From assembly GCF_020551945.1 (NCBI RefSeq), contig NZ_JAJBZH010000005.1, forward strand, positions 248,001-312,000: a stretch of 64,000 nucleotides of DNA. Reading direction: 5' to 3'. The notes beneath the pieces are model-generated. The model did no database searches, had not been told where the DNA came from, and was given only the letters and a program-made list of their open reading frames with translations. Source of the DNA: Cellulosimicrobium marinum (lineage in GTDB: Bacteria; Actinomycetota; Actinomycetes; Actinomycetales; Cellulomonadaceae). The position numbers and the translations under genes were made by a program. Below are positions 1 to 64,000 of this stretch, piece after piece (the stretch's first letter is position 1; every line of letters begins with the position of its first letter).

Positions 1-27
1 AACGCCTTTCTGCTTTTCAGTATACTG

Positions 28-327
28 ATGCACACTCAAGGCGCTCAGTCATATTCATCGATTGTCGAGTCGTCGCTGCGTTGGGCGACCGGGCTTCTGG
101 AGAGAGAGCCGAATGACGCAGAGCGCGCTATCGTGAGCCTGAACTTGCTCTCGTGCCCTTTCGTGGACGACGAGTTGAAGCAGCGGGTCGCAGGAGCTTA
201 CGGGGTGTCGTCGTCCTCGGTGTCGGTAAGCCGCTTCGGAAGCGATGGCCCTCTAGGTAACGTCAGCTGGACGGGGTTTGATCTTTATGATGCGTTGCAG
301 CGGAAGCGTCTGTACGAGGTATACTGA
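28..327 (+). CDS. Small hypothetical protein
   Basis: A 99-residue soluble protein that I do not recognise. It has no signal peptide or membrane segment. The composition is mixed and acidic in the middle, with a serine-rich stretch (SSSSVSVSR) around residues 61-69. The local DNA is visibly less GC-rich than most of the window, which suggests acquired or poorly conserved DNA. The gene stands alone: the next feature is a strong hairpin about 70 bases downstream, then a decayed regulator on the other strand. It could be the surviving part of a longer gene extending left of the window, because only 27 bases precede the start. Confidence 0.4.
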   Translation: MHTQGAQSYSSIVESSLRWATGLLEREPNDAERAIVSLNLLSCPFVDDELKQRVAGAYGVSSSSVSVSRFGSDGPLGNVSWTGFDLYDALQRKRLYEVY

Positions 328-639
328 CCAAGCGTCCGGGCAACTGTTTCGGCAGACCACACACCAGCGCGGAGCGCGAGGCCCGGTTTAGCGCTCAGTC
401 TCGATGGGGCGTGGCAACACGTCCCATCGAGATCGCGCATTGCCTTCTCGCTCGGTGCTGTTTCGGTTCTGATGAGATGTTGTGCGCGTCGGGCTCGGCT
501 CACCGGTAGCCCGGTCGAGTGGACCGCGTTGCGTTCGGCTGCTTCGAACGTACGGACGTCGCGCAACGTGCGGAGCTTCACCCGCGAGGGCGATCGGCCT
601 TCCCGGACGGGTAGCAAAGAGTGGGAGTCGTCCCCCGCA
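328..639. other. Gene-poor stretch with one strong hairpin
   Basis: No convincing coding region is seen here. The only structure I can support is the hairpin at 399-432, listed separately. Short open frames on both strands lack recognisable protein features. Confidence 0.5.
399..432 (+). terminator. Perfect 15-bp hairpin with GCAA tetraloop
   Basis: Left arm TCTCGATGGGGCGTG pairs along its whole length with right arm CACGTCCCATCGAGA (one G-U pair), closed by GCAA, a GNRA-type tetraloop. It lies 72 bases after the small hypothetical gene. There is no T-run, so it may be a GC-rich terminator or another structured RNA element. Confidence 0.5.
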
Positions 640-1390
640 CCGGAGACGCGCTGGGCGCGGCGTCGCACCGCGACGACGGGCACCATGGCCGACACGTAGT
701 ACTTCACCTTGTTGGTGCTGATGGCCAGCGCGTCGGCGATCTCGCGGTTGGTCCGCCTTGCGCGATGAGGGTGCGGATCTGGTTCTGCTGGCGTTCAGTT
801 CTGCGCCGATGCTGTCCTTAGCGATCGCCGCCGGGTCGGCGGCGTCGAGCGGGGATCGCAGGTGCAGGTGGCCGCCCCCCGGGGGTCGCCCGACCCTCCA
901 GTCGCCTTGGAGCTGCTCGACCCGTTGCGCGATGGGCCGGAAGCGGTCGTCCTCGCGGCTGGCGCTGCGGTGACGGTTGTCGTGGACGTCGACCAGGAGG
1001 TTCGTCCCGTCGCAGCCCCATCTGCCCGAGGAGCGCCACGCGGACGCACGAGCGCGCGCTCTCCGCGATGGAGGTCGGCACGGCGCGCCCGTTGGCGGGC
1101 GGCAGCACGAAGCGAATCGTCAGAGAGCCTTAGCGCGTCAGCGTCCGTAGTTCGGAGCGCAGGCGCTCGAACGCCTCGATCGCCGGTTCGAGGGCGCGGG
1201 CCCTCCTGAGCGCCGCCCGTCGGGTGTGTTCAGCGCGTCGACGGTGACCTGCTCGGCCCTCATCCGGGCCGAGCGGTCGGTGAGATCGCCCGACCGCAGC
1301 ACCGCGAGGACCGACCGCAGCGCCACCTCGGCATGCTCGACGTCGCCGCTCTCGTCGATCCTTGGCCCACGCATCCGCAAACCCCATCCA
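640..1390 (-). pseudogene. Decayed HATPase-LuxR regulator
   Basis: Reading leftward, recognisable pieces lie in different frames. First comes a helical region (LEPAIEAFERLRSELRTLT), then a kinase-ATPase-like segment (VPTSIAESARS, DGTNLLVDVHD, DRFRPIAQRVEQLQG, PPGGG). The end is a LuxR-type helix-turn-helix (NREIADALAIST then KYYVSAM). This order matches actinobacterial regulators that join a histidine-kinase-like ATPase to a C-terminal LuxR DNA-binding domain. At least two frameshifts and a stop separate the pieces, so no full product can be made. The ends are approximate. The assignment rests on motif memory; the frame changes are plain in the sequence. Confidence 0.5.
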
Positions 1391-1543
1391 GCGAGCCGGG
1401 CAACGAACCGAGCCGTCGCGAGGTCGCGAGAGGACGGCTGGAGGGATCGTCGCCGGTCGGGCGCGCGGCGTCGGACTCGATGCCGTGGGGCGGGCGGCCT
1501 AGGCTGAGGTGGAGCAGTCGGTGCCTACCTCGCGGAGGCCTTC

Positions 1544-2008
1544 ATGCCCGGCTCCAGCATCACCGCGTGCCCGCTCCGTGGGCAGGTCGATCCGCGGCTC
1601 CTGCGATTCAGCGCTGGGGCGACTACCGGCGTTCTTGCCGTCGCGCTGCTCGTCCTCGACGTCGTTCGGCCGTTGAGCATCGGCCTGCTGGCCTCTCAAG
1701 TCGCGGTGTTCGCGTTCACCGCGTCCGTCAGCTTCCAGTGGACGCTGTGGGCACAGATCTACGCCCGCATTATCTGGCCGCGGATGGGACTGCCGGCCAG
1801 ATTGGAGGACGCTCGGCCGCCGAGGTTCGCTCAGTTCGTCGGCTTCGTGCTCACCGCTGTCGCGCTGTTCCTCTTCATCACCGGCTTCGACGTCGCCGGC
1901 CACATCCTGACGCTGGTCGCTCTCGGCGTCTCGGCGATCAACGCGGCCACAAGCGTGTGCCTGGGCTGCAAGGCCTATTTGCTGTTCCGCCGCTCACGAC
2001 CGGCCTGA
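1544..2008 (+). CDS. DUF4395 family membrane protein
   Basis: A 154-residue integral membrane protein with about four hydrophobic segments. It carries the DUF4395 hallmarks: an N-terminal VDPRLLRF, a central LEDARPPRFAQFVGF, and a C-terminal INAATSVCLGCKAYLL with a CxxC pair. The biochemical role of the family is unknown. Family members often sit near thioredoxin-like or sulfurtransferase proteins, but no such neighbour is present here. A GGAGG-like site (cgcggaggcc) precedes the ATG. The gene is intact although the DNA to its left is decayed. Confidence 0.85.
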   Translation: MPGSSITACPLRGQVDPRLLRFSAGATTGVLAVALLVLDVVRPLSIGLLASQVAVFAFTASVSFQWTLWAQIYARIIWPRMGLPARLEDARPPRFAQFVGFVLTAVALFLFITGFDVAGHILTLVALGVSAINAATSVCLGCKAYLLFRRSRPA

Positions 2009-2090
2009 CCTCGACGGGACGAGCGCCGGTACCGGGCGACGGGCGAACAGCCGCACCTCGCAGGTCGCGGGGAACCCCTACGCTCGCTCC

Positions 2091-2810
2091 ATGCCCACGC
2101 TCCTCCTCGTCCGCCATGGCCGCACCACCGCGAACGCGGGAGGGATCCTCGCCGGCCGGGCGGGCGGCGTCCGACTCGACGACGTGGGGCGTGAGCAGGC
2201 GCTCCGGGCCGCGGAGCGGCTCGGCGGTGTGCCGCTGGCCCGTGTGGTGACGAGCCCGCTCGAACGGTGCCGGGAGACCGCGCGGACCCTTCTCGACCAC
2301 CAGGTGGGCGTGCCGGAGACGGTGGCCGAGCACGGCATCACGGAGTGCGACTACGGGCGATGGCAGGGGCGTGAGCTCAAGAACCTGGCGAAGGAGCCGC
2401 TCTGGTCGGTCGTGCAGTCGCAGCCGTCGGCGGCGACGTTCCCGGGCGGGGAGTCGCTTGCGGCGATGCAGGCGCGAGGGGTGGAGGCGGTCCGGCGGCA
2501 CGACGCCGAGGTCGCGAAACGGTACGGGCCCGACGCGGTCTGGGCGGCCGTCTCGCACGGCGACCTCATCAAGTCGATCCTCGCGGACGCGCTGGGCATG
2601 CACCTCGACCTGTTCCAGCGCATCGTCGTCGGCCCGGCGTCGGTCTCGATCGTGCGGTACGGCCCGCACCGAACGGACGTCATCGCGACCAACACGGAGG
2701 CCGGTGACCTGTCCTGGCTGCGCGCGACCGCGCCGGCCGGGGACGCGCCCGTCGGCGGGGGAGCAGGGCACCCCCAGCCGGGCGATGAGGGCGACGACTC
2801 GACGTCGTGA
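2091..2810 (+). CDS. MSMEG_4193-type histidine phosphatase
   Basis: A 239-residue histidine phosphatase (phosphoglycerate-mutase-like fold). The catalytic LVRHGRT motif is at residues 6-12. A second arginine region (SPLERCRET) and the C-terminal AVSHGDLIK histidine follow, as expected for the phosphohistidine branch. It matches the actinobacterial subfamily known from M. smegmatis MSMEG_4193, whose substrate is unassigned. The following DUF3090 and SCO1664-type genes form the conserved partner set. The gap to the next gene is only 25 bases, so the three are likely one operon. Confidence 0.88.
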   Translation: MPTLLLVRHGRTTANAGGILAGRAGGVRLDDVGREQALRAAERLGGVPLARVVTSPLERCRETARTLLDHQVGVPETVAEHGITECDYGRWQGRELKNLAKEPLWSVVQSQPSAATFPGGESLAAMQARGVEAVRRHDAEVAKRYGPDAVWAAVSHGDLIKSILADALGMHLDLFQRIVVGPASVSIVRYGPHRTDVIATNTEAGDLSWLRATAPAGDAPVGGGAGHPQPGDEGDDSTS

Positions 2811-2835
2811 CGGGGTGCGCTCGTAGAGTGGGGAC

Positions 2836-3381
2836 ATGCCCACCCTCGTGCACGCGTTCGACTGGCCTGACCGCGTCGTGGTCGGCACCGTCGGGGAGCC
2901 CGGATCACGCACCTTCTACCTGCAGGCCCGTGAGGGCAGCAGGACGGCGAGCGTCGTCCTGGAGAAGGAGCAGTCCGCCGTCCTCGCCGAGGCGATCGAA
3001 CGGGTCCTCGACGAGCTGATGGCGGCGCCCGACAACGAGTACAGCATCCCCACCGACGTGCCCGCCGAGCTCGTCGACGACGGCCCCCTCGACCAGCCGG
3101 TCGAGGAGGAGTTCCGCACAGGCTCGATGCGGCTCGCCTGGGACCCCCGCACGGCACAGGTCGTCGTCGAGGCGTACCCGCTCGTGGACGACGACGAGGC
3201 CACCGACGAGGACGACGCCGAGCCCGCGGAGGTCCTGCTCGTGCGGATGCCCGTCGGGACGGCGCGCGCGTTCGTCCAGCGCACCCGCGCCGTCGTGCAG
3301 TCCGGGCGTCCCGCCTGCCCGCTCTGCGGCCGCCCCGTCGACCCCGACGGGCACGAGTGCGCCCCGACCGACGAGGCGTGA
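2836..3381 (+). CDS. DUF3090 family protein
   Basis: A 181-residue soluble protein of the actinobacterial DUF3090 family, function unknown. The opening region (VGEPGSRTFYLQA), the central RLAWDP and the C-terminal zinc-ribbon-like CPLCGRPVDPDGHEC are all typical. The cysteines and histidine near the end probably bind a metal. Its stop overlaps the GTG start of the next gene by four bases, so translation is probably coupled. The phosphatase/DUF3090/SCO1664 order is conserved in many actinomycetes, which argues for a shared pathway. The reaction is not established. Confidence 0.9.
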   Translation: MPTLVHAFDWPDRVVVGTVGEPGSRTFYLQAREGSRTASVVLEKEQSAVLAEAIERVLDELMAAPDNEYSIPTDVPAELVDDGPLDQPVEEEFRTGSMRLAWDPRTAQVVVEAYPLVDDDEATDEDDAEPAEVLLVRMPVGTARAFVQRTRAVVQSGRPACPLCGRPVDPDGHECAPTDEA

Positions 3382-4160
3382 CGACCCCGCACGACGACCT
3401 CGACACGGCACCGCTCGAGGTCGTCGGCCGCATCCGCACGGCGTCCAACGCGACGTTCCTCGCGCGCATCGGCGACGTCGACGTCGTCTACAAGCCGATC
3501 GCCGGCGAGCGTCCGCTCTGGGACTTCCCCGACGGCACGCTCGCCGGCCGGGAGGTCGCCGCGTACCTCGTCTCGGAGTCCACGGGCTGGGGCGTCGTCC
3601 CGTGTACGTGGCTGCGGGACGGGCCGCACGGCCCCGGCATGGTGCAGTTCTGGCAGGACGTCGACCCGGCGCAGTCGCCCGTCGACGTCGTGCCGACCCC
3701 CGAGGTCCCGGACGGCGTGCAGACCGTCCTGGAAGGCGTCGACGAGGACGACCGGCCCGTCACCCTCGTCCACGAGGACTCGGCGGCGCTGCGCCGGATG
3801 GCCGTGCTCGACGTCCTGCTCAACAACGCCGACCGCAAGGGCGGGCACGTGCTGCCCCTCGCGGACGGGCGACGCGTCGGCGTCGACCACGGCGTGACGT
3901 TCCACGTCGAGCCGAAGGTCCGCACCGTGCTGTGGGGCTGGCTCGGCGCGAGCCTCGACGCCGACGAGCTCGCCGGTGTCGCACGGGTCCGGGACGACCT
4001 CGGCACCGGTCTCGACGGGGACCTCGGCGGCCGCCTCAGTGGTCTGCTCACGGCGGACGAGGTCGCCGCGCTCGCGGAACGGTGCGACGGGCTGCTCGCC
4101 GCGGCGCGGTTCCCCGCACCGTCGGGAGACATGCCCGCCGTCCCGTGGCCGCTGTTCTGA
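3378..4160 (+). CDS. SCO1664 family protein, PI3/4-kinase-like
   Basis: About 260 residues, with the family start pattern LEVVGRIRTASNATFL followed by a nucleotide-binding lysine region (VVYKPIAGERPLWDFP). A catalytic-loop-like LLNNADRKGGH and a metal-site-like VDHGVTFH follow, which together resemble a small PI3/4-kinase or HipA-like fold. The natural substrate is unknown. I chose the GTG at 3378 because it overlaps the DUF3090 stop as GTGA; an in-frame ATG lies 21 bases earlier. It is the last gene of the three-gene set. About 230 bases without recognisable features follow. Confidence 0.85.
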   Translation: MTTPHDDLDTAPLEVVGRIRTASNATFLARIGDVDVVYKPIAGERPLWDFPDGTLAGREVAAYLVSESTGWGVVPCTWLRDGPHGPGMVQFWQDVDPAQSPVDVVPTPEVPDGVQTVLEGVDEDDRPVTLVHEDSAALRRMAVLDVLLNNADRKGGHVLPLADGRRVGVDHGVTFHVEPKVRTVLWGWLGASLDADELAGVARVRDDLGTGLDGDLGGRLSGLLTADEVAALAERCDGLLAAARFPAPSGDMPAVPWPLF

Positions 4161-4388
4161 AATTGTTGCCATTGCATGCGTCGGGCGCAGAACAGACACT
4201 TCGGGCGAACAGTGCGCTTCGGGAAGGTCGCGTGCGAGTGGCGAGGCTGATCGTTTGTTGCGGCACCTACTCGGGGATTCTGCGCAAGTCGCGCACAGAG
4301 GTCAGCCGGCATCGATGGCTGCGAGCCTGCAGTTGATCGTCGTCCGAAACTCAGCAGCTCGCTACCGGGATGGTCGATCTGTGTCACA

Positions 4389-5099
4389 ATGCCCTACATG
4401 ACGGCCGGATCTGCGCCACAGCCAGCGGGCGATTCAGAAGTACTACTCGCGATGTACTCCGCACTCGTGGCCCGCCATCAGAGTTCCGATTCGCGCACCT
4501 GGCAGTTGGTTGGAATTGCCATTGCGGCGGAGGTGGCGTTATGGATCGGTCTGGGGCAATCGCTCAGTGCCGCCTTCTATCTGTTGATTGGCCTGGGCGC
4601 GCTCGCCGTGAGCGTCGTCTCGATCTTGGCAATCCGCTATACGGAACTGAGTTCGATGCTTGATCGACAACTGTTGGGTGCTTATGAGGATCATTTCGGA
4701 GTGCCTACCGAACTGCGCCTCCACCATGATCTTCGCCTAGAAGATCGTCTGTGGGAGATGAGCGGACATCTTTCGCCAGAGCGGCGGTCGCGGCTCTTTA
4801 AGCGAAGAATCGCGAAGAGGCGCCCGTCTGAACGGCGCGCGGGCGACGCCTGGGTGCTGTGGCGGGTCGACATGGTGCTGAGTGCCCTTGGCCAGCCATC
4901 GATTGTATTTACAGCGATTCTTGCCCTGGCAGGATGTCTCGGCCTAGGTCTCGGAGTTTATCAAGCCAGCGCGTCGCATGCCATTGCGATTTCAATTACC
5001 GCCCTGTCTCTCGTTGTCCTAGCGCTACCTTGGTTCACGTCGATGGATTCAGTCGTCGGAGGAAGGTTGCGGAACGGAGTTTCGAGAATTCTAGGCTAA
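4389..5099 (+). CDS. Hypothetical four-helix membrane protein
   Basis: A 236-residue protein that I do not recognise. Two hydrophobic segments lie near residues 40-58 and 63-83. A charged cytoplasmic-looking region follows (residues 90-160, rich in Arg/Lys, including KRRIAKRRPSERR), then two more hydrophobic segments near residues 175-195 and 200-218. The symmetric two-plus-two layout with a charged middle recalls SLATT-type membrane effectors of nucleotide-signalling systems, but I see no specific motif proving that. The DNA has a lower GC content than its neighbours, suggesting acquisition. A second in-frame ATG nine bases downstream could also be the start. Confidence 0.5.
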   Translation: MPYMTAGSAPQPAGDSEVLLAMYSALVARHQSSDSRTWQLVGIAIAAEVALWIGLGQSLSAAFYLLIGLGALAVSVVSILAIRYTELSSMLDRQLLGAYEDHFGVPTELRLHHDLRLEDRLWEMSGHLSPERRSRLFKRRIAKRRPSERRAGDAWVLWRVDMVLSALGQPSIVFTAILALAGCLGLGLGVYQASASHAIAISITALSLVVLALPWFTSMDSVVGGRLRNGVSRILG

Positions 5100-5129
5100 C
5101 GCTCACCGGCCTTCTGCTGATCGAAATTC

Positions 5130-5888
5130 TGACTCAGCGACCGTTCGGATCCGAGGCGTTGCGCGTGGGACGCCTCGGTTTCGTTGGCGCGCGCCTCGCC
5201 GTGGCGCAGGAATTTCACGCGCTCTACAGGGACCTCGCGCCCATCGGGCTGCGTGCGGAGGTACGCGGCCATCTCTATGACGAACTTGTCGATCGGCGTC
5301 GTGATGGTGCTCTCGCGCTGCCCCGGTAGTCGAGGTCCGTAGCGACCGGTGGAGTTACGTGCCTGGTGACGGGCACGGACTTGTCGGCGAGCTGCAAGAG
5401 CAGTGCTTCGCTGAGCATGACGGTCGCCGCCTTGGATGAGATCGTAACTCTGGGTCGCCCTCCGGGGCGCGTACGCGAGTTCGGACGACACCGTCACGAT
5501 GATGCAGTCCGAACGCGCTCGACGAAGGCGTCGATGATGCGGATCGGCCCGAGCGCGTTGGTGGTGATCGTCTCCTCAGCCGTGGAGCGAAGCCCTCGGG
5601 CTGGTGCGAGTCCTCGACGCACTCGATCTCGGACATGGCGACGAGCGTATCGAGGTCGGGTGCCCCGAGCGCTCGTCCTTCGCTGCGGACGCGTTGCGCT
5701 CGGGGGTCGGTCGTGTCGGTGCGACCAGTGTCGATGCCGGGGCGCTTGGCGGCGATCCGCTCGAGCCGCTCGGTGCGGCGCCCGCCGACGATGACCGTGC
5801 TGCCCTGGTAGTGGACAGCGACGGCGAGCCGAGGCCGATGGCGCTCGGCGCGCCAGGGAACGAGAACCGTGCTGGTCGGGATATCCAT
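5130..5888 (-). pseudogene. Frameshifted short-chain dehydrogenase (DltE-like)
   Basis: Reading leftward, a short-chain dehydrogenase can be followed across several frames. It starts MDIPTSTVLVPW and continues with STVIVGGRRTERLERIAA, then PDLDTLVAMS. Next come TAEETITTNALGPIRIIDAF, VTVSSELAYAPRRATQSYD and the C-terminal REVPVERVKFLRHGEAR. The active-site Ser region and the Tyr of the YxxxK region (now without its Lys) are still visible. At least four frame changes break it, and the glycine-rich nucleotide loop after the first strand is damaged. The family would have been a NADP-dependent oxidoreductase of the DltE type. Ends are approximate. Confidence 0.65.
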
Positions 5889-5986
5889 GCCTCGATGCTC
5901 GGCGCGTGCGGGCGGCGCAGGAGAGACGGCCGAACAGGGACCGGCAATCCCTGGCACCGCCCGCGGCGAGGCCGGACGATCGACGC

Positions 5987-6247
5987 ATGGACCGTGCCGC
6001 GCTTGCGGAACCCCTTCGCCGCCCCACAAGCCCCTGCCGCAGGCGAAGTCGGGCCGGTACTGTCAGGCGCTGCTAACCGAGGACCAACTCTGGGCGCTGC
6101 TCGTGCTGACCACCGCCCGGTAGCCGGTCGGTGGAGAAGGCCAGGCTGCTCACGGTGCTCGGCACGCAGGACCGCGCCGACTTGACCGAGACGGTCGGCA
6201 CTCGCGTAGTGGGAGCGACGAGTTCTGCCTCCCTCGACAGTCTGTGA
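5987..6247 (+). pseudogene. Possible remnant of a divergent XRE-type regulator
   Basis: The frame opens MDRAALAEPLRRP, much like actinobacterial XRE regulators that begin MDRxALAxxLRRRR. A second piece ends SVEKARLLTVLGTQDRADL, after a frame change and stops. Only about 260 bases remain, far short of a usual 270-residue regulator. Such regulators are often divergent from short-chain dehydrogenases, and this remnant starts about 100 bases from the broken dehydrogenase on the opposite strand. The evidence is weak. Confidence 0.28.
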
Positions 6248-6278
6248 CCTCGTACACGACGACCGAAGGAGAACCACG

Positions 6279-6845
6279 ATGCGTGACGTGACCTACTCGA
6301 TGAGCACGTCGGCGGACGGCTACATCGCCGGGCCGGACGGGGACTTCGCCTGGGGAGGGCCGTCGCCGGAGGCGTTCCAGCACTGGACGGACGAGATCCG
6401 CCGGGTCGGGACGCACCTGCTCGGCCAACGCCTGCACGAGACGATGCTCTACTGGGACGGGCGCGACGACGACCCGGCGCTCAGCGAGGCGGAGCGCGAC
6501 TGGGCGCGGCTGTGGAACGCGCTGCCGAAGGTCGTGTTCTCCCGCACGCTCACGGAGGTCCAGGGGTCCCACGCCCGGCTGGCGACGGACGGCCTCGCGG
6601 AGGAGGTCGCGCGGCTGCGCGCGGAGCCGGGAGAGGGGGAGATCGCGATCGGCGGCGCAGGCCTCGCCGCGGACGCCGCGGCGCTCGACCTCGTCGACGA
6701 GTACCGCGCGATGGTCCACCCCGTGCTCGTGGGCGGCGGCACCCCGTTCTTCGCGCAGGCCGGTCGCCAGGTCCGACTGCGCCTCGTCGAGACGCGGCCG
6801 TTCCCGGACGGCGTCGTGCTGCACCGGTACCGCGTCGAGAGGTAG
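6279..6845 (+). CDS. Dihydrofolate-reductase-family protein (RibD C-terminal type)
   Basis: A 188-residue protein of the YwjB/YyaP/RibD-C class. It has the opening strand VTYSMSTSADGYIAGPDGDFAW and an internal IGGAGLAADA loop. The ending is typical: EYRAMVHPVLVGGGTPFF, then the terminal VVLHRYRV. These proteins share the NADPH-binding DHFR fold but are mostly of unknown substrate. A good ribosome site (aaggagaac) precedes the ATG. It is intact and begins immediately after the decayed dehydrogenase region. Confidence 0.88.
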   Translation: MRDVTYSMSTSADGYIAGPDGDFAWGGPSPEAFQHWTDEIRRVGTHLLGQRLHETMLYWDGRDDDPALSEAERDWARLWNALPKVVFSRTLTEVQGSHARLATDGLAEEVARLRAEPGEGEIAIGGAGLAADAAALDLVDEYRAMVHPVLVGGGTPFFAQAGRQVRLRLVETRPFPDGVVLHRYRVER

Positions 6846-6873
6846 CGGCGCCCGGTATGCCGGGGTTGGTAGC

Positions 6874-7545
6874 GTGCCGTGGGTGTTCTCGAAGAGACGA
6901 CGCGCCGCGCGGCGGCTCAGACCGGGCGACGGTCACGCCCTCGCCCGCTACCGGTGGTGGCAGCCGCTGTCGCGCGCGCTGCTGCACGTGCGGCTCGTCG
7001 GGCCCGACGGTCGCGAGGAGACGTGGTCGGTCGACGTCCGGCTCTGGGGCGACTCCGAGGACGGGGACGTGCGGGCCCGGCTCTACCGGGACGGCCGCCA
7101 CGACGCGACGTCCAGGCTGCCGGCCGCCTTCCCCGTGCCGGGCGGCACCATCGAGGTCGAGGCGAGCGGGTACGGCCTCAAGCGCTGCCACTACGTGCCC
7201 GACGACGGCGGGCCGGCCCGTCAGCTCGTGCCCGACCCGGCGTCCGCCGAGGGGCGGCGGGCGCGCCTCGAGCGCGACCGGCCCGGCGTGAGCCGCGCGG
7301 TCGGGGTCGTCTCCTGGGGCGTCCTCGTCGTCGCGCTCGTGCTCGGAGTCCCGCAGATCGTCGAGCAGGTCTCGCAGATCCCGCCCGTGGCGGAGAACCT
7401 CGGCACCTTCACGTCACCGGTCCACCTCTCCGGGACGCTCAACGTCGCGCTCGTCGTCGCGACGGTCCTCGCCAGCACCGAGCGCGCGCTGCGCCTGCGC
7501 TACCACTGGCTGCTCGACGGCGGTCTGTTCGACGGCGACGAGTGA
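6874..7545 (+). CDS. Hypothetical protein with C-terminal membrane anchor
   Basis: About 220 residues and no family that I recognise. The first 130 residues look soluble and beta-rich (RALLHVRLVGPDGREETWSV, GGTIEVEASGYG). Two hydrophobic segments lie near residues 144-162 and 185-203. The end is RLRYHWLLDGGLFDGDE. It may be a small membrane-anchored cell-surface or scaffolding protein. The start is uncertain: GTG at 6874 or an in-frame GTG nine bases later. A strong shared terminator hairpin follows directly after the stop. Confidence 0.6.
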   Translation: MPWVFSKRRRAARRLRPGDGHALARYRWWQPLSRALLHVRLVGPDGREETWSVDVRLWGDSEDGDVRARLYRDGRHDATSRLPAAFPVPGGTIEVEASGYGLKRCHYVPDDGGPARQLVPDPASAEGRRARLERDRPGVSRAVGVVSWGVLVVALVLGVPQIVEQVSQIPPVAENLGTFTSPVHLSGTLNVALVVATVLASTERALRLRYHWLLDGGLFDGDE

Positions 7546-7587
7546 GCCCGGTGACGGACCCAGGCCACCGGGTTCACACCGGGCTCA
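7543..7587. terminator. Bidirectional terminator hairpin
   Basis: Arms TGAGCCCGGTG (7543-7553) and CACCGGGCTCA (7577-7587) are perfectly complementary over 11 bases with a 23-base loop. The hairpin sits between two convergent genes and overlaps the end of each, so it probably serves both. Confidence 0.65.
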
Positions 7588-8397
7588 GACCGGGTCCAGC
7601 GCCGGGACGGCGGTGGGCGCGAGCCCTGCCGACGCGACCGCGGCGGTGCGGCTCGTCGCGCCGAGTCGGGCGTAGACGTGCTCGAGGTGCGTGCGGACCG
7701 TCGCTGCGGAGATCCCCAGCGCGGCGCCGATCTCCTTGTTGCTCATGCCGATCTCGACGAGCTGCACGATCTCGCGCTGCCGCCCGGTGAGCGCGTCCGG
7801 CGTGCGGGCACGGTCCGTGGACGGTGCGGCGACGGCGGTGAGGACGTCGCGCAGGTGCGGCAGGAGCAGGCGGCAGATCGTGAGCTCCCGCTCGCCGAAC
7901 GGTGACCCCGACGCGCGGGGAGCGAGGAGGCGCAGTGACCTCGCCCCGCCCAGCGGGTAGCCGAGGATCAGCTCGTCGTCGACCACGAGGTACTCGCGGT
8001 GCACGGGGTGCTCGGACCAGCGTCGCTCGCCGTACCAGGAGCGGATGCTCGTGGCGACGGCCGTCCCCGTGCGCTCGATGAGGCTGCACGGGCTCACCCA
8101 CCAGTGGTCGACCAGCACTCCCATGCCGTCGTCGCCGTCGTCCGGCGACCACTGCTCCACGTCGGACGGGGCGACCTCGTACTCCTGGCCCGCCTCGACG
8201 CCCTGCTCGTGCTGGAGGGAGAAGTCACGCGCGTCCATGGCGTGGAACGCGACCCCGTCGCTGTCGAGCAGCCGCTCCAGACGTCGGAGGATCTCGGCGA
8301 CGACCGCCGTGCTCGGGGCGTGCCGGGACACCTGAGCGAGGTCGAGGACGTCGCGCAGCACGACGATGTCGGCGCTCGACGGCGTGGAACGTGTCAT
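7585..8397 (-). CDS. LuxR-family transcriptional regulator
   Basis: A 270-residue regulator. The C-terminal 65 residues are a classic LuxR/NarL helix-turn-helix: LTGRQREIVQLVEIGMSNKE, then ISAATVRTHLEHVYARLG. The N-terminal 190 residues look like a sensory alpha/beta domain with no receiver Asp cluster and no recognised motif, so the signal is unknown. I chose the ATG at 8397 (MTRSTPSS), because upstream in-frame sequence is low-complexity and would run into the divergent secreted-protein gene. It ends inside the shared terminator. Confidence 0.85.
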   Translation of the reverse strand: MTRSTPSSADIVVLRDVLDLAQVSRHAPSTAVVAEILRRLERLLDSDGVAFHAMDARDFSLQHEQGVEAGQEYEVAPSDVEQWSPDDGDDGMGVLVDHWWVSPCSLIERTGTAVATSIRSWYGERRWSEHPVHREYLVVDDELILGYPLGGARSLRLLAPRASGSPFGERELTICRLLLPHLRDVLTAVAAPSTDRARTPDALTGRQREIVQLVEIGMSNKEIGAALGISAATVRTHLEHVYARLGATSRTAAVASAGLAPTAVPALDPV

Positions 8398-8584
8398 GGG
8401 AGCCTCCCGTGTTCCGTCCTTCGACGATAGGACCGCCGAGCCCGCCGAGGAAGGCCGATCCGCCCGCGGGCGCCCACGGACGGCCCGGATACGACGAACG
8501 TCGTATGGCCGGGGCCGTCGACCGGGCCGGACGCTGGGAGCACACGCGCCGGACCCCGGCGCCTCGGCGAGAGCGGTGAGAGCG

Positions 8585-8899
8585 ATGACCTCCACGACCT
8601 GGTCCCGGACGCGACGCCGCGCGGTCGCCTCCGTGGCGGCAGCAGCCTGCGGCGTCCTGGGCGCGGGGGGAGCGTCGGCGTGGGCCGGCGACCCCGCGCC
8701 GTGGGTCGCGGTTACGCCGTGCCCGGCGGGCGGGACCTTCTCCCCGCCGCTCGGCGGACCGGCCGACCTGTGCGTCCCGACGACGTGCGAGGGCACGTCC
8801 GCCGACGACGCGGCGTCCGACGGCACGGCCATCGACGGCACGGCGCCCGAGGACACGCTGCCGTCGAGGAGCACCATCCGGCCGTACACGACCGTGTGA
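8585..8899 (+). CDS. Small predicted secreted protein
   Basis: A 104-residue protein with an Arg-rich N-terminus (RTRRRAVASVA), a hydrophobic alanine-rich core and a likely cleavage site near AWAGD (about residue 35). The mature part is short, has three Cys (CPAGG, CVPTTCEG) and ends in Thr/Ser/Asp-rich sequence. No family is recognised. The gene is divergent from the LuxR gene with about 190 bases between the two starts, so that regulator could control it (inference). Confidence 0.5.
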   Translation: MTSTTWSRTRRRAVASVAAAACGVLGAGGASAWAGDPAPWVAVTPCPAGGTFSPPLGGPADLCVPTTCEGTSADDAASDGTAIDGTAPEDTLPSRSTIRPYTTV

Positions 8900-8930
8900 G
8901 GGCCCAGGCCCGGCCCGGGCGACGTCCCGG

Positions 8931-9359
8931 TCAGTCCTCGATGGCCTCGACACCCTGCCGGTCGAGCTCGGCGAGGTGGCCGCGCATGCGCTGGAGCACC
9001 TCGGGCGGGTGGCCCTCCCAGTCCGCGACCTCGCCGAGCACCCGCAACGGCTCACGGGTGCGGTACGACCGCGTCGGGTTGCCGGGGAAGCGCGTGTCGG
9101 TGAGGTTCGGGTCGTCCTCGAACGCCCCGGTCGGCTCGACGCGGTAGACGCGTCCCGGCTCGTCCCCGACGGCGAGCTCGGCGCCCCAGACGGCGGCGTC
9201 GAGCGTCGCCGTGAGGTAGACGAAGCGCGCGGTCCTGCGCCGACCGAAGTTCGACCCGTAGCCCGGCCCGAGCAGGTCACCGGGACGCAGGACCGCCTTC
9301 GTCCCGTGGAAGAACGGCCCGCGGTCGTCGGGACCGTGGGGGGCGACGTCGTCCGTCAT
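8931..9359 (-). CDS. arr: Rifampin ADP-ribosyltransferase
   Basis: A 142-residue protein matching the Arr family in length and sequence. It has the GPFFHGTKAVLRPGDLL opening and the YGSNFG loop. The central VYLTATLDAAVWGAELA and the DPNLTDTRFPGNPTRSYR region are also present. Arr uses NAD+ to ADP-ribosylate the C23 hydroxyl of rifamycins, which inactivates them. Its start is 112 bases from that of the divergent transporter gene, so the two may share a control region. No mobile-element sequence touches it, and its composition resembles its surroundings, so it looks like a chromosomal arr rather than a recently acquired cassette. Confidence 0.9.
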   Translation of the reverse strand: MTDDVAPHGPDDRGPFFHGTKAVLRPGDLLGPGYGSNFGRRRTARFVYLTATLDAAVWGAELAVGDEPGRVYRVEPTGAFEDDPNLTDTRFPGNPTRSYRTREPLRVLGEVADWEGHPPEVLQRMRGHLAELDRQGVEAIED

Positions 9360-9471
9360 GGTGCTCCTCCTCGACCGTCGGGACGTGCGTCCCCTCATCA
9401 TGCCGTCGTCCCGGGCGAGCGACGCGGAACGCTGGCACGCTGGCACGACACCGGCGAGAGGGAAGCACACG

Positions 9472-10731
9472 ATGGGCCTGTTCACCCGGCGACCGCACCG
9501 CGCCGACGGCGGCGACCCCGAGGGCGCCGAACTCGAGGGCACCGACCACCCCGACGGGACGTCGCGGGACCGTGGGCCCCACGACGCGCGGGGTAGCGCG
9601 GAGACCACGCCGCGCGGGGCGTCCGCCCTGTGGTCGGACGGCGTCGGGCGGGCCGGCACCCGGTCGGTGCAGGTCCTCGCGATCCTCGGGCTGCTCGCCG
9701 TCGCGGTCTTCGCGATCACGCGCCTCACCCTCATCGTCATCCCCGTGCTCATCGCGCTGGTGCTCGCCGCCGCGATCTCCCCGCTCGTCGTGCTCCTGCG
9801 CCGCAAGGGCGTCCCCTCGGGACTCGCGACGATCATCGCGCTGCTCGCGCTCGTCGCGCTCCTCACGGGCGTGGTGTGGCTCGTCGCGGCGGCCGTCGTC
9901 AACCAGTGGCCCACGCTGCGCGACCAGGCGATCGACGGCTTCGAGGAGCTGCGGACCTTCGTTGAGGGGCTGCCGTTCGAGATCACCGAGGAACAGCTTC
10001 AGTCCGTGCAGGACGCCGTCGTCGGCTTCCTCCAGTCCGACGCTGTGGGCTCCGGGGCGCTCGCGGGCGTGTCCCAGACGGTCGACTTCATCGCCGGGTT
10101 CGTCGTGATGATCGTCATCCTGTTCTTCTTCCTCAAGGACGGCCCGCAGATCTGGGAGTTCCTCCTGCGCCCGTTCGAGGGGGAGCGCTACGAACGGGGC
10201 AGGCGCATCGGCACGACGACGGTCGCGACCCTCGGCGGGTACGTGCGCGGCACGGCCATCGTGGCGGTGGTCGACGCCGTCGCCATCGGCATCGGCCTCG
10301 CGATCGTCGGTGTCCCGCTCGTCATCCCGCTGTCCGTGCTCGTGTTCCTCCTCGCGTTCATCCCGCTCGTCGGCGCGACGCTCGCCGGAATCCTCGCCGC
10401 GCTCGTCGCCCTCGTCGCCCTCGGGCCGGTCGAGGCGATCATCGTCGTCGCGATCGTCGTCGCCGTGAACCAGCTCGAGGGTGACCTGCTGCAACCTGTC
10501 GTCATGGGTCGGACGCTGCGCCTGCACCCCCTCGTCATCCTCGTCGCGCTCACCGCCGGGACGGTCCTCGCGGGCATCACCGGCGCAGTGCTCGCCGTCC
10601 CGATCGCCGCGTCGATCTGGCGCGCCATCCAGGTGTGGGACGGTCCCGAGCTGCCGGCCCGCTTCGCCCGCCCCAAACCACGCCGGGCGGACGAACGCGT
10701 CGAGGCCGTGGAGGGCGCCGAGGCTTCCTAG
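9472..10731 (+). CDS. AI-2E/PerM family transporter
   Basis: A 419-residue polytopic membrane protein. A charged N-terminal tail of about 60 residues precedes two hydrophobic helices (VLAILGLLAVAVFAI, VIPVLIALVLAAAISPLVV). A soluble insert (WPTLRDQAIDGFEELRTFVE) and five or six more helices follow, the last with HPLVILVALTAGTVLAGITG. This is the AI-2E/PerM layout. Family members export small molecules; specific substrates are rarely known. The start MGLFTRR at 9472 follows gagaggga. A strong hairpin follows the stop. Confidence 0.88.
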   Translation: MGLFTRRPHRADGGDPEGAELEGTDHPDGTSRDRGPHDARGSAETTPRGASALWSDGVGRAGTRSVQVLAILGLLAVAVFAITRLTLIVIPVLIALVLAAAISPLVVLLRRKGVPSGLATIIALLALVALLTGVVWLVAAAVVNQWPTLRDQAIDGFEELRTFVEGLPFEITEEQLQSVQDAVVGFLQSDAVGSGALAGVSQTVDFIAGFVVMIVILFFFLKDGPQIWEFLLRPFEGERYERGRRIGTTTVATLGGYVRGTAIVAVVDAVAIGIGLAIVGVPLVIPLSVLVFLLAFIPLVGATLAGILAALVALVALGPVEAIIVVAIVVAVNQLEGDLLQPVVMGRTLRLHPLVILVALTAGTVLAGITGAVLAVPIAASIWRAIQVWDGPELPARFARPKPRRADERVEAVEGAEAS

Positions 10732-10749
10732 GGGTCGGCGTCGCCTCGC

Positions 10750-10786
10750 GACGACCGGGCCGTCGTCCCGCAACGACCCGGTCGTC
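10750..10786 (+). terminator. Terminator hairpin after transporter gene
   Basis: Arms GACGACCGGG (10750-10759) and CCCGGTCGTC (10777-10786) are perfect complements with a 17-base loop. It lies 19 bases past the transporter stop and 49 bases before the next start. Confidence 0.55.
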
Positions 10787-10834
10787 GCCCCGCGGCCGAC
10801 GCGCGGGAGAGAGCCGCTCCCTAGCGTCGCCCTC

Positions 10835-11383
10835 ATGAGAGACGACAGCAGGTTCGGAAAGGGCGAGCGCGCAGGATGGTTCGCCGCGCTCGGGTACGCG
10901 TGGGTCGTCATGATCGTCCTCGGCGCGATCGTGCTCGAGACGCTCATGGTGTACCCGAACGTGTTCCACGACCCGCCCGCGTCGCTCGAGCTGGCGATGG
11001 ACTTCCTCGCCGTCCGGGGACCGTCCGACGTCTTCCCGCCGCTCGGGTTCACGTCCTGGGTCCTCGGCGCCGCCGCGGTGGTGCTGTGCTGGCGTCGCCG
11101 CGACGCGCGGTGGTGGCTCGTGCTCAGCGTCGCGGCGATCGTGGCGGAGGGCGTCGCGTCTGTCGTGTACTTCTGGCCGCGCAACGAGGTGATGTTCGTC
11201 GAGGGCCTGGCCCAGCACTCGCCCGAGCACCTCGCGGACGTCGCGCGCGAGTTCGAGACGTGGCACTGGCTGTCACGGATGGTCTTCAACACGGTGGCGG
11301 CCGTGGCGGCGTTCGTCGGCTTCCTCCGGGTGGACCGGGCACGGTTCCTCGCCCGTGCCGTGGCGCGGGGCGGCGGGTCGTGA
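10835..11383 (+). CDS. Hypothetical four-helix membrane protein
   Basis: A 182-residue protein with four hydrophobic segments, near residues 16-36, 70-88, 96-113 and 150-168. The motif LETLMVYPNVFHDPP lies after the first helix. The layout and the extracytoplasmic loop resemble DUF1772-like small membrane proteins, but the match is not certain. Its stop overlaps the next start as GTGA, so it is probably co-translated with the acetyltransferase. Confidence 0.6.
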   Translation: MRDDSRFGKGERAGWFAALGYAWVVMIVLGAIVLETLMVYPNVFHDPPASLELAMDFLAVRGPSDVFPPLGFTSWVLGAAAVVLCWRRRDARWWLVLSVAAIVAEGVASVVYFWPRNEVMFVEGLAQHSPEHLADVAREFETWHWLSRMVFNTVAAVAAFVGFLRVDRARFLARAVARGGGS

Positions 11384-11985
11384 CCCCGCACGTGCGTCGG
11401 CTGGGGCGGGCCGACCTCAGCGCGGCCGCGTCCCTCGCGGGGCTCGGGATGGCCGACAACCCGCTGCACCGCGTCGTGTACCCCGGCGGGGAGGACGGCG
11501 CGGCGCGCGCCCACGCGCGGGTCGTCCGCACCCTCCTGGCGGTGTCACCCGCGCTCCACGTCGACGGCGCCGAGCTCGGTCGGACGCTCGTCGGGTTCGC
11601 GGCCGCGGCACCGGTCGGCCGCTGCCGGCCCACGGGCGCCGCACGCGTGCGCCTGCTCGGTACGGCGTCGACCCTCGGGCCCCGCACGACGGCACGCCTC
11701 CTCGCCTGGACGAAGGCGTGGGCCGCCCACGACCTCGCGGAGGAGCACGTCCACCTCGGGCCGGTCTCGGTCGCCCGTGGTCTGCGCGGGCGCGGGATCG
11801 GCGGGCTGCTCCTCGCGCGGCACACCCGCCGGCTCGACGCCCTCGGTGCGGTGGGCTACCTCGAGACGGACCGTCCCGAGGCGGTCGGCTTCTACCGGCG
11901 GCACGGGTACGACGTCGTCCGGACCGCCGAGGTCCTCGGCGTGCCCTGCTGGTTCATGCGGCGCGGGCCGGTCCCGGCGGGCTGA
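11380..11985 (+). CDS. GNAT family N-acetyltransferase
   Basis: A 201-residue protein with the acetyl-CoA-binding motif A (VARGLRGRGIGGLLLARHTR) and the C-terminal YLETDRPEAVGFYRRHGYDV pattern. Together these define the GNAT fold; the acceptor cannot be deduced. Start GTG 11380 was chosen for the four-base overlap with the upstream membrane protein. It is convergent with the flavoprotein gene, with only three bases between the stops. Confidence 0.85.
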   Translation: MTPHVRRLGRADLSAAASLAGLGMADNPLHRVVYPGGEDGAARAHARVVRTLLAVSPALHVDGAELGRTLVGFAAAAPVGRCRPTGAARVRLLGTASTLGPRTTARLLAWTKAWAAHDLAEEHVHLGPVSVARGLRGRGIGGLLLARHTRRLDALGAVGYLETDRPEAVGFYRRHGYDVVRTAEVLGVPCWFMRRGPVPAG

Positions 11986-11988
11986 GGG

Positions 11989-13182
11989 TCAGGACACCTT
12001 GCCCTGGAGGAGACGGCGCCAGTAGATCCGCGGCTGGAGGTACCGGTCGAACAGCAGGAGGCTGCGGCGTGGCCTGGCGAGGTCGACCAGGCGCGTCGTC
12101 GGCGCGGGCTGACCGTCACGGTCGTGCTCGGCGAGCAGCAGCGCGCGGCGCGACGTCGTCACGGGCGCGACCGTGTAGCCGTCGTAGCGCCGCAGGGGCG
12201 CGCCGGTCCGACGTGCCTGGATGTTGCGCGCCACCACCGGGACCTGGCGGCGCAGCGCCCCACCGGACGGCATGGTCCGGACGGTCGCGGCGTCGCCGAG
12301 CCCCCACACGCGCTGGTGCCTCACGTGCTGCAGCGTCCGCGGGTCGACGGCGACGAAGCCGTCGCCGTCCTCGGTCGAGAGCCCGCTCGCCGCGACCCAC
12401 GACGGCGCGCGGTGCGGCGGGGCGAGGAACAGCGCGTCGTAGTGCGTCGTGTCGGGGCCGTGCGGGGTGCGCAGCCGGGCCGTGCGGTCCGTGGCGTCGA
12501 CGGACTCCACGGTCGTGCCCGTGCGGACGCGCACGCCGGAGGCGCTCGCCGCGTCGAGCAGCTCGGGCTCGGCGCGCGGGTCGTCGACGAGCCGCGGCGC
12601 TGCGACGACGAGCTCGACGTCGATCGCGTCGAGCACGCCGGTGCGGCGCCAGTGGTCGAGCGCGACGAACATCGGCTTGAGCCCGACGGGGTAGCAGGGG
12701 ACGTGCCGGTCCGCGAGGACGAACACGGCCCGCCCGGACGTCAGGGACGACAGCATCGCCCAGGTGTCCGCGGCGTGCTCCGGGAGGTAGCTCGTCGACG
12801 CGTACGGTCCGGCGACGGCTTCCTCGGCGCCGGGAACGGCGTCCCAGTCGACCTCCGACCCCGGGCAGACCGCCAGGTCGCCGTAGCCGAGCTCGGTACC
12901 GTCGGCGAGGCGGACGACCGAGCGCTCGGCGTCCACCGCGACCACGGCGCTCGCGTACCGGCGCACCCCCTGAGGGAGCACATCCTCCTGCGGGCGCGTC
13001 AGGTCGTCGAGCGTCGCCATGCCCGACGCGACGTACGACAGGAGCGGGCGGTACAGGTGCACGTCCCGTGGCTCGATGACGGCGACGTCGCGGCACCCGT
13101 CGCGCCGCACCCGTCCCGCGAGAGACAGACCGGCGTTGCCGCCGCCGATGACGAGCACGTCGTGGGTGGGGGGAGAAGCCAT
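11989..13182 (-). CDS. FAD-dependent pyridine nucleotide-disulfide-type oxidoreductase
   Basis: A 397-residue flavoprotein. An N-terminal FAD loop is present (VLVIGGGNAGLSLA, residues 9-22), followed by RPLLSYVASG, which is typical of sulfide:quinone or type II NADH dehydrogenase relatives. A second region, VWGLGDAATVRTMPSGGALRRQ, binds the FAD tail. The ending GYTVAPVTTSRRALLLAEHD and the C-terminal amphipathic tail (YLQPRIYWRRLLQGK) match the sulfide:quinone-reductase-like branch. The pair of catalytic cysteines expected in true sulfide:quinone reductases is not evident, so the substrate is open. A quinone-linked membrane-associated role is inference. Confidence 0.75.
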   Translation of the reverse strand: MASPPTHDVLVIGGGNAGLSLAGRVRRDGCRDVAVIEPRDVHLYRPLLSYVASGMATLDDLTRPQEDVLPQGVRRYASAVVAVDAERSVVRLADGTELGYGDLAVCPGSEVDWDAVPGAEEAVAGPYASTSYLPEHAADTWAMLSSLTSGRAVFVLADRHVPCYPVGLKPMFVALDHWRRTGVLDAIDVELVVAAPRLVDDPRAEPELLDAASASGVRVRTGTTVESVDATDRTARLRTPHGPDTTHYDALFLAPPHRAPSWVAASGLSTEDGDGFVAVDPRTLQHVRHQRVWGLGDAATVRTMPSGGALRRQVPVVARNIQARRTGAPLRRYDGYTVAPVTTSRRALLLAEHDRDGQPAPTTRLVDLARPRRSLLLFDRYLQPRIYWRRLLQGKVS

Positions 13183-13317
13183 GATCGGTCCGTCCGCTCG
13201 GTGGGGCGAGGCCGTCCCACCGTAGGGAGCACGACGAGCGCTCGCCGCTCGGGACGGCCTGCGCGCGACGGGTCCGTCCGCGGTGCGCTGCCACGACAGC
13301 CGCCTAGGATCGCCGTC

Positions 13318-14184
13318 ATGACGCACGACGCGGCGCCCGGTGCGTCCGAGCGCGCGGTGGTCGACGAGGTCGGGGCCCGCCACGGGCTGTGGGCGCCCGG
13401 CACCCCGGCCCGCGTCGAGGCGCGCGGACCCGAGAACACGACGATCGCCGTCGGGCACCACGTGCTGCGGCGCACGGCCGACCTCGACGCGGCGGCCCGG
13501 GAGGTCGCGCTGCTGCGTGCTCTCGCGCCCGCGACCGACGTGCCCGTCCCCGTGCCGCTCGTGCACGACGCGGGGCGCGGCCTGGTCGTCTACCGGCGCC
13601 TGCCCGGCACGCCGCTGCTGCGGCGCCCCGGGCGCGCGCACCCGTCGGTCGTCGCCGGGCTCGTCGACGTCCTGGCGGCGCTGCGCGCCGTGCGCCCCGA
13701 CCCACCGCCCGTCGTCGACGACGAGCCGGTCGACGCCTGGCACGCAGAAGCCCTCCGGGTGTTTGAGGCGGTCCGGCGCCACCTGTCGCCCGGACGGGCG
13801 GACGTCGTGGCGGCCCGTCTCGCCGCTCTTCCTCCGGAGGGCCCGACCCGGCTCCGGCCGCAGCACGGCGACCTCGGCGCCGAGCACCTGCTCGTCGACG
13901 CGGACGGTGCCCTCACGGGCGTCATCGACTGGACCGACGCCGCCGTGACCGACCCCGCGCGCGACCTCGGCCGGATCTACCGCGACCTCGGACCCGAGGC
14001 CGCCCGCCAGGTCGCGGACCGTCTCGACGGGAAGCTCGGCACGGCGGACGAGGAACGCGTCCGGTTCCACGCGCGGTGCGCGTGGCTCGAGGACGTCGAG
14101 CACGGGCTGCACGACCCGCACGCGCGCCGCGCCTACCTCACCAACGCCGACCGGACCTTCGCGCACGTGTTCGCGGCGCCGTGA
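13318..14184 (+). CDS. Aminoglycoside-phosphotransferase-fold kinase
   Basis: A 288-residue protein with an APH/choline-kinase fold. It has a catalytic loop (QHGDLGAEHLLVD) and a metal-binding IDWTDAAVTDPARDLG. The usual HGDxxxxN asparagine is a histidine here, with GAEH in place of the common xxxN. The fold phosphorylates small-molecule hydroxyls such as aminoglycosides, macrolides, homoserine or choline, and the substrate is unknown here. It is divergent from the flavoprotein, with 135 bases between the starts. Activity against antibiotics cannot be claimed from sequence alone. Confidence 0.78.
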   Translation: MTHDAAPGASERAVVDEVGARHGLWAPGTPARVEARGPENTTIAVGHHVLRRTADLDAAAREVALLRALAPATDVPVPVPLVHDAGRGLVVYRRLPGTPLLRRPGRAHPSVVAGLVDVLAALRAVRPDPPPVVDDEPVDAWHAEALRVFEAVRRHLSPGRADVVAARLAALPPEGPTRLRPQHGDLGAEHLLVDADGALTGVIDWTDAAVTDPARDLGRIYRDLGPEAARQVADRLDGKLGTADEERVRFHARCAWLEDVEHGLHDPHARRAYLTNADRTFAHVFAAP

Positions 14185-14221
14185 CCGTCGGCGGCACCGG
14201 CTGTCGCGGACGGTGCCCGTG

Positions 14222-14986
14222 TCAGGACGCCGCGGTCCCCCGGACGGTCCAGCGTGCGCGCCAGCGCTCCCAGGGCGGCGAGACCGCCCAGTTGAGGCGC
14301 AGCGTGCGCCAGGCGCGGTCGAGCCGACGGCGACGCTGGTGCCGGCCCCGCAGCGAGCGGGCGGAGACGCCGACGCGCCAGGTCCGGTCGAGTCGCGTGC
14401 GCCGTGCCGGCCCGAGCCGGAACGCGAGGTCGAGGTCGTCGTGCACGTCGGCGCCGGTGCGGACGGCCGCGGTCCGCACGGCCTCCCAGGCGGTCGCCCG
14501 CAGGGCCATGCACGACCCCCACAGCGCGACGTGCCCGAGCGCGAGGTGGCACAGGACGTAGTACGTGCCCAGGTAGGCGAGCGACGCCGCCGTGCGGGTG
14601 CCGCGCGGGAGGTCGTGGAAGCGGCCGGTCCCGGTGAGGGCGTCGAGCGACGGGTCGGCGCCCATGCGCTCCATGAGGGTCTGCACCCACCGCTCGTCGG
14701 GGCGCGAGTCCGCGTCGAGACGGCCGATGATCTCGCCCTTCGCGGCGTCGTAGCCCGCCGCGGCGGCGGCCGGGATGCCGACCTCCGGCTCGTGCACGAC
14801 GACGGCGCCCCACCGGTGCGCGACGGTCGCCGAGCCGTCGGTCGACGCGTTGTCGACGACGACGACCTCGTAGGGCGGGACGGTCTGGCGTGCGAGGAGG
14901 GCGAGCAGGTGGTCGAGGTGCTGCGCGTCGTCGCGGACGGGGACCACGACCGAGACGCGCAGGCTCCCCGCGACGCGGGCCGTCAC
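14222..14986 (-). CDS. Family 2 glycosyltransferase
   Basis: A 254-residue GT2 enzyme: RVSVVVPVRDDAQHLDHLLA at the start, VVVDNASTDGS, then GEIIGRLDADSRPD carrying the metal-binding DAD. This is a GT-A fold that transfers sugar from an NDP-sugar. No transmembrane helix is clear, apart from a moderately hydrophobic stretch YLGTYYVLCHLALGHVAL. The start is GTG 14986, overlapping the stop of the upstream membrane protein as GTGA. The two may act together at the membrane. Confidence 0.87.
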   Translation of the reverse strand: MTARVAGSLRVSVVVPVRDDAQHLDHLLALLARQTVPPYEVVVVDNASTDGSATVAHRWGAVVVHEPEVGIPAAAAAGYDAAKGEIIGRLDADSRPDERWVQTLMERMGADPSLDALTGTGRFHDLPRGTRTAASLAYLGTYYVLCHLALGHVALWGSCMALRATAWEAVRTAAVRTGADVHDDLDLAFRLGPARRTRLDRTWRVGVSARSLRGRHQRRRRLDRAWRTLRLNWAVSPPWERWRARWTVRGTAAS

Positions 14987-15564
14987 GAGCGGCCCGCCGT
15001 CCCGGCCCGGCGACGGGCGAGGAGCGCGCCGGCCAGCAGGGCCCCGGCGACCCCGGCGGCGAGGTCCAGCACCGTGTCGGTGTACCCCACGCCGATGCCG
15101 TCGTCGAGGAAGGTGTGCCCCGCCCACTCGCCCACCTCCCACAGCACGGCGACGAGCGCGCCGAGCGCGGTGGTCGTGACGGCGAGCCCCGCACGGGCGC
15201 GTGCGGACGGTTCTGCCGGCGCCGGGGGCAGCAGCCGCCAGCGCACGAGCGCGAGGTGCGCGACCGCGGCGATCAGGCCGGTGCAGACGACGTGCGCGAC
15301 GAGGTCGAGCCCGGGCACGGCGTCGTACCAGCCGAGCTGCGCCGCCCAGCCCGCCGCGAGCAGCGACGTGCCGTACGCGACGTCGAGCGCGGGCGGCAGG
15401 TCGAGGCCGCGCGTGAGCGTCACGCCGCCGAGGACGAGGAGGAACAGCGCCCCGGCGACGCCGCCGAGGACGAGCGCGGCGACGACGAGGCTCAGCAGCG
15501 CCGCCGCACGCACGGCGTCGGCAGGGACGAGGGCGACGTGGCGCTCGGCGGTGGTGCGGCTCAT
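14983..15564 (-). CDS. Polytopic membrane protein (DUF2238-like)
   Basis: A 193-residue protein with about six hydrophobic segments. It carries a conserved-looking patch near residues 135-165: LWEVGEWAGHTFLDDGIGVG followed by YTDTVLDL. The EVGEW...TDTVLDL pattern resembles DUF2238/YjdF-type membrane proteins of unknown function. It is translationally coupled to the downstream glycosyltransferase by a four-base overlap. Confidence 0.65.
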   Translation of the reverse strand: MSRTTAERHVALVPADAVRAAALLSLVVAALVLGGVAGALFLLVLGGVTLTRGLDLPPALDVAYGTSLLAAGWAAQLGWYDAVPGLDLVAHVVCTGLIAAVAHLALVRWRLLPPAPAEPSARARAGLAVTTTALGALVAVLWEVGEWAGHTFLDDGIGVGYTDTVLDLAAGVAGALLAGALLARRRAGTAGRS

Positions 15565-15646
15565 GCGGTCCTCTGCGACGGTGACGGCGGGCCGTCAGCG
15601 TCACATCCGGCGCGTCGGCTCGCACCACGGGCCGTCACCGGCGACG

Positions 15647-15985
15647 TCAGATCGTGCGGACGGGGACCTCTCCGGCGACCTGCGCCGTCCGGCCGAGGAC
15701 GTCCACCGGGACGGACTGCACGGTGAGCAGGTCGCCGGGGGCGACGTCGCCGTCGCCGCTGACGTCGACGTGCACGCGCACGGTCGCGCCGACGGGCGCG
15801 TCGTCGACGTCGACGGCGAAGGGCACGCGGCCCCCGGGCGCCACGTCGACGCCCGGCAGGACGGCCTCGGCGAGCCGGACGGAGGCGGCGTCCTGGAGGG
15901 TGGTGTCCTCGACGGAGACGCGGACGGTCGCGACGGCGCCGGGTGCGTCGTCGGGGAGGGCGACGGTGCCGTACAGGGTGGTCAT
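15647..15985 (-). CDS. Small beta-rich protein (YbaY-like)
   Basis: A 112-residue protein beginning MTTLYGTVALPDDAPGA, with alternating short strands (ATVRVSVEDTTLQDA, GRVPFAVDVDD, ATVRVHVDVSGDG) and ending VPVRTI. The pattern 'strand, valine-rich, DTTLQDA' recalls the YbaY/YscW-type domain. However, there is no lipobox or signal peptide, so a cytoplasmic location is expected. Its start overlaps the stop of the ATP-grasp gene as ATGA, so it is very probably co-translated with it and is a candidate substrate or partner of that ligase (inference). Confidence 0.65.
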   Translation of the reverse strand: MTTLYGTVALPDDAPGAVATVRVSVEDTTLQDAASVRLAEAVLPGVDVAPGGRVPFAVDVDDAPVGATVRVHVDVSGDGDVAPGDLLTVQSVPVDVLGRTAQVAGEVPVRTI

Positions 15986-16944
15986 GCGACCACTGTGACA
16001 CGGTCCCGGACGGCGAGCGCCTCGACGACGGCGTCGGTCAGGAGCAGTCCCGTGAGCTCCTCGCAGAACAGCCACAGGCCGGCCGGGTTGACCTCGAAGA
16101 ACACGTGCTCGCCCGCGGGCGTGCGGCGCAGGTCGACGGCGCCGTAGACGAGGCCGAGCCGGTCCATGAGCGCCCGCAGCCGTGCGAGCACGTCGGCGGG
16201 GAGCTCGACGGCGCGCACGGCCGCCTCGTCGAGCACCATGCGCATGTCGCTGGGCAGGCTCGTCGCGGTGGCGTCGATCTCGGTCGTGTAGGCGGTGCCG
16301 TCGACCATGGTGACGCGCAGGTCGACGCCGGGCACGTACTCCTGGAGGATCGTCGGGGCGTAGCGCACCTGGTCGAGGCGGGCGACGTCGTCGGCGTCGA
16401 GCAGGTGGGTCTCGCGCCACGCGTCGAGGCGCGCGATGAACGCCTTCGTCACGACGTGCCCCGGCCCGCCGAGCGCGGCGACGACCTCGCGGGCCCGCTC
16501 GGGGTCGCGCGTGACGGCGGTGCGGGGGAGAGCGAGGCCGAGGTCGGCGGCGACGGCCCATTGCCAGGGCTTGTGGTGGGCGTCGGCGTCGGCGCGAGGG
16601 TCGTTGACCCAGCGCAGCGGCAGGGACGCGACGACGCCCTCGAACACCTCGGCGAGCTCGCTGCTCACGAACCCGGCGGCCGACGGGTCGGCGACGGCCG
16701 GGTCGGGCGGGAGCCCGCGCAGGCGGCGCCACCAGCCCGTGGTGGCGTGCGCGAGGTCGTGCTCGACGCCGTCGACGACGAGCCGCATCCCGGCCGGCTC
16801 GCCGGTGCCGTACCCCAGCTCGAGGGAGCTCGTGGTGCCAAGGGTCGAGGTGTCGAGGACGACGACCTCGTGGCCGAGCGCCCGCAGGCGCTCGACCACG
16901 ACGGCCGTGTGGTCGTCGTCCGGCCAGCTGACGACGAGGATCAT
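15982..16944 (-). CDS. ATP-grasp ligase, MvdD-like
   Basis: A 320-residue ATP-grasp enzyme. The N-terminal pre-ATP-grasp domain opens MILVVSWPDDDHTAVVVERL and carries the WWRRL element typical of the MvdD/graspetide ligase branch. HHKPWQWAVAADLGLALPRT and VVTKAF form the ATP-binding region, and HVFFEVNPAGLWLF holds the metal-binding E-x-N. Relatives form ester or amide bonds on ribosomal peptides using ATP. The substrate here is unknown. It lies between an astacin-type protease gene (11 bases upstream) and the YbaY-like gene (four-base overlap), so all three look like one transcript. Confidence 0.82.
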   Translation of the reverse strand: MILVVSWPDDDHTAVVVERLRALGHEVVVLDTSTLGTTSSLELGYGTGEPAGMRLVVDGVEHDLAHATTGWWRRLRGLPPDPAVADPSAAGFVSSELAEVFEGVVASLPLRWVNDPRADADAHHKPWQWAVAADLGLALPRTAVTRDPERAREVVAALGGPGHVVTKAFIARLDAWRETHLLDADDVARLDQVRYAPTILQEYVPGVDLRVTMVDGTAYTTEIDATATSLPSDMRMVLDEAAVRAVELPADVLARLRALMDRLGLVYGAVDLRRTPAGEHVFFEVNPAGLWLFCEELTGLLLTDAVVEALAVRDRVTVVA

Positions 16945-16955
16945 CGGCCCGCCCC

Positions 16956-18344
16956 TCAGAGCCCGGCCTCGGCGGCGGCCTGCTCGGCGAGGCCCGCGAC
17001 GGTCTCGCGCAGGGCGTCGAGCGCGGTGACGACCTCGGCGAGGACCACGGCGAGGTCGGCCGCGGAGGTGCCCTGCCCGGCGTCGGCCGCCGTGCCGGCC
17101 ACACCGGCCTGCTGCGCCATCGCCGCCTGGTAGCGGCTGACGAAGTCGCTGTCGCGGCCGAGGACGAACGGGACCGAGCGGCCGAGCGCGGGGTTCACCA
17201 CGGGGATCTCGGGCCGGACGGGGCCGACCACCTCGCGCAGCGTCGGCTGGGGGTCGCGCGGGCCCTTCACCGGGTCGAGCACGGGCTTGATCGGGTCGCG
17301 CAGCTGCTTGATCGGGTCGCGCAGCGGCTTGAGGACCTCGTCGCGGGGCTCCTTGACGATCTCCTTGAACGGCTCCTTGACGTCCTTGAGCGGCTCCTTG
17401 ATCGTGGTGATCTCCCCGACGTCGCCGACGGGCTCCTTCACGACGTCCTTGATGGCCGTCTTCGGCCACGCCAGGCCCGGGTACATGAGCTTGAGCCCGG
17501 CGAGGTCGCCCGCGGACAGCGACGTGCGCTGGCCGATGACGGTCCCGGCGGGGACCGTCCCGATCGGCACGATCGTCGGCTGACCGTTCTTGGAGAACGC
17601 CGTCGTCGGGTAGTGCATGATCGAGCCGTAGTCGTACCCGCCGAGGTCGTCGCCGTCGCTGATGTGCTGGGTGAAGTTGTGCTCCTTGCCCGCCTCGATG
17701 TTCGCGAAGTTGATCTGCACGAACGCGTCGCGGTCCTCGCGGGACTGCTCGTGCCACAGGCCGACGGCGTGCGCGATCTCGTGGATCGTGTTGCCGACCG
17801 TGCAGCCCGGCCCGAGCGTGATGTTCTGCTGCCCGCCGCGGCGACCGACCGCGGAGCTGCACCCGCCGCCGCCCACGAACCGCACGAAGTCCGCCTCGCC
17901 GTTGCGGGGGACCAGGCGCAGGGGCGTCTTCGCGTGCCAGTGCGCGATCGCGTTGTGCACGCGCGACGGGTTGTCGAGCGCGCCGTCGATCTCGAACGGC
18001 ACCACGCCGTTCGGCCAGCGGAACTGCTGGCCGCTGATGCCGACGGCGTGCGCGACCTGGCCGCCGTCCTCGTCGGAGGTGAGGGTCGCGACGTCGCGCG
18101 CCTGCGCCTCCTCGACGGTGCCGATGACGATGTCGCCCTCGACGATCGCGAGCCCGTCGACCTCCGCCCACACCACGGGCAGCGACGCGAACCCGTAGCC
18201 GTCGACGAGCGCCGTCCCGCCGACAGGCCCGGCAGCCTGCTCGCACGACAGGTGCACGCCCGGCCCGGACGGCTTGCCCGGGGTGGTGCGGCGGTTCCGG
18301 GTGGTGCCGGACCGACCGCCCGACGAAGCCTTCTTCTCGACCAT
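16956..18344 (-). CDS. Astacin-like (M12A) metalloprotease with repeat tail
   Basis: A 462-residue protein. Residues 100-290 form an astacin catalytic domain: WPNGVVPFEID near 110-120, zinc-binding HEIAHAVGLWHEQ at 188-200, and the Met-turn SIMHYP at 241-246. Cys34 could serve as an inhibitory switch in the N-terminal region (a guess). The tail (residues 297-375) is a degenerate repeat of KEP/RDP units spaced about 4-8 residues (VKEP, IKEP, VKEP, VKEP, then LRDP, LRDP). It ends in an alanine-rich helical segment. No signal peptide is visible, although astacins are usually secreted. It is the first gene of the ATP-grasp set. Confidence 0.85.
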   Translation of the reverse strand: MVEKKASSGGRSGTTRNRRTTPGKPSGPGVHLSCEQAAGPVGGTALVDGYGFASLPVVWAEVDGLAIVEGDIVIGTVEEAQARDVATLTSDEDGGQVAHAVGISGQQFRWPNGVVPFEIDGALDNPSRVHNAIAHWHAKTPLRLVPRNGEADFVRFVGGGGCSSAVGRRGGQQNITLGPGCTVGNTIHEIAHAVGLWHEQSREDRDAFVQINFANIEAGKEHNFTQHISDGDDLGGYDYGSIMHYPTTAFSKNGQPTIVPIGTVPAGTVIGQRTSLSAGDLAGLKLMYPGLAWPKTAIKDVVKEPVGDVGEITTIKEPLKDVKEPFKEIVKEPRDEVLKPLRDPIKQLRDPIKPVLDPVKGPRDPQPTLREVVGPVRPEIPVVNPALGRSVPFVLGRDSDFVSRYQAAMAQQAGVAGTAADAGQGTSAADLAVVLAEVVTALDALRETVAGLAEQAAAEAGL

Positions 18345-18479
18345 GACGTCTCCTCGGGGAGATCCGCGCCGGGGCGTCCCCGGTGCGGGCGGGGCACGGT
18401 GTCCCTACCCGGAGAGAGCGCGCGGGGGGCCGCGCGATGCAGGGCCAGGGCGTCGAGTTCGGACGCCCTCCCGCACGCC

Positions 18480-18938
18480 TCAGCCGCAGCTGTCGCAGAC
18501 CCCCGTGGCGGGGAGCGTCATGAAGCACGACGGGCACACCGGGGCCGGGCGCTCCGGCTCCTGCGCGCGCCGCGTCGTCGTGCGCGTCCGCGGGGTGGAG
18601 CGGGCGGCCGAGGAGGCGGCCGCGCGCCGCGTCGCGGCGGCGGGCGCGGGGGCCGCGGTGATTGGGCCGGACGCCTCGAACCCCCGCTTGCGGAGGATGG
18701 TGACCGCGTCGACCTTGCCGCCCGCGAGCTCGTCGGCGGTGGCGACCCGACCCGTGGCGTGCCGGTGCGCGACACCGAGCACCGCCTTCGCGTCGTACTC
18801 GCGCCCCTCGTGCTCGAGGACCTCGCGGACCGAGCGGGTGAACCCGTAGACCCCGAGGAAGTTCTCTGCCCCGCGGTCGTCGTACTCGGCGATCGCGGAG
18901 AGGATGTGCTGGCGGGTCACGGCGGAGAAGGTAGCCAC
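18480..18938 (-). CDS. ScoMcrA-head-like protein with zinc ribbon
   Basis: A 152-residue protein. The first 90 residues match the N-terminal head domain of ScoMcrA-type restriction enzymes: RQHILSAIAEYDDRGAENFL, GREYDAKAVLGVAHRHATGR, RKRGFEAS. A low-complexity Ala/Arg linker follows, then a C-terminal zinc ribbon (CPSC near residue 135, CDSC at the end). No nuclease domain is present. In ScoMcrA this head accompanies sulfur- or methyl-recognising and HNH domains; here it stands alone. A nucleic-acid-related role is plausible but unproven. Confidence 0.65.
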   Translation of the reverse strand: MATFSAVTRQHILSAIAEYDDRGAENFLGVYGFTRSVREVLEHEGREYDAKAVLGVAHRHATGRVATADELAGGKVDAVTILRKRGFEASGPITAAPAPAAATRRAAASSAARSTPRTRTTTRRAQEPERPAPVCPSCFMTLPATGVCDSCG

Positions 18939-19060
18939 CCGACGAGCCTAGTCCGCTCCCGGGGCGCCCCCGCCGGAACGACGGCCTCGCCCGTGTGGGG
19001 TACGCGACACGAGGTGCCCGGGCCGACCGGGGCCGTCCCGCCGCTGCCGGGCGGCCGGGC

Positions 19061-19873
19061 TCAGGGCGCGTGGTGCCGCCCGATCGGCACGACCATGGGG
19101 GTGCCGGAGACGGGGTCGGGCACGACGCGCGAGCGCATCCCGAACACGTCGAGCACCATCTCCTCCGTCACGACCTCCTCCGGCGCGCCGGCCGCGTACA
19201 GGGCGCCCTCGCGCACGGCGACGAGGTGGTCGCTGTAGCGGGCGGCGAGGTTGAGGTCGTGCAGCACCATGACGACCGTGACCGCGCGGCGGCGGTTGAG
19301 GTCGACGACGAGGTCGAGGACCTCGACCTGGTGCGCGACGTCGAGGAACGTCGTCGGCTCGTCGAGCAGGAGCACGTCGGTGCGCTGGGCGAGCGCCATC
19401 GCGATCCACACGCGCTGGCGCTGGCCGCCGGAGAGCTCGTCGACGGGCCGGTCCGCGAGCTCGTCGACGCCGGTGAGCACCATCGCCTCCGCGACGGCCT
19501 CCTCGTCGGCCGCGGTCCAGCGCGACAGGAACCCCTGGTGCGGGTGCCGGCCGCGCGAGACGAGGTCGGCGACGACGATGCCGTCGGGCGCGACCGGGGT
19601 CTGGGGGAGCAGGCCGAGGACGCGCGCGAGCTCCTTCGTCGGCGTGCGCGTCACGGCACGCCCGTCGAGCACCACCTGGCCGGAGCGGGGGACGAGCAGG
19701 CGCGCCATGGCGCGCAGCAGGGTGGACTTGCCGCAGGCGTTCGCGCCGACGACGCAGGTGATCGCGCCGCTCGGCACGACCATCGACAGGTCGTCGACGA
19801 CGACGCGCTCGCCGTACGCGAGACGCACGTCCTCGACGGCAAGGGTGTGCCCGGTGGTGGGGGGCGTGCTCAC
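19061..19873 (-). CDS. Iron-siderophore ABC transporter ATP-binding protein
   Basis: A 270-residue FecE/FepC-type ATPase: Walker A GANACGKSTLL near residue 43, signature LSGGQRQRVWIAMALAQ, Walker B DVLLLDEPTTFLD, and switch histidine VLHDLNLAARYSDH. It energises the two FecCD permeases encoded immediately upstream for ferric-siderophore import. Start GTG 19873 overlaps the preceding stop by four bases. It is the last gene of the four-gene import operon. Confidence 0.93.
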   Translation of the reverse strand: MSTPPTTGHTLAVEDVRLAYGERVVVDDLSMVVPSGAITCVVGANACGKSTLLRAMARLLVPRSGQVVLDGRAVTRTPTKELARVLGLLPQTPVAPDGIVVADLVSRGRHPHQGFLSRWTAADEEAVAEAMVLTGVDELADRPVDELSGGQRQRVWIAMALAQRTDVLLLDEPTTFLDVAHQVEVLDLVVDLNRRRAVTVVMVLHDLNLAARYSDHLVAVREGALYAAGAPEEVVTEEMVLDVFGMRSRVVPDPVSGTPMVVPIGRHHAP

Positions 19874-20937
19874 AGGGAGCCTCCGTTCCGGTTGCTGCGC
19901 ACGAGCAGCACGATGAGGTAGGGCGCGCCGATCGCCGCCGTGACGACGCCCACGGGGAACGTCGTGGAGAACGCGTGCTGACCCACGGCGTCCGCGAGGA
20001 CGACGAGCAGGGCGCCGACGAGCGCCGACGGGGCGAGGAGCGTCCCGCCGCCGGGCACGAGGCGGTGGGCGATGGGCCCGGCGAGGAACGCGACGAACGC
20101 GATGGGTCCCGTCGTGGCCGTGGCCACGGCGGCGAGCGCGACCGCGCCGAGCACGAGGAGCAGACGCGTGGGGGCGACGGGCACGCCGAGCTGGGTCGCG
20201 GCGTCGTCCCCGAGCGGCAGGACGCGCAGCCGCCGGGAGACGACGGCGAGCGCGGGCAGGACGACGGCCACGGTGAGCGCGAGCGGGGGCACGCCGGGCC
20301 AGAACGCCGTCGACAGGCTGCCGGTGAGCCACCGCATGGCGCCCTGGACCTCCCACTGGTCCGCGCGCAGCAGCTGGTAGGAGACCCAGGCGTCGCACAT
20401 CGCGGCGATGCCGATGCCGATGAGGATGAGGCGGGTTCCCGCGGTGCGTCCCGTGCCCGCGACCGCCGCGATGAGCCCGGCGACGACGAGACCGGAGACG
20501 GTCGCGAAGGCGGACAGGGCGAGGCCGGACAGGCCGAGGACGGTGATGCCGGTGACGGCGGCGGCGCTCGCACCCGCGGTGATGCCGATGATGTCGGGGC
20601 TGGCGAGCGCGTTGCGGAGCATGGTCTGGAAGATCACGCCCGAGACGCCGAACGCGGCGCCCGCGAGGACCGCGGTCACCGTGCGCGGCAGGCGCACCTG
20701 GCCGACGGTGTAGCTCGCGCCGGGGACGTCCTGCCCGGCGAGGACCCGCAGGACGTCGGGCAGGGGGTGGCTGGGCGTCCCGACGACGAGCGCCGCGCCG
20801 GCGGCGACGACGAGGGCGACGGCGAGGGCGGCGACGACCGCGGCCCGGCGGCGGGACCCGTGCCGGCGGACGGCGCGCAGCCGGTCCGTGGCGCGGGCGA
20901 CGGCGGCCTCGGGGTGAGCCGTGACGGGGGCCGTCAC
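19870..20937 (-). CDS. FecCD-family siderophore permease (second subunit)
   Basis: A 355-residue polytopic permease. After the first membrane segment comes RLPRTVTAVLAGAAFGVSG, then the conserved NALASPDIIGITAGAS and the cytoplasmic coupling region RLRVLPLGDDAATQLGV. The late TGPIAFVAFLAGPIAHRL is also typical. These are hallmarks of FecD/FepG subunits. It pairs with the next permease upstream as a heterodimer. GTG start 20937 overlaps the first permease stop by four bases. Confidence 0.93.
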   Translation of the reverse strand: MTAPVTAHPEAAVARATDRLRAVRRHGSRRRAAVVAALAVALVVAAGAALVVGTPSHPLPDVLRVLAGQDVPGASYTVGQVRLPRTVTAVLAGAAFGVSGVIFQTMLRNALASPDIIGITAGASAAAVTGITVLGLSGLALSAFATVSGLVVAGLIAAVAGTGRTAGTRLILIGIGIAAMCDAWVSYQLLRADQWEVQGAMRWLTGSLSTAFWPGVPPLALTVAVVLPALAVVSRRLRVLPLGDDAATQLGVPVAPTRLLLVLGAVALAAVATATTGPIAFVAFLAGPIAHRLVPGGGTLLAPSALVGALLVVLADAVGQHAFSTTFPVGVVTAAIGAPYLIVLLVRSNRNGGSL

Positions 20938-21992
20938 AGCTCGGGGATGCGCGCGCGGCGCACGATCGCGATGAACACGGGAGCTCCGAGGAAGGCGGTG
21001 ACGATGCCGACGTCGATCTCGGTGGGCCGGGCGACGACCCGGCCGACGACGTCGGCGGCGAGCAGCAGGGTGGCGCCCGCGAGCAGCGAGTAGGGCAGGA
21101 CCCAGCGCTGGTCGGGTCCGACGAGCGCCCGGACCGCGTTCGGCACGACGAGGCCGACGAACGCGATGGGGCCGGCGAGCGACGTCGCGACGGCGCACAG
21201 CAGGACGGCGCCCGCCGCGGAGATCGCGCGCACCCAGCCGACGTGCGCGCCGAGGCCCGTGGCGAGGTCGTCCCCGAGGGCGATGGCGTTGAGCCCGGGC
21301 GTGGACAGCAGGCACGCCGCCGCCCCGACGAGCGCGAGGGGCGCGAGCTGGGCCATCGCCGCGGGCTCGGCGCCGGACAGCCCGCCGACCTGCCAGAACC
21401 GGAACGTCGTGAGCATCTCGACGCGGGGCAGGAGCACCGCGCTGACGAGGGCGGACAGCGCGGCCGTGGTGGCCGCGCCCGCGAGCGCGAGCTTGAGGGG
21501 CGAGGCGCCGCCGCGCCCGAGGGACCCGACGGCGTACACGCCCACCGCCGTGAGGGCGGCACCCGCGAACGCGAACCACACGAACTGACCGGGGCCGGAG
21601 ATGCCGAGGAACGCGATGCCGCACACGACGGCGAGCGACGCGCCGGTGGTGATGCCGAGGATGCCTGGGTCGGCGAGAGGGTTGCGCGTCACGGCCTGCA
21701 TCACGGCCCCCGCGAGGCCGAGCGCCGCCCCGATTAGGAGGCCGAGGACGGTGCGGGGCAGGCGCTCGCGCACGGCGATGCTCGCCACGTCCGTGCTCGA
21801 CGGGTCCGTCAGCCCGGTGACGACCTCGCCGACCGAGACGACCCGCGACCCGAACGCGACCGATGCCGCGACGGCGGCGAGCAGGACGGCGAGCAGGACG
21901 ACCAGCCCGACGGCGCGCCGTCGGGCCAGCCGTGCCCGCGTGGTCGTCCGCGGCGAGGGGGCGTCCGGGGGACGCACCGCGGTGCTGGTCAT
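20934..21992 (-). CDS. FecCD-family siderophore permease (first subunit)
   Basis: A 352-residue permease with about nine hydrophobic segments. It has RLPRTVLGLLIGAALGLAG, NPLADPGILGITTGAS, the coupling region LNAIALGDDLATGLG, and LAGPIAFVGLVVPNAVRAL. The charged N-terminal tail of about 28 residues is cytoplasmic. It lies 19 bases after the binding-protein gene and is coupled to the second permease. Confidence 0.93.
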   Translation of the reverse strand: MTSTAVRPPDAPSPRTTTRARLARRRAVGLVVLLAVLLAAVAASVAFGSRVVSVGEVVTGLTDPSSTDVASIAVRERLPRTVLGLLIGAALGLAGAVMQAVTRNPLADPGILGITTGASLAVVCGIAFLGISGPGQFVWFAFAGAALTAVGVYAVGSLGRGGASPLKLALAGAATTAALSALVSAVLLPRVEMLTTFRFWQVGGLSGAEPAAMAQLAPLALVGAAACLLSTPGLNAIALGDDLATGLGAHVGWVRAISAAGAVLLCAVATSLAGPIAFVGLVVPNAVRALVGPDQRWVLPYSLLAGATLLLAADVVGRVVARPTEIDVGIVTAFLGAPVFIAIVRRARIPEL

Positions 21993-22011
21993 GGGACGGC
22001 GGCCGCCCCGG

Positions 22012-23067
22012 TCAGGAGGCGTCGTCGGCGGCGGCGCCGAGCAGCGCGACGTACTCGTCGAGGCCCCAGTCGAGGGACAGGGGGCTCGGCGGGGAGAACG
22101 CGCCCGCGAGCGACGAGCCGTCCTCGAGGAGCGCGACGGCACCGCTCTCGATCGCGGGGATCGTGCCGAGCAGCGGGTCGTCCTGCATCGTGGCGAGCAG
22201 CGCGTCGTCGCCGTAGGTGACGATCATGTCGACGTCGATGAACAGGTCCGCGTTCTCGGCGCTCACCGTCGTGTAGAAGCCCTCGACGTCCGCCGACGCC
22301 TCGACGACGCTCGCGGGCATCTGCAGGCCGAGGTCCTCGAGGAAGGAGACCCGCGGGTCGAGCGGCGTGTAGAACCCGATGGTGCCGAGGTCGGTGGGGT
22401 CGACGTAGAAGAACGCGACGGTCCGGCCCTCGAGCGACGGCTGCTCGGCCGCGGCCGCGGCGATGGTCTCCTCCATCTCGGCGACGAGGGCGTCGCCCTC
22501 CTCGGGCACGCCCAGCGCCTCGGCGTTGCCCGTGACGATCTCGCGCCACGCCGTGCCCCACGCGACCTCGGGGTACGCGACCGTCGGGGCGATGCCCGTG
22601 AGCTGGTCGTACTCCTCCTGGGTGAGCCCCGAGTACGAGCCCAGGACGACGTCGGGCTGCGCCTCCGCGATCGTCGCGAACGCCACGCCGTCCGTGTCGT
22701 CGAAGACCACCGGGTAGTCGTCCGCGCCCTCGGTCACGCCGAGGTCCTCCAGGCCCGCCTCGACCCACGGCAGCACGCCGTCGCCGTCGTCGTCGCCGTA
22801 GGCCTGGGTGGGCATGACCACGGGCACGACGCCGAGCGCGATCGCGACGTCGTGGTTGATCCAGCCCACCGACGCTGGCCGGTCGGCGGACTCGACCGTC
22901 GTGGAGCCGAGCGCGTGCTCGACGGTGACGGGGAGCGCCCCGGCGGTGTCGGCGTCGCCCGACGCCGTCGCGCCGGTGTCGGCGTCCGTGCCGTCGGCGC
23001 CGGAGCAGCCGGTGAGGACGAGGGCGGTCGCGGCGGTGGCGGCGACGAGGGAGAGGCGGGTGCGCAC
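22012..23067 (-). CDS. Ferric-siderophore-binding lipoprotein
   Basis: A 351-residue lipoprotein. The signal peptide ends in lipobox VLTGC (Cys21), followed by a Gly/Asp/Thr-rich linker. The class III binding-protein (FecB/FhuD-like) domain includes PASVGWINHDVAIALGVVPV, AQPDVVLGSYSGLTQEEYDQL and the C-terminal DWGLDEYVALL. It would capture the ferric siderophore outside the membrane and pass it to the FecCD permeases. GTG 23067 starts the signal peptide. An iron box lies 24-42 bases upstream of the start. Confidence 0.92.
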   Translation of the reverse strand: MRTRLSLVAATAATALVLTGCSGADGTDADTGATASGDADTAGALPVTVEHALGSTTVESADRPASVGWINHDVAIALGVVPVVMPTQAYGDDDGDGVLPWVEAGLEDLGVTEGADDYPVVFDDTDGVAFATIAEAQPDVVLGSYSGLTQEEYDQLTGIAPTVAYPEVAWGTAWREIVTGNAEALGVPEEGDALVAEMEETIAAAAAEQPSLEGRTVAFFYVDPTDLGTIGFYTPLDPRVSFLEDLGLQMPASVVEASADVEGFYTTVSAENADLFIDVDMIVTYGDDALLATMQDDPLLGTIPAIESGAVALLEDGSSLAGAFSPPSPLSLDWGLDEYVALLGAAADDAS

Positions 23068-23090
23068 GTCGGGTCCTTCGGTCGAAAGGG

Positions 23091-23109
23091 TGAGGCTTGG
23101 CTACCCTAA
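23091..23109 (-). promoter_or_regulatory. DmdR/IdeR iron box upstream of siderophore importer
   Basis: On the minus strand the site reads TTAGGGTAGCCAAGCCTCA, matching the 19-bp DtxR-family consensus TTAGGNNAGNCTNNCCTAA closely. It sits just before the binding-lipoprotein gene. The core TTAGG..AGCCA..CCTCA is shared exactly with the box before the siderophore biosynthesis operon. Confidence 0.8.
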
Positions 23110-23230
23110 GCGACGCGGACGCCCGCTGGCGACGGCCAGGGCCGGGCTGCGCTAACCCCGACCCGTCGGACCGGCGCCCGCCCGACACGGCGGCGCCGGT
23201 CCGACCTGCGCGCCCGGCGCCGCCCGGCGG

Positions 23231-23256
23231 TCCATACTGGCGTCCCATACTGGCGT
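23231..23256 (+). repeat. 13-bp tandem direct repeat
   Basis: TCCATACTGGCGT is followed at once by CCCATACTGGCGT, two copies differing at one base. They lie in the divergent gap between the siderophore-binding gene and the DUF389 gene, 55 bases upstream of the latter. The repeat could be a paired operator or include a -10 element (CATACT); function unknown. Confidence 0.5.
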
Positions 23257-23310
23257 GGCGGCGGGGCAGGTCCCGCCGCCACGCGCAGGTCTCGCGCCCC
23301 GGGAGGCAGC

Positions 23311-24363
23311 ATGTCGGACCAGGCATCCCACGACGCCGGGCAGGTCGCCCCGCCCCGGTCGTTCCTCTCGGCCCTCGTCCCCCCGCGCCAGCGCCGCCCG
23401 CTCGACGACCTCGTCGACCGGCTCGACCTGGGGTCGGGCGACACCCGCGCCAAGGCGTCGGCGTTCTGGACGATGCTCGTGCTGTCCGGGCTGATCGCCG
23501 TCGCCGGCGTGATCACCGACTCCACCGCCACCGTGATCGGGGCCATGATCATCGCGCCGCTGTCCACCCCGATCCTCGGGATCGGCCTGGGCGTCGTCAT
23601 GGTGAGCGGACGCCTGGTGGCCCGGTCCGCGATCACCGTGGTGCTCGGCCTGAGCGTGGTCGTCGTGCTCGGCTGGGTCGTGGCGCTCGTCCTGCCGGAC
23701 ACCGCGCACGTCATCGCGAACTCCCAGGTCACGGGACGCACGTCGCCCGGCCTGCCGGAGCTCGTCGCGGCGTTCGCGACCGGCTTCGCCGGCGCGATCG
23801 CGCTCGCTCGCCGCGACCTCGGCGACGTGCTGCCCGGCATCGCGATCGCCATCTCGCTCGTGCCCCCGCTCGGCGTCGTGGGCGTGTGCCTCGGCGCGGC
23901 TGCGCCGTCGCTCGCGCTCGGCGCGCTCCTGCTGTTCGCCTCCAACGCGGTCGCGCTCGTCATCGCCTCGACCGTGGTGTTCACGGGCGCCGGGTACGCC
24001 GCCGAGGCGAGCCGCGAGCGCGCCGCCGAGGAGAGGCGGGGGCCGCGGGTGCGGCGCGCCTACGTCGTCGCGGCGCTCGCGCTGGTCGTCGTCGCGATCC
24101 CGATGGTCGCCAACACCGTCCAGGCGGCGCTCGCCGAGCTGTGGGCGGGGCAGGCCCGCGCGGTGGCGCAGGACTGGGTGGGCGAGGACGGGCTCGTCGA
24201 GGACGTCTCGTGGCACGGGCACGACCTCGTCGTCTCCGTGCGCTCCCCGGACGCCCTCCCGCCGGTCGACCAGCTCGAGGACCGTGTCGACGAGCTCGTC
24301 CCGTGGCGGCCGGACGTCGTCGTCGTGCACACCGTCGGCGAACGCGTGGAGGACGCCGGGTGA
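23311..24363 (+). CDS. DUF389 family membrane protein
   Basis: A 350-residue protein with about six hydrophobic segments and the DUF389 signature TDSTATVIGAMIIAPLSTPI at about residues 70-89. AFATGFAGAIALAR and LPGIAIAISLVPPLGVVGVC follow, then a soluble C-terminal region of about 90 residues. The family is widespread and its role is unsettled. A ribosome site is weak but present (gggaggcagc before ATG). The gene stands alone, convergent with the nuclease gene. Confidence 0.9.
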   Translation: MSDQASHDAGQVAPPRSFLSALVPPRQRRPLDDLVDRLDLGSGDTRAKASAFWTMLVLSGLIAVAGVITDSTATVIGAMIIAPLSTPILGIGLGVVMVSGRLVARSAITVVLGLSVVVVLGWVVALVLPDTAHVIANSQVTGRTSPGLPELVAAFATGFAGAIALARRDLGDVLPGIAIAISLVPPLGVVGVCLGAAAPSLALGALLLFASNAVALVIASTVVFTGAGYAAEASRERAAEERRGPRVRRAYVVAALALVVVAIPMVANTVQAALAELWAGQARAVAQDWVGEDGLVEDVSWHGHDLVVSVRSPDALPPVDQLEDRVDELVPWRPDVVVVHTVGERVEDAG

Positions 24364-24392
24364 GCACGGCCCCACGGCTCGCCCGGCCGGTG

Positions 24393-25532
24393 TCAGGCCA
24401 CGTCGAGGTCGGCCCACAGCGCCGCGTGGTCGGACGCCGCGTGCACGGGGGACGTCATCGTGTCGTAGTGCGGGAACAGGGTGCCGTTCTTCCCGCCCCA
24501 CACGCCCTGGCGGAACACCGACCCCCCGACGGTGCGCTCGAACAGCGCCGGCGAGAGCAGCACGTAGTCGATCTTCTGCGAGGCGGTGCCGTTGCCGTAC
24601 GTGCCGGGCCGGTCGTCCCCCGTGAACGCGGGGTGCTCGCTCACGTCGCGCAGGTCCGTCCCGGCCAGGAGCGGGCGCAGCGGCGTGCTGTCGGGCGTGT
24701 CGTTGAGGTCGCCCGCCACGACCACGTGGTCCTGGCCGCTCTCGCGCAGGCGGCGGTAGATGTCTGCGACGCGCCGGGCCTGGCGTCGCCGGGTCGCGTC
24801 GCTGTCGGCCTGCGTGCCGTACCCCTTGGACTTGAAGTGGTTGACGAGCACGGTGATCGTCGCGCCCGACGGCAGCCGCACCGTGTACTCGGGGCAGTCG
24901 CGCCCGAACACGAGCCGCCCGCTCGAGTCCCGGTCGTCCACGTGGGAGCGGATCTCCCCGATCCCCGCCCGGCGCCCGGTGAGCAGCCCGACGTCGATGC
25001 CGCGGTCGTCGTTGCCGTCGATGAGCATGACGTGCGGGTACACCGGCCGGCCCGTGCGGGTCACCACACCGGCGTCGGTGAAGTGCTTGAGCGCGACACG
25101 GCTCTCGGCCTCCACGACGGCGAGGACGTCGGCCTCCACGTCCGCGATGACGCGCGCCGCATGCTGCGTCGCGAGCTCGTCGACGCGTTCCTTGACGAGG
25201 TCCACCCAGCCGATCCAGTCGGCGCGGCCGGTCGCGACGACCTCGGTGCGGGCCGTCCCTGCGGACAGCGAGCCGGTCCGGCGCAGGAGCCTCCCCCGCA
25301 CCTGCCGCAGGACGGCGAGCTGCGCCGCGTCGGACCGCAGCAGCCCCAGCGTCTCGAGGTGACCCAGGACCTCGGAGCGCACCGCGTCCGTGTACTCCTC
25401 GCGAGCGAGGAGCGCGTTGACGCGCGCGTGCGCCGCGAGGACGTCGTTGCCGCCCGCGTCCATCGGCCCGCGCATGGCGCGCGGGCGCTCGAAGAGGTTC
25501 TCGACGTTGAACGCGCCCACCCGCAGCGGCAT
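24393..25532 (-). CDS. Endonuclease/exonuclease/phosphatase family protein
   Basis: A 379-residue EEP-fold hydrolase. The N-terminal VGAFNVENLFERPRAM carries the metal-binding Asn-Glu. Other core elements are VLAVVEAESRVAL, LVNHFKSKGYG (catalytic His), VVAGDLNDTPDS and C-terminal ASDHAALWADL. This is a magnesium-dependent phosphodiesterase or nuclease; the substrate is unknown. No signal peptide is seen, so it is probably cytoplasmic. It follows the HNH gene in the same direction after about 200 bases that contain a strong palindrome. Confidence 0.87.
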   Translation of the reverse strand: MPLRVGAFNVENLFERPRAMRGPMDAGGNDVLAAHARVNALLAREEYTDAVRSEVLGHLETLGLLRSDAAQLAVLRQVRGRLLRRTGSLSAGTARTEVVATGRADWIGWVDLVKERVDELATQHAARVIADVEADVLAVVEAESRVALKHFTDAGVVTRTGRPVYPHVMLIDGNDDRGIDVGLLTGRRAGIGEIRSHVDDRDSSGRLVFGRDCPEYTVRLPSGATITVLVNHFKSKGYGTQADSDATRRRQARRVADIYRRLRESGQDHVVVAGDLNDTPDSTPLRPLLAGTDLRDVSEHPAFTGDDRPGTYGNGTASQKIDYVLLSPALFERTVGGSVFRQGVWGGKNGTLFPHYDTMTSPVHAASDHAALWADLDVA

Positions 25533-25617
25533 GACGGCCTCCCTCGCACGGCCCGGCGCGCCGGGCCCGGCAGGACGCCGGGACGTCGGCGCCCTACCAG
25601 GGGAGAGGGCCGCGCCC

Positions 25618-25641
25618 CGCGACCGGGACGTCCCGGTCGCG
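25618..25641. terminator. 24-bp perfect palindrome
   Basis: The half-site CGCGACCGGGAC is followed directly by its exact complement. It lies 89 bases past the stop of the HNH gene and 85 bases before the start of the EEP gene. With no loop bases and no T-run it could be a terminator stem or a dimeric protein-binding site. Confidence 0.45.
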
Positions 25642-25729
25642 CCCGACGCCCCGGCGCCTGTACCGGCACCGGCGCGCGGGCGAAGGCCCGGCCGGTGTCA
25701 CCGCCACCGGCCGAGCCGCTCGTGACCCG

Positions 25730-26203
25730 TCAGCGCGACCGCGGGGGCGGCGCGCTCGGGTAGATGTCGCGGAACGTCGGCTCGAACGCCGGTCTGCGCA
25801 GCCGCATCCCCGCCTCGTCGGGCGTCCGCCCGCCCTTGAGCGCGTTGCACGGCTCGCACGCCGCGACCGCGTTGAGCCACGTCGTCGTCCCGCCCTGGCA
25901 GCGCGGCACCACGTGGTCCATCGTCGTCGCCGAGCCCCCGCAGTAGGCGCACCGGTACCGGTCCCGCCGCAGGAGCGCCGCCCGCGAGTACGGCACCCGG
26001 CCCTGGCGCTCGTACACCCAGCGCGCGTGCACGTACCGCACGAGCTCGACCGACCGAGGCCGCTGGTACGGCCCGAAGGTCTCGCCCTCGACCGCCTCCA
26101 GGACCTCCGCCACACGCCGGTGCAGCATCCGGATGGCGTGCCGCAAGGAGACGCGCCCGATCACCTGGCTGCCGCCGAGGTTGTAGATGACCACCTCGCT
26201 CAT
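25730..26203 (-). CDS. HNH endonuclease
   Basis: A 157-residue protein. The C-terminal half is an HNH domain of the McrA-like small type: zinc pair CAYC, then TTMDHVVPRCQGGTTTWLN with the catalytic His, then CEPCNALKGGRTPDEAGM. The N-terminal 75 residues (QVIGRVSLRHAIRMLHRRVA, RPRSVELVRYVHARWVY) match the common actinobacterial HNH protein architecture. The physiological substrate is not known. No methyltransferase or other restriction partner is nearby. Confidence 0.9.
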   Translation of the reverse strand: MSEVVIYNLGGSQVIGRVSLRHAIRMLHRRVAEVLEAVEGETFGPYQRPRSVELVRYVHARWVYERQGRVPYSRAALLRRDRYRCAYCGGSATTMDHVVPRCQGGTTTWLNAVAACEPCNALKGGRTPDEAGMRLRRPAFEPTFRDIYPSAPPPRSR

Positions 26204-26619
26204 CGGCGCTCCTCCATGTCGTCGTGTGGTACGGACGACGAGAGCCGCCCCGCAGCGGTGTGCCCCGGGACGGCTCGGCAGGTGGACGACGCACGTCGTC
26301 TACCTGGGGAGCGCCCTTCGGGACGGGTCGGTGGACCACTCGTGCGGCACGCGGTCCACCTGCCTCTCGTCGGTCGTCACGGTCGAGCGTCCGGGCGGGT
26401 TCGACCGGACGCTCAGCAGGCTATGCCCGTCACGGCCCCGCGTCCACGGTTTAGCGCGGCACGTCGTCGCGGGTCCCGCGAGCGTGGCCGCGCGGGCACG
26501 ACCGAGAGGTGGGCACGTGGAGCCGTCACGACGGACCCGGTGGCGCTGACGTACCTCCCGAACCGCTGGTTGTCGGGCGTCGCCCGCCCTCCCGAGGCGT
26601 GACGGACCGGTCGGGGAGG
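26204..26619. other. 416-base intergenic region with inverted repeats
   Basis: No protein gene is convincing here. Two symmetric elements are visible. GACGACG-CA-CGTCGTC lies near 26285-26300. GGTGGACC (26330-26337) and GGTCCACC (26353-26360) form an 8-bp stem whose loop holds a nested CGTGC-G-GCACG hairpin. This could be regulatory DNA for the HNH gene or contain a small RNA; nothing decides between them. Confidence 0.4.
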
Positions 26620-28110
26620 TCAGGTCGCGTCCGGCGTCGCCGGGTCGAGGGGGAGGCGCACGAGGAAGCGGGTGTCACCGGGGACGGACGTGACGGACAG
26701 GTCGCCGTGGTGCTTGTTCACGACGATGCGCCAGGAGATGTCGAGGCCGAGACCGGTGCCCTGCCCCACGGGCTTGGTGGTGAAGAAGGGCTCGAAGATG
26801 CGGGGGCGCACGTCGTCGGGGATGCCGGGGCCGGTGTCCGCGACCTCGACCTCGACGGTGTCGCCCGCCCGTCGCGTGGTGAGGGTGAGGGTCCCGGACC
26901 GGGCTCCGGGCTCGCCCATGGCCTGCGCGGCGTTCTCGACGAGGTTGGTCCACACCTGGTTGAGCTCGGCCGCGTAGACGGGCACGGGCGGCAGGGACGG
27001 GTCGTAGCGTCGGACGACGTCGACCCCGTCGAGCGCGTGGTCGAGCATGACCAGCGTGGAGTCGAGGAGCTCGTGCAGGTCGACGGGGCGGAACGGCGCG
27101 CGGTCGAGCTGGGAGTACTGGCGTGCGGCGCCGACGAGGGAGGAGATGCGCACGGTCGCGTCCTCGATCTCGGCCATGAGCTGTTCCGTCTCGATGGTGT
27201 AGGCGAGCCAGCTCACGGCCCCCGTGAGGGCGCCGGCGTCGACGCGCTCGGCGACGCGCTCGAGCCACGGCTCGTCGATGCCGGCCTGGACGAGCGCCGG
27301 GGCGACGCGCCACCCCTCGGGCATGCCGTGGTCGTCGAGCCAGTCCGTGAGGCGGTCCTCCAGGTCGGAGGTCTCCAGCGCGCCGACGGCGTCGGCCTCG
27401 CGCGTGGCGGCGTACCGCTCGAGGGCCTCCTCCTGGAGCCGGACGAGGTCGGCGAGGGTGGCGCGGTCGTAGGGGCCGTCGGCGATGAGGGCGAGCTTGT
27501 GCCGCATGGCGGCGACGCGCTCGCGCAGCGTGCCGGTGGCGCGCACGGCGGCGGCGGCGGGGTTGTTGAGCTCGTGCGTGAGGCCCGCGGACAGGGAGCC
27601 GAGCGCGAGGAGCCGCTCTCGCTGTCCCACGAGCTGCTGGGCGTCGCGCGTGCCCCAGAACACCCCTTCGAGCAGGTGCACGGCCATGGGGAACCACTCG
27701 GTCATGAGCTTGGCGAAGTCGGGCGCGGCGAGGACGAACAGGCGGGACGGCTCGAGGACGCGGACGCTGTGCAGGTAGGTCTGGGGCAGCCGGTCGCCGA
27801 GGTAGGCGTTCCACGCGCCCATGTACACCCCGACCTGGCGGGTGCGGTTGATCTCGACGTCGTCGGTGCCGACCCGGCGGTACAGCGCGACGCCGCCGTC
27901 GAGCAGGACGACGAAGCGCTCCGCGGGCTCGCCCTCGCGGCACAGCCACCCGGGCTCGGCGTGCTCGACGTGCCCGGTGCGGCACAGCCAGGCGAGCTGG
28001 TCGTCGGTGAGGTGCTCGAAGAGGAACAGGGTGCGCAGCTCGTCGACGTCGCAGGGCAGCCACCCGTCGCGGCCGTCCGTGGGAGCGGCGTGGGTGTCGG
28101 TACCGGTCAT
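26620..28110 (-). CDS. cNMP-domain sensor histidine kinase
   Basis: A 496-residue soluble kinase. Residues 25-150 form a cyclic-nucleotide-binding-like domain (LFEHLTDDQLAWLC, GEPAERFVVLLDGGVALYRR). The phospho-acceptor is His179 in GLTHELNNPAAAA. The ATPase domain has TNLVENAAQAMG (N box), VEVADTGPGIPDD (G1) and GTGLGLDISWRIV (G2). No membrane segment is present. It lies 30 bases after the response-regulator flavoprotein and is the likely phosphodonor for that receiver. Such pairs occur in many bacteria; the signal is unknown, possibly redox or nucleotide. Confidence 0.9.
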   Translation of the reverse strand: MTGTDTHAAPTDGRDGWLPCDVDELRTLFLFEHLTDDQLAWLCRTGHVEHAEPGWLCREGEPAERFVVLLDGGVALYRRVGTDDVEINRTRQVGVYMGAWNAYLGDRLPQTYLHSVRVLEPSRLFVLAAPDFAKLMTEWFPMAVHLLEGVFWGTRDAQQLVGQRERLLALGSLSAGLTHELNNPAAAAVRATGTLRERVAAMRHKLALIADGPYDRATLADLVRLQEEALERYAATREADAVGALETSDLEDRLTDWLDDHGMPEGWRVAPALVQAGIDEPWLERVAERVDAGALTGAVSWLAYTIETEQLMAEIEDATVRISSLVGAARQYSQLDRAPFRPVDLHELLDSTLVMLDHALDGVDVVRRYDPSLPPVPVYAAELNQVWTNLVENAAQAMGEPGARSGTLTLTTRRAGDTVEVEVADTGPGIPDDVRPRIFEPFFTTKPVGQGTGLGLDISWRIVVNKHHGDLSVTSVPGDTRFLVRLPLDPATPDAT

Positions 28111-28140
28111 GGCGACCTCCGGGGGTGCGGGGCGGTCCGG

Positions 28141-29817
28141 TCAGACCTGGTCGAGGTAGCGGTGGACGAGCATGACGGCCATGGCGCCCTCGCCGACGGC
28201 GGACGCGACGCGCTTGGCGGACTCGGCGCGCACGTCGCCCGCGACGAACACGCCGGGGACGGACGTCTCCAGGTGGTACGGGGGCCGGTCGAGGGGCCAC
28301 CCGGCGGGCAGCGGCCCGTCGTGGGGCAGGTCGGGCCCGGCGAGGACGTAGCCGCGCCCGTCGCGCGCCACGACGCCGTCGAGCCAGTCGGTGCGGGGCG
28401 CCGCCCCGATGAACACGAACGCCCAGCCGCAGTCGACGCGCGTCGTGCCGCCGGTGTCGAGGTCGCGCAGCTCGAGGTGCTCCAGGTGCTCGTCGCCGAC
28501 GGCGGCCGCGACCTCGGTGCGCGCGAGGACCCGCACGCGCGGGTGCGCGACGACCTGCTCGACGAGGTAGGCCGACATGGACCGCTCGAGCGCGTCGCCC
28601 CGCACGACGAGGGTGACCCGGCGGGCCTCCCGCGCGAGGTAGAGCGCGGCCTGGCCGGCCGAGTTGGCGCCGCCGACGACGTACACCTCCTGGTCGTGGC
28701 ACGCCACGGCCTCGGTGAGCGCCGAGCCGTAGTAGACGCCGCGCCCGACGAGGTCGCCGAGCCCGGGCCCGTCGAGGAGCCGGTAGGAGACGCCGGACGC
28801 GAGGATGACGGTGTGCGCGTCGATCGACGTGCCGTCCGGGAACCGGACGCTGCGGGCCGACCCCGCGACGTCGAGCTCGATCGCGTCGCGCGTGGTGACG
28901 ATCTCCGCGCCGAACCGCACGGCCTGGCGGCGCGCCCGTTCGGCGAGCTGGGCGCCGGAGATGCCGTCGGGGAACCCGAGGTAGTTGTCGATGCGTGAGC
29001 TCTGCCCGGCCTGCCCGCCGGTCGCGGTGCGCTCGACGAGCACCGTGCGCAGCCCTTCCGACGCGCCGTACAGCGCCGCGCTGAGGCCGGCGGGACCGCC
29101 GCCGACGACGACGAGGTCGTAGAACTCCTCCGTGGGCGTGGTCGCCAGCCCGACGGTCTCGGCGAGGGTCGCGTCGTCGGGCGCGACGAGGGGCTCGCCG
29201 TCGGGGGTGACGACGAGGGGGAGCGTGCCCGGGTCGGCCTGGGCGGCTGCGAGCAGGCGCGCTCCCTGCTCGGAGTCGGACGCGTACCACCGGTAGGGGA
29301 CGCGGTTGCGGGCGAGGAACTCGCGCACCTGGGAGGAGCGCGCGGACCAGCGGTGCCCGACGACGACCGCCTCGGCCGGGCGGCGCCGGTCGGTGCGCTC
29401 CCACGCCTCGAGCTGCGCGTCGACGACGGGGTAGAGCTTCTCCTCGGGCGGGTCCCATGGCTTGAGGAGGTAGTGGTCGAGGTCGACCACGTTGATCGCC
29501 TCGATCGCGGCGTCGGTGTCCGCGTAGGCCGTCAGCAGCACGCGCCGGGCCGCGGGGAACAGGTCCATCGCCTGCTCGAGCAGCTCGACGCCCGTCATCT
29601 GCGGCATCCGGTGGTCGGCGAGGATCACCGCGACCTCCTCGCCGCGCAGCGCCAGCTCGCGCAGCGCGGCGAGCGTGTCCGCGCCCGACTCGGCCCGCAC
29701 GATGCGGTACCGGTCGCCGTAGCGTCGGCGCAGGTCGCGCGCGACGGCGCGCGAGACCCCGGGGTCGTCGTCGACGGTGACGATAGCGGGTCGTGACGGC
29801 GGTGCGGTGGTGTCCAC
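28141..29817 (-). CDS. Response regulator fused to thioredoxin-reductase-like flavoprotein
   Basis: A 558-residue fusion. Residues 1-135 are a receiver domain (IVTVDDDPGVSRAV, phospho-Asp in VILADHRMPQMTG, and the Lys of HYLLKPWD). A thioredoxin-like middle follows (residues 150-225). The FAD/NAD reductase part opens VVVGGGPAGLSAALYGASEG, followed by RTATGGQAGQSS, VVGGANSAGQAALYLAREA and VFVAGDVR. The CxxC redox pair of true thioredoxin reductase is absent, so thioredoxin reduction is unlikely. I start at GTG 29817 because GAGGAGG lies just upstream; the longer frame reads into low-complexity sequence. Confidence 0.9.
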   Translation of the reverse strand: MDTTAPPSRPAIVTVDDDPGVSRAVARDLRRRYGDRYRIVRAESGADTLAALRELALRGEEVAVILADHRMPQMTGVELLEQAMDLFPAARRVLLTAYADTDAAIEAINVVDLDHYLLKPWDPPEEKLYPVVDAQLEAWERTDRRRPAEAVVVGHRWSARSSQVREFLARNRVPYRWYASDSEQGARLLAAAQADPGTLPLVVTPDGEPLVAPDDATLAETVGLATTPTEEFYDLVVVGGGPAGLSAALYGASEGLRTVLVERTATGGQAGQSSRIDNYLGFPDGISGAQLAERARRQAVRFGAEIVTTRDAIELDVAGSARSVRFPDGTSIDAHTVILASGVSYRLLDGPGLGDLVGRGVYYGSALTEAVACHDQEVYVVGGANSAGQAALYLAREARRVTLVVRGDALERSMSAYLVEQVVAHPRVRVLARTEVAAAVGDEHLEHLELRDLDTGGTTRVDCGWAFVFIGAAPRTDWLDGVVARDGRGYVLAGPDLPHDGPLPAGWPLDRPPYHLETSVPGVFVAGDVRAESAKRVASAVGEGAMAVMLVHRYLDQV

Positions 29818-29964
29818 GCGTCCTCCTCGGCGGGCCCCGGACGGGCCGGGTGCCATCCTCCCGCCGTCGCGCCGCGCCGTCCACGGGTGCCGGGCGGTGG
29901 CCGCGGCGTCCACCGTGCGGGACGGCCCCGAGGCGGTCTTGACGCCACGTCGTCGTACGCTAGG

Positions 29965-29983
29965 TTAGGCAAGCCATACCTCA
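29965..29983 (+). promoter_or_regulatory. DmdR/IdeR iron box upstream of siderophore operon
   Basis: TTAGGCAAGCCATACCTCA, 61 bases before the first siderophore gene. It fits the 19-bp DtxR-family iron box and shares TTAGG..AGCCA..CCTCA with the box before the importer. Iron-bound repressor is expected to silence the operon when iron is plentiful. Confidence 0.82.
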
Positions 29984-30043
29984 GGATCCTTGCCGGGCGC
30001 TGTGCGGACCCGGCCCTACACCCCTGCCCCGAGGAGCTTCGTC

Positions 30044-31573
30044 ATGCCCTCAGCACGACCCACCGTCGCGACCCGGCCGCCCGCGGCCGGCCACGCGCCG
30101 TCGGCCCTGCTCACGAGCGCGAGCGCCGCCACCTACGCCCGCACGCTGCACGGCGTGGTGGACGACGTCGCGGCGCGCCTCGCCGCCGTCACCCAGCCCT
30201 GGTCCGGCGCGAGCCGCGACCAGCTCGCCGCGCTCGTCGACGCCGTCGACCTCGACGGCCCCGGCGCCGGGACGGACGCCGCACTGCGCGAGACCGCCGC
30301 GCTGTACGCCACGCACGCCGTCTGGTTCCACGACCCCGCGTACGCCGCGCACCTCAACTGCCCCGTCGTGCTGCCCGCCGTCGGCGCCGAGGCGATGCTC
30401 GCCGCGGTGAACACCTCCGTCGACACCTACGACCAGTCGACCGTCGCCACCCTCATGGAGCGCCGCCTCGTGGCCTGGACCGCCGCCCGCGTCGGGTACG
30501 CGTCGGGCGACGGCGTGTTCACCTCCGGCGGCACCCAGTCCAACCTGCAGGCGCTGTTCCTCGCCCGCGAGCACGCCGTCGCCCGCGAGCGCGCCCGCGG
30601 CAGGGCCCGCGCCGACGTCCTGCCCCGCCTGCGCGTCCTCGCGAGCGCGTCGAGCCACTTCAGCGTCGCGCGGTCCGCGTTCCTCCTCGGCCTCGCCGAG
30701 GACGCGGTCGTCGCGGTCGGGACCGACGCCGACGGCCGCCTCGACCCCGCGGCGCTCGCGGGCGGCCTCGCCGACGTCACGGCCACCGGCGACGTGGTGA
30801 TGGCCGTCGTCGCGACCGCCGGGACCACCGACCGTGGCTGCGTCGACCCCCTCGCCGCCGTCGCCGACGCGTGCGACGCCGCCGACGCGTGGCTGCACGT
30901 CGACGCCGCCTACGGGTGCGGGCTGCTCGTCTCCCCGACGCGCCGCCACCTGCTCGCCGGGATCGACCGCTCCCGGTCGGTCACCGTCGACTACCACAAG
31001 GCGTTCTTCCAGCCCGTGTCCGCCAGCGCCCTGCTCGTGCGCGACGCCGACGACCTGGCGCGGGTCGCGCACCACGCCGACTACCTCAACCCGCTGGAGA
31101 ACGCCGAGCCGAACCAGGTCGACAAGTCCCTGCAGACCACGCGCCGGTTCGACGCGCTCAAGCTGTGGGCGACGCTGCGCGCCCTCGGGCCGGACGGCGT
31201 CGGGACGATGGTCGACACGGTGTGCGACCTCGCGGCGGCGGTGCACGCCGACCTCGCCGACGACCCCGACCTGAGGGTGGTCGGGCGCACCGACCTGTCG
31301 ACGGTGCTGTTCCGGTACGAGCCCGCGGGGCTCGCCGCGGGCCACGCGGACCGCCTCGTCCCCCTCGTGCGCCGCGTCCTCTTCGAGTCGGGTCGCGCGT
31401 CCGTGGCGAAGACCGTCCTCGACGGCGTGCCCTGCCTCAAGCTCACCCTCCTCAACCCCGACACCACCCTCGACGACGTGCGCCGCGTCCTCGACCTCGT
31501 GCGCACCACCGCGCAGGCCCTCGTCGACACCGACGAGCTGCTGGCCGACGACGCACCGGCGGTGGCCCGATGA
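30044..31573 (+). CDS. desA: PLP-dependent amino-acid decarboxylase (DesA-like)
   Basis: A 509-residue group II decarboxylase. WLHVDAAYGCGLL supplies the Asp that contacts the PLP ring nitrogen, and VTVDYHKAFFQP contains the lysine that holds PLP. DKSLQTTRRFDALKLW follows, as usual in this family. In desferrioxamine pathways this enzyme converts lysine to cadaverine; ornithine or diaminobutyrate are alternatives that cannot be excluded from sequence. The start MPSARP follows gaggag. It is the first gene after the iron box and is coupled to the hydroxylase by an ATGA overlap. Confidence 0.88.
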   Translation: MPSARPTVATRPPAAGHAPSALLTSASAATYARTLHGVVDDVAARLAAVTQPWSGASRDQLAALVDAVDLDGPGAGTDAALRETAALYATHAVWFHDPAYAAHLNCPVVLPAVGAEAMLAAVNTSVDTYDQSTVATLMERRLVAWTAARVGYASGDGVFTSGGTQSNLQALFLAREHAVARERARGRARADVLPRLRVLASASSHFSVARSAFLLGLAEDAVVAVGTDADGRLDPAALAGGLADVTATGDVVMAVVATAGTTDRGCVDPLAAVADACDAADAWLHVDAAYGCGLLVSPTRRHLLAGIDRSRSVTVDYHKAFFQPVSASALLVRDADDLARVAHHADYLNPLENAEPNQVDKSLQTTRRFDALKLWATLRALGPDGVGTMVDTVCDLAAAVHADLADDPDLRVVGRTDLSTVLFRYEPAGLAAGHADRLVPLVRRVLFESGRASVAKTVLDGVPCLKLTLLNPDTTLDDVRRVLDLVRTTAQALVDTDELLADDAPAVAR

Positions 31574-33006
31574 CCGCCGTGCACGACGTCGTCGGCGTCG
31601 GCATCGGTCCGTTCAACCTCGGCCTCGCCGCCCTGTCGGCACCTCTGCCGGACGTCGACGCCGTGTTCGTCGACCAGGCCCCGGAGTTCCGGTGGCACCC
31701 CGGCATGATGATCGAGGGCGCGACGATCCAGGTCCCGTTCCTCGCCGACCTCGTGACGATGGCCGACCCGACGTCGCCCTACTCGTTCCTCGCCTTCCTC
31801 AAGGCGACCGGGCGGCTCTACCCCTTCTACATCCGCGAGTCGTTCTACCCGCTGCGCGCCGAGTACGACGCGTACTGCCGGTGGGTGGCCGGCCGGCTCC
31901 CGTCCCTGCGGTGGGGCCGGCGCGTGGTCGCCGTGACGCACGACGACGCGGCCGACGCGTTCGTCGTGCGGGCCGAGGTCCTCGGCCCGGACGGCGCCGT
32001 CGTCGGGACGGAGGAGCACCGGGGCCGCCACCTCGTGCTCGGCGTCGGGACGAGCCCGGTGCTCCCGCCCGCCCTGCGGGCGCTCGCGGACGAGGTCGAC
32101 GCGGGCGAGCACCCGGGTGCCGGGCCGCTCGTGCACAGCGCGCGGTACGTGCCGCACCGCGAGGCGCTCGCCGCGAGCGGGTCGGTCACGGTGGTCGGCA
32201 GCGGGCAGTCCGCCGCGGAGGTGTACCGCGACCTTCTCGACGGGGTGCACGGAGGCGTGCACGGCGGCCCGGGGGACGCGGGCTACCGCCTCGACTGGGT
32301 GACGCGCTCGCCGCGGTTCTTCCCCATGGAGTACACCAAGCTGACGCTCGAGATGACGTCGCCCGAGTACACGGACCACTTCCACGCCCTGCCGCTCGAG
32401 CTGCGCCAGCTCCTCGGCCGCGAGCAGCGCGCCCTCTACAAGGGCATCAGCGGCGACCTCGTCGACGAGATCTACGACGCGCTGTACCGGCTGAGCCTCG
32501 ACGCCCCGGTACCGACGACGCTCCTCACCGACACGGAGGTCGTGGCCGCGCGCTACGCACCCGGGGCGGACGACGCGCCGGGCGAGTACGTGCTGCGGCT
32601 GCGGCACGCGCAGCTCGGCCGCGAGGTCGAGCGACGCACGCGCGCGATCGTCGCCGCGACGGGGTACGCCGCGTCCGTGCCCGCGTTCCTCGACCCGGTG
32701 CGTCACCTGCTGCGGTTCGACGAGCTCGGTCGCCTCGACGTGGCGCGCGACTACACGGTCGACGCGGCGCGGCGCGTGCACGTGCTCAACGGCGAGGAGC
32801 ACACGCACGGCGTCACCGCACCCGACCTCGGGTTCGCGGCGTGGCGCAACTCCGTGGTGCTGCGCACGGTCACGGGCCGCGAGGTCTACCCGGTCGAGGA
32901 ACGGATCGCGTTCCAGCAGTTCGGCCTGCCCGACGACGAGCACACCCGCCCGGCCGACGCGGCGGTCGCCGCGACGTCGGCGCGCGCGGGGGAGGAGCAC
33001 GGATGA
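31570..33006 (+). CDS. desB: Diamine/lysine N-hydroxylase (DesB-like)
   Basis: A 478-residue flavin N-monooxygenase of the IucD/PvdA/SidA family. The FAD site is VGVGIGPFNLGLAALSA, followed by WHPGMMIEGATIQVPFLADL and DPTSPYSFLAFLKATGRLY. The NADPH site is VTVVGSGQSAAEVYRDLLDG. Expected reaction: N-hydroxylation of the diamine made by the preceding enzyme, giving the precursor of the hydroxamate groups. It starts within the stop of the decarboxylase gene and ends within the start of the fusion gene, so production is tightly coordinated. Confidence 0.9.
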   Translation: MTAVHDVVGVGIGPFNLGLAALSAPLPDVDAVFVDQAPEFRWHPGMMIEGATIQVPFLADLVTMADPTSPYSFLAFLKATGRLYPFYIRESFYPLRAEYDAYCRWVAGRLPSLRWGRRVVAVTHDDAADAFVVRAEVLGPDGAVVGTEEHRGRHLVLGVGTSPVLPPALRALADEVDAGEHPGAGPLVHSARYVPHREALAASGSVTVVGSGQSAAEVYRDLLDGVHGGVHGGPGDAGYRLDWVTRSPRFFPMEYTKLTLEMTSPEYTDHFHALPLELRQLLGREQRALYKGISGDLVDEIYDALYRLSLDAPVPTTLLTDTEVVAARYAPGADDAPGEYVLRLRHAQLGREVERRTRAIVAATGYAASVPAFLDPVRHLLRFDELGRLDVARDYTVDAARRVHVLNGEEHTHGVTAPDLGFAAWRNSVVLRTVTGREVYPVEERIAFQQFGLPDDEHTRPADAAVAATSARAGEEHG

Positions 33007-35465
33007 GCACCCCCACCCTGACCACCGCCCGCCCGGCGACGGGCGCGTACGCCCTGCGCGTACGGCTCGGCGCGCGCCACGCCGACGTGACCGTCGAGCC
33101 CGTCGACCCGCCGCGCGACGCCGCGCTCGTGCAGGGCTGGCTCGCCCACCCCCGCTCCGCGTTCTGGCAGATGGGCGACCTCGACGTCACCGGCGTGCGC
33201 GACTACCTGACCGGGGTGGTGGCCGACCCGCACCAGGACGCCTGGCTCGGCCGCGTCGACGGGGAGCCGCTGTTCCTCGTCGAGACGTACGACCCCGCGC
33301 GCGTCACCCTCGCCGACGTGCCGGACGCCGTCGCGCTGCTCGAACCGGGCGACGTCGGCATGCACCTGCTCGTCGCGCCGCCCACCCCCGACGACTCCGG
33401 GACGCCCGTCCGGGTGAGCGGCCTCACCTCGGCCGTCATGGGCGCCGTCGTGCGGTTCTGCCTCGACCCGCAGGGCCGTGGCGGGCGCCGCGTCGTCGTC
33501 GAGCCCGACGTGCGCAACGCCGCGATCGCGGCGAAGAACGCCGCCGCCGGGTTCCGCGTCCTGCGCGAGCTGGACCTGCCGGACAAGCGCGCGCACCTCG
33601 CCGTCGCGACGCGCGCCGACCTCGACGCCAGCCCCCTCGGCGACGGTGTCGACCCCGCGCCGCACCTGCGCCCCGACCTCGCCGACCGCGCGCACCGCCA
33701 CCTCGTCGCCAAGACCGTCGCCGAGCTCACGCACGAGCGGCTCCTCGCCCCGCGCACCCTCGTCGAGCCGACCGTGCCCGGCGGACCGGGCGAGCACGTC
33801 CTCGAGGTCGCCGGAGGGGACGTCGAGTACCGGTTCACCGCGCGGCGGTACGCGCTCGAGCACTGGGTGCTCGACGAGACCTCCATCCGCCGCCTCGTGC
33901 GCACCGGGAGCGGTCACGACGACGCGGAGGCCCCCTGGCGCGAGGCCCCCGTGGACGTGCTCGACCTCGTCGTCGAGCTGCAGCCCGACCTGCGCATCCC
34001 CGACGACCTCCTCGCGACGTACCTCGAGGAGGTGTCCTCCACCCTCGCCAGCGCCACCGCGAAGCTCGACCGTGCCGAACGGCACGGCGGTCCGAGCGCG
34101 ACCGACCTGCTCGACGCCACCTTCCAGCAGGTCGAGGCCGCGATGACCGAGGGGCACCCCGGCTTCGTCGCGAACAACGGACGCATCGGCTTCGGCCTCG
34201 GCGACTACCGCGCCTACGCACCCGAGAACGGGGGGCGCCTGCGCCTGCTCTGGCTCGCCGCACGGCGCGAGCACACGCACCTCGCGCTCGGCGCCGGCCT
34301 CGACGAGGCCGGGCACTACGGCACCGAGCTCACCGCGGACGAGCGGGCGGCGTTCGCCGACCGCCTCGCCGCCCGCGGCCTGGACCCCGCCGACTACCTC
34401 TACCTGCCCGTGCACCCCTGGCAGTGGGAGCACCGCGTCCCCATCACGTTCGCGGCCGACGTCGCGCGCGGCGACCTCGTGCCCGTCGGGCTCGGCGCCG
34501 ACGAGTACCAGCCGCAGCAGTCCATCCGCACCCTGTTCAACCTCACCCGCCCCGAGCGCCACTACGTCAAGGTCGCGCTCGCCATCCAGAACATGGGCTT
34601 CCTGCGCGGCCTCTCGCCCGCCTACATGCGCGCGACCCCCCGCATCAACGACTGGGTCGCCGACCTCGTCGCCGACGACCCCGAGCTCGGCGGCAGCGGC
34701 TTCACCGTCCTGCGCGAGCTCGCCTCGGTCGGGTACACGGGCGACGTCTACCACCACACCGCCACCCCCTCGGCGCACCGCAAGATGCTCGCCGCCCTGT
34801 GGCGCGAGAGCCCCGTGCCACGCACCACGCCCGGCGAACGCCTCGCCACCATGGCGTCCCTGCTGCACCGCGACGCCCACGGCGCCGCCTACGCCACCGC
34901 CCTCGTGCGCGCGTCCGGCGTCGACCCGCAGGACTGGGTCCGCGCCTACCTGCGCGCCTACCTGCGCCCCCTCGCGCACGCCCTCCTCGCGCACGACCTC
35001 GCCTTCATGCCCCACGGGGAGAACCTCATCCTCGTGCTGCGCGACCACGTCGTGGTGCGCGCGTTCATGAAGGACGTCGGCGAGGAGGTCGCCGTGCTCG
35101 GCGAGCGCGCCCTGCCACCCGGCGTCGAACGCGTGCGCGCCGTCGTCGACGACACCGAGAAGGCGCTCGCGATCTTCACCGACGTGTACGACGGCGTGCT
35201 GCGCCACCTCGCCGCGATCCTCGCCGGCGACGGCGTGCTCGCCGAGGACCGGTTCTGGGCCCTCGTCGGGGAGTGCCTCGACACCCACCGCGCCGACCAC
35301 CCCGACCTGGAGACCGGCGTCGACCTGCGCGCCCAGCGGTTCGCGCACTCGTGCCTCAACCGCCTCCAGCTGCGCAACACGCTGCAGATGGTCGACCTCG
35401 CCGACCAGTCCGCGTCCCTGCTCTACGCAGGCACCCTCGCCAACCCCGCGGCACGCCGTGCGTGA
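33003..35465 (+). CDS. Fused hydroxamate acyltransferase and NIS siderophore synthetase (DesC-DesD)
   Basis: An 820-residue natural fusion. Residues 1-205 are a siderophore-type GNAT acyltransferase (AFWQMGDLDVTGVRDYL, EPGDVGMHLLV, RRVVVEPDVRNAAI). Residues 215-815 are an IucA/IucC synthetase (EGHPGFVANNGRIGFGLGDY, LPVHPWQWEH, KVALAIQNMGFLRGLSPAYM, FMPHGENLILVL). The first part would acylate N-hydroxycadaverine. The second would use ATP to join the units into a desferrioxamine-like chain or ring. DesC and DesD are separate proteins in the well-studied Streptomyces cluster. The frame is continuous with no stop at the junction, and total length equals the two parts. Confidence 0.9.
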   Translation: MSTPTLTTARPATGAYALRVRLGARHADVTVEPVDPPRDAALVQGWLAHPRSAFWQMGDLDVTGVRDYLTGVVADPHQDAWLGRVDGEPLFLVETYDPARVTLADVPDAVALLEPGDVGMHLLVAPPTPDDSGTPVRVSGLTSAVMGAVVRFCLDPQGRGGRRVVVEPDVRNAAIAAKNAAAGFRVLRELDLPDKRAHLAVATRADLDASPLGDGVDPAPHLRPDLADRAHRHLVAKTVAELTHERLLAPRTLVEPTVPGGPGEHVLEVAGGDVEYRFTARRYALEHWVLDETSIRRLVRTGSGHDDAEAPWREAPVDVLDLVVELQPDLRIPDDLLATYLEEVSSTLASATAKLDRAERHGGPSATDLLDATFQQVEAAMTEGHPGFVANNGRIGFGLGDYRAYAPENGGRLRLLWLAARREHTHLALGAGLDEAGHYGTELTADERAAFADRLAARGLDPADYLYLPVHPWQWEHRVPITFAADVARGDLVPVGLGADEYQPQQSIRTLFNLTRPERHYVKVALAIQNMGFLRGLSPAYMRATPRINDWVADLVADDPELGGSGFTVLRELASVGYTGDVYHHTATPSAHRKMLAALWRESPVPRTTPGERLATMASLLHRDAHGAAYATALVRASGVDPQDWVRAYLRAYLRPLAHALLAHDLAFMPHGENLILVLRDHVVVRAFMKDVGEEVAVLGERALPPGVERVRAVVDDTEKALAIFTDVYDGVLRHLAAILAGDGVLAEDRFWALVGECLDTHRADHPDLETGVDLRAQRFAHSCLNRLQLRNTLQMVDLADQSASLLYAGTLANPAARRA

Positions 35466-37731
35466 GGCACCCGGTCCTGCGCCCGGCGGTCCGCCGCCGG
35501 GCGGGTTCACGGTGCACCGCGACGCCTGGGGCGTGCCGCACGTGCGGGCCGCCGACGAGCTCACGCTCGCGCGCGGCCAGGGCTACGTCACCGCGCTCGA
35601 CCGGGGCTGGCAGATCGAGGTCGACCGGTGGCGCGCCGAGGGGCGGCTCGCCGAGCGGATCGGCGCCCCCGGTCTCGCGTGGGACCGCTTCGCCCACCGC
35701 GTGCGCCTCGCCGACACCGCGCGGCGCGCCTACGCGGCGCTCGCGGACGACGACCGCGCGTGGGTCGACGCGTACACCGCCGGCGTCGAGGAGGGCCTCG
35801 TGCGCGGGCGCGACGTCCCGGAGATGCACGCCCTCGCCGACCCCGCCTTCCCCGGCGGCGGCGACCTGCCCCCGCACGAACCCTGGCCCGCCTGGGCGCC
35901 GCTCGGCGTCTTCCTCGTCGCGCACGTCCTGTTCTCCGGCTTCCCGCACCTCCTGTGGCGCGACCACGTGGCCCGCACCCTCGGCGCCGCGGTCCCGCCC
36001 GAGCACGCGACCGCGATCCTCGACGTCCTCGCCGTCGACGGCGGGCCCACGTCCGGGTCGAACGCGTGGGCGCTCGCGGGCGCGCGCACGAGCAGCGGAG
36101 CCCCGCTGCTCGCCGGGGACCCGCACCGCCTCCTCGAGCTGCCCGGCGTCTACCAGCAGGTCCGGCTCGCGTGCGACGCCTACGACGTCGTGGGACTCGC
36201 CTTCCCCGGCGTCCCCGGCGTGCCCCACTTCGGGCACGCCGGGGACGCGGCGTGGGGCATCACCAACGCCATGGCCCACCACGTCGACGTGCTCGCCGAG
36301 CGCCTGACCCGCACGGCGGACGGCGGCGTGCAGGCGGACGGTCCCGACGGGCCCGAGCCCGTGGACGTCGTCGAGGCGACCGTGCGCGTCCGCACGGCCG
36401 GGGGTCCCGTCGAGCAGCGCGTCGAGACGTTCGAGACGGCGCGCGGCGTCGTCGTGACCGGAGGCCCGGGGGCCGCACCCACCTACGCCGTACGGCTGCC
36501 CGCACGCGTCGACGCCGACCTCGGCGTCGGGGCGTGGCGGCGGCTGCTGCACGCCCGCTCGGCGCACGACGTCACCGACGCGTTCACCGGCTGGGTCGAC
36601 CCCGTCAACCGCGTCCTCGCCGCCGACCGCCGCACCGCCCTGAGCCTCACCGCGGGCCGCGTGCCCCGACGCACGGAGGCGGAGCGGGCGCTGCCCGTGC
36701 CGGCGTGGTCGGACGCCGCGCGCCCCCGGCCGCAGACCGACCTGCCCGCACCCGTCGTGGTCGAGGACGTCGCCGTCGACGCGAACGAGCGACCCGCACG
36801 CGCCGACATCGCGCTCGGGCACGTCTACGCCCCGCCCCACCGTGCGCGCCGCATCCGCGCCCTGCTCGCGACGACCGACGGCCCGCTCGGCCCCCTCGAC
36901 CAGCAGCGCGTGCACGGCGACACCCACCTCCTCGGCGCCGAACCGCTCCTCGCCCGGCTCACCGACCCCCCGGACACCGGCGCCACCGGCACCACCGGCA
37001 CCACGGCACCCCCGGACCCCGACGTCCTGCGCGCCGCAGCTCGCCTGCGCGCCTGGGACCGGCACATGGACGCCGACAGCCCCGACGCCGCGCTCTTCGC
37101 CGCCTGGCGCGCCACCCTCGTCCGCCGCGTCGCCGCGCACCCCGCGCTCACGCCCCTCCACGCACCCCACGGCCTCGACGAGATCTTCGCCCCCTGGCTC
37201 TCCGTCGTCGCCCGGGTCGGCGACGCGCTCCCCGCGCTCCTCGGAGCAGCGTGGCTCGGCATCGACGGACGGGCCGAGGCGTGGGCGGCGCTCGCGGAGA
37301 CCGTCACGACCACGCGCACGACAACGGGCTCGCAGGCGGGCGACGGCTCGGTAGGCCGCTCAGGAGACGGGGCGGGCGCCCGGGTACCGACCTGGGGCGA
37401 CGCGCACCGCGTCCTCGGCCTGCACGTGCTGCTCGACGTCCCGGGCGCCGACGCGCCGCGCGTGCCCGCGGTGCCGCTCTCCGGTGACACCGACACCGTG
37501 CGCTGCACCGCCAGCACGCCCGGGGTCACCGACACGTGCGTGCGCGGTTCGGTCGCCCGGTGGGTGTGGGACCTCGCCGACCGGGACGCCAGCCGCTGGG
37601 GCGTGCCCTTCGGGGCGAGCGGCGACCCGCGCTCGCCGCACTTCGCCGACCAGCACGCCGCGTGGGCCGACGCCACGACGGTGCCCGTCGTCACCGACTG
37701 GACCCGCCTCCGCCTCGAGGAGACCCGATGA
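35458..37731 (+). CDS. Penicillin-acylase-family Ntn hydrolase
   Basis: A 757-residue Ntn hydrolase of the penicillin acylase (S45) family. The alpha-like part opens FTVHRDAWGVPHVRAADELT. The self-cleavage site and nucleophile are in PTSGSNAWALAG, with Ser201. GHAGDAAWGITNAMAHHVDV and WVDPVNRVLAADR follow. S45 enzymes cleave or form amide bonds and mature by autoproteolysis, usually after export, but no signal peptide is visible here. Position between two siderophore acyltransferase genes suggests acyl-chain removal or transfer on the siderophore. The start overlaps the end of the fusion gene. Confidence 0.87.
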   Translation: MREAPGPAPGGPPPGGFTVHRDAWGVPHVRAADELTLARGQGYVTALDRGWQIEVDRWRAEGRLAERIGAPGLAWDRFAHRVRLADTARRAYAALADDDRAWVDAYTAGVEEGLVRGRDVPEMHALADPAFPGGGDLPPHEPWPAWAPLGVFLVAHVLFSGFPHLLWRDHVARTLGAAVPPEHATAILDVLAVDGGPTSGSNAWALAGARTSSGAPLLAGDPHRLLELPGVYQQVRLACDAYDVVGLAFPGVPGVPHFGHAGDAAWGITNAMAHHVDVLAERLTRTADGGVQADGPDGPEPVDVVEATVRVRTAGGPVEQRVETFETARGVVVTGGPGAAPTYAVRLPARVDADLGVGAWRRLLHARSAHDVTDAFTGWVDPVNRVLAADRRTALSLTAGRVPRRTEAERALPVPAWSDAARPRPQTDLPAPVVVEDVAVDANERPARADIALGHVYAPPHRARRIRALLATTDGPLGPLDQQRVHGDTHLLGAEPLLARLTDPPDTGATGTTGTTAPPDPDVLRAAARLRAWDRHMDADSPDAALFAAWRATLVRRVAAHPALTPLHAPHGLDEIFAPWLSVVARVGDALPALLGAAWLGIDGRAEAWAALAETVTTTRTTTGSQAGDGSVGRSGDGAGARVPTWGDAHRVLGLHVLLDVPGADAPRVPAVPLSGDTDTVRCTASTPGVTDTCVRGSVARWVWDLADRDASRWGVPFGASGDPRSPHFADQHAAWADATTVPVVTDWTRLRLEETR

Positions 37732-38399
37732 CCGCCGAACCCACCCGCACCTCGACGACCGACGGCGCCCCGGACGACGTCGTCACGGGGTGGCTGCCCA
37801 CCGGTGCACCCGGCGAGCTCCTGCGTGCCCACGACCTGCCCGGCGGGGGGCGGGTGACGGTGCGCGTGCTCGACCCGGACCTCGACCTCGACGTGCTGCA
37901 CGCGTGGGTCACGCAGCCACGGGCACGGTTCTGGGGCCTCGGCGAGCTGTCGCGCACCGAGCTGCGCGACCTCTACGCGTACGTGGGCTCGCTGGCCACG
38001 CACCACGCGTTCCTCGTGCGGTGGGACGAGGAGCCCGTGGTGCTGCTGCAGACCTACGAGCCGGCGCACGACCCCGTGGGCGAGGCGTACGCCGTGCTGC
38101 CCGGCGACGTCGGCATGCACCTGTTCCTCGGTGGTCGCGGGCCGCGCGGCACGCACCTGTGGGGTGTCCTCGGCGCTGTGCTCGTCGACTTCCTCTTCGC
38201 GGACGAGCGGGTACGGCGCGTCGTGGTGGAGCCGGACGTCGCGAACGCGCTCGCGCACGGGCGGATGCGGGCGATGGGCTTCGAGACGACCGAGCCGGTG
38301 CGGGTCGGGGAGAAGGACGCGCTCCTCGCGTTCCTCACCCGCGAGCGCGCCGCGGGTGCGCTCGCCGCGGCCCCGTTCCCGGTCGCCCCGCTCACCTGA
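37728..38399 (+). CDS. Second siderophore GNAT acyltransferase
   Basis: A 223-residue protein clearly related to the acyltransferase half of the fusion gene. The shared pattern is ARFWGLGELSRTELRDLYAY, then LPGDVGMHLFLGG, then VRRVVVEPDVANALAHGRM. This is the IucB/DesC type. It is coupled by an ATGA overlap to the penicillin-acylase gene. A second acyltransferase could attach a different acyl group (acetyl, aryl or fatty) to the hydroxylamine and so diversify the product (inference). It is the last gene of the operon and is convergent with the ACT-domain gene eight bases away. Confidence 0.87.
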   Translation: MTAEPTRTSTTDGAPDDVVTGWLPTGAPGELLRAHDLPGGGRVTVRVLDPDLDLDVLHAWVTQPRARFWGLGELSRTELRDLYAYVGSLATHHAFLVRWDEEPVVLLQTYEPAHDPVGEAYAVLPGDVGMHLFLGGRGPRGTHLWGVLGAVLVDFLFADERVRRVVVEPDVANALAHGRMRAMGFETTEPVRVGEKDALLAFLTRERAAGALAAAPFPVAPLT

Positions 38400-38406
38400 C
38401 GCGGGG

Positions 38407-38775
38407 TCAGGACGGGGCGTCGACGGCGTGACCCGCACCGCGCAGCGCGGCCGTCGCCTCCCCCAGACGCTGCTCGGGCACGAGCACGAGGTCGGCGTGG
38501 AACGTCGAGGCGACGAACACCGGGACGCGGGCGTCGGCGAGGGGCACCAGGACGGAGGCGAGGACGCCCGGTTCGTCGAGGGCGTGCGGGTCGCCGTACA
38601 CCCCGGCCCACCGGTCCCCGTCGCCCCCGAACGGCGACGCGTGCCGCACCACGGTCAGGCCCTCCGGCGCGCGCACCAGCGCGACCCACTCGTCGTCCTC
38701 GGGGAACGTCGCCCCGGGGTCGTGGCCGAGGACGAAGCGGTCGGGCAGCACACGCAGGGCGCAGGGAGCAGGCAT
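38407..38775 (-). CDS. ACT-domain-containing small protein
   Basis: A 122-residue protein beginning with LRVLPDRFVLGHDPGA and followed by an ACT-like alpha/beta repeat (WAGVYGDPHALDEPGVLASV, ADARVPVFVASTFHADLVLV). These standalone ACT proteins are usually amino-acid-sensing regulators; the ligand is unknown. The start ATG 38775 was chosen because the sequence before it is not conserved-looking. Convergent with the siderophore operon. Confidence 0.72.
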   Translation of the reverse strand: MPAPCALRVLPDRFVLGHDPGATFPEDDEWVALVRAPEGLTVVRHASPFGGDGDRWAGVYGDPHALDEPGVLASVLVPLADARVPVFVASTFHADLVLVPEQRLGEATAALRGAGHAVDAPS

Positions 38776-38821
38776 GGGCGCACGGTAACGCCCGGCGCCC
38801 ACGCGCGGCCGGGGACACGTC

Positions 38822-39067
38822 TCAGTCGAGCAGCCCGACGGCGTAGCCGACGAAGAACAGGGCGGTGACGAGCGCGACACCGCCGATGACGGCGATCCAC
38901 ACCCACGGCACGGCGCGGGCCGGGCCGTGCTCCTCGTGGCCCTGCGGGGCACTGACCTGGTCCTCGGCAGGCGGGGTCTCGCCGGGCTGCACGTCGCCGC
39001 TCGCGGAGAAGTCGGCGGCGGGGGAGCGGCGCGGGGCGCCGGTGGGGTCGGGGTCCGGGTTCGTCAT
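38822..39067 (-). CDS. Small single-pass membrane protein
   Basis: An 81-residue protein with a polar, proline-rich N-terminal 50 residues (DPDPTGAPRRSP, VQPGETPPAEDQ) and one C-terminal hydrophobic helix (VWIAVIGGVALVTALFFVGY). Probably tail-anchored in the membrane. No family recognised. It lies 50 bases downstream of the flavoprotein of the polyketide cluster, on the same strand, and may be transcribed with it. Confidence 0.55.
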   Translation of the reverse strand: MTNPDPDPTGAPRRSPAADFSASGDVQPGETPPAEDQVSAPQGHEEHGPARAVPWVWIAVIGGVALVTALFFVGYAVGLLD

Positions 39068-39117
39068 GCCCTCAGCGTGGGAGCTCGCGGAGCCGCTCGC
39101 ACCCTGGTCCTCGGCCC

Positions 39118-40236
39118 TCAGCGGGCGAGACGCTCGACGACCGCGGCGTACAGCGGGGGGACGGCGGCCGCGAGAGGGACGATCGCGCCGCGCGCCGGGC
39201 CGGACGCCCAGGCGAGGAGCCCGGTCGTGAGGACCCGGTAGTCGCGCGTGGCCCGCTCCCACGCCCGCTCGTAGGCGTCGGCGTCGTCGAGGTGCCGCAC
39301 CGCGGCCTCGGCCTGGGCGAGACCGACCCGGACCCCCTCGCCGGTGAGCGCGTCGACGTACCCCGAGGCGTCCCCGACGAGACGCACCCGGCCCGCGGTA
39401 CGGCGTCGGGCACGGCGCCGCAGGGGGCCGGCGCCGAGGACCCGGCCGACGGTGCCCGCACCCGCGAGACGTGCCGCGAGCTCGGGGAACGCGTCGAGGT
39501 CTGCTGCCGGGGCGGACGAACCGCTGCGCCGCCCACCCCGGGAGGCGAGGACCGCGACACCCACGAGGTCCGGCGCGACGGGCGTCACGTACGCCTCCGC
39601 GTGGGCGGACCAGTGCACCTCGACGAGGTCCGTCCAGGGCGCCGTGCGGTAGTGCGTCCGCAGGCCGTAGCGGTCGCCGGCCGCACGGTAGGGGGCGCCG
39701 TCGAGCCCGGCGAGGCGGCGCACGGTGGAGTGCAGCCCGTCGCAGCCCAGGACGTGGCGCGCGCGCACGCGGACGAGCCCCGCGTCGTCGGGCGCCTCCC
39801 CGTGCGTGCGGGGGGAGAGGGCGGCGTCGACGCCGGACGGGTCCTGGTGCAGGTCGCGCAGCGTCGCGTGCCGCACCTGCGCGCCGAGCGCGAGCGCGCG
39901 GGCCCGCAGGGCGTCGTGCAGGGCGGTGCGTCGCACGCCGCGCCCGGGGCCCGCGGCGAACGCGTGGTCCGCGTGCCGCACGCCGCCGTGCCGGTCCGCG
40001 GCGCGGTAGCTGATCCCGGCGAGCGGGTGGCCGGGCGGGTCGACGCCGAGCGCGCGCACGGCGTCGAGCGCACCGGGGAGGAGGCCCTCGCCGCACGCCT
40101 TGTCGAGCGCGCCGTCGAGGACCGCGGCGCGGCGGTCCACGACCAGCACGTGGAGCCCGGCCTCGCGCGCGTGCACGGCGGCCGCCAGCCCGACGGGCCC
40201 GCCGCCCACGACGAGCACGTCGACGTGCTCGGTCAC
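39118..40236 (-). CDS. FAD-dependent oxidoreductase (geranylgeranyl-reductase-like)
   Basis: A 372-residue flavoprotein with FAD loop VLVVGGGPVGLAAAVHAREA, the KACGEGLLPGAL segment and the second FAD motif RVRLVGDASGYVDALTGEGV. These are typical of geranylgeranyl reductases and PHBH-like monooxygenases. VLGCDGLHSTVRRL fits the same class. It is coupled by a four-base overlap to the methyltransferase, which is coupled to the type III PKS. It probably reduces the isoprenoid chain or oxidises the polyketide ring of the cluster product. Confidence 0.87.
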   Translation of the reverse strand: MTEHVDVLVVGGGPVGLAAAVHAREAGLHVLVVDRRAAVLDGALDKACGEGLLPGALDAVRALGVDPPGHPLAGISYRAADRHGGVRHADHAFAAGPGRGVRRTALHDALRARALALGAQVRHATLRDLHQDPSGVDAALSPRTHGEAPDDAGLVRVRARHVLGCDGLHSTVRRLAGLDGAPYRAAGDRYGLRTHYRTAPWTDLVEVHWSAHAEAYVTPVAPDLVGVAVLASRGGRRSGSSAPAADLDAFPELAARLAGAGTVGRVLGAGPLRRRARRRTAGRVRLVGDASGYVDALTGEGVRVGLAQAEAAVRHLDDADAYERAWERATRDYRVLTTGLLAWASGPARGAIVPLAAAVPPLYAAVVERLAR

Positions 40237-40763
40237 GGTGCGCCGCGGGCGACGAGCCCGAGGGCCCGCTCCTCCGCGGGGATGCGGAACCGCACGAGGA
40301 GGACGGCGTTGAGCACGGTGAAGACGAGGGCGGTCACCCACGACGTGTGCACGAGGGGGAGCGCGAACCCCTCCACGACCACCGCGACGTAGTTGGGGTG
40401 GCGCAGCCACCGGTACGGCCCGCGGTCCACGAGGGGCAGACCCGGCACGACGATGACGCGGGTGTTCCAGCGCTCCCCGAGCGTGGCGATGCACCACCAG
40501 CGCAGGCCCTGGCTCGCGAGGACGAGGGCGAGCATGGGCCACCCGAGCCAGGGCAGGAACGGGCGGTCCGCGAGCCACGCCTCCGCGACGCACGCGACGA
40601 GCAGACCCGTGTGCAGGGCGACCATCGCGGGGAAGTGGCCCCGGCCCGTCTCGACGCCGCCGCGCGCGAACGACCACCGTGCATGGCGGGCCGAGACCAC
40701 GAGCTCGGCGAGCCGTTCCGCGGCGGTCGCGCCGACGAGCACGACGTACCAGGCGAGGCTCAT
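40233..40763 (-). CDS. Isoprenylcysteine-carboxyl-methyltransferase-like membrane enzyme
   Basis: A 176-residue membrane protein with four to five helices. The C-terminal cofactor region RGPYRWLRHPNYVAVVVEGF and late RIPAEERAL match the ICMT/NnrU/DUF1295-type methyltransferase group. The usual reaction is S-adenosylmethionine-dependent methylation of a carboxyl or hydroxyl group on a lipophilic substrate. In this cluster the substrate is probably the type III polyketide. It overlaps both neighbours by four bases, so the three genes form a tight operon. Confidence 0.85.
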   Translation of the reverse strand: MSLAWYVVLVGATAAERLAELVVSARHARWSFARGGVETGRGHFPAMVALHTGLLVACVAEAWLADRPFLPWLGWPMLALVLASQGLRWWCIATLGERWNTRVIVVPGLPLVDRGPYRWLRHPNYVAVVVEGFALPLVHTSWVTALVFTVLNAVLLVRFRIPAEERALGLVARGAP

Positions 40764-41902
40764 CCCACCGCCCCCGCCGTGCGGGCACGCACGGGGCCGG
40801 ACCGCGGCGGCCCCTCCAGGCGCAGCAGCACGAGCTCGGTGCTCACCCCCGGCCCGAACGCGACGAGCACGGCGGGCGACCCCGGCGGCGCCGTGGACGC
40901 CCCGAGCGTCGCGGCGAGCACGTGCAGCACCGACGCCGACGACAGGTTGCCCGCCTCCCGCAGGCTCGCGCGGCTGTGTCGCAGGTCCTGCTCGTCGAGC
41001 CCGACGGCGTCGCGCACCGCGTCCAGGACGCGCGGGCCGCCCGCGTGGACCACCCACGTCGGCACCTGCGACGGTGCGAGGTCGTGCTCCGTGAGCAGCG
41101 CCTTGACGTCGCCGAGCAGGTGCGCCCCGACGAGCTCCGGGAGCCGCGCCGACAGCACGATCTCGAACCCCGTGTCCCCGACGTGCCAGCCGAGGTCGCC
41201 CGTCGTGCCCGGGTGCAGGGTCGAGCGGGAGTCCACGACGCGCGCGGGCCGGTGCTCCGGGGCCGGCGACCCGGGGCGGGGGCGCGCCAGCGGGTGCTCG
41301 TCGCCGACGACGACGACCGCCGCGGCGCCGTCGCCGAACAGGCCCGTCGCCGCGAGGTTCGCCGTCGAGTCGTCACCGTGCTGCAGCGTGAGCGAGCACA
41401 GCTCGACCGCGACGAGCAGCGCGACGTCGCCCGGGCGCCCGCGCAGCACGTCGTCGGCGCGGGCGAGACCCGCGGCGCCGCCGGCGCACCCCCACCCGAA
41501 CGAGGGCGTGCGCCGCACGTCGCCCCGCAGGCCGATGCGCTGCGCGAGCAGCACGTCGACCGACGGGGCGCCCAGCCCTGTCACGGACGTGAGGAGCACG
41601 TGGTCCACGTCCGACGCCGCGAGCCCCGCCCCGGCCAGCGCCTCCCGCGACGCCTGCTCCGCGAGGTCCGTCGCCACGCGCAGGAACACGTCGTTCGCCG
41701 CCCCGAACGTGCGCAGGTCGCCGTACGCGTCGAGCGGCAGGGCGAGGTGGCGCGACCCGACGCCCGCGTGGGCGTGCAGGCGGCGCGCGAGAGCCGCCCG
41801 CACCGGGTCGGTCGTGACGAGCGGGGCGATGACGTCGGAGATCTCGGTCTGGGTGTGGCGGCGGTCCGGCAGCGCGGTCCCGACCGCGACGACGCGCGAC
41901 AT
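40760..41902 (-). CDS. Type III polyketide synthase
   Basis: A 380-residue chalcone/stilbene-synthase-type enzyme. Nucleophile Cys139 is in SFGWGCAGGAAGL. The catalytic His is in WVVHAGGPRVLDAV and the catalytic Asn in REAGNLSSASVLHVL, completing the Cys-His-Asn triad. FGDGAAAVVVVGDE is also conserved. Such enzymes extend an acyl starter with malonyl-CoA to make pyrones or resorcinols. I start at MSRVVAVG (41902), because it begins the conserved fold. The start is divergent from the UbiA gene with about 110 bases between. Confidence 0.92.
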   Translation of the reverse strand: MSRVVAVGTALPDRRHTQTEISDVIAPLVTTDPVRAALARRLHAHAGVGSRHLALPLDAYGDLRTFGAANDVFLRVATDLAEQASREALAGAGLAASDVDHVLLTSVTGLGAPSVDVLLAQRIGLRGDVRRTPSFGWGCAGGAAGLARADDVLRGRPGDVALLVAVELCSLTLQHGDDSTANLAATGLFGDGAAAVVVVGDEHPLARPRPGSPAPEHRPARVVDSRSTLHPGTTGDLGWHVGDTGFEIVLSARLPELVGAHLLGDVKALLTEHDLAPSQVPTWVVHAGGPRVLDAVRDAVGLDEQDLRHSRASLREAGNLSSASVLHVLAATLGASTAPPGSPAVLVAFGPGVSTELVLLRLEGPPRSGPVRARTAGAVG

Positions 41903-42011
41903 GTCCGCATCGTCCCACCGGGGCCGGTCGCCCGCGCGGGGGAGCGGCACCCGTGCCGCGTCCCGTGCCGTGCCCCGTGCCCTGTCTCGGCCCCGCTGCT
42001 AGGTTCGCCGC

Positions 42012-42920
42012 ATGCCGTCGCCGTCCGCGCCCGACGCGCCCGGGGGCTCCGCCGGGCCCGAGGGGTCCGGCGGGCCGGGTGCCGCCGCGACCGTGCGCGG
42101 GCTCGTCGTCGCCGCGCACGCCGCCCCGGCCGCGCTCGTCACCGGCCTCGCGTGCGCCCTGTCCGTGGGCGTCGGGTCCGGCGCCGGCACGGTCGCGCTC
42201 GTGACGGGAGCCGTCCTCGCCGGGCAGCTCTCCGTCGGCTGGTCCAACGACTGGCTCGACGCCGCGCGCGACCGGGCGGTCGGGCGCCCCGACAAGCCGG
42301 TCGTGGCGGGTCTCGTCACCGCGCCGACGCTGCGGACGGCCGCGCTCGCCGCTCTCGCCGTGTGCGCCGTGCTGTCCCTCGCCACCGGGCTCCTGCCCGG
42401 GCTCGTGCACCTCGCCGCCGTGGGGGGCGCGTGGGCGTACAACGCCCGCCTCAAGTCGACACCCTGGTCCTGGGTGCCCTACGCCGTGTCGTTCGCCCTC
42501 CTCGCCGTATTCGTCGTCCTCGCCGCGCCCGGTCCCGCCGTCCCGGCGCCGTGGGCGCTGCTCGCCGCAGCCCTGCTCGGCACGGGAGCGCACGTGGCCA
42601 ACACCCTGCCCGACCTCGACGACGACGCGGCGACCGGCGTCCGCGGGCTGCCGCACCGGCTCGGGCGTCGCGGTGCGAGCGTCCTCGCCCCGGCGCTGCT
42701 CGGCGGGGCCGTCGCCGTCGTCGTCACGGCGCCCGCGGGACCCCCGGGTTCCGTCGCGTGGAGCGTCGGCGCGGCGGCGCTCGTGACCGCTGCGGCGGCC
42801 GGCGTGCTCGGCGCGACGCGTCCCGCGTCCCGGGCCCCGTTCGCGCTGTCCATGGCCGTCGCCGCCCTGTGCGTCGTCCTGCTCGTCCTCGCCGCGCCCG
42901 AGGTGGCCCTCACGCCATGA
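42012..42920 (+). CDS. UbiA-family prenyltransferase
   Basis: A 302-residue polytopic membrane enzyme. The first Asp-rich motif is WSNDWLDAARDRAVGRPDKP and the second is TLPDLDDDAATGVRGLPHRL; both bind the magnesium of a prenyl diphosphate. About eight hydrophobic segments are present. The enzyme attaches an isoprenoid to an aromatic or other acceptor. It is divergent from the type III PKS operon, so it may prenylate the product, giving a membrane-bound meroterpenoid or quinone-like lipid (inference). Its end overlaps the LysR gene by 11 bases on the other strand. Confidence 0.88.
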   Translation: MPSPSAPDAPGGSAGPEGSGGPGAAATVRGLVVAAHAAPAALVTGLACALSVGVGSGAGTVALVTGAVLAGQLSVGWSNDWLDAARDRAVGRPDKPVVAGLVTAPTLRTAALAALAVCAVLSLATGLLPGLVHLAAVGGAWAYNARLKSTPWSWVPYAVSFALLAVFVVLAAPGPAVPAPWALLAAALLGTGAHVANTLPDLDDDAATGVRGLPHRLGRRGASVLAPALLGGAVAVVVTAPAGPPGSVAWSVGAAALVTAAAAGVLGATRPASRAPFALSMAVAALCVVLLVLAAPEVALTP

Positions 42921-43815
42921 CCGACGGCGCGTCGTCGTGCCCCTCGCGCGTGCCGCCCGTGGCCACGAGCCCGGCGACGACCGCCCGCGCCCCGGGCGGC
43001 GGGCGGCGGCCGTACGTCACCGCCAGCACCCGGCGCGACGCCCCGGGCAGGGGCGACGTCGCCACCCGGGCGTCGCGGTGGGCCCGCAGCGCGAGGTCCG
43101 GCAGCAGGGAGACCCCCGCCCCGGCGGCGACCAGCGCCTGCACGGCGACGTAGTCGTCCGTCTCGAACGCGATCCGCGGCGTGAAGCCCGCCCGCTCGCA
43201 CCGGCCCACCAGGTCGGCGCGGCAGCGCGGGCACCCCGCGATCCACGGCTCGTCGGCGAACCGGGCGAGGTCGACCGCGCCGTCGTCCCCGGCACGCGTC
43301 ACGACCGACAGCGGCGCGTCGAGCACCGGGACCGCGGCGAGCCCGTCCAGGTCCGCGGGGGAGCGGTCGTGCTCGAACACCAGCGCCACGTCGACCTCCC
43401 CGCGGCGCAGGGCACCGAGCGCCTCCGGCGGCTCGGCCTCCACGAGGCCCACCGCCAGACCGGGGTGCTCCGCACCGAGCCGCGCGACGACGTCGGGCAC
43501 GAGCGTCGCGAGCGCCGACGGGAACGCGGCGAGCCGCACCCGGCCCGCCGCGAGCCCGGCCAGCGCCTCCACCTCCGCACGCGCCGCGCCCACGCGCCCC
43601 AGGATCTCCTCCGCCCGCGCCGCCAGCAGCCGGCCCGCCTCCGTCAGACGCACGCCCCGCCCCGCCCGCTCCGTCAGCGGCACCCCCACGTCCGCCTCCA
43701 GGCGCGCCAGGTGGTGGCTCACCGACGGCTGCGCGTAGTGCAGCACCCGCGCCGCCCCCGTCACCGATCCCTCCCGCGCCACGGCGGCGAGCACGCGCAA
43801 CCTCGTCAGGTCCAT
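42910..43815 (-). CDS. LysR-family transcriptional regulator
   Basis: A 301-residue LysR regulator. The N-terminal helix-turn-helix is MDLTRLRVLAAVAREGSVTG followed by RVLHYAQPSVSHHLARLEAD. The effector domain has RVRLAAFPSALATLVPDVV and the C-terminal VQALVAAGAGVSLLPDLAL. It is divergent from a threonine dehydratase gene with an inverted repeat in the 86-base gap. It probably controls that gene and itself; an amino-acid effector is a guess. Confidence 0.9.
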   Translation of the reverse strand: MDLTRLRVLAAVAREGSVTGAARVLHYAQPSVSHHLARLEADVGVPLTERAGRGVRLTEAGRLLAARAEEILGRVGAARAEVEALAGLAAGRVRLAAFPSALATLVPDVVARLGAEHPGLAVGLVEAEPPEALGALRRGEVDVALVFEHDRSPADLDGLAAVPVLDAPLSVVTRAGDDGAVDLARFADEPWIAGCPRCRADLVGRCERAGFTPRIAFETDDYVAVQALVAAGAGVSLLPDLALRAHRDARVATSPLPGASRRVLAVTYGRRPPPGARAVVAGLVATGGTREGHDDAPSVMA

Positions 43816-43843
43816 GCTCCGAGCCTACGCATCGACGAGACCT

Positions 43844-43875
43844 ATCGGTCGGCCGGGAACTGGCATTGGACCGAT
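43844..43875. promoter_or_regulatory. Inverted repeat, probable LysR operator
   Basis: Arms ATCGGTC (43844-43850) and GACCGAT (43869-43875) are perfect complements 18 bases apart. An outer pair GCATCG/CGATGC (43829-43834 and 43872-43877) overlaps them. The site is in the divergent gap between the LysR gene and the dehydratase gene. Confidence 0.5.
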
Positions 43876-43901
43876 GCGTGGGCACGCGCCACCGTGGAGG
43901 G

Positions 43902-44894
43902 ATGACCGCCACGACGCCCCCCGACCCCCTCGCGCCCCCGACCCTCCGGGACGTCCTCGACGCCCGGCGCCTGATCGCCCCGCACCTCGACCCCACGCCC
44001 GTGCGCACCTACGAGCCCCTCGACGCCACCACCGGCGCCCGGCTCGTCGTCAAGCACGAGAACCTCCAGCCCACCGGCGCGTTCAAGGTCCGCGGCGCGC
44101 TCAACCTCCTCCTGCGGGCCACGCCCGCCGACCGTGCCCGCGGCGTCGTCGCCTTCTCGACCGGCAACCACGCCCAGGCCGTCGCCCACGCCGCCCGCAC
44201 CACCGGCACCCCCTGCACCGTCGTCATGCCCACCGACCCCAACCCCGCCAAGGCCCGCGCCGTCCGCGCCCTGGGCGCCGACCTCGTCCTCGCCGGCACC
44301 ACGTTCGACGACGCCCGCGCGCACGCCGAGGCCCTCGCAGACTCCTCCGGCGCCCGCCTCGTGAGCGCCGCGAACGAGCCGCTCCTCGTCGCGGGCGTCG
44401 CGACGGCGTACCTCGAGCTCCTCGAGCAGGCACCGGACCTCGACGCCCTCGTCGTGCCCGTCGGCGGGGGCAGCGGGGCGGCGGCCGCGTGCCTCGTCGC
44501 CCGCGCGCTCGCGCCCGACGTCGAGGTGGTCGCGGTGCAGTCGTCCGCGTCGCCCGCGGCGTACGAGTCCTGGCGTACCGGCGAGCTGCGGACCGCCCGG
44601 AACACCAGCCGCGCCGAGGGACTGGCGACCGGGTGCGGCTTCGCGCTCACCCAGGCCGTCATGCGCGAGCACCTGGACGACTTCGTCCTCGTCGACGACG
44701 ACGCCCTCGACCGGGCGTCCGCGCTCCTGCTCACCGGCGCGCGGACCGTCGCCGAGGGCGCCGGCGCCGCCGCCCTCGCCGCGGTCCTCGCCGACCCCGG
44801 TCGGTTCGCCGGCCGCCGCGTCGCCGTCGCGTGCACCGGCGGCAACGCGAGCCCCGCCGAGCTGCACCGCGTCCTCGCGACGGTCCCCACCTGA
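43902..44894 (+). CDS. Threonine/serine dehydratase family protein
   Basis: A 330-residue fold type II PLP enzyme. PLP lysine Lys62 is in NLQPTGAFKVRGALN. The substrate loop is AFSTGNHAQAVAHAAR, and the PLP phosphate loop is the glycine-rich VPVGGGSGAAAACL. Expected reaction: deamination of threonine or serine to the 2-oxoacid. There is no C-terminal regulatory ACT domain, so it is the short catabolic type. GTGGAGGG precedes ATG 43902. Divergent from the LysR gene. Confidence 0.88.
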   Translation: MTATTPPDPLAPPTLRDVLDARRLIAPHLDPTPVRTYEPLDATTGARLVVKHENLQPTGAFKVRGALNLLLRATPADRARGVVAFSTGNHAQAVAHAARTTGTPCTVVMPTDPNPAKARAVRALGADLVLAGTTFDDARAHAEALADSSGARLVSAANEPLLVAGVATAYLELLEQAPDLDALVVPVGGGSGAAAACLVARALAPDVEVVAVQSSASPAAYESWRTGELRTARNTSRAEGLATGCGFALTQAVMREHLDDFVLVDDDALDRASALLLTGARTVAEGAGAAALAAVLADPGRFAGRRVAVACTGGNASPAELHRVLATVPT

Positions 44895-44943
44895 CCGCCG
44901 GTCCACCCGCACGGCGGGGGACCGCAGCGGCGCCTAGGCTCGG

Positions 44944-45567
44944 ATGATGGCCCGGTACCTGGACGTGCACCCCGACAACCCGCAGCCGCGCGCCGTCGCG
45001 CAGGTCGTCGACCTGCTGCGCGAGGGCGGCCTCGTCGCCTACCCGACCGACTCGGGCTACGCGCTCGGGTGCCGCATGGACGCGCGCGACGGCACCGAGC
45101 GCATCCGCCGGATCCGCCGGCTGGACGACAAGCACCACTTCACCCTCGTGTGCGCGGACTTCGCCCAGCTCGGCCACTTCGTCATGGTGGACAACGCGGT
45201 CTTCCGGGCGATCAAGGCCGCGACCCCCGGCCCGTACACGTTCGTCCTGCGTGCGACGTCCGAGGTGCCGCGCCGCCTCGCGCACCCGAAGAAGAGGACG
45301 GTGGGCGTGCGCATCCCCGCGGACCGGGTCGCGCAGGCGATCGTCGCGGAACTCGGCGAGCCCCTCCTGTCGAGCTCCCTCATCCTCCCGGGCGCCACGG
45401 AGGCGATGACCGACGGGTGGCAGATCAAGGAGGAGCTCGACCACGTCGTCGACGCCGTGGTGGACGGCGGGGAGCGCGGCAGCGCCCCGACCACCGTCGT
45501 CGACGCGTCCGACGGCGTGCCGGAGGTCGTGCGCGAGGGAGCGGGGGACCCGTCGCGCTTCGCGTGA
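44944..45567 (+). CDS. YrdC/Sua5/YciO family protein
   Basis: A 207-residue protein with the YrdC fold: GGLVAYPTDSGYALGCRMDA, then IRRLDDKHHFTLVCADFAQL, then ATPGPYTFVLRAT and RTVGVRIPADRVAQAIV. The conserved KxR-type arrangement is replaced by IRRLDDKHHF, which places it with the YciO branch rather than the classical threonylcarbamoyl-AMP synthase. YciO proteins are related to tRNA t6A synthesis, but their role is less certain. No obvious operon partner. Confidence 0.85.
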   Translation: MMARYLDVHPDNPQPRAVAQVVDLLREGGLVAYPTDSGYALGCRMDARDGTERIRRIRRLDDKHHFTLVCADFAQLGHFVMVDNAVFRAIKAATPGPYTFVLRATSEVPRRLAHPKKRTVGVRIPADRVAQAIVAELGEPLLSSSLILPGATEAMTDGWQIKEELDHVVDAVVDGGERGSAPTTVVDASDGVPEVVREGAGDPSRFA

Positions 45568-45651
45568 TCCCCCGGCCGTCACGCGGCGTGTGACCCGCGT
45601 CTCACCGGCCCGGCCGAGCCGCGGGAGCCCGCTCGCCCCTAGCATCGGCTC

Positions 45652-47085
45652 ATGAGCAGCCCGACGCCCGGCACCGGCCTCGCCCTCTCGATCGACCGCA
45701 TGCGCGCGGCCGGGGTCGCCCCCGCCGCCGTCGACGTCTTCACCCGCTTCTACCGGCTCCTCGAGTCCGGCGAGACGGGCCTCGTCCCCGAGGCGGACGT
45801 CGCGCCCCTCACCGACGTCGCCCACCGCGACGCGCTCGACGTCCCCGCCGCCGACGCCCGCGCCGCCCTCGAACGGACCGCGATCATCAAGCTCAACGGC
45901 GGTCTCGGCACCTCCATGGGCATGGACCGCGCGAAGTCGCTCCTCACCGTGCGCGACGCCGACCCCGACAGCGGCCGTACCGCGCCCCTGACGTTCCTCG
46001 ACGTCATCGTGGCCCAGGTTCGCGCCGCCCGGCACGCCACCGGGGCGCGCCTGCCGCTGCTGCTCATGAACAGCTTCCGGACCCGGACGGACACGCTCGC
46101 GGCGCTCGCGCCCTACGAGGACCTGCGCGTCGACGGGCTCCCCCTCGACTTCCTGCAGAACCGTGAGCCCAAGCTGCGTGCCGACGACCTCACGCCGGTC
46201 GACTGGCCCGCCGACCCCGAGCTCGAGTGGTGCCCGCCCGGTCACGGCGACCTGTACACGGCGCTGCACGCCTCGGGCGTCGTCCGCGCCCTGCTGGACG
46301 CCGGGTTCCGGTACGCCAGCGTCTCCAACTCCGACAACCTCGGTGCCGCGCCCGACGCCGCCATGGCTGGCTGGTTAGCCGCCTCCGGCGCCCCGTTCGC
46401 CGCCGAGGTCGCCCGGCGCACGCCGGCGGACCGCAAGGGCGGACACCTCGTCGTGCGTCGCTCCGACGGCCGCCTCGTGCTGCGCGAGACGGCCCAGACG
46501 CCGGAGGCGGACCTCGACGCCGCCTCCGACATCTCCCGCCACCGGTACTTCAACACCAACAACCTGTGGTTCGACCTCGAGGCGCTGGCCGCCGAGCTCG
46601 ACCGGACCGGGGGCGTGCTCGAGCTGCCGCTCATCCGGAACACGAAGACGGTCGACCCCACGGACCCGTCGTCCCCCGAGGTGGTGCAGATCGAGTCGGC
46701 CATGGGTGCCGCGGTCGAGGTGTTCGACGGCGCGGTGGCGATCGAGGTGGGCCGTGACCGGTTCCTGCCCGTGAAGACCACGAACGACCTGCTGGTGCTG
46801 CGCTCGGACGTGTACGACCTGGACGACGCCGCGCGCTTCGTCGCGCGCACGGACGCGCCGCTGGTCGACCTCGACCCGGCGCACTACAAGACCGTCGCCG
46901 GGTTCGACGCGCGCTTCGACGGCGGCACGCCGTCGCTCGTCGGGGCCCGGTCCCTCACGGTGCGCGGCGACTGGTCCTTCGGGTCGGGGGTGACGGTGAC
47001 GGGCGACGCGGTGCTGCCCGACCCGGGCGGGGCTGCGCGGGTCGACGACGGCGCGGTCGTCGGGCCCGACGGCGCGAGCAGCTGA
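45652..47085 (+). CDS. UTP-glucose-1-phosphate uridylyltransferase (eukaryotic type)
   Basis: A 477-residue nucleotidyltransferase of the UGP2-like family. The nucleotide loop IIKLNGGLGTSMGMDRAKSL is near residue 80. LLLMNSFRTRTDTL, PPGHGDLYTALHASGV, YASVSNSDNLGA and RRYFNTNNLWF-like RHRYFNTNNLW follow. The C-terminal end carries left-handed beta-helix-like sequence (VRGDWSFGSGVTVTGDAV). It makes UDP-glucose for cell-wall or storage polymers. Length and motif order fit the eukaryote-like UGPase seen in some actinobacteria rather than GalU. Confidence 0.87.
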   Translation: MSSPTPGTGLALSIDRMRAAGVAPAAVDVFTRFYRLLESGETGLVPEADVAPLTDVAHRDALDVPAADARAALERTAIIKLNGGLGTSMGMDRAKSLLTVRDADPDSGRTAPLTFLDVIVAQVRAARHATGARLPLLLMNSFRTRTDTLAALAPYEDLRVDGLPLDFLQNREPKLRADDLTPVDWPADPELEWCPPGHGDLYTALHASGVVRALLDAGFRYASVSNSDNLGAAPDAAMAGWLAASGAPFAAEVARRTPADRKGGHLVVRRSDGRLVLRETAQTPEADLDAASDISRHRYFNTNNLWFDLEALAAELDRTGGVLELPLIRNTKTVDPTDPSSPEVVQIESAMGAAVEVFDGAVAIEVGRDRFLPVKTTNDLLVLRSDVYDLDDAARFVARTDAPLVDLDPAHYKTVAGFDARFDGGTPSLVGARSLTVRGDWSFGSGVTVTGDAVLPDPGGAARVDDGAVVGPDGASS

Positions 47086-47121
47086 CCGCGTCCCGGGCCT
47101 CCCGGGGTGTCGCGGCGCGGG

Positions 47122-47778
47122 TCAGCGGTCGAGGTCGACGACGCGGTCCGCGCCGCGCTCGGCCGTGAGCGACCCTGCGGTGGCCGCGGCGACGTCGGCG
47201 TCGAACCGGTCGAGGTCGGTGGGCGCGACGAGGAGGGTGAAGCGTGCGGTGTCCGCGTACCCGACCCCGGCGAGGACGGCGTCGTGGGCGTCCGCCCAGG
47301 ACTGGAGCACGCCGTGCAGGCGCCCGGCCTCGGCGTGCGGCGCGTCCAGGGTGACCTCGGTCCGGACGGCGCGCCGCACGAGGGGTGCGGTGTCGAGGGC
47401 CTCGCTCACGGAGGTGGAGTAGGCGCGCACGAGTCCGCCGGCACCGAGCAGGACCCCGCCGAACCAGCGGGTGACCACGGCGACGACGTCGGTCACGTCG
47501 CGCTGGCGCAGCACCTCGAGCATGGGAACGCCCGCCGTCCCCGACGGCTCGCCGTCGTCGGACGAGCGCTGCTGGTCCGCGTGGGTCCCGACGATGAGGG
47601 CCACGCAGTGGTGCCGGGCGTCCCAGTGCTCCTTGCGCACGGCGGCGACGGCCGCGTCGGCCGCGGCGACGTCGGGCACCGGGACGAGGCGGGTGAGGAA
47701 CCGGGACCGCTTGACGGCGAGCTCGTGCTCGACGACGCGGGCGATGGTCGCGGGGAGCGGTCTTCCGGGCGTCGGCAC
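47122..47778 (-). CDS. YigZ/IMPACT family protein
   Basis: A 218-residue protein. The N-terminal UPF0029 domain contains KRSRFLTRLVPVPDVAAAD, ARHHCVALIVG and SDDGEPSGTAGVPMLEVLR, followed by VVTRWFGGVLLGAGGLVRAY. A C-terminal DUF1949 region follows. The family is conserved across life and may interact with translation or ribosomes; the biochemical activity is not settled. GTG 47778 is chosen as start. Convergent with the UDP-glucose gene. Confidence 0.9.
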   Translation of the reverse strand: MPTPGRPLPATIARVVEHELAVKRSRFLTRLVPVPDVAAADAAVAAVRKEHWDARHHCVALIVGTHADQQRSSDDGEPSGTAGVPMLEVLRQRDVTDVVAVVTRWFGGVLLGAGGLVRAYSTSVSEALDTAPLVRRAVRTEVTLDAPHAEAGRLHGVLQSWADAHDAVLAGVGYADTARFTLLVAPTDLDRFDADVAAATAGSLTAERGADRVVDLDR

Positions 47779-47814
47779 GTCCCGAGCGTACGGCCTGCGT
47801 GTCGGGACAGGAAA

Positions 47815-47828
47815 AGTGTGCCAAGCGC
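47815..47828 (+). repeat. 14-bp direct repeat, copy 1
   Basis: AGTGTGCCAAGCGC, found again exactly at 48938-48951. The two copies bracket the integrase-like gene and the VOC gene. The copy lies 14 bases before the GTG of the integrase-like gene. Confidence 0.5.
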
Positions 47829-47842
47829 CGTAGGGTCGTCGC

Positions 47843-48556
47843 GTGACCCAGGACGCACCCCGGCCCACGACGACCGCCACCGCCCGGTACCCCCGCCCGA
47901 CGGTGACCCTGACGGAGGCGGAGTGGGTGTGGCGGCTCCTCGCGACGGAGGCGCTGACCCAGGCCGCGAAGCCCGAGACCGTGCGGCTCGCCGTCGTCGC
48001 CGGTCTCACCCGCGCGACGGGAGCGCGCTACTCGGACCTCCTGCGCTGCACGGCGGACGCGATCGACCTCGGCCCGCGCACCGCGCGGGCGGGGGAGGGG
48101 AGGGTCGTGCTCGCGCACGGCAAGCACCGGGTGGTGCGCGAGCACGTGCTGAGCGCGAGCGTCGTCGTGGTGCTCCGACGGTGGATGGAGGTGCGGGAGG
48201 AGCTCGCCGCACCCCTGGAGGGCTCGGTGCCCCGGGCGCTGCTGCTCACCGTGCACCACACGCACGACAACGGGGTCACGGTCTCGAGCGGTCTGCCGAT
48301 CACCAAGCAGGGTCTCGTGCTGTCGTGGCGACGGTTCGTGCACCGGACGAACGCCCGCTACGGCGCGGTGCGCTCGCCGCTGCCCACGCGCTTCGAGCAG
48401 GTGCGGCGGGCCTGGGTGGAGGCGTCAGGCCCCGCCGGGCCCGGAGGGTCGATCATCGGGCCCGGACTCGGCGCGGACGCCGGGCGGGACGCCCTCCTCG
48501 CCGCCGAGCTCCTCGAACAGGGTCACGTGGAGCCCGGCGGGGGCGTCGAACCGTGA
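47843..48556 (+). CDS. Tyrosine-recombinase-like protein lacking catalytic C-terminus
   Basis: A 237-residue protein. LAVVAGLTRATGARYSDLLR followed by HGKHRVVREHVLSASVVVVL strongly recalls the catalytic core of tyrosine recombinases: the first catalytic Arg in TGAR, then the beta-hairpin Lys. The later H-x-x-R and the nucleophilic Tyr are not found. The last 44 residues run antisense over the VOC gene and are Gly/Pro-rich, so the original end may have been lost. It is either a catalytically dead recombinase relative or a truncated gene. Confidence 0.5.
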   Translation: MTQDAPRPTTTATARYPRPTVTLTEAEWVWRLLATEALTQAAKPETVRLAVVAGLTRATGARYSDLLRCTADAIDLGPRTARAGEGRVVLAHGKHRVVREHVLSASVVVVLRRWMEVREELAAPLEGSVPRALLLTVHHTHDNGVTVSSGLPITKQGLVLSWRRFVHRTNARYGAVRSPLPTRFEQVRRAWVEASGPAGPGGSIIGPGLGADAGRDALLAAELLEQGHVEPGGGVEP

Positions 48557-48910
48557 GTTGAGCGAGCCCCAGGGCGTGCGCGTCGGGGGAGCGACGAGGC
48601 TCGCTCCGGCGTCGACGAGGCGCGCGGTGGCGGCTGCCGCGTCGTCGACCTCGAACGCGACGCGCAGGTGCGGTGCGACCTGCCGGCCGACCTCGACGTC
48701 GTCGATCGCGCGCTTGTGCGCGGGGTTGGCGATCTCGAGCGTGGCCCGACCGACGTCGAGGATCGCCACCCGGTCGTCCTCACCGTCGGCGTAGGCGATG
48801 CGCTCGGGCAGCCCGAGGACGTCCCGGTAGAAGGCGAGGGCGGCGTCGTAGTCGTCGGCCTCGACGACCAGGCGGAGCTGCCGGACACGGGGCGGCGTGG
48901 GGTCGGCCAT
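48425..48910 (-). CDS. VOC family protein (glyoxalase/dioxygenase fold)
   Basis: A 161-residue vicinal-oxygen-chelate protein: VRQLRLVVEADDYDAALAFY, DVLGLPERIAYADGEDDRVA, LRVAFEVDDAAAATARLVDA, ending AGLHVTLFEELG. The beta-alpha-beta-beta-beta repeat is complete. Metal ligands are only partly obvious, so it could be an enzyme or a binding/resistance protein. Its C-terminal 130 bases overlap the opposite-strand integrase-like frame. Confidence 0.85.
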   Translation of the reverse strand: MADPTPPRVRQLRLVVEADDYDAALAFYRDVLGLPERIAYADGEDDRVAILDVGRATLEIANPAHKRAIDDVEVGRQVAPHLRVAFEVDDAAAATARLVDAGASLVAPPTRTPWGSLNSRFDAPAGLHVTLFEELGGEEGVPPGVRAESGPDDRPSGPGGA

Positions 48911-48937
48911 CGCCGAAGTCTAGTCACGAGAATTAAT

Positions 48938-48951
48938 AGTGTGCCAAGCGC
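48938..48951 (+). repeat. 14-bp direct repeat, copy 2
   Basis: Exact second copy of AGTGTGCCAAGCGC. Here it continues into CCAAGCGCTTCC, which contains the palindrome AAGCGCTT, a common LacI-family operator core. It lies just upstream of the VOC gene and 60 bases before the Tn3 element. Confidence 0.5.
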
Positions 48952-49010
48952 TTCCAACACATCGCACTCACCCGAGAACATCGACCCACCGCAGCCGCGA
49001 GGGACGGGTC

Positions 49011-49054
49011 GGAGTCTCGGTAGTAACGGAACAGGATTGAGCGTTAGGGCTGGT
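49011..49054 (+). repeat. Tn3 left terminal inverted repeat
   Basis: Begins GGAGTCTCGGTAGTAACGG and continues through ACAGGATTGAGCG to GGCTGGT. It matches the complement of 53678-53721 over 44 bases with five differences. The GG-purine-G outer end is typical of Tn3-family ends. Confidence 0.88.
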
Positions 49055-49082
49055 CCCCGCGCTGGTGGGCAGGGTGTAGGAC

Positions 49083-49394
49083 GTGCCGGTGGAGTACCTC
49101 AGTGGTGGGCAGGCGCCCGGGTTCGGGCGGTTCGGGGGTGAGCCGTCGGGTGCTGATCTGGAGCGGTTCTTCTACCTGGACGACTCGGACCGGTGTCTGA
49201 TCGCGGACCGTCGTGGTGAGCACAACCGGTTGGGATTCGCGGTACAGCTGGGGACGGTGCGGTTTCTGGGGTCGTTTCTGGCCGACCCTCTGGATGTTCC
49301 GTGGGGCGTGGTGGACTACCTCGCGGCGCAGCTGGGGATCGCGGACCCGTCGGTCGTCAAGCGGTACGCGGAGCGGGTCGCTACGTCGAACTGA
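49083..49394 (+). pseudogene. N-terminal fragment of Tn3-family transposase
   Basis: A 103-residue frame starting MPVEYLSGGQAPGFGRF, followed by LERFFYLDDSDRCLIADRRG and WGVVDYLAAQLGIADPSVV. This is the DUF4158 start of Tn3-family transposases, whose full length is about 990 residues. It stops where the IS3-family end begins (TGAACCGCCCC supplies the stop). The fragment begins 29 bases inside the left terminal repeat, as expected. The catalytic region is lost. Confidence 0.85.
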
Positions 49395-49442
49395 ACCGCC
49401 CCGGCTTCCATGGAGGCTCTCAATGCACGGAGGATGAGAGTC

Positions 49443-49748
49443 ATGGAAGCACCGAGGAAGTACCCGGACGAGCTCCGGGAGCGGGCGATCCGTTTGGCGG
49501 TCGACCTGCGGCGTGACCCGGCGACCCGCAAGGGCGCATTGGCGCGGGTCGGTGAGCAACTCGGGATCAACCCCGAGACGCTGCGCAACTGGGTCACGCA
49601 GGCCGAGGTCGACGCCGGTGACAGGCCGGGGACGACCACCTCTGACGCGCAACGGCTGGCCGAGCTTGAGCGCGAGAACCGCGAGCTGCGGCGGTCGAAC
49701 GCGATCCTGCGCAGTGCTTCGGCTTTCTTCGCGTCAGTACCAGACTGA
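49443..49748 (+). CDS. IS3-family transposase OrfA
   Basis: A 101-residue OrfA starting MEAPRKYPDELRERAIRLAV. It has a helix-turn-helix (LARVGEQLGINPETLRNWVT) and a C-terminal leucine-zipper-like segment (LAELERENRELRRSNAILRS). It ends at ASAFFASVPD, where frameshifting normally joins it to OrfB. It is intact by itself, but OrfB is broken, so no functional OrfAB can be made. Confidence 0.85.
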   Translation: MEAPRKYPDELRERAIRLAVDLRRDPATRKGALARVGEQLGINPETLRNWVTQAEVDAGDRPGTTTSDAQRLAELERENRELRRSNAILRSASAFFASVPD

Positions 49749-49779
49749 GGGTGGTCCGGCGGGGCTGGCTCGTTTCTTC

Positions 49780-51064
49780 GCTGCCCGTGTGGCCTTTCCG
49801 CGATGTGCCGCTCCGCCGGACCGGCGTCGGTGGTCGCGGGCGTGGCCTGATAGGAGCCTGCTCGCTCATCCTGCCCGACTGAGGCGTGCCCGCCCTCGAT
49901 CATCGCCGCCGCCCTGGTAGACGCGATGGAGCTCGGGAGGCCCTAGATGACGGTCGTCGGGATCGACGCCCACAAGAACTGGCACACGCTCGTGGCGGTC
50001 GACGATGTCGGCAAGCGGCTGGCGGTCCTGACCGTCGAAGCCCGCGCAGCCGGTCACCGGCAGATTCTGTCCTGGCTGGAGCAGTTCGAGTCCGTGCAGG
50101 TGGCCGTCGAGGACTGTCGTCACCTCACTCGCCGCCTCGAGGCGGACCTGATCAACGCCGACCACCGGGTCGTGCGGGTCCACACCCGGTTGATGGCGGG
50201 CATGCGTCGCTCGGGCCGTGAACCGGGCAAGTCCGATCCCATCGATGCCGAGGCCGTGGCGCGGGTGGCGTAGCGGGAGGACGACCTTCCGACCGCCAAG
50301 TTCCCCGGCCCCATGCGGGAGGTCAAGCTGCTCTCGGACCACCGCCGAACCCTCGTCGCGCGCCGCACCGCGATGCAGTCCAAGGTGCGCTGGTTCCTGC
50401 ACGAGCTCGACCCTGACCTGCGCGTTCCTTCCCGCGCGCTGCGCCGCTACCAGCTGTTGGACGAGCTGATCGACCACCTCGACGGGCGTCCCGGCGCCGT
50501 GGCCGAGATCGCCCGCGACCTGCTCGACGACATCCGATCGCTGACCCGCCGGATCAACGACATCGAGAAGCGCCTGGCCCGCCTCGTCGCAGTGAGCCAC
50601 CCCAGCCTGCTCGAGGTGCCCGGGATGGGCGTGCTCGGCGCGGCGATGATCGTCGGCGAGACCGCCGGAGCCCGACGCTTCAAGTCCAAGGACTCCTTCG
50701 CCCGCTTCAACGGCACCGCCCCGATCCCGGTCTGGTCGGGCAACAAGGTCCGCGTCAGACTCTCGCGCGGCGGCAACCGCACCATCAACACCGCGTTACA
50801 CATGGCCGCCGTCACCCAGGTCCGGATCGGTGCCGAGGGGTCCGTCTACTACGCCAAGCTCATCGCGGCCGGCAAGACCCGCACCGAGGCCCTGCGGCTA
50901 CTGCGCAGGCGCATCTCCGACCGGGTAATCATCGCCATGCGCGCCGATGAGACACGACTCGATGCAGGACGCGCAGCAGCCCCAGAGTGCGGACCACGCG
51001 ACGATAATCACGCGCTCACCGCCCTGCCCGCGGCGGCGTGAGGAGAGGGCAATTGACATAGGAG
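49780..51064 (+). mobile_element. IS110-family element inside the IS3 element
   Basis: The boundaries are inferred. On the left, IS3 OrfB reading (GLARFF) breaks near 49780; on the right it resumes with AELDRP near 51066. Between them lie about 165 bases of leader and the IS110-type transposase gene. The right end GGCAATTGACATAGG is typical of actinobacterial IS110 elements. The leader of related elements encodes a guide (bridge) RNA. Confidence 0.7.
49947..51041 (+). pseudogene. IS110-family transposase with one internal stop
   Basis: A 364-codon frame interrupted once by TAG at 50271-50273, where CAG (Gln) would be a one-base change. The RuvC-like N-terminus has VVGIDAHKNWHTLVAVD, VAVEDCRHLTRRL and GREPGKSDPIDAEAVARVA. 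The C-terminal half has VPGMGVLGAAMIVGETAGA and RVRLSRGGNRTINTALH with the catalytic Ser. The frame is otherwise continuous. Unless the stop is read through, the recombinase is inactive. Confidence 0.85.
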
Positions 51065-51065
51065 C

Positions 51066-51570
51066 ATCGCGGAGCTCGACCGCCCGTCCGGCAGGTAGTG
51101 GCGTTCATCGACGACCACCGCCGCCGAGCACGCGGCGAACTACGGCGTCTACGGGGCGCGGAAGATGTGGAAGCACCTGCACCGCCTCGGCCACCCGGTC
51201 GGGCGCTGCCGCGTCGAACGCCTCATGCGGGCCGCTGACCTGCACGGAGCGGTCCGCGGCCGCGCGAAGCGCACGACGATCCCCGGCAAAGACGGGTGCA
51301 GGGCCCAGGACCTGGTCAACCGCGCGTTCACCGCGACGGCGCCGAACCAGCTGTGGGTCGCGGACTTCACCTACGTGCGGACCTGGGCGGGGTTCTGCTA
51401 CGTCGCGTTCGTCATCGACGTGTTCTCGCGGACGATCATCGGCTGGAAGGCCGACACGAACATGCGCGCGGCACTGGTCACCGCCACCCTGGAGATGGCT
51501 GCCTGGACCCGGGGCCGGGCCGGGGTCGCGGACCTGAGCGGGCTCATCCATCACAGCGATGCCGGCGCCC
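51066..51570 (+). pseudogene. IS3-family transposase OrfB fragment
   Basis: Resumes in frame with AELDRPSGR, then hits a TAG. After a short deletion it continues ANYGVYGARKMWKHLHRLGH, CRVERLMRAADLHGAVRGRA, then integrase-core VNRAFTATAPNQLWVADFTY with the first Asp and YVAFVIDVFSRTIIGWKAD with the second. It ends at SGLIHHSDAG and lacks the third catalytic residue, Glu. Not functional. Confidence 0.82.
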
Positions 51571-51571
51571 G

Positions 51572-51709
51572 GCCGACGTCGCCCGCCTGTCCCCGCTCGG
51601 CGACACCCACATCAACGTGCTCGGCCGCTACGCCTTCACCCCCACCGTCCGCGAAGGCCTGCGACCACTACGCCAGCCCGACGCCCGGACGGTTGTCGAC
51701 GACATCTGA
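51572..51709 (+). pseudogene. C-terminal fragment of Tn3-family transposase
   Basis: Reads DVARLSPLGDTHINVLGRYA, then FTPTVREGLRPLRQP to a stop. This is the characteristic end of Tn3-family transposases (the LSPL..HIN.LGRY motif). It is in a different frame from the IS3 OrfB it abuts, showing that the IS3 right end was deleted into the transposase gene. Confidence 0.85.
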
Positions 51710-51740
51710 GCCCTCGTCCCCCTGGCCGCCGCGGCGTTGC

Positions 51741-52070
51741 TCAGGGCAGGAGCCAGGTGATCGGCGTGCTCGGGTCCGATGCGGCGAAGGACCTGGTGAG
51801 GTATGCCTCGACGGTGATCGTGAGTACGTACTCGCACCACTCGCGGCGGGTGGATGCCGCGTGGTCGGACGCTGCTGCATAGTCCTCGTCCTGGGGAAGT
51901 TCGATCTTGATCCCGTAGGGGCCGGCGTTGTCGCCTGGGCGCCCGGCGACGGTGATCTGAAGGTCGTCATCCACGGCCCGCGCGTCGAGGAAGCGGACCT
52001 CCTGGCCGGAGGGCATCGTCGTGAACACGTCACGGACCATCTCGACGAGTTCGTCGGCTTCGACCGTCAC
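51741..52070 (-). CDS. Hypothetical passenger protein
   Basis: A 109-residue protein that I do not recognise. It is acidic, with a strand-rich middle (EVRFLDARAVDDDLQITVAG) and a C-terminal helix (YVLTITVEAYLTRSFAASD). No signal peptide or membrane segment. GGGAGG lies just before GTG 52070. It follows the broken secreted-protein gene on the same strand after 72 bases and may be its cytoplasmic partner. It lies inside the transposon, so it is a cargo gene. Confidence 0.55.
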   Translation of the reverse strand: MTVEADELVEMVRDVFTTMPSGQEVRFLDARAVDDDLQITVAGRPGDNAGPYGIKIELPQDEDYAAASDHAASTRREWCEYVLTITVEAYLTRSFAASDPSTPITWLLP

Positions 52071-52142
52071 GGGTACCTCCCACCAATCCTGAACGAGACC
52101 CCCGGTGGCGGCCGGGCAGACCCGGCCACCACCGGAGGGTGG

Positions 52143-52808
52143 CTACACGTTGATCGCGTTCTTGACCCAGCTCTCACACCAGGTGATGCCCTCACAGTAG
52201 GCCGTGATGACACCCTTGGGCGCCCCGTCGTTGAGCTTGACCGGGTTCACCACGACCCGCACAGTCCTGGTCGCAGCGACGCTGCAGAACCCGAACACAT
52301 TGCACTTCACGTTGTGCACCGGCGTCCGTTAGACGTAGGAGCTGGCGCTCTCGACGATCCGCTCCTTCGGGTGCTGGGTCGTCGTCTTGGCCACGGCCGT
52401 CGTCAGGTTGTGCTTGTTCGTGACCTTGAGCCAGCCCCAAGTCGAGCTTCCCCAGCGCATCGCGACCGGCTTGCCCTTGTTGTCGTTCCAGCGCGACATC
52501 AGCTGGTACGGGTTGTTGGCGCCTGCTGCCTGGAGCTCGCGCCCGGGCAGTGGCACGACGCCGCCCGGCACCTGCCCGTTCTGGATCATCTCGATCTCCG
52601 CGCCGGACACCCCGACCTCGGCGAGTTCGGCGACCGGGAACGAGACTCCCTCGGGGACGTCACCGATCACCGAGAACGTCACCTCCTGGGTGCCATCGTC
52701 GACACCTTCGCCGGTGTTGGCGGCCGCGGCCGGTGCCCCCACGGCGACCATGGCGAGGACGGCCCCAACCGCTCACACTGCGCGGATCTTCTTGCTCTTC
52801 GTGCTCAT
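52143..52808 (-). pseudogene. Passenger secreted protein with two in-frame stops
   Basis: A 222-codon frame from ATG 52808 to TAG, broken only by TGA at codon 12 and TAA near codon 161. It starts MSTKSKKIRAV-stop-AVGAVLAMVAVGAPAAAA, a clear signal peptide if the stop is a changed Trp codon. The mature part includes EVTFSVIGDVPEGVSFPVAE and NNPYQLMSRWNDNKGKPVAM. After the second stop come VHNVKCNVFGFCSVAATRTV and YCEGITWCESWV, with four Cys. No frameshift is present, so decay is recent or the stops are read. Family unknown. Confidence 0.6.
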
Positions 52809-52961
52809 GCTCGCTCCCTTGCCTCTGAGCTCGCCGCCCCCTGTGAGCTGCGACGCCGGCACCATATCGGGCGCCTCAGACACGACACCGGCACCGACTG
52901 CCGAGGCCGTCCTGGGTGAAGACTGGTCCCGCGCGGTCGCGGGCCTGCCGCCCGAGGAGAT

Positions 52962-53591
52962 CTAGCCTCCGGGCTGCGCAGGACCGACGGCTCCCGTGGT
53001 CGCGGCGCGCAGGTAGGTGTAGACGGTCTCGCGGCTGATGCCGTACTCGGTCGCGAGGACGGTCTTGGGTTCCCCGGCGCGGGCGCGGGCGACGAGCTCG
53101 CTCGCCCGCTCGGGCGTCAGCGCCGGTCGACGGCCGTGGTAGGCGCCGCGGGCTTTCGCCGCGGCGATGCCCTCGGCCTGACGTTCACGGATCAGCGCGC
53201 GCTCGAACTCCGCGAACGCGCCCATCACGCTCAGCAGCAGCGTCGCCATCGGGGTGTCCTGCCCGGTGAACGTCAGCCGCTCGGAGACGAACGTGACCGC
53301 CACGCCCCTGTCCGTCAGCTGCCGCACGAGTCGGCGCAGGTCGTCCAGGTTCCGCGCCAGGCGGTCCATCGAGTGCACCAGCACCTCGTCGCCCTCGCGC
53401 ACGAACGCCAGCAGCTCGACCAGCCGGGGCCGGCTCGCGTCCCGGCCGGAGGCCCGGTCCTCGAAGACACGCTCGACCTCGACCCCCTCAAGCTGGCGCG
53501 CCGTGCTCTGCTCCACCGTGCTCACCCGCACGTACCCGACTCGCACACCATCCCCCAACGTCCAGAAGAACTCATAGACCCTGCCGGACAC
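52962..53591 (-). CDS. tnpR: Serine recombinase (transposon resolvase)
   Basis: A 209-residue small serine resolvase. The catalytic Ser is in VGYVRVSTVEQ. Arginine-bearing DRASGRDASRPRLVELLAFV and MDRLARNLDDL follow, then AFAEFERALIRERQAEGIA, and a C-terminal helix-turn-helix (KTVLATEYGISRETVYTYLR). In Tn3 transposons it resolves cointegrates at a nearby res site, here probably the short gap to the right terminal repeat. A start at the GTG before RVGYVRVS is possible; the longer start is listed. Intact. Confidence 0.9.
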   Translation of the reverse strand: MSGRVYEFFWTLGDGVRVGYVRVSTVEQSTARQLEGVEVERVFEDRASGRDASRPRLVELLAFVREGDEVLVHSMDRLARNLDDLRRLVRQLTDRGVAVTFVSERLTFTGQDTPMATLLLSVMGAFAEFERALIRERQAEGIAAAKARGAYHGRRPALTPERASELVARARAGEPKTVLATEYGISRETVYTYLRAATTGAVGPAQPGG

Positions 53592-53677
53592 GCGTCAGGC
53601 AACACCAATCCTGACCCTATCCTGACACGTCAAGCGGCCGCCATGACGCGTGGCGTACGGGTCTACCCCAACCTGAC
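53592..53677. promoter_or_regulatory. Putative res site of the transposon
   Basis: The 86-base gap between the resolvase start and the right terminal repeat contains repeated AATCCTGAC/ATCCTGACA words (CAATCCTGACCCTATCCTGAC). Tn3-family res sites lie next to the resolvase gene and have paired sub-sites of this kind. Exact sub-sites are not resolved. Confidence 0.4.
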
Positions 53678-53721
53678 ACCAGCCTTGGCGCTCAATCCTG
53701 TTCCGCTACTACCGAGACCCC
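53678..53721 (-). repeat. Tn3 right terminal inverted repeat
   Basis: Its complement begins GGGGTCTCGGTAGTAGCGG and continues ACAGGATTGAGCG to GGCTGGT, matching the left end at 39 of 44 positions. It marks the right edge of the element. Confidence 0.88.
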
Positions 53722-53772
53722 AGGTCCGGCGCAGACGAGCGACGGGCCGTGCGAGGCGAGCCTGCGACGGGA

Positions 53773-53809
53773 ACGACGAAGCCCTCCCGCTCGGGGAGGG
53801 CTTCGTCGT
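53773..53809 (-). terminator. Terminator of dps
   Basis: A perfect 16-bp stem: ACGACGAAGCCCTCCC (53773-53788) and GGGAGGGCTTCGTCGT (53794-53809) with a 5-base loop. It sits 20 bases past the dps stop on the minus strand. Confidence 0.8.
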
Positions 53810-53828
53810 CGGGGGAGCGAGGGTGTGG

Positions 53829-54407
53829 TCAGGGCTGCCCGACGGCGCCCTTCTCGGCGTCCGCGGCGGCGGACGCCTCGCTGTCCGCACCGGCGGTGGA
53901 CAGGTCGCCGCCGGTGGACTCCAGGTGGGCCCGGACGAACCAGTGGAAGAGCTCGAGGTCGTGCAGGTGGCCGATGAGGAGGTCGTTGGTGACGTCGTCG
54001 AGCTCCTCGGTGGCGGCGGCGGCCTCGCGGTGGTCGGTGATGACGCCGACGTACACCTCGTCGAGGGCGCCGAGGTGCGCGATCGTCGTCGCGCGCCCGA
54101 GGCCGTAGTCGTCCCACGTGCGGGCCGTGACGAGCGCGCCGGGGGTACCGACCGGGGACACGCCGAGGGTCGCGATGCGCTCGGCGATCGCGTCGACCAT
54201 CGCCCGGACGGCGTCGACCTGCGGGTCGATCATCTCGTGCACGGCGATGAAGTGGGGGCCCACGACGTTCCAGTGGATGTGCTTGAGCGTGAGCTGGAGG
54301 TCGTTGAGGGCGTGCAGGCGCTCCTGGAGGATCGCCGCGACCTTCGCGCCCTCCTCGGGGGTGAGGGACGGGACGGTGTACTTGGGCAGGGACTTCGATG
54401 CGGCCAT
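53829..54407 (-). CDS. dps: Dps-family DNA-binding ferritin-like protein
   Basis: A 192-residue Dps. Ferroxidase-site residues lie in LTLKHIHWNVVGPHFIAVHE and MIDPQVDAVRAMVDAIAERI, with a later helix DLLIGHLHDLELFHWFVRAH. The four-helix bundle is complete. Dps stores iron and protects DNA from peroxide. The N-terminus has a Lys-containing tail (MAASKSLPKYT) and the C-terminus an Ala/Asp-rich extension. Start ATG 54407 follows gaggaggc. A strong terminator follows. Confidence 0.93.
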   Translation of the reverse strand: MAASKSLPKYTVPSLTPEEGAKVAAILQERLHALNDLQLTLKHIHWNVVGPHFIAVHEMIDPQVDAVRAMVDAIAERIATLGVSPVGTPGALVTARTWDDYGLGRATTIAHLGALDEVYVGVITDHREAAAATEELDDVTNDLLIGHLHDLELFHWFVRAHLESTGGDLSTAGADSEASAAADAEKGAVGQP

Positions 54408-54561
54408 GGGGCGCCTCCTCGGGTCGGTTGCGCACGCCGCTGCGGCGGCGGACGGGCCGACGGCTCCGTCGTCACCCATCCTGGCCGGGCCGCCCTGGCC
54501 TCGCAGGTCGAGCGGCCCGGTCCCGGCGTGACGTCGGGCACCCCGGCCGTGCGTCGTGCGG

Positions 54562-55116
54562 TCAGCGCCGCGGCAGGACGAGCACCGTGAGCGCGGCGAG
54601 CGCGACACCGCCGAGGGCGACCCCGACGGGCGCGCCGTCGGTGCCCGCGAGGACGAGCAGGCCAACGCCGGCCACCTGGACGACGCCCTGGATGGTCGCG
54701 AAGCGGCGCAGGTCCGGCACGGTGGCCCGCAGCTCGGCGCGGGCCGATGGCGGGACGTGCGCGGACCACCACGCGAGCCGGGTCGTGAGGTGCCCGAGGG
54801 CGACGAGGGCGAGCGCGAGGGGGTCGAACGGCGCGTCGCCGTTGAGCAGCGCGAGCCCGCCGGCGACGAGGAGGATCTGGGGGCCGGGCGGCGCGCAGAA
54901 GAGGGTCACGGCGGCCCCTGCCGTCGCGGCGACCGCCCACAGGACCTCGGGGGTCCCGCCGACGAGCTCGAGCGCGACCCGGGCGAAGCCGGTCGCCACG
55001 AGCGCCAGCAGCGCGCGGACGGCGACGCCGTTGAACGTCCTGCCGGTGTCGACGTCGATGACGGGTTCTCGGGGCCGGGCGGGTGCGTCGGTGCGACGAG
55101 GGGCGGGGAGTCTCAT
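54562..55116 (-). CDS. Hypothetical membrane protein in the MoxR/DUF58 operon
   Basis: A 184-residue protein with about five hydrophobic segments after a Pro/Arg-rich N-terminus. The conserved-looking start is PVIDVDTGRTFNGVAVRALL and a patch LAWWSAHVPPSARAELRATV lies in the middle. No family name comes to mind. ATG 55116 overlaps the DUF58 stop as ATGA, so it is the last gene of the operon. Confidence 0.65.
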   Translation of the reverse strand: MRLPAPRRTDAPARPREPVIDVDTGRTFNGVAVRALLALVATGFARVALELVGGTPEVLWAVAATAGAAVTLFCAPPGPQILLVAGGLALLNGDAPFDPLALALVALGHLTTRLAWWSAHVPPSARAELRATVPDLRRFATIQGVVQVAGVGLLVLAGTDGAPVGVALGGVALAALTVLVLPRR

Positions 55117-56486
55117 CGGTGTCCTCCGTGCGCGGGACGGGGTGCCCGTGAGCGGCGCTGGTCGTGCCGTCGTGCCGCGAGCTCGAGCGCGGTGGCCGGT
55201 GACCCGCCCGTGGGGGACGTGGCCCGGAGGGCGGCGGGCTCGGCCCACCGGACGACGTCGACCCCTGCGGCGCGGAGCCGGGCGACGCGGTCGTCGCGCT
55301 CGCGCCGCGTGATCCGCCAGGCGAGGTCGACCCGTCGCGTGGCGTCGACGAGGTGGACGGGTGGCAGGGTGTCGACGACCACGACGACGTGGCCGGCGTC
55401 GTGCCACTGCCGGGCGAGGCGGGATCCCTCGTCGTCGAGCAGCGTGGAGAACAGGTAGACGGCGGACCCGGCGGGGACCTGGGGTGCGCGGAGCCGTGCG
55501 GACGGGTCTCCGACGGGCCGGGCGAGGGCGAGGCCGTGGAGGATGCGGCGCAGGTGGCGGCGTCCGCCGCCGGGGCGGACGGGGCGGCGGAGCTGGCCGA
55601 GGTCGTCGAGGGCGACGCGGTCTCCGGCGTCGAGGACGGCGCGGGCGACGGAGGCGGCGGCGTGCCGGGCGAGGTCGAGGGAGGTGGGTTCGTCGCGTCG
55701 CTGCCTGCCGACGCCTCCCCAGGTGGTGAGGTCGGGGCCGACCTCGTCGCGGGAGTCGAGGACGAGGACGACGGTGGCCTCGGCGGTGCCGAAGGTGCGG
55801 CGGACGTACAGCGTGTCGAGGGCGGGTGACCGGCGGGCGGTGGTGCGCCAGTCGACGCGGCGGGCGGCGTCGCCGGGGGTGATCGCGGCGACGTCGCGCA
55901 GCTCGCTCCCGTCGCCGGGGCGTCGGGACGTGTGGGGGCCCGCGAGGCCGCGCAGGCGTGAGGACAGGGGGACGCGGCCGAGCGGGACGGGGCGCGGGAG
56001 GACGAGGAGGCGCGGTCCGGTCGTGGTGGCGACGACGAGCTCCTCGACGCCCTCGGGCCCGTAAGCCACGTGGTCGACGCGGTAGGACTCCTGGGGGCCG
56101 GTGCGTGACGAGGCGGTGCGGACCGCGAGCTCGCGGTGGCCCGGTGCGAGGTCGACGACGCGTTCGGCGGTGAGGTCTCCGGTGGTCGCGACGCGGAAGC
56201 GGGCGAGCTGGGCGCCGGGCGGGCCGTCGAGGCGCAGCCGGGCGCCGAGGGTGCCGGCGGGGGCGTCGGGGTCGATCGTCACGGTGGCGGTGACAGGTGC
56301 GGCGGGCCGGTGCGTCCAGCCCCAGGTGGCGCTGAGGAGCGCGGGGAGGCCGAGCAGCGCGACGTCGGCCCGGCGGGCGAGCAGGCCGAGGCCGAGCAGG
56401 ATCACGCCGACGGCCGTGCCCGCCGTGAGGGCCGTGGTGGTGCGCCACACCACGGGTGGGGCCGCGGTGCGGGTGGTGTCGCTCAC
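55113..56486 (-). CDS. DUF58 family protein
   Basis: A 457-residue protein. Two N-terminal membrane helices precede a beta-rich region. The DUF58 core includes the family signature GDAARRVDWRTTARR followed by LYVRRTFGTAEATVVLVLDS. A von-Willebrand-like alpha/beta domain follows. DUF58 proteins are coupled to MoxR ATPases and are thought to help mature or activate membrane or envelope proteins. GTG 56486 overlaps the MoxR stop by four bases. Confidence 0.88.
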   Translation of the reverse strand: MSDTTRTAAPPVVWRTTTALTAGTAVGVILLGLGLLARRADVALLGLPALLSATWGWTHRPAAPVTATVTIDPDAPAGTLGARLRLDGPPGAQLARFRVATTGDLTAERVVDLAPGHRELAVRTASSRTGPQESYRVDHVAYGPEGVEELVVATTTGPRLLVLPRPVPLGRVPLSSRLRGLAGPHTSRRPGDGSELRDVAAITPGDAARRVDWRTTARRSPALDTLYVRRTFGTAEATVVLVLDSRDEVGPDLTTWGGVGRQRRDEPTSLDLARHAAASVARAVLDAGDRVALDDLGQLRRPVRPGGGRRHLRRILHGLALARPVGDPSARLRAPQVPAGSAVYLFSTLLDDEGSRLARQWHDAGHVVVVVDTLPPVHLVDATRRVDLAWRITRRERDDRVARLRAAGVDVVRWAEPAALRATSPTGGSPATALELAARRHDQRRSRAPRPAHGGHR

Positions 56487-57502
56487 CCGTTCCCGCCTGC
56501 GCGGGTCGCGACGGTCGCCGGTCCGGGCACGGTCCCGAGCAGGCTGCGGACCACGGACTCGGGGCGCAGGTCGGCGGCCCACGCGGCGGGGGTGAGGGTG
56601 AGCCGGTGGGCGAGGACGGGCACGGCGACGCGCTTGACGTCCTCGGGGAGCACGAAGTCGCGGCCGTCGAGGACGGCGACGGCGCGCGCGAGGAGGGCGA
56701 GGTTCTGGGACCCGCGGGGGGAGGCGCCGACCTCGAGGGCGTCGTGGGTGCGGGTCGCGGCGGCGAGGTCGACGCAGTAGCCGACGACGTCGAGGTCGAT
56801 GTCGACGGCCTCGACGCCGGCCTGCATCGCGAGGACGGTCGCGGCGTCGACGACGCGGGCGACGGGCGCGTCCTCGTGGCGGCGGGCGATGCGCCGGGCG
56901 AGCACGTCGCGCTCCTCGTCGCGGTCGGGGTACCCGACGGACAGCCGCACCATGAACCGGTCGAGCTGCGCCTCCGGCAGGGGGTAGGTGCCCTCGTACT
57001 CGACGGGGTTCGACGTCGCCATGACGTGGAACGGGCGGGGCAGCGGGTGGGTCGTGCCCTCGACGCTGACCTGTCGCTCCGCCATCGACTCGAGGAGCGC
57101 GGACTGGGTCTTCGGCGCGGTGCGGTTGATCTCGTCGGCGAGGAAGATGCCGGTGAACACCGGGCCGGGGCGGAACTCGAACGTGCGCGTCGCAGGGTCG
57201 AACACGCTCGACCCGGTGATGTCGGACGGCAGCAGGTCGGGCGTGCACTGCAGGCGCGCGAAGTCGAGGCCGAGGGCGCGCGCGAGGCTGCGGGCCGCGA
57301 GGGTCTTGCCGAGTCCCGGGACGTCCTCGAGCAGCACGTGCCCCCCCGCGAGGACGGCCGCGAGCGCGAGCGTGAGGGGTTCGCGCATGCCGACGACGGC
57401 GGTGGCGACCTCGTCGAGCACGCGCTGGCCGTGGGTCGCGACGTCGGCGACGGGCAGCGCGTCGACCGGGGCGTGGGGGTGGGCGTCCTGGCGGGTGGTC
57501 AA
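56483..57502 (-). CDS. MoxR-family AAA ATPase
   Basis: A 339-residue MoxR ATPase: Walker A LLEDVPGLGKTLAARSLA, Walker B GIFLADEINRT, sensor VMATSNPVEYEGTYPLPEAQ, arginine finger LDRFMVRLSVGYP. The C-terminal lid region contains GASPRGSQNLALLARAVAVL. It probably works as a chaperone with the DUF58 protein. The start TTG 57502 overlaps the upstream stop as TTGA; an in-frame GTG about 14 codons later is an alternative. Confidence 0.88.
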   Translation of the reverse strand: MTTRQDAHPHAPVDALPVADVATHGQRVLDEVATAVVGMREPLTLALAAVLAGGHVLLEDVPGLGKTLAARSLARALGLDFARLQCTPDLLPSDITGSSVFDPATRTFEFRPGPVFTGIFLADEINRTAPKTQSALLESMAERQVSVEGTTHPLPRPFHVMATSNPVEYEGTYPLPEAQLDRFMVRLSVGYPDRDEERDVLARRIARRHEDAPVARVVDAATVLAMQAGVEAVDIDLDVVGYCVDLAAATRTHDALEVGASPRGSQNLALLARAVAVLDGRDFVLPEDVKRVAVPVLAHRLTLTPAAWAADLRPESVVRSLLGTVPGPATVATRAGGNG

Positions 57503-58038
57503 CGGGCTGTCCCTTCGTCGGGTGGAGTTGTGGCGAGCCGGTCGACGGCGTCGATCCAGGTCTCGAGGTCGTGCGGGGTCGGGCGGTCGCCGCCCTGGGC
57601 GAAGGTGTGCAGGGTGCGGGCGGCGTGGGCGCCGAGCAGGGGCGTGAGTCGGGCGACGGCGTCCGGTGCGGCGGCGTCGGTGCGGAGGCCGTGGCGGGCG
57701 AGCTGGTGGTCGACGAGGGCGACGGTGCGTCGTGCGGCGCGGTCGTTGACGCGCCCGTCCTTGCCGAGGATGGCCCAGCCGAGGTCGGAGACGTCGCGGC
57801 GTGCGCCGTGGCGCTGGGGTGCGGGCAGCCGGGGCCAGGTCGCGTCGCCGGTGTACCCGTTGCCGTACCAGAGCCACACGGCGCTGAGGACGACGGCGCC
57901 GTACCCGGCGGCGTGCGCGGGCGAGGCGCCGAGGACGACGGCGGCGATCGTGGCGAGCACGACGACGACGGTGGGGGCGGCGGCGCGGCGCAGGGGTGCG
58001 GGCAGGGCGTCGAGGAGCGCCCGGGTGGCGCGCCTCAC
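57499..58038 (-). CDS. Hypothetical membrane protein in the MoxR operon
   Basis: A 179-residue protein with a basic N-terminus (VRRATRALLDALPAPLRRAA) and two hydrophobic segments around residues 22-60. The soluble C-terminal part includes LGWAILGKDGRVNDRAARRT and TWIDAVDRLATTPPDEG. I do not recognise a family. Four-base overlaps on both sides show it belongs to the operon. Confidence 0.62.
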   Translation of the reverse strand: MRRATRALLDALPAPLRRAAAPTVVVVLATIAAVVLGASPAHAAGYGAVVLSAVWLWYGNGYTGDATWPRLPAPQRHGARRDVSDLGWAILGKDGRVNDRAARRTVALVDHQLARHGLRTDAAAPDAVARLTPLLGAHAARTLHTFAQGGDRPTPHDLETWIDAVDRLATTPPDEGTAR

Positions 58039-58838
58039 GGTGCCGGGACCTCGCCGTCGGACGTGGCGCCGTCGGGCAGGACGTCGGGCCTGGCGTCGGC
58101 GGTGACGTCGAGGGTCGTCGCGAGGCGGGCGAGCGCCTCGCGGGCGCGGTGCACGTCGTGCGCGCCCACGTCGCCGTCGCGGAAGCGGGCCCGGTGGTAG
58201 AGGTCGCGCAGCGCCCGGACGGCGGCGGGGTCGGCCGGGGTGCGGTCGAGGACGGCGACGGTGAACTCCGTGGGGGTCTGGGCGTGGTCGCGCTGCGTGC
58301 CCGCGAGCGCCGCGGCGTCCTCGAGGGCGACCCAGGCGGCGACGACGGCGTCGCGTGGGGGGAGGGCGGGGTCGAGGGTGTGGTGGGCGTGGTGGACGGC
58401 GTCGCGGAGCCGGGGGAGGAGGGTGTCGTCGTCGGTGGTGGTGAGGGTGTCGCCGGGGGTGGCGTGGGCGGGGTCGTGGGTGGGGCGTCCGCGACGGATG
58501 CGGGTGGCGAGGTGGCGGGCGAGGGCGAGGAGGAGGACGAGGAGGGCGACGGCGGCGAGGGCGAGGAGGTAGTCGCCGAGTCCGAAGCCGCTCTGGTCGG
58601 TGAGGTCGGGCGGGGGTTCGGTGGGGGTGGGTGCGGGGGTGACGGGGGGTGGCTCGTACGGGTTGCTGGGGTCCTGGGCGAGGCGTCGGAGCCAGGCGGT
58701 GGGGGTCCAGGTGAGGGGTGGGGCGGTGGCGGCGGCGAGGAGGGTGAGGGTGGCGAGGGCGGTGGTGGTGAGGAAGCGGCGTGGGCCGGGGTGGGTGGTG
58801 CGCGGTGCCTGCTGCGGTGCCCCCTGCGGTGTGGTCAT
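58035..58838 (-). CDS. DUF4129 family protein
   Basis: A 267-residue protein. A first hydrophobic helix (FLTTTALATLTLLAAATAPP) is followed by a Pro/Thr-rich extracytoplasmic linker and a second helix (YLLALAAVALLVLLLALARH). The cytoplasmic DUF4129 domain has AAWVALEDAAALAGTQRDHA and the ending LRDLYHRARFRDGDVGAHDV. The domain is regularly found with MoxR and DUF58 genes and with transglutaminase-like proteins. Start ATG 58838 overlaps the DUF3866 stop. Confidence 0.85.
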   Translation of the reverse strand: MTTPQGAPQQAPRTTHPGPRRFLTTTALATLTLLAAATAPPLTWTPTAWLRRLAQDPSNPYEPPPVTPAPTPTEPPPDLTDQSGFGLGDYLLALAAVALLVLLLALARHLATRIRRGRPTHDPAHATPGDTLTTTDDDTLLPRLRDAVHHAHHTLDPALPPRDAVVAAWVALEDAAALAGTQRDHAQTPTEFTVAVLDRTPADPAAVRALRDLYHRARFRDGDVGAHDVHRAREALARLATTLDVTADARPDVLPDGATSDGEVPAP

Positions 58839-60007
58839 GGTTGGTCGGTCTCCCAGGCGTGGATGCCGGCTGCTGCGGCGGCGAGGAAGGCGGCGGGGTC
58901 GTCGTCGAGTCCGCGGCCCATGGTGGACAGGGGCACGGGGGTGGCGCGCAGGGCGTCGAGCAGGGCGGTGTCGGTGGTGACGTCGACGCGCCGGTGGTGC
59001 CCGGCGGGGGCGGTGAGGGCGGCGGCCTGGGTGGTGATGCGGTCGGTGAGCGCGGGTCCCCAGCCGGGGAGGTTCTCGACGTCGGGGGTGGGGGCGGGGA
59101 CGACGAGGTCGGCGGGGGCGAGGGCGACGCGTCCGTAGGCGGTGAGGGAGTGGTGGGAGACGCCGAGGTGGCGGTCCCGGGGGTCGGCTCCGGAGACGCG
59201 CAGGGAGGCGACGGGGCGTCCGCGGAGGGCGGCGGTGGCGTTGAGCGCTTCTCCGGCGGCGACGCCGGAGTAGCCCCAGCGGGTGCCGGTGCCGAGGTTG
59301 CCGGGGCCCTGGGCGACGACGGCGAGGTCGGCGTCGGTGACGTGGCGGGCGGCGAGGAGGCCGGTGTGGGTGGTGACGGCCTCGTGGTCGCCGCCGTAGG
59401 CCTGGCCGACGGTGATGCAGGTGTGGAGCCACCCGGTGTCGCGGAGCGCGGCGACGGTGCGGGAGAACGCGGCGGGCAGGGCACCGCCGTCGGTCATGAC
59501 GTAGGCGACGCGGGGGGCGGGGCTGCCTGCGCGGGCGGCGGCGTGGCGGGCGCCGGCGACGACGGCGGGCAGGGCGGAGTGGAGGTCGGCGACGACGACG
59601 GGCATGCCGTGGAGGGTGTCGGCGTCGCGCAGGGTGTCGTGGTGGGGGGACTCCTGCTCGTCGACGCCGAGGACGAGTGCCTGCAGGGGGGTGTAGCGGG
59701 CCTTGACGAGGTGCCCGGGGCCGGGCGCGGGGTCGGGCGGCAGGGGGGTGCCGGGGGTGGCGGGCCCGACGACGAGGGCGTAGCCGCCGGTGCCGAGCCC
59801 GCGGGCGAGGGCGGAGACGTTGAGGAGGACGGTGTCGCCGGTGTCGGGGGTGCCGACGAGGTGGGTGTAGGCGAGGGCGCGGACGGTGGTGCGCGGCGGT
59901 GCGGTGGGCAGGGGGTGGTCGAGGTCGACCGTGAGCTCCTGCGCGCCGGTCCAGGCCCGGCCGCGCGACACCACCTTGCCGGTTCGCCACGTGATCACGC
60001 CGCTCAC
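58835..60007 (-). CDS. DUF3866 family protein
   Basis: A 390-residue actinobacterial DUF3866 protein: ITWRTGKVVSRGRAWTGAQE at the start, TVLLNVSALARGLGTGGYAL, RVAYVMTDGGALPAAFSRTV, VVAQGPGNLGTGTRWGYSGV and a C-terminal HHRRVDV region. Function unknown. GTG 60007 was chosen; a second in-frame GTG is nine bases on. It is the first gene of the MoxR/DUF58 operon and starts only 25 bases from divergent pafB, so the two transcripts must share or overlap promoters. Confidence 0.85.
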   Translation of the reverse strand: MSGVITWRTGKVVSRGRAWTGAQELTVDLDHPLPTAPPRTTVRALAYTHLVGTPDTGDTVLLNVSALARGLGTGGYALVVGPATPGTPLPPDPAPGPGHLVKARYTPLQALVLGVDEQESPHHDTLRDADTLHGMPVVVADLHSALPAVVAGARHAAARAGSPAPRVAYVMTDGGALPAAFSRTVAALRDTGWLHTCITVGQAYGGDHEAVTTHTGLLAARHVTDADLAVVAQGPGNLGTGTRWGYSGVAAGEALNATAALRGRPVASLRVSGADPRDRHLGVSHHSLTAYGRVALAPADLVVPAPTPDVENLPGWGPALTDRITTQAAALTAPAGHHRRVDVTTDTALLDALRATPVPLSTMGRGLDDDPAAFLAAAAAGIHAWETDQP

Positions 60008-60032
60008 CCTACAGAGCGCTAGCGTGGTGCCG

Positions 60033-61103
60033 ATGTCCGAGTCCTCCTCCTCCGTGTCCGGTCCCGTCCCTGGTGCGTCGCGTACCGGGGGCGGGTCGTC
60101 GTCGTCCTCGGTGGCGAACCCGGCGGCCCGGTTGCTGAACCTGGTGATCGCGCTGGTGAACACGAACGCGTCGATGACGAAGCAGCAGATCCGTGCGGGG
60201 GTGGCGGGGTACGGGGACGCGCCGTCGCCGGACGCGTTCGAGCGGATGTTCGAGCGGGACAAGGACACGTTGCGCGACCTGGGGATCCCGATCGTCACGG
60301 TGGACGCGGGGGGTCACGCGGACGAGGTGGGGTACCGGATCGACCAGGAGGCGTACGCGCTGGGTGCGGTGGACCTGACGCCGGCGGAGCTGGGGGTGCT
60401 GGCGCTGGCGGCGCAGTTCTGGCAGGACAAGTCGTTGCGGACGGACATCTCGCGGGCGTTGACGAAGCTGCGGGCGGCGGGGGCGGGGGAGACGGCGATG
60501 GACGCGGTGGCGGGGCTGGTGCCGCGGGTGCGCGCGGTGGGGGACGCGTACTCGACGCTGCTGGACGCGATCTCGGGGCGCCGGGCGGTGTCGTTCACGT
60601 ACCGGGCGGCGAGCACGGGCGAGGTGCGGGCGCGGCGGGTGCAGCCGTGGCGGATCGCGGCCCGGCGCGGGGGCTGGTACCTCGTGGGGTTCGACGTGGA
60701 CCGGGGCGCGCCGCGGTCGTACCGGCTGAGCCGGGTCGAGGATCGGGTGCGGGCGACGGGCCCGCGGGACGCGTTCGACGTGCCGGACGAGGTGGACGTG
60801 GACGCGTTCCTGGGGGCAGGGGGCGCGGGCGGGACCGCGCGGCTGGCGGTGGTGCCGGAGCGGGCGGCGGCGTTGCGGGCCCGTGGCACCGTCGTCGGGT
60901 CGGTGACGCCCGCGGGCGTGTCCGGGGCCGGGCGGGACGTGCTCGAGGTGCCGTTCGAGGCCCGCTCCTCCCTCGCGGACGAGGTCGTGGGGTACGGGGA
61001 CGCGGTGGTGGTGCTCGACCCGCCCGAGCTGCGGGACGTCGTCGTGCGACGCCTGCGCGAGGCGGCCGGGCTGGGCGGCACGGAGGTGGGGGCCCGTGGC
61101 TGA
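60033..61103 (+). CDS. pafB: Transcriptional regulator PafB (WYL domain)
   Basis: A 356-residue WYL-domain regulator. After a Ser-rich leader comes a winged-helix region (RLLNLVIALVNTNASMTKQQ, AFERMFERDKDTLRDLGIPI). The WYL domain (VSFTYRAASTGEVRARRVQP, GWYLVGFDVDRGAPRSYRLS) senses a single-stranded-nucleic-acid signal in relatives. PafB-PafC is the DNA-damage activator of the mycobacterial LexA-independent response. Its partner pafC follows with an 8-base overlap. Confidence 0.9.
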   Translation: MSESSSSVSGPVPGASRTGGGSSSSSVANPAARLLNLVIALVNTNASMTKQQIRAGVAGYGDAPSPDAFERMFERDKDTLRDLGIPIVTVDAGGHADEVGYRIDQEAYALGAVDLTPAELGVLALAAQFWQDKSLRTDISRALTKLRAAGAGETAMDAVAGLVPRVRAVGDAYSTLLDAISGRRAVSFTYRAASTGEVRARRVQPWRIAARRGGWYLVGFDVDRGAPRSYRLSRVEDRVRATGPRDAFDVPDEVDVDAFLGAGGAGGTARLAVVPERAAALRARGTVVGSVTPAGVSGAGRDVLEVPFEARSSLADEVVGYGDAVVVLDPPELRDVVVRRLREAAGLGGTEVGARG

Positions 61104-62058
61104 GCGGGCCGACGACCGCCTCGTGCGGCTCCTGGGCATCGTCGCGTACCTCGACGGCGCGGGCCCCGTCCCCGTGGGCGAGCTGGCGCGGCACTTCGGG
61201 GTGAGCGAACGGCAGGTCCTGGACGACGTGGACGCCCTGTGGGTCTCCGGCACACCGGGCTACTGGCCGGACGACCTCATCGACTTCGACGCCGACTCGA
61301 TCGAACGGGGCGTCGTGCGCCTGACCGAGGCGCGCGGCATGACACGCCCCCTGCGCCTCGGCACCCGGGAGGCCGTCGCGCTCGTCGCCGCGCTGCGCGC
61401 CATGGCCGAGACGGGCGCCGTGCAGGCGGACCCCGAACGGGCACGCGTGGTCGGGTCCGTCCTGGCGAAGCTCACCGACGCGACCGGCGAGGCCGCCGCG
61501 GCCCTGGACGTGCGCCTGGCACCCGAGGGCGACCCGCGCGTCGTCGCCACCCTGTCGAGCGCCCTCGCGGCAGGGCACCGCCTGCGCATCCGCTACGTCA
61601 CCGCGGCCGACACCGCGACCGAGCGGGAGGTCGACCCCGTGTCCCTGCACACGCAGGACGAGCACGCCTACCTGCTCGCGTGGTGCCACCGCGCCCAGGG
61701 GCGGCGCACGTTCCGCGTCGACCGGGTGCTCGACGCCGTCGAGCTCGACGCGCCCGTGGAAGGGCACGACGTCGACCCGGACGTCGACTTCACCCCCGCC
61801 GGCGACGCACCCCTCGCGACGCTGGTCCTCGCGAGCCAGGCCCGCGCCGTCGCCGAGCAGGTCCCCGTGGAACAGGTCCGCGACCTGCCCGACGGCGACT
61901 TCGAGGTCCGCCTGCGTGTGACCAACCCGGTGTGGTTGCGCCAGCTCCTCCTCGCCCGCGCCCGGCACGTGCGCTCCGTCGCGCCCGCGGACGTCGCGGA
62001 CGACGTGCGCCGGGCCGCCACCGCCGCCCTCGCCGCCTACGACGCGTTCACCCCCTGA
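61096..62058 (+). CDS. pafC: Transcriptional regulator PafC (WYL domain)
   Basis: A 320-residue partner of PafB. The N-terminal helix-turn-helix is RLVRLLGIVAYLDGAGPVPV followed by LARHFGVSERQVLDDVDALW. The WYL region contains RLRIRYVTAADTATEREVDP and EHAYLLAWCHRAQGRRTFRV. PafB and PafC act as a heterodimer to activate DNA-repair genes. It starts at GTG 61096 inside the end of pafB. The tatA-tatC genes downstream preserve the classical actinobacterial order. Confidence 0.9.
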   Translation: MAERADDRLVRLLGIVAYLDGAGPVPVGELARHFGVSERQVLDDVDALWVSGTPGYWPDDLIDFDADSIERGVVRLTEARGMTRPLRLGTREAVALVAALRAMAETGAVQADPERARVVGSVLAKLTDATGEAAAALDVRLAPEGDPRVVATLSSALAAGHRLRIRYVTAADTATEREVDPVSLHTQDEHAYLLAWCHRAQGRRTFRVDRVLDAVELDAPVEGHDVDPDVDFTPAGDAPLATLVLASQARAVAEQVPVEQVRDLPDGDFEVRLRVTNPVWLRQLLLARARHVRSVAPADVADDVRRAATAALAAYDAFTP

Positions 62059-62089
62059 CGGTCTCGCGCCAGTGGTTAGGGTGGGCGCC

Positions 62090-62416
62090 ATGTGGTTCTG
62101 GGTCTGGGCGCTGCTCGTCGTCGGCACGGTCGTGGGCGCCTTCTTCCTCGCCCGTCGGCTGTGGCGGTCCGTGCGGGAGCTCGGGCGCGAGCTGGGACGG
62201 GCGTCGCAGGTCGCCGCCGACCTCGGGGCGAAGGCCGACGAGCTCGCCCGCCGCATCGAGTCCGAGCAGCCGTCCACCGCACCCACTCTGTTCGACGACC
62301 CCGACGTGCTGCACGAGCGCGTCGCAGCCCTGCGAGCCGAGCGGGTCGACCGCCGTGCCGCACGCCGCCGACGCGACGAGCAGGTGTGGGCCCGGTGGCG
62401 CCGGTTCAACGCGTAG
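62090..62416 (+). CDS. Small single-pass membrane protein
   Basis: A 108-residue protein with one N-terminal helix (MWFWVWALLVVGTVVGAFFL) and a long, charged cytoplasmic coiled-coil-like tail (RELGRELGRASQVAADLGAK, RVAALRAERVDRRAARRRRD). Genes of this kind often sit between pafC and tatA. Function unknown. Start ATG 62090 was chosen because the helix begins there; an upstream in-frame start would add six residues. Confidence 0.7.
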   Translation: MWFWVWALLVVGTVVGAFFLARRLWRSVRELGRELGRASQVAADLGAKADELARRIESEQPSTAPTLFDDPDVLHERVAALRAERVDRRAARRRRDEQVWARWRRFNA

Positions 62417-62458
62417 ACTCAAGACCTGTCCGACAGTTCCTCGAGGAGGAGTAGCACC

Positions 62459-62731
62459 ATGGGCATGCTCAAGCCCTGGCACATCATCGTGCTCGTCGTC
62501 GTGATCCTGCTGCTCTTCGGGGCGCGCCGCCTTCCCGACCTGGCGCGCAGCGTCGGCCAGTCGCTCAAGATCTTCAAGAAGGAGGTCAAGGAGCTGACGG
62601 ACGACGACAAGACCGAGAACACCCCCGAGCAGGGGCCCGCGACCGGGACCGGGACCAGCACGACCCCGGGTTCGACCACGGTCCCCGGAGGCACGTCGTC
62701 GACCGCCCCGGACGACACCTCCCCGAGGTGA
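62459..62731 (+). CDS. tatA: Twin-arginine translocase subunit TatA
   Basis: A 90-residue TatA. Short N-terminal membrane helix (HIIVLVVVILLLFGA), the FGxxxLP hinge (FGARRLPDLARS) and an amphipathic helix (SLKIFKKEVKELTDD), then an unstructured Thr/Pro/Gly-rich tail. It forms the pore component that exports folded proteins with twin-arginine signals. GAGGAGG precedes ATG 62459. tatC begins four bases after its stop. Confidence 0.95.
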   Translation: MGMLKPWHIIVLVVVILLLFGARRLPDLARSVGQSLKIFKKEVKELTDDDKTENTPEQGPATGTGTSTTPGSTTVPGGTSSTAPDDTSPR

Positions 62732-62734
62732 TCG

Positions 62735-63514
62735 GTGGCACGCACCACCCGTCGTGACCCCGAGGGGCGCATGGCCCTGCGCGAGCACCTCCTGGAGCTG
62801 CGCAAACGACTGTTCCTCGCGGCGTGCGGACTCGTCGTCGGCGCCGTGCTCGGCTGGTTCCTCTACGAACCGCTGCTCGACGCCCTCCAGGCACCCCTGC
62901 AGCGGGCCGCGGAGGAGCAGGGCAAGGTCATCAGCCTGAACTTCTCCGGCCTGGCCTCCGCCCTCGACATGAAGGTCAAGGTCGCGCTCTTCCTCGGCGT
63001 CATCGTGTCCTGCCCCTGGTGGCTGTACCAGCTGTGGGCGTTCATCACGCCCGGGCTGACGTCGAAGGAGAAGCGGTACGCCGTCGGGTTCCTCGGCGCG
63101 TCCGTCCCGCTGTTCCTCGGCGGCGCGTTCCTCGCCTGGTGGGTCCTGCCGCACGCCGTCGACATCCTCGCCGGGTTCGTGCCCGAGGGCGCGACCAACC
63201 TCGCCGACGCGCAGGGCTACCTGTCGTTCGTCATGCGCCTGGTCCTCGCGTTCGGCCTCGCGTTCGTCATGCCCGTCGTGCTCGTCGTGCTGAACTCCGC
63301 GGGCCTGCTGCGCGCGTCCACCATGGCGAAGGGGTGGCGCTGGGCCGTGCTCATCGCGTTCGTGTTCGCCGCGGTCATGACGCCCACGCCCGACGCCCTG
63401 ACGATGATCTTCGTCGCCCTGCCCATCTGCGGCCTGTACTTCGGCGCCCTCGGCATCAGCTACCTGCACGACCGGCGCGTCGACAAGCGCGACGCCGCCC
63501 GGCTCGCCCTGTGA
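62735..63514 (+). CDS. tatC: Twin-arginine translocase subunit TatC
   Basis: A 259-residue polytopic TatC with six hydrophobic segments. The N-terminal MALREHLLELRKRLFLA is the family signature and is part of the signal-peptide recognition site. FITPGLTSKEKRYAVGFLGA and LAFGLAFVMPVVLVVLNSAG are also typical. It binds twin-arginine signal peptides and recruits TatA. Start GTG 62735 follows tatA directly. Confidence 0.95.
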   Translation: MARTTRRDPEGRMALREHLLELRKRLFLAACGLVVGAVLGWFLYEPLLDALQAPLQRAAEEQGKVISLNFSGLASALDMKVKVALFLGVIVSCPWWLYQLWAFITPGLTSKEKRYAVGFLGASVPLFLGGAFLAWWVLPHAVDILAGFVPEGATNLADAQGYLSFVMRLVLAFGLAFVMPVVLVVLNSAGLLRASTMAKGWRWAVLIAFVFAAVMTPTPDALTMIFVALPICGLYFGALGISYLHDRRVDKRDAARLAL

Positions 63515-63557
63515 CCCGCCCGGCACCCCCGCGCCCGCCGCGGCGCGAGGACCGGGG

Positions 63558-64000
63558 GTGAGCACCCTCGGGCTCGTCGTCAACCCCACCGCGGGACGCG
63601 GGCGCGGGCGCACCGCGGGGACGCACGTCACGCACGCCCTGCGGGCGGCCGGGCACGACGTGCTCGACCTGTCCGCACCCAGCCTCGCCCTCGCCCAGGA
63701 GTCCGCCGCGAGCGCCGTCCGCGGCGACGGCGCCACCGCGGGCGTGGACGCGCTCGTCGTCGTGGGCGGGGACGGGATGGTCCACCTCGGGGTGAACGCC
63801 GTCGCGGGCACGGACGTCCCCCTCGCGGTCGTCGCGGTCGGCACGGGCAACGACTTCGCGCACGCCCTAGGCCTGCCCTCGGGTGCGGTCGGGGCGTGCA
63901 CGGACGCCCTCGTGGGTGCGCTCGACGGCGGTCCGGCGCGGGTGCGTGCCGTGGACGCCGTGCGCGTCACCGGCGACCACGTGGCCGCCCCGCCCGGCGG
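63558..64000 (+). CDS. Diacylglycerol-kinase-family lipid kinase (partial)
   Basis: The first 147 residues of a DAGK catalytic-domain protein, cut by the window edge. LGLVVNPTAGRGRGRTAGTH opens it, LVVVGGDGMVHLGVNAVAG holds the ATP-binding GGDG motif, and VVAVGTGNDFAHALGLPSGA carries the second conserved glycine-rich motif. Such kinases phosphorylate diacylglycerol or related lipids such as those in PIM pathways. GTG 63558 starts 43 bases past tatC. DAGK genes next to tatC are common in actinobacteria. Confidence 0.9.
   Translation, partial: MSTLGLVVNPTAGRGRGRTAGTHVTHALRAAGHDVLDLSAPSLALAQESAASAVRGDGATAGVDALVVVGGDGMVHLGVNAVAGTDVPLAVVAVGTGNDFAHALGLPSGAVGACTDALVGALDGGPARVRAVDAVRVTGDHVAAPPG

Follow-up and report, generated by a model that had tools for sequence, protein, structure and literature searches.

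In fused-core RiPPs such as the borosins and the BURP-domain burpitides, core and enzyme share one polypeptide and the fused enzyme is the modifier. Among the graspetide ligases, branch 7 is described in the cited parts of Makarova et al. (2022, PMC8939145) as accompanied by unrelated peptidases and often by a YscW homologue, with no precursor found and at loci without other T3SS parts. According to excerpts of PMC13003496, RPFG is the proposed recognition element in the ThfA leader, which still functions when moved to the C-terminus. Corallotide (graspetide group 15) is presented in the cited portion of PMC13097080 as a large substrate with KxxxD repeats and isopeptide bonds.

The trio of genes and its ligase

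The window analyzed here is a 64-kb stretch of Cellulosimicrobium marinum DNA. Three of its genes concern us:

16956-18344, minus strand: astacin protease gene, 462 aa, ATG start
15982-16944, minus strand: ATP-grasp ligase gene, 320 aa, ATG start
15647-15985, minus strand: gene of a small protein with YscW/pilotin fold, 112 aa, ATG start

The original prediction described a same-strand trio with a gap of 11 bases between astacin and ligase and an overlap of 4 bases between ligase and small protein. ORF coordinates confirmed this arrangement, and the protease gene is intact. The trio is not a chance neighborhood, as the same three genes recur side by side in close relatives, where the prediction had suggested looking for them, and at astacin-type ligase loci. 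PADLOC matched none of the three with a listed defence protein.

The protease matches Pfam Astacin (E-value = 3.4e-49), while its score against NCBIfam LegP (286 bits) lies under the cut-off of 300. Its HExxHxxGxxHExxR pattern, which we take to be the zinc-binding motif, holds five residues (H188, E189, H192, H198 and E199) that are invariant across 21 aligned astacins, and the SIMHYP that it also carries is presumably the Met-turn. With a domain above the Pfam cut-off and both of these elements, it is an astacin (M12A). The following features lie within it:

17739..17783, minus strand: HEIAHAVGLWHEQSR, residues 188-202, HExxHxxGxxHExxR pattern
17244..17456, minus strand: repeat tail, residues 297-367, proposed cross-linked core
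17142..17171, minus strand: PFVLGRDSDF, residues 392-401, local form of the PF[VIA]L motif
16968..17063, minus strand: C-terminal helix, residues 428-459, in the AlphaFold2 model

The ligase carries the MvdD pre-ATP-grasp domain (Pfam, 1.5e-6, 28.7 bits), barely above the cut-off of 27. Its profile matched the solved structures 5ig8 (2e-63), 5ig9 (1e-62), AMdnB (1e-61) and CdnC (9e-54), and the top six matches, down to 7drm (4e-42), are graspetide synthetases or annotated as MvdD-like. Of these, 5ig8 is MdnB and 5ig9 is MdnC; 9bou on the ligase tree is presumably ThfB. RimK-type ligases (4e-12) and D-Ala ligase (0.005) followed at a distance in the same search. Judged by these profiles, the ligase stands nearer to the graspetide synthetases than to ligases of RimK or cell-wall type, and its predicted place among the peptide-modifying enzymes was upheld. 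It scores under the cut-offs of TIGR04184/04185/04187 (129/475, 138/425 and, for TIGR04187, 194/350 bits) and, lying below all named maturase models, would belong to a divergent branch and to none of the named subfamilies. By gene content (peptidases of unrelated families, a YscW homologue, no precursor) it matches branch 7 of Makarova et al. A search of ORFs of at least 45-80 aa at the ligase loci returned no classical small precursor, one with its leader at the N-terminus and its core at the C-terminus, in agreement with the prediction; motif and repeats sit inside the enzyme instead. The prediction had also considered the missing precursor a novelty, a point anticipated in 2022 by the description of a ligase branch that has peptidases and YscW homologues around it but no precursor (PMC8939145, cited parts).

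Tails and partners of the enzymes encoded 5' of the ligase

From 245 confirmed ligase loci the best 80 were analyzed. Directly 5' of the ligase, these encode an astacin (36), a trypsin-like protease (17), an M43 protease (12), a subtilase (4) or a tyrosinase (2), with five ORFs uncertain and four lacking a Pfam hit, classes being assigned by phmmer clusters with representatives checked in Pfam; one tyrosinase was recognized by Pfam (L051) and the other by its cluster (L068). Nearly all of these carrier enzymes end in a Lys/Pro/Asp-rich repeat tail followed by a PF[VIA]L(xTPHH)-like motif. That tyrosinases bear this tail too speaks against a link that is purely proteolytic. A motif profile (>8 bits) recognized the 5' ORF in 65 of the best 80 loci and only one other among 9473 ORFs. 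When trained on astacin loci only, it matched the 5' ORF of 33 loci among the 55 not used for training and one ORF elsewhere (at least 10 bits), a procedure that only partly removes the circularity of drawing seeds from ORFs that are later counted. The 15 loci missed by the first profile carry mostly variants, as judged by eye; one of them is cut by the contig end (L078) and another is without any such protein (L099). A hydrophobic N-terminal stretch was absent in 72/74 carriers by a crude test, and their location may therefore be cytosolic. PADLOC, applied to four other carriers, matched one, a subtilase (L048), with a generic subtilase model.

Tail statistics were drawn from 71 carriers, namely the window's and those of 70 loci, leaving out L067, in which the regular expression detected no motif, as well as carriers that were small, short or of uncertain kind. 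Relative to the rest of the protein, tails are rich in K (4.25x), P (1.95x) and D (1.6x), unchanged in Glu (0.96x) and Thr (1.04x), and poor in Ser (0.61x) and C (0.12x). Compared with shuffled tails, Asp follows Lys at +4 3.0 times and at +5 4.2 times as often, and Lys/Thr/Ser stands ahead of the acid 1083 times, as against 828 in the opposite order and 548 for the forward order in shuffles. The window's own repeat tail (71 aa: 11 K, 8 D, 7 E, 12 P and 2 T) has 13 Lys/Thr/Ser residues with Asp/Glu 3-5 residues downstream (shuffled mean 6.4; 13 was reached in 1/2000 shuffles). Residues 297-426, with pLDDT <50 in AlphaFold2, are predicted to be disordered. The window's motif is without TPHH, a variant that the motif profile misses in close relatives of the window.

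Across the enzyme classes, tail type and ligase show a modest correlation (rho 0.22; equaled or exceeded in 3/1000 within-class permutations). For instance, one astacin (L058) has a ligase that groups among those of M43, S8 and tyrosinase loci, and its tail has the TLKFRDD repeats of these classes. The ligase tree holds seven enzyme-class changes, the minimum for six classes being five, and its starred branches force at most one per class; few enzyme swaps are proven, because loci of one class mostly group together on the tree.

Astacins with and without an adjacent ligase served as a natural control. Tail and motif were present in 10/10 with the ligase and in 0/5 without (Fisher p = 3.3e-4), a small sample whose rows are related to each other. 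Left out of this table were a partial and weak astacin match (G740), an astacin whose visible part is tail-less and runs off the contig (G227) and two weak additional pieces in G065. Of the two substrates that the original prediction had proposed, the small protein and the repeat tail of the protease, the tail is the best candidate.

The small protein resembles Pfam YscW (0.0075, 17 bits) under the cut-off of 22.6, and its predicted fold is that of a pilotin; by eye, neither signal nor lipobox was seen at its start, MTTLYGTV. Of the 38 astacin-type loci among the best 80, 37 have the ligase flanked by an astacin and a YscW-like gene (the exception is L089); two of the 38 (L071 and L078) were counted by context, the protease being out of frame or cut by the contig end. 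Astacins are followed by the YscW-like gene in 10/10 cases with an adjacent ligase and in 5/5 without. Since this holds irrespective of the ligase, the product of the gene is probably the partner of the protease, as inhibitor or chaperone. A different small partner occurs in 12/12 M43 loci of the best 80, and the recurrent small neighbors found at ligase loci are class-specific partners (astacin, M43). The natural controls separate two modules, ligase with tail and astacin with YscW-like gene.

Proposed stapling of enzyme tails and rival readings

Ligase family, tail, motif, co-occurrence and controls can be read from the sequences themselves, and from them we infer docking, cross-linking, link chemistry and the roles of tail and partner. 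With a probability of about 0.75, the ligase would be a graspetide synthetase acting on the disordered C-terminal tail of the enzyme encoded 5' of it. It would dock at the PF[VIA]L(xTPHH) motif close to the C-terminus of the enzyme and, with ATP, link the side chains of Lys, Thr or Ser with those of Asp or Glu within the disordered repeat tail that lies between catalytic domain and motif, turning the tail into a string of small macrocycles. The stapled tail would stay on the enzyme, with a probable role in stability, targeting or export. It would occupy a C-terminal slot that holds other sequence in ligase-free relatives. The small partner, a YscW-like protein in the case of astacins and a different one for M43 proteases, appears linked to the catalytic domain, which it probably holds in check or chaperones.

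The tail could be modified as proposed and yet be a built-in inhibitor of microviridin or plesiocin type, silencing the protease until it is cut off. Microviridins and plesiocin do inhibit serine proteases, the latter more strongly with more repeats (PMC13097080, in part), and the possibly cytosolic location of the carriers would also fit. We nevertheless consider this unlikely, as very similar tails occur on metalloproteases, serine proteases and tyrosinases, and astacins and M43 proteases already have their class-specific small partners.

RimK-family ATP-grasp ligases add amino acids or other small molecules to proteins, and a tagging of the tail in this manner, with no internal side-chain links, would be in line with the weak similarity to RimK-type ligases and with Lys- and Asp-rich tails, which fit both chemistries. 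It seems distinctly improbable, given that graspetide synthetases are far closer (2e-63 versus 4e-12), that the MvdD domain is above its cut-off and that the PF element is like that of the ThfA leader.

Little credence is also given to a protease that acts elsewhere, either cutting peptides from precursors encoded at other loci for the ligase to modify, or maturing or protecting from an unseen graspetide. The former has been published for branches 7 and 8 (PMC8939145, 2022) and the latter for neighboring proteases (PMC13097080, 2026), each in the parts cited, and peptidases are indeed the most frequent ligase neighbors in the best 80 of 245 loci. However, a tyrosinase with the same tail takes the place of the protease in two loci, exactly the tail is missing from astacins without adjacent ligase, and the constant neighbor is the motif-bearing tail and not one protease fold. 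Finally, the YscW-like protein, put forward as substrate in the original prediction, has hardly any chance of being one: its gene adjoins and overlaps that of the ligase, but relatives stand beside 0/42 astacin-free ligase loci (best 80 of 245) and at 5/5 assessable astacins without adjacent ligase, and the protein is predicted to be a compact beta sandwich with no disordered core.

Proposed stapled enzyme tails among known graspetide systems

Taken more broadly, we lean toward a system that spans phyla, with a graspetide synthetase stapling transferable C-terminal tails onto entire enzymes, namely tyrosinase and members of at least four protease families, some of which have a guard protein of their own. 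It would be a natural graspetide modification at the level of proteins, with its recognition motif at the C-terminus, and would solve the missing precursor of the branch and probably also that of the M6-linked second branch. What we propose as new is the enzyme's own C-terminus as precursor, the tyrosinase carriers and a YscW-like gene tied to the astacin only. If true, graspetide chemistry would reach beyond small peptides and staple tails of bacterial enzymes. A ligase group without known substrates since 2022 would gain one (PMC8939145, in its cited parts), and the motif would be a natural C-terminal recognition tag like the hand-engineered ones (excerpts of PMC13003496). Tag and tails could serve to staple further proteins. 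The class-specific partners, for their part, are candidates for new inhibitors of proteases of the astacin and M43 types.

As in borosins and burpitides, the core shares its polypeptide with an enzyme, but here that enzyme is a protease or a tyrosinase, with a separate ligase as the proposed modifier. Graspetide group 32 also has diverse neighboring protease families, and its ligases are possibly the same as ours, although the quoted text of PMC13097080 reads these proteases as maturation or resistance genes. With corallotide our carriers share repeated Lys-Asp sites (KxxxD) in a large substrate; the same excerpts do not present its precursor as an enzyme, place an oxygenase alongside the synthetase and restrict the system to Corallococcus. 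The likeness to branch 7, compared by gene content alone, lies in the same gene content at these ligase loci, but in the cited parts of PMC8939145 the peptidases are suggested to cut other proteins, whereas here the enzyme's own tail is the proposed precursor. ThfB and ThfA resemble our system in a PF element (RPFG in ThfA, PF[VIA] here), an unstructured substrate and a nucleophile before the acid (PMC13003496 and PMC12291112, as excerpted). In ThfA, a small precursor, the leader is naturally N-terminal, while here the motif is C-terminal to the core in an enzyme of 400-600 aa; a C-terminal leader, tolerated there in engineered constructs (PMC13003496, in part), would here be the natural arrangement.

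Ligase branch and recurrence of the cassette

A profile built from 16 relatives of the ATP-grasp ligase was run against all solved structures, and the best matches were 5ig8 (2e-63), 5ig9 (1e-62) and AMdnB (1e-61), followed by 9bou (5e-57; annotated as an 'MvdD-like pre-ATP grasp domain' protein), CdnC (9e-54) and 7drm (4e-42). We take 5ig8, 5ig9 and 7drm to be MdnB, MdnC and PsnB, and 9bou to be ThfB, the label used in the ligase tree. RimK-type ligases (4e-12) and D-Ala ligase (0.005) came lower down, so that the ligase, originally predicted to be MvdD-like, does not group with cell-wall or glutathione-type enzymes. None of the named maturase models scores P0002 above its cut-off. A quick tree was built with 91 rows, among them 80 relatives, the window, five reference sequences from the PDB and a second, distant type of ligase; in it, a branch with an SH-aLRT of 96 parts the relatives and the window from the references and the second type. 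The long outlier X_L022 was also placed inside the relatives' side, although this placement is unsure.

Cassette in the window
P0001, minus strand: astacin (462 aa), with the motif PFVLGRDSDF at residues 392-401
P0002, minus strand: ATP-grasp ligase (320 aa)
P0003, minus strand: small protein of YscW/pilotin fold (112 aa)
18948-23067, next to the trio: ORFs that, by eye, we presume to serve siderophore-type iron uptake (an ATPase, two permeases and a binding protein)

A survey of one genome per species gave 245 confirmed ligase relatives, and the best 80 of these 245 were used below. They belong to Actinomycetota, Pseudomonadota, Acidobacteriota, Planctomycetota, Chloroflexota, Bacteroidota, Verrucomicrobiota, Krumholzibacteriota and Myxococcota, the last with a single locus (L099) that lacks a carrier, i.e., an enzyme encoded 5' of the ligase and bearing a C-terminal repeat tail and a PF motif. 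The three-gene set of the original prediction is real: it recurs among the surveyed loci, as the cassette of a ligase branch that is known but still an orphan. A ligase 38% identical lies unannotated on a Burkholderia stagnalis megaplasmid (L166, a 3.2-Mb plasmid record).

Among 17 genomes drawn from the genus, the astacin cassette is present in 4 and a trypsin-like (S1) cassette in 6; another 6 lack both, and the last has an S1 fragment. P0005-like and glycosyltransferase-like genes adjoin both kinds (the window and L026-L028; L098 and L104), the two kinds sitting on opposite sides of this pair, which was not seen in L025. In G129 (L163), the same two genes that flank the trypsin-like cassette of L165 (G124) are about 660 bases apart, too close to hold it, making this an apparent empty site.

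Carrier enzymes, PF motif and repeat tail

Carrier classes were phmmer clusters named via Pfam-tested representatives. Directly 5' of the ligase, the best 80 of 245 loci encode an astacin (36), a trypsin-like protease (17), an M43 peptidase (12), a subtilase (4) or a tyrosinase (2; L051 by Pfam at 3.3e-41, L068 by clustering with L051). The ORF had no Pfam match or was not tested in L061 (length unsure), L091, L092 and L095, and five are uncertain (L071, L078, L081, L099, L101), being out of frame, cut by a contig end or without such a protein. In L061, L091, L092 and L095 the neighbour has no recognised enzyme domain and carries the PF motif mid-protein, flanked by repeat blocks on both sides in L061, L091 and L095. 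Stops interrupt the ligase frames of the Streptomyces loci L071 and L089, which are probably decayed or mis-sequenced copies; the L071 motif is in a different frame from its astacin.

Towards the C-terminus of the carriers, the repeats commonly give way to a short linker, which leads into a PF[VIA][LM]x(T)PHH-like motif and then a terminus that looks helical. An 18-column motif profile (>8 bits) matched the 5' ORF in 65 of the 80 loci and 1 other among 9473 ORFs. Since its seeds came from the same ORFs (61/80), the profile was retrained on class subsets: astacin-only seeds (25) matched 33 of 55 loci outside training at ≥10 bits, and non-astacin seeds (36) matched 24 of 44, with one match elsewhere each. 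Most of the 15 loci missed at >8 bits show visible variants, including the window type PFVLGRDSDF.

Repeats in carrier tails
TLKFRDDP: astacin L058; M43 peptidases L055, L057; tyrosinases L051, L068
TLKFRDD/TLKAADD: subtilase L048
TIKEVRKDPIQDPV: astacin L031
PETLKEL: astacin L065
PTSIIDDRG: trypsin-like protease L060

Tail composition was taken from the 110 residues preceding the motif and compared with the rest of the protein in 71 carriers, one from the window and 70 from the other loci. Lys (4.25-fold), Pro (1.95) and Asp (1.6) are enriched and Ser (0.61) and Cys (0.12) depleted, with no overall enrichment of Glu (0.96) or Thr (1.04). Asp occurs at +4 and +5 of Lys at three to four times, and Lys at +2 of Thr at five times, the shuffled frequency. 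Lys/Thr/Ser stands 3-5 residues before an acid 1083 times, against 828 in reverse order and 548 for the forward order in shuffles. The window tail, predicted to be disordered, has 13 such pairs against 6.4 shuffled, a count reached by 1/2000 shuffles.

Between carriers of unlike enzyme domain, the more alike the ligases are, the more similar the tails tend to be (rho 0.22; 3/1000 within-class permutations as high), a modest correlation which points to a tail that follows the ligase. Enzyme classes mostly cluster on the ligase tree: six classes need at least 5 changes and 7 are required here, with no more than one per class demanded by strongly supported branches. The clearest swap is L058, a TLKFRDD-tailed astacin among M43, subtilase and tyrosinase ligases. 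A YscW-like gene lies beside 37 of 38 astacin-type loci versus 0 of 42 others, and a different protein of ~100 aa near the M43 gene start in 12/12 M43 loci and no other of the 80; no equivalent was recognised in the S1, subtilase and tyrosinase loci among ORFs above the lower size limits of 45-80 aa. Going by this distribution over classes, the small partners found belong to the enzyme domains, for which a guard (inhibitor) or chaperone role would be the natural reading. Upstream of the trypsin-like carrier, 7 of 17 S1 loci (L044, L060, L072, L080, L082, L087, L088) share a large ORF resembling, by eye, an alpha/beta hydrolase.

Astacins with and without a neighbouring ligase

Whole-astacin searches of 150 family genomes (8 matches) and 246 Streptomyces genomes (8 matches), with a PF01400 search of 396 genomes (11 matches over the cut-off, nine partial ones set aside), gave 16 astacins of this type. 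A ligase adjoins ten (G000, G007, G011, G065, G093, G118, G150, G564, G615, G689), all with tail and YscW-like gene, G615 being judged by match extent and motif match. Of the six without one, five are complete (G058, G116, G553, G646, G739) and have neither tail nor motif, while all five keep the YscW-like neighbour; the sixth (G227, L125) is cut short by the end of its contig, with no tail in its visible part and the neighbour on that side out of view. Tail presence (10/10 versus 0/5) gives a Fisher p of 3.3e-4, which is rough because the rows are related. In the ligase-free astacins the C-terminal slot holds DUF346 repeats (L139, L125, by eye L140) or other sequence; L120, L121 and L141 carry other, unnamed modules. 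No graspetide-type ligase was detected genome-wide at 1e-10 in G058, G116 and G227, and more distant ones lie elsewhere in G553, G646 and G739.

A second, distant ligase type neighbours an M6 peptidase (Pfam 1.1e-24 in L108) in L108, L109 and L110 (G081, G101, G044). The tail of this peptidase is of the KDLKE type, and the protein finishes in PFIDQTLRPDLIG or PFIGADLRPTLVG; the enzyme-tail principle appears to be the same there. At L111 (4701-6359), an ORF beside distant-type ATP-grasp ORFs bears a Lys/Glu/Asp-rich repeat tail and is followed by a very large ORF.

Proposed mechanism and known systems

We propose the PF motif of the neighbouring enzyme as the docking site for the ligase, which would staple Lys/Thr/Ser to Asp/Glu within that enzyme's own tail. 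For a purely computational case, the evidence that this tail is the substrate is strong, and we put its probability at roughly three in four. The tyrosinase carriers argue against peptide release by the carrier's own protease as a general rule. By a crude test, 72 of 74 carriers of at least 300 aa lack a hydrophobic N-terminal stretch; stability, targeting, export and inhibition are candidate roles for a stapled tail.

Ligase branches 7 and 8 have been described with peptidases 'of several unrelated families' and no precursor, frequent YscW homologues in branch 7 and a truncated ATP-grasp in branch 8, the peptidases being suggested to cut other proteins (Makarova et al., 2022, PMC8939145). An ORF resembling, by eye, such a truncated ATP-grasp precedes the ligase of L020 (same place as L108), as in branch 8. 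The diverse proteases neighbouring graspetide group 32 were interpreted as serving maturation or resistance (Carter et al., 2026, PMC13097080). The available portions of both papers make no mention of a protease tail and, as far as the literature searched shows, protein-level graspetide modification would be new. In ThfA, the tetrapeptide inferred to mediate recognition is RPFG, and ThfB remains active when the leader is relocated C-terminally (Johnson et al., 2026, PMC13003496); the PF core is identical in the present motif. The nucleophile-first order and KxxxD spacing of the tails also agree with the rules and cases in the available text of PMC12291112 and PMC13097080, although the tail repeats show both orders.
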